Source: a bacterium
Lineage (GTDB): Bacteria; CSSED10-310; JAJRTK01
Direction: 5' to 3'
DNA: 6,935 bases
NCBI GenBank assembly: GCA_024278345.1
Contig: JAJRTK010000227.1
Location: 1 to 6,935, forward strand
Part shown: one piece after another, positions 1 through 6,935 of the stretch
Numbering within the stretch: position 1 is the stretch's first letter
How the letters are laid out: each line of letters opens with the position of its first letter
Made by a program: the position numbers and the translations under genes
The notes under the pieces: generated by a model
What the model was told of the DNA's origin: nothing
Seen by the model: only the letters and a program-made list of their open reading frames with translations
The model's database searches: none

Positions 1-66
1 CAGGGCGGAGTTGTCGGCAAACCCTTTGTTTTCTTCGTGTTGCGTTCCGCTCCCATCGGCATGACC

Positions 67-81
67 CACGCCTTCGGCGTG
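67..81. repeat. Small perfect hairpin CACGCC-TTC-GGCGTG
   Basis: A perfect 6-bp stem closes a 3-nt TTC loop, which is GAA on the minus strand. The hairpin at 6864-6880 has the same GAA-loop style with a different stem. This suggests the same class of dispersed small palindromes on both sides of the locus. No T-tract follows on either strand, so it does not look like a standard intrinsic terminator. Confidence 0.5.
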
Positions 82-173
82 AGTTCCCCTCCGTCCGCCG
101 CTGTTCGCCATCATCGCCGCTCTCACTCTCCACTGCCCTAAGGTCGAAGCACCACGGAAGGCCAGCCCGCCAC

Positions 174-211
174 AATTTCCGGACCACCTTCGAGTCACGC
201 GAACGTGACCC
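174..211. repeat. 38-bp direct repeat, left copy
   Basis: This segment matches 6898-6935 at 35 of 38 positions, in the same orientation. It contains a perfect 6-bp inverted repeat, GTCACG (194-199) and CGTGAC (204-209), around the loop CGAA. The right copy has loop CAAA with an unchanged stem. The two copies bracket the whole three-gene locus. They may be members of a dispersed intergenic repeat family, or traces of cassette-like insertion or recombination. The right copy ends at the window edge, so the full repeat length cannot be judged. Confidence 0.85.
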
Positions 212-302
212 GCCGGGCAGAGCGCGGCGTCGTCCGAGGCCGAGTTTTTTCCCGCCGACCCATTGTCCCGCTTTGCGTGGATACCCGCGGAGGCCATGGG
301 CT

Positions 303-331
303 TTGTCAGGGGGAGCCCCGTGGTGTAAGTT
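303..331 (+). promoter_or_regulatory. Candidate sigma70-type promoter for gene A
   Basis: TTGTCA (303-308, one mismatch to TTGACA) is separated by exactly 17 nt from TAAGTT (326-331, three matches to TATAAT). The position fits transcription starting about 25-30 nt before the ATG at 364. The -10 element is poor, and such pairings are frequent by chance, so this is only a candidate. Confidence 0.25.
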
Positions 332-363
332 GCTCCTTGGCTTGTTGCTTGAGACTTCCAGAA

Positions 364-1989
364 ATGGGGGACTGGGTGGAGATTCTTGTTGTCGATGGAA
401 CGGCGGGGTTGCGGGAGCTTGAGGGTCGGCTGAGTTGGGACCTGGGCGTGGTGTTTCTTCGCCTGGATGAAGCCACCGTGGTCCGGAATATCCAGAAGAT
501 CGAGGCGTTGTCGGAGCGGGGCCTCATGGAGGTGGTGCTCTGCCACGAACGTCCGGAGGCTGCCGACCTGGAGATCCTGCTCTGGAAAAAGGCCAAGGGT
601 AAGCTCGGACATCGGCCGCCCTTGACGCAGGATGAGCTCTTGAAGGTGGCCTGGAAAAAAGAGCTCTTTCCGCCGGGCCACCGCCGGAGGCTATTGAACG
701 GGGAATGTTTCGGCGTCCGCACTGCTCGGCTTCCCGTGGGCTGCGGAATCGAGGAGTGGTTGCGCCAGGTGGTGGGGGTGAGGGCGGCGGAGGCGTATGT
801 CGCCTGTCCGGATGACTGGCCCCACTGGGCGAAGCATGCCGCAGTCCTCAAAGCGGTTCCCTCTGCCCGGCTCGTTCTTCCCATGGGAACCTATCTCAGT
901 CGCCGGGGCCGCCGGGCCGTGAAGTGGCGGAAAAAGGTCTTCGAGAGGGGGATCTGCCCCGGCGAAGCGCCCAAAGGGCATCTTTTGCCGTTGCGGCAGG
1001 ATGGGGCACCCACGGGTCGCGGCACTCCCGTGGCCGCCGTCGATGGCCTGCTTCAGGTGCGGTTGGAGGGGGCCGAGGAGCGGTATGCCTGGATTCCTCT
1101 TCTCCATCACTGTGGCGCCGGCTTTGCGCGGCTCATGGGTTGCTTTGGAAAGGCCAGCTTGCCCGTGGAGGAGATGGAGAATGCGCTTCTGCGACCGACC
1201 CAGGTGAAGGGTTGGGAGAGTGCGCCCGCCTTGACGAGGGTTCCTTTTGGGTGCCGGCTGAAAGTCTTTGTTGACCACGGATTGGAGATCTCCGTGGAAA
1301 CCAAGCGCCTCGATTCCTGGGCCCACTCGTCGTGGTTGGGGAAGATTCCCCTGCTGGGGCGAGTACTGGGGAAGGCATTGGGGGGGAAAGGTGTTTTAGG
1401 GGCGGAGGCCCGGCGGATCCTCTCCTGCTATGTCAGGAGCCTCGAATCCCCGGGGAGCTCGAAACGGGGGGGGATGCGCTGGTTCGTCGTTCCTGGTGGG
1501 GCGCTCTATTTGGCCAGGAGGTGCGGGAATGCGCTGGGTTGGGTGCCGAGCCTGCTTTTGCCCGGCGAGGAGGTTTCACTGGTGAAGGGGGCTGCCGCGG
1601 GCCACCTGGATATGAGGCAAGGAAAGAGGATCTGGTTGGGGCAGGTGGAAGTCAACCGAGAGGATTTCCCCTTGCGCGGATGCCTGGGCCTTGTCCGGGA
1701 GCCGGAGACGCTCCAGTGGCTGTCCACGAGGTGGCCGGGGATTGGCCGGGCTGTTTCGGGGAGGGCTCCCGGTGAAAGGTTCTATGAGGACCAGGGCCGC
1801 GGAGGCGTTGGCGAGGCCCTGGCGGCGGCGAGGCGGAAGAGTTCTGCAAGCGACGGGTCCGTGAAGCTCCGGGTGATTCGGTCTCTTCATCCGCTTCTCT
1901 ACGAGTTGGGATGGCCCGGTGTGGATGGCAAGGGTGGAGAAAAAAACGGGATGCCGGAAACAAAGGCGGAGAAGAAGGAGGGAGAATGA
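364..1989 (+). CDS. Gene A: unrecognised alpha/beta protein, about 541 aa
   Basis: I do not recognise the family. I place the start at ATG 364. The frame stays open to GTG 205, but those 53 residues are Cys/Arg-rich and overlap a repeat. GTG 376, with GGGGGA just upstream, is a serious alternative. With the ATG start, residues 6-80 alternate predicted strands and helices (EILVVDG, GVVFLRL, EVVLCHE) in a Rossmann-like pattern. A second such stretch lies near 115-175 (EAYVACPDDW, ARLVLPMG). The C-terminal half has VFVDHGLEISVE (301-312), FVVPGGA (374-380) and EEVSLVKGAAAG (402-413). Their order and spacing faintly recall the phosphate-2, adenosine and GAA segments of actin/Hsp70 ATPases, but key glycines are missing and no convincing phosphate-1 loop is seen. 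The tail from about residue 475 is basic and low-complexity. I see no signal peptide or membrane segment. The stop overlaps the next start (ATGA), so it is almost certainly co-translated with the sigma-like gene and could be a partner, regulator or effector of it. Confidence 0.75.
   Translation: MGDWVEILVVDGTAGLRELEGRLSWDLGVVFLRLDEATVVRNIQKIEALSERGLMEVVLCHERPEAADLEILLWKKAKGKLGHRPPLTQDELLKVAWKKELFPPGHRRRLLNGECFGVRTARLPVGCGIEEWLRQVVGVRAAEAYVACPDDWPHWAKHAAVLKAVPSARLVLPMGTYLSRRGRRAVKWRKKVFERGICPGEAPKGHLLPLRQDGAPTGRGTPVAAVDGLLQVRLEGAEERYAWIPLLHHCGAGFARLMGCFGKASLPVEEMENALLRPTQVKGWESAPALTRVPFGCRLKVFVDHGLEISVETKRLDSWAHSSWLGKIPLLGRVLGKALGGKGVLGAEARRILSCYVRSLESPGSSKRGGMRWFVVPGGALYLARRCGNALGWVPSLLLPGEEVSLVKGAAAGHLDMRQGKRIWLGQVEVNREDFPLRGCLGLVREPETLQWLSTRWPGIGRAVSGRAPGERFYEDQGRGGVGEALAAARRKSSASDGSVKLRVIRSLHPLLYELGWPGVDGKGGEKNGMPETKAEKKEGE
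1975..1981 (+). promoter_or_regulatory. Strong Shine-Dalgarno for gene B
   Basis: AAGGAGG lies 4 nt before ATG 1986, inside the last codons of gene A. It decides the start of gene B, because the frame is open further upstream to ATG 1911 without a comparable site. It also supports coupled translation of A and B. Confidence 0.8.
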
Positions 1990-3149
1990 GCCTGGATCGG
2001 GCAGTGGAGCGTTATCTTTTGGCTCTGGCGAAAGAGAAGGGTTGGGACGGTTCTCGGCGGGAGGCCGGGAGGCTTGTCTGCTCCCGCCGCCGTGCGGAGG
2101 CGGATTTGCTTCGATTGATTCAGCAAAGTTGCCACTCCTTGTGGAAGCTGTCCTACCACCGGGAGATCGGCCAGCGGGGCTACGATTCTCGTGATGCCGC
2201 CAGCAAGGCCATGGAGGAGTTTTTGCTGGAAATTGACAGGAATGGCGGGCTTCGAGAGGATGCCGGGCATGCGGCGCGGTGGCTCAAGGTGGTCTGCAAG
2301 CACCGGGTGATCGATCTGTTTGGCCGAGGCCGCCAGAGGGAGGAATTGCGGGACTGCGACTATTGGGCGGAGCTGGGAGATCCCGACCATGGGATGGAGG
2401 CGGGCGCCGCGCTGACCTGGAAGGAAATACTGGAGGCGTTACAGGAGGACCACCAGACCTTGCGTCTCAAGTACGCCAAGTCTTCACGGAAGTTGCGGGC
2501 CTTGGAATGGGATTGTCGAGCCTTCTTAAAGCTGCGCCTGGAAAGGGAGTCGGCGGCAGAGATCGTGGGTCAAGCCATGGAGCCCAGTCCTTATGTTGCC
2601 CAGGGGGAAGGTCCTTCGTCCATGAGGAAAGCGGAGGCCCGGGTTTGCCGAGGTGCTTGCCGGTATGCGCGGGAGCTTCGGTCGTTGGTGGCGGCGGGAG
2701 AATCGGCCTTGTTGCGAAGGATTCCGGCTCTTGGGTTGAGGGAGCGGGGAGCTCGACAGCCCGAAGAGTTTTCCCGGAGCGATCACCGGGCCATTCAGGT
2801 TCAGCTTCGGGGCCTGGAAAAGATTTTGGTTGAGGAAACGAGGGTGGCGGAGATCCGGCACAGGCTCTGGGCGCTGGAACAGAGGTGCATCTTGGGATTG
2901 AAGCCGAGGGAAATCGTGCGGAAGGCGCCGGAGGGGTCGCCTTATCATGTTCCCCCTGGCGGCGGGAGTGGAGTTGCGAAAAGGAAGAGTGCGTTGGTAG
3001 GCAGGCACGTGAGGCGTTTGCTGGAGAGACTTCAGGTTTTGTTGAGAGAGTGGCCGGAGGGTTTTCCCGGCGAGCTCCGTGTTTTGCTGGGGAAGCTGGT
3101 GGCCGCCGGTTGCCGGGGCTCATCGGGAGATCTGGGAGTTCCGGGTTAG
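1986..3149 (+). CDS. Gene B: ECF-like sigma factor with duplicated region 4-like segment
   Basis: The protein has 387 residues, about twice a normal ECF sigma factor, and is predicted to be cytoplasmic. Residues 38-118 match sigma70 region 2: an early EADLLRLI helix, DSRDAASKAMEEFLLEI (67-83, the usual DAxxexFL stretch), then AARWLKVVCKHRVIDLFGRG (96-115), the typical region 2.3-2.4 RxWLxxvaxxrxiDxxRR pattern. Residues 176-235 fit region 4 (CRAFLKLRLERESAAEIV plus a basic tail). Residues 293-352 repeat this layout. At a constant offset of 117 residues, EIV (192/309), A197/314, SPY (201/318), S211/328, K215/332, R226/343 and E230/347 coincide. The expected role is recruiting RNA polymerase to specific promoters, or acting as a sigma-like DNA-binding regulator. 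The ATGA overlap with gene A and the CARF gene downstream suggest its activity is tied to a signal sensed by the locus. No anti-sigma gene is recognisable. The region-2 assignment is firm. Region-4A is good. The second copy is inferred from the internal alignment. Confidence 0.85.
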   Translation: MSLDRAVERYLLALAKEKGWDGSRREAGRLVCSRRRAEADLLRLIQQSCHSLWKLSYHREIGQRGYDSRDAASKAMEEFLLEIDRNGGLREDAGHAARWLKVVCKHRVIDLFGRGRQREELRDCDYWAELGDPDHGMEAGAALTWKEILEALQEDHQTLRLKYAKSSRKLRALEWDCRAFLKLRLERESAAEIVGQAMEPSPYVAQGEGPSSMRKAEARVCRGACRYARELRSLVAAGESALLRRIPALGLRERGARQPEEFSRSDHRAIQVQLRGLEKILVEETRVAEIRHRLWALEQRCILGLKPREIVRKAPEGSPYHVPPGGGSGVAKRKSALVGRHVRRLLERLQVLLREWPEGFPGELRVLLGKLVAAGCRGSSGDLGVPG

Positions 3150-3263
3150 ATCGACATTTTGGGAAACGGATCTTTTGAGAAGGCCTCCTTTGGCATCGAA
3201 CGATGATTCCGAAAGCTCTTTTCTTCGCGGAAGAGCCTGCTTTCGCATACCGGATTCCAGCGG
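3150..3263 (+). promoter_or_regulatory. Regulatory gap before gene C, with hairpin
   Basis: This is the only sizeable gap between the genes (114 bp). It contains GCTCTT (3215-3220) and AAGAGC (3231-3236), extendable by two G-U pairs to an 8-bp stem closed by CUUCGC. The hairpin has no downstream T-tract, so it looks more like an RNA-processing or attenuation element than a terminator. GGGAAAC at 3161-3167 resembles the GGAAC-type -35 element of many ECF promoters, but I cannot identify a matching -10. Gene C may be transcribed both by read-through and from its own promoter, possibly one used by the gene B sigma factor. That last idea is speculation. Confidence 0.35.
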
Positions 3264-6200
3264 GTGGAAAAAGTGACAAGGAACAGCATCGATTGGAAAG
3301 ATGAAGAGGCCCGGGTGGACCTATGGGAGTGTTTGGACGATCTGGAGACCGGGGATGCCGAGCCTGCTCAGCGGGTACCGGCCTCTATTCGACCTGCCCT
3401 TGAGCTCCTTGGCGGCCTGGCCCTGGGAGCCGCTAGCGAGTCCGAAGCTCCCGGAGCCTTCGAGTTGGCCGAGCTGTTGGCGACGGCCATCAGGATTGCC
3501 TCGCTTTCCGGAGTTGATATCCATGGGGAGGAGGTTCTCCTTGCGCTGGAGCCGGCTTACCCTCTCTTCGATGCCTGTGCCCGGGAGCTGGCCGTGGAGA
3601 TCCGGAGCGATCTGGCGGGTTTCCGCCATGCCGCCGTGGGATTGATACAAGATTGCTACGCCCTGGAGTCCCTGGAACCTCTCCCGCTGGATTCTCTCCA
3701 GGTGGCCCGCGATTATTTGAAGGAATTGGCGCTCCTGGATGGCGTGATGCCCTGGTTGGAATCGGCGGCGGCCAGGCTTCGACGGCAGTGGCTCCAGGTC
3801 CTGGTGGAATCTCTTCGCCAGGCTTGGAAGGAAGCAGGTGAAGCGCTGGCGCCACGGGAGATTGCGGAGCACCTTTGGCCACTGGCCGACGAGGCGCGTG
3901 CTTTGGGGCTGAGCTGGATCCTCGCCCTGTGGGAATTGCTCCACGCGCACCGGGTAGAACTCAAGGATGCCGTCAGAAAGGGCCTTCTCCAAGATGCCGG
4001 GCCGGAAGCCCCGAGCTCGACGCAACCCCCCGCTGGGGACAGCCTTCTCCAAGATGCCGGGCCGGAAGCCCCGAGCCCGACGCAACCCCCCGCTGGGGAC
4101 AGCCTTCTCCAAGATGCCGGGCCGGAAGCCCCGAGCTCGACGCAACCCCCCGCTGAGGACAGCCTTCTCCCGGAGGCCGGGCCGGAAGCCCATGGGGCCT
4201 CGGGGAGGCCGGTGGGCGGTCTGGAGGTTTTGCGGCTGCCCGTTGCCGTGCCCCGGATTGCCGGCGGTTTCCCCCCGAACCGCCCGCCGGAGGTCTCCAT
4301 CCCACCCCGGAAACTGGCGCCGGCGAGCATGCGCCTGGCGGCGGAAGGGATGCTGCCCGAGAAAGACTTCGAGCTGATCCGCCGCGCAGCCCGGGGCCAG
4401 CCCGGGTTCTGGGCCGTGGCCCATCGCCAGGCCCTCTACCGGGATGGCTTCACCACGCCGGTCTATCTTGTGCCGGGAGTGGAGGGGGAGTGGACGGCGC
4501 CGCCCTCCTTCCAGGACGCGGAAGAGGAGCTTCGCAGCGTCCGGATCTTGCCGGAGGCCAAGGCCCTGGCGCTGCCCCAAGGCAGTGATGTGGCCCGGCC
4601 CGGGGATGGCGACGCCGAAAGAGGGGAGAGCCCCGATGACCGGGAGGCGCGGGACGATCCTGGCGAGGCCCTGCCGGACTCTCTGGACAAGGGGCTGGCC
4701 CGGTGCGACCAGGGGATCGAGATCCTGGAGGATGGCACTCCCTTGGAGGCCATTGCCCTGGTTTCCAAAAACTTGCCATTGGCCAGGGCTCGTCTTCGGG
4801 CATTCGGCGATGAGAAGGGTCTCTGGTGCGAGATGAAGCCGTTGGACGGCTCCGCAACGGAGCGCTGCCGCGAACAGGGCCTCCTGGGAGAAGCCAGTGG
4901 AGACCGAGCCCAACTCGCCCTGCTTCGCCTTACGGAGAACGGAGGAGCCGGAGAAAAGACCCGTTTCCGGCCAGGTCCCCTTCGGCCGGCTCTCGGTGAG
5001 CTGGATCGAGCCTACTCGCCCAGGGCTTACGTCGTTACCGTGGGGGAGAGCTTGCTGCGGGGAGTGCTGGGATGGGGGTTCGGCGGAGACTGCGCGGAGC
5101 GTCTGAACCGGGCCGCCCGGGAGGCGGGAATCCAGACCTATGGTGAGCTCAAGACCCTGCTGCTGGGAACCAAAATCCAGAAGGAGGGGGACCTCTTTCC
5201 CGAGCTTCCCCGAAGCTGGACCGACCCCTACAACTGGCCGGCGCCTTGGATCGCTTCTTTGCCGGTCATCGGCGGCCAGGACGGCACAACCACCCTTGGG
5301 GAGCGGTGGAGCCAGCTCATCCAGCGCGGGAGCTTCGGAGATCCTTCCCTCTTTCCCGAGCTGGGCGCCGAGATTGATACCCTGGCGGCCCTGGGTCAGG
5401 GCGCTGACCCTCGGCTCCGGCCCAAGGGCGGCGATCTCTTTGTGTTGATCCCCACGGATACCGCTACGGCCATCCTGTCGGCATTGCTCATTGGCCGCTG
5501 GCTGACAAGAGACTTGGCGGGGGTAAGGCTCCGCATCCAGGTGGCGGGAGTCCTGCGGCAAAAAGAAGAGCTTCGCAGCCCGGAAAACGGCTTCAATAGA
5601 CCCCATGGAGAGGAGCCAGAACCCCTGGAAATGATGACGAAGCTGACGGAGGATCTGCTGGAGCGGCTCTTGCGCCACGAAGCCGCTGATCCGGTCCTCG
5701 TCATTCCAGGCGGCTTGAAGACACAGACGATTCCTCTGGTGGCGGTGGGGTTTGAGCGGTGCGTGCCCTGTGTCTACAAGCCCAGGTTAGGCGAGGTCCC
5801 GCTGGTTCTGCGCTGGGATCTCGTGGGGCGCCAGCTCCAGGAACGGATTGAGGGGGAGAATTGGCGTTATCTTCCGGTTCCGGCTTCCGCGCCTCAGGCT
5901 GCCGGATCCGAGTATACCGAAACCAGCGGCGGGTCCGAGCCCGTAGCATCCACCCTTCCGGTGGCTCTTTTGGTGAGTGTCGGCACCAGCCTGCTGTTCA
6001 ACTACAAGAAAGACGTTGCCCGGCGGACGGGTCAACGGCTGCAAGAGATCCCCACGCCTACGGGAGCGAAGCTGGCACATTGGGCGCTCCACGGAGCTCA
6101 GAGCTCTCCGGATGATTCTCCATCTCTTTCACCCGGGATCTGGGAGCTTTCCGCCGAGCTCACGACCCTTGAGGCATGGCTTCGAGAACGAGATTATCCC

Positions 6201-6704
6201 GGACTCCGGGATTGCCGGCTTTCCCCCGAGCCCGGCGCGGCGGACGGAAAGCGAGCTTATCCCGAGCTTCTTCTCCTGGGCACGGACTCCCACGAGGGGC
6301 GCCTTTGCCTCCACGTCTTGGAGATGCTCCTGGAAGATTGTTGCGGTCTGACACTCCACCATCATTCCACACGATTTCCCGAGCTTTCGCTGGAAAAGCC
6401 TGGCTTCTCTTCGCGGGATGGCCAGCTATTCAAGGAGGTCCTGGTTCCGGCAAGTCGCTTCGTCCGGGAGCTCCGTCGAGACGGGCGCCGTGTTGAGATT
6501 CTCGTCAGTGGAGGTCAGGTTCTCACCGCGGCACTGCTCCAGTTCGTGGGCCGGGTCACCTCCTGCGATGTCCATTTGCTGTCAAATCTTTCCCAAGATG
6601 GGAAACAGGTGAGTCCCCTCCTTCGTTTCCCCCAAAAAGGACCTTCACGGCCGCCCGGGGCGGAACCTGCTTCGCCAGCGGAACCCAACGAAAACGGCAC
6701 GTAG
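3264..6704 (+). CDS. Gene C: large protein with two tandem C-terminal CARF-like domains
   Basis: The protein has 1146 residues from GTG 3264. GTG 3273, preceded by GGTGGA, gives a product three residues shorter and has the better ribosome site. Residues 1-240 are mostly helical. Residues 241-309 are a Pro/Ala-rich linker of 20-residue repeats. Residues 320-570 are not recognised and include an acidic stretch near 445-475. Two CARF-like units follow, with four motifs in the same order. Unit 1 (about 588-850): VVTVGESLL (590-598), AEIDTLAAL (702-710), LFVLIPTDTA (725-734), VLVIPGGLKT (811-820). Unit 2 (about 898-1124): LLVSVGTSLLFN (902-913), SAELTTLEAWL (963-973), LLLLGTDSHEG (1002-1012), EILVSGGQVLT (1078-1088). 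These correspond to the VGTSLL, AEI/L-xSL, SDTpEG and GGFK-type motifs of the Cas_APE2256 (TIGR02619/PF09651) CARF family, whose known members bind cyclic oligoadenylates. Two CARFs in one chain occur in the nuclease Can1, but I see no PD-(D/E)XK, HEPN or protease signature here. No signal peptide or membrane helix is visible. The effector function, presumably in the first 570 residues, is unknown. Confidence 0.88.
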   Translation: MEKVTRNSIDWKDEEARVDLWECLDDLETGDAEPAQRVPASIRPALELLGGLALGAASESEAPGAFELAELLATAIRIASLSGVDIHGEEVLLALEPAYPLFDACARELAVEIRSDLAGFRHAAVGLIQDCYALESLEPLPLDSLQVARDYLKELALLDGVMPWLESAAARLRRQWLQVLVESLRQAWKEAGEALAPREIAEHLWPLADEARALGLSWILALWELLHAHRVELKDAVRKGLLQDAGPEAPSSTQPPAGDSLLQDAGPEAPSPTQPPAGDSLLQDAGPEAPSSTQPPAEDSLLPEAGPEAHGASGRPVGGLEVLRLPVAVPRIAGGFPPNRPPEVSIPPRKLAPASMRLAAEGMLPEKDFELIRRAARGQPGFWAVAHRQALYRDGFTTPVYLVPGVEGEWTAPPSFQDAEEELRSVRILPEAKALALPQGSDVARPGDGDAERGESPDDREARDDPGEALPDSLDKGLARCDQGIEILEDGTPLEAIALVSKNLPLARARLRAFGDEKGLWCEMKPLDGSATERCREQGLLGEASGDRAQLALLRLTENGGAGEKTRFRPGPLRPALGELDRAYSPRAYVVTVGESLLRGVLGWGFGGDCAERLNRAAREAGIQTYGELKTLLLGTKIQKEGDLFPELPRSWTDPYNWPAPWIASLPVIGGQDGTTTLGERWSQLIQRGSFGDPSLFPELGAEIDTLAALGQGADPRLRPKGGDLFVLIPTDTATAILSALLIGRWLTRDLAGVRLRIQVAGVLRQKEELRSPENGFNRPHGEEPEPLEMMTKLTEDLLERLLRHEAADPVLVIPGGLKTQTIPLVAVGFERCVPCVYKPRLGEVPLVLRWDLVGRQLQERIEGENWRYLPVPASAPQAAGSEYTETSGGSEPVASTLPVALLVSVGTSLLFNYKKDVARRTGQRLQEIPTPTGAKLAHWALHGAQSSPDDSPSLSPGIWELSAELTTLEAWLRERDYPGLRDCRLSPEPGAADGKRAYPELLLLGTDSHEGRLCLHVLEMLLEDCCGLTLHHHSTRFPELSLEKPGFSSRDGQLFKEVLVPASRFVRELRRDGRRVEILVSGGQVLTAALLQFVGRVTSCDVHLLSNLSQDGKQVSPLLRFPQKGPSRPPGAEPASPAEPNENGT
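3983..4191 (+). repeat. 60-bp in-frame tandem repeat, about 3.5 copies
   Basis: The unit begins CCTTCTCCAAGATGCC and recurs every 60 bp at 3983, 4043, 4103 and 4163. The first three copies are nearly identical: one T/C change in GAGCTCGA, and GGGG to GAGG in copy three. The fourth is diverged and partial. It encodes 20-residue units of the form LLQDAGPEAPSSTQPPAGDS, a flexible acidic Pro/Ala linker between the helical N-terminus and the rest of gene C. The near-identity at DNA level suggests recent expansion, so copy number may vary between strains. Confidence 0.95.
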
Positions 6705-6782
6705 CCATTCATCACGCCGGTCACTGGATTGGGGCATCCACGCAAGGCGGGACAGAACAGGGAAAAAAAGGAAAATGTGGTG
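6705..6782. other. Spacer after gene C
   Basis: I see no gene in this stretch and no hairpin plus T-tract immediately after the stop codon. It ends in an A-rich segment (6762-6775) leading into AAAATGTGG (6772-6780). That 9-mer recurs at 6828-6836, so it flanks the CCGAGC repeat pair. Confidence 0.5.
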
Positions 6783-6814
6783 CCGAGCGAAGCGAGACGC
6801 CGAGCATAAGCGAG
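6783..6814. repeat. Two near-identical CCGAGC..AAGCGAG units
   Basis: CCGAGCGAAGCGAG (6783-6796) and CCGAGCATAAGCGAG (6800-6814) are direct near-copies separated by ACG. They differ only in the two or three central bases. They resemble short-period elements common in intergenic repeat families of GC-rich bacteria. No coding role is visible. Confidence 0.6.
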
Positions 6815-6815
6815 G

Positions 6816-6904
6816 CCCACCGTACAAAAAATGTGGGTCCAGGGAGCGTGCTCCCTGGTGGGTGCAGGGCGAAGCCCTGCCAGGGGACGGGGGATGGAAT
6901 CCCC
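6816..6904. repeat. Run of four consecutive stem-loops
   Basis: Stem 1: CCCAC (6816-6820) with GTGGG (6833-6837), around an A-rich loop. Stem 2: CCAGGGAGC (6839-6847) with GCTCCCTGG (6850-6858), a perfect 9-bp stem. Stem 3: GCAGGGC (6864-6870) with GCCCTGC (6874-6880), GAA loop. Stem 4: GGGGAT (6890-6895) with ATCCCC (6899-6904). A fifth stem follows in the 38-bp repeat. On the minus strand, stem 2 is followed seven bases later by TTTTTT, so it could weakly terminate leftward transcription. The array may end or stabilise the gene C transcript, or be part of a dispersed repeat. Confidence 0.75.
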
Positions 6905-6935
6905 GGACCACCTTCGAGTCACGCAAACGTGACCC
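6898..6935. repeat. 38-bp direct repeat, right copy
   Basis: This matches 174-211 with three differences (TT to CC near the start, and G to A in the hairpin loop). The perfect stem GTCACG (6918-6923) with CGTGAC (6928-6933) is kept, with loop CAAA. The first seven bases overlap the right arm of stem 4 in the preceding array. The window ends at the repeat, so homology may continue to the right. Confidence 0.85.

Follow-up and report, generated by a model that had tools for sequence, protein, structure and literature searches.

A tandem-CARF protein encoded downstream of a candidate sigma-like gene in a bacterial genome with five Cas10 proteins

Does a CARF sensor, encoded next to a possible sigma factor and a third protein of no recognized family, form a route from type III CRISPR signaling to transcription? 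The question is raised by contig C151, whose entire length of 6935 bp is the window analyzed here; it belongs to a 6.06-Mb genome in 550 contigs (88% complete) from a poorly sampled phylum with seven other species available for comparison. Three plus-strand genes fill the window: gene A (364-1989; 541 aa), gene B (1986-3149; 387 aa) and gene C (3264-6704; 1146 aa), the last with two GTG candidates for its start, at 3264 or 3273. A and B were delineated as open reading frames, in the case of A together with codon-position composition, and base composition and GC content by codon position are of the coding type in all three genes; the long minus-strand reading frames were set aside as shadow frames opposite these GC-rich genes. 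An earlier note on this DNA had described A and B as translationally coupled, with C following on the same strand. The second statement holds, as C lies on the plus strand 114 nt beyond B with no intervening gene. As for the first, the two genes do share the four bases ATGA at 1986-1989, and a Shine–Dalgarno sequence of the GGAGG type lies closely upstream, which makes coupling plausible.

The firmest part of the answer concerns C. The proposal that it is a double CARF protein is borne out by both Pfam and PADLOC models: Cas_APE2256 (PF09651) matches at 36.4 bits against a curated cut-off of 24.8 (E 5.5e-9) over two stretches, one at residues 700-838, and the PADLOC models recovered include CARF_RelE (1.3e-14), Csm6 (2.3e-11) and CARF7--CARF (2e-9, residues 900-1092). 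When C is split in two, either half alone matches PF09651, with E-values of 2.5e-5 and 0.002. From the alignment, the first CARF domain occupies about residues 584-850 (5013-5813, plus strand) and bears the motifs GAE, TDT and GGLK, thus retaining GGxK (PGGLKTQ). The second occupies about residues 898-1110 (5955-6593, plus strand; the PF09651 match with E 0.002 covers residues 999-1101) and shows VGTSLL-x-N, SAEL and TDS-x-EG, with the GGxK lysine replaced (SGGQVLT, GGQV). This asymmetric pair of motif sets suggests that the two domains form an intrachain pseudo-dimer. In the profile search C is the sole PF09651 match in its genome, to which a second CARF model adds one marginal place. Upstream of the CARF pair, the N-terminal ~580 residues have no family match in the profile search; their first part (residues 1-239; 3264-3980, plus strand) is helical by sequence inspection only, and is followed by a near-perfect, in-frame 60-nt tandem repeat (3982-4191, plus strand; 3.5 copies, Tandem Repeats Finder score 385) encoding a Pro/Ala-rich linker (LLQDAGPEAPSSTQPPAGDS) that is likely to have expanded recently. 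C would stand as a strongly diverged tandem-CARF protein, 580 residues of which lack a family, even if B proves unrelated; a relative of C could already be described in the CARF superfamily literature.

The same genome offers a probable source of messenger for such a sensor. It encodes five Cas10 proteins with GGDD cyclase motifs, all on contigs other than C151 and accompanied in the genome by Cmr4, Cmr6, Cmr1, Csx10 and Csm3-type partners. Two are Cas10s with HD in III-B loci with Cmr partners (contigs C340 and C377); two, on contigs C201 and C326, are of the Csx10-type, III-D-like sort, the Csx10 match coming from C201, whose protein that of C326 closely resembles; and the remaining one (contig C244, L036), devoid of a subtype call, is an HD-less Cas10 with GGDD that is adjoined by a RAMP gene and a gene for a DnaJ-like protein. 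With these five GGDD Cas10s, the genome probably produces the messenger that C would read. A Csm6-type HEPN domain is also encoded on contig C377 near the III-B locus, so C is not the sole possible responder. These cas neighborhoods contain further components that we record in their own right. On contig C340 a gene directly adjoining the III-B cas genes (L032:265-1242, minus strand) codes for a 325-aa fusion of a Schlafen AlbA_2 domain (PF04326, 2.6e-11) with a C-terminal Csx15 domain (PADLOC 1.7e-27). On contig C377 a nucleotide-cyclase-like protein, matching Pycsar cyclase models at 3e-17, is encoded divergently beside the III-B cas10 (L033:3390-5018, minus strand). Finally, two similar AAA-ATPase genes (L035:2-1588 and 12335-13870) flank a III-D-like cas locus.

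The 6.9-kb window itself has no cas gene, and no CRISPR array was found in it or in the examined cas contigs of the same genome. Both its ends carry a dispersed multi-hairpin repeat of ~200 nt (6731-6935, the contig end, and 1-211), which has 56 matches on ~40 contigs of this genome and a DNA fold z of -2.87. Assembly stops at such high-copy repeats; hence, the linkage of A, B and C to cas genes is unreadable. The repeat includes a 23-nt unit that occurs in tandem in L081.

Taken together, the CARF pair and the Cas10s make it likely that C has some ancillary role in type III systems, whether as a sensor or as an effector. What it does upon sensing admits several readings. One is that C is an effector akin to Csm6 and Csx1, in which a diverged nuclease, for instance a HEPN domain, makes up the N-terminal or middle region and is switched on by the CARF pair. 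The presence of Csm6 and CARF-RelE among the best models and an R-x4-H motif at residue 198, the only one in C, fit this reading. However, HEPN, RelE and PD-(D/E)xK profiles have no match in C at E 10, and motifs of the R-x4-6-H type are common by chance, with A and B having three each. Moreover, the HEPN domain of Csm6 and Csx1 is located after the CARF domain, whereas the region without a family in C precedes it. We accordingly regard a nuclease of this kind as unlikely. Another reading casts C as a ring nuclease or a cyclic oligoadenylate (cOA) buffer that terminates type III signaling, its N-terminal part being a scaffold. Certain CARF families are indeed ring nucleases (PMC12669027), and the asymmetric site, with the GGxK lysine in CARF1 and absent from CARF2, would be in keeping with such an activity; yet 1146 residues are many for a ring nuclease and some 580 of them would be left without a role, rendering this reading improbable.

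If C is instead a sensor that signals to its neighbors, the nature of B becomes central. The earlier note had called it a sigma factor, which we could not confirm: B has no match in Pfam (even at E 10), NCBIfam, PHROGs or PDB, and the Sigma70_r2 profile leaves it unmatched while matching 15 other places in the same genome. There is, nevertheless, a similarity that is consistent in register even though it falls short of significance. With a sigma profile built from sigma factors of the same phylum, hhalign places residues 40-118 of B (WLKVVCKHRVIDLFGRG; 2103-2339, plus strand) onto ECF sigma-2, at profile positions 29-101, that is the region-2 position, over 72 columns with a score of 20.8 and E 0.023; scores as high arose in 5/300 shuffles and in 6/420 other reading frames, giving an empirical p of ~0.015 (~1.5%). 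In phmmer, about residues 68-143 align to several ECF sigma factors, and residues 68-120 (SRDAASKAMEEFLLEIDR ... AARWLKVVCKHRVIDLFGRGRQREEL) resemble sigma region 2 by eye. HMMER aligned residues 169-198 with sigma region 4.1 at a score that is negative and not significant. A rank test of B against sigma reading frames (p 8e-4) was dropped because its controls, B reversed or shuffled, yielded comparable p values. At this level of significance, the alignments do no more than suggest a sigma factor.

Farther along the protein, B carries a clear internal duplication: unit 1 (residues 166-227; 2481-2666, plus strand) and unit 2 (residues 290-345; 2853-3020, plus strand) align in hhalign with a score of 28.2, as against 16.9 for the best of 200 shuffles, with 40% identity over 55 columns. 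By eye only, the former is sigma-4/HTH-like and the latter HTH-like. The duplicated units could be two HTH units, and such a duplication would explain the "oversized" length noted earlier for this protein. The duplication of an HTH-like-looking unit, combined with the lack of a significant sigma match, would also fit B being some other HTH or helical protein, such as a repressor or a part of an A–B unit, whether or not it is regulated by C. This identity for B, which overlaps the other alternatives considered here, is quite possible, though the best sigma alignment speaks against it by being long (72 columns) and in the right place. The AlphaFold2 single-sequence model of B was too poor to use (pLDDT 41.6), and a PDB fold search with this low-confidence model returned no meaningful match.

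The partner gene, A, codes for a basic protein (83 K+R vs 61 D+E) with no match in Pfam, NCBIfam, PADLOC, PHROGs, PDB or plasmids; the profile search recovered no family for it, anti-sigma families included. Its AlphaFold2 single-sequence model (pLDDT 35) was likewise unusable. Family scans of A, B and C agree with the earlier statement that no Lon or CHAT protease is encoded here, and Lon and SAVED in particular have no match in the three proteins in the Pfam, NCBIfam and PADLOC scans. Since A and ~580 residues of C are without a family, either may yet harbor proteolytic or nucleolytic activity of an unrecognized type.

Whether A–B and C act as one unit is a separate matter. The A–B–C arrangement was found nowhere else in 386 sampled genomes and other samples, and single-sequence searches, of which an empty outcome is no proof of absence, covered up to 386 sampled genomes along with two more phylum samples and found a homologue for none of the three genes. 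Scanning 85k species and viral contigs by pattern, and plasmids (plus phages for B) by tblastn, gave no relative. Searched alone, B yielded one chance-level match and nothing else in 98 relatives, and nothing in the 195 genomes sampled from another phylum; A yielded nothing in 98 relatives and, among 398 genomes from another phylum, a single low-quality match with stops. A concatenation of A, B and the N-terminus of C found nothing in 386 genomes except one chance-level match (two candidates scored per genome), and the tandem CARF region of C returned weak partial matches in 386 genomes and nothing stronger. The weak matches at G089:C70 (to B), G127:C12 (to A) and G819:C14 (to A, in a frame with stops) were taken as chance. 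As no homologous loci were found to show conservation of gene order, a single A–B–C unit is unproven.

C could also be a stand-alone cOA effector or sensor, with A–B being an unrelated two-gene unit that lies upstream by chance. This is a possibility to which the 114-nt B–C spacing and the lack of conserved gene order both lend weight, as does the precedent that CARF proteins mostly act alone as effectors (Csx1, Csm6, Can1-2, Cami1; PMC11229360). A–B and C also differ in their use of TTG and AGR codons and in third-position GC skew; however, genes in this genome vary widely, with third-position skew spanning -0.54 to +0.39, so this difference is not diagnostic and was dropped. Conversely, C shares the strand of A–B with no gene in between, and no terminator-like site was predicted within the 114-nt gap. 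Across the window such sites were no commoner than in shuffles, and a promoter scan of it found no promoter.

With this in mind, we advance the following tentative mechanism. C would act in type III CRISPR signaling as an ancillary sensor, its two CARF domains pairing within one chain and binding cOA produced by one of the five Cas10s. Ligand binding might then be relayed to the neighboring B–A pair via the N-terminal region and its proline-rich linker. There, B would be a strongly diverged sigma-like transcription factor with a region 2 and two repeated HTH-like units, which A, plausibly coupled to it in translation, probably holds or stabilizes. Ligand-bound C would release or recruit B, thereby altering transcription during infection; in the absence of a recognizable protease, this control would rely on direct binding instead of cleavage. 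The sigma alignment in the region-2 register, the duplication in B, the A–B overlap, the CARF pair and the GGDD Cas10s favor the model, while the sub-significant sigma match, the lack of a conserved neighborhood or of a cas gene in the window, the 114-nt B–C gap, the lack of a family for A and the presence of another possible responder, the Csm6-type HEPN domain, weigh against it. We infer every step beyond ligand sensing, and hold the full path from cOA sensor to transcription, with C acting on the B–A pair, to be possible. Its more specific form, in which type III signaling does without a protease and a tandem-CARF sensor governs, either directly or via A, a diverged sigma factor whose region-4-like units are duplicated, is doubtful.

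Individual elements of this scheme have precedents. Csa3 and RtcR similarly tie CARF sensing to transcription, but have a wHTH or a sigma-54 activator fused to the CARF domain, in place of which a separate candidate protein, B, is found here; two-CARF fusions and CARF-linked transcriptional control via sigma-54 (RtcR) or Csa3 have already been described (PMC4012209). With the Csm6/Cas_APE2256 CARF proteins and Can1/Csm6-2, C shares PF09651 CARF domains, two of them in one chain, and it differs from them in having no detected HEPN or nuclease domain and an extra N-terminal 580 residues. The Calp system consists of a SAVED-Lon protease, an anti-sigma and an ECF sigma factor (PMC11417357). The present locus resembles CalpL/CalpT/CalpS in placing a cOA-type sensor gene beside a possible sigma-family gene in a genome with Cas10, and departs from it in that a CARF pair takes the place of SAVED, Lon is absent, A has no anti-sigma match, and the location is not seen to be within a cas locus. 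The type III-E route through Csx29 and Csx30 connects to a sigma factor, CASP-sigma, and CRISPR-linked sigma control is the logic that our proposal would have in common with this Craspase system. In contrast to it, the present setting comprises a CARF sensor and Cas10-type III systems, with no TPR-CHAT protease, gRAMP or Cas7-11 among the window's genes. According to two reports, the Csx29 protease acts on Csx30 (PMC10028731, PMC9729208).

In the literature searched, the routes from CRISPR to a sigma factor number two, Calp and type III-E Csx29/Csx30, both of which use a protease. If the proposed mechanism is true, control of a sigma-like factor through binding by a CARF sensor would constitute a third and simpler route, and type III responses would widen from killing and dormancy to transcriptional reprogramming.
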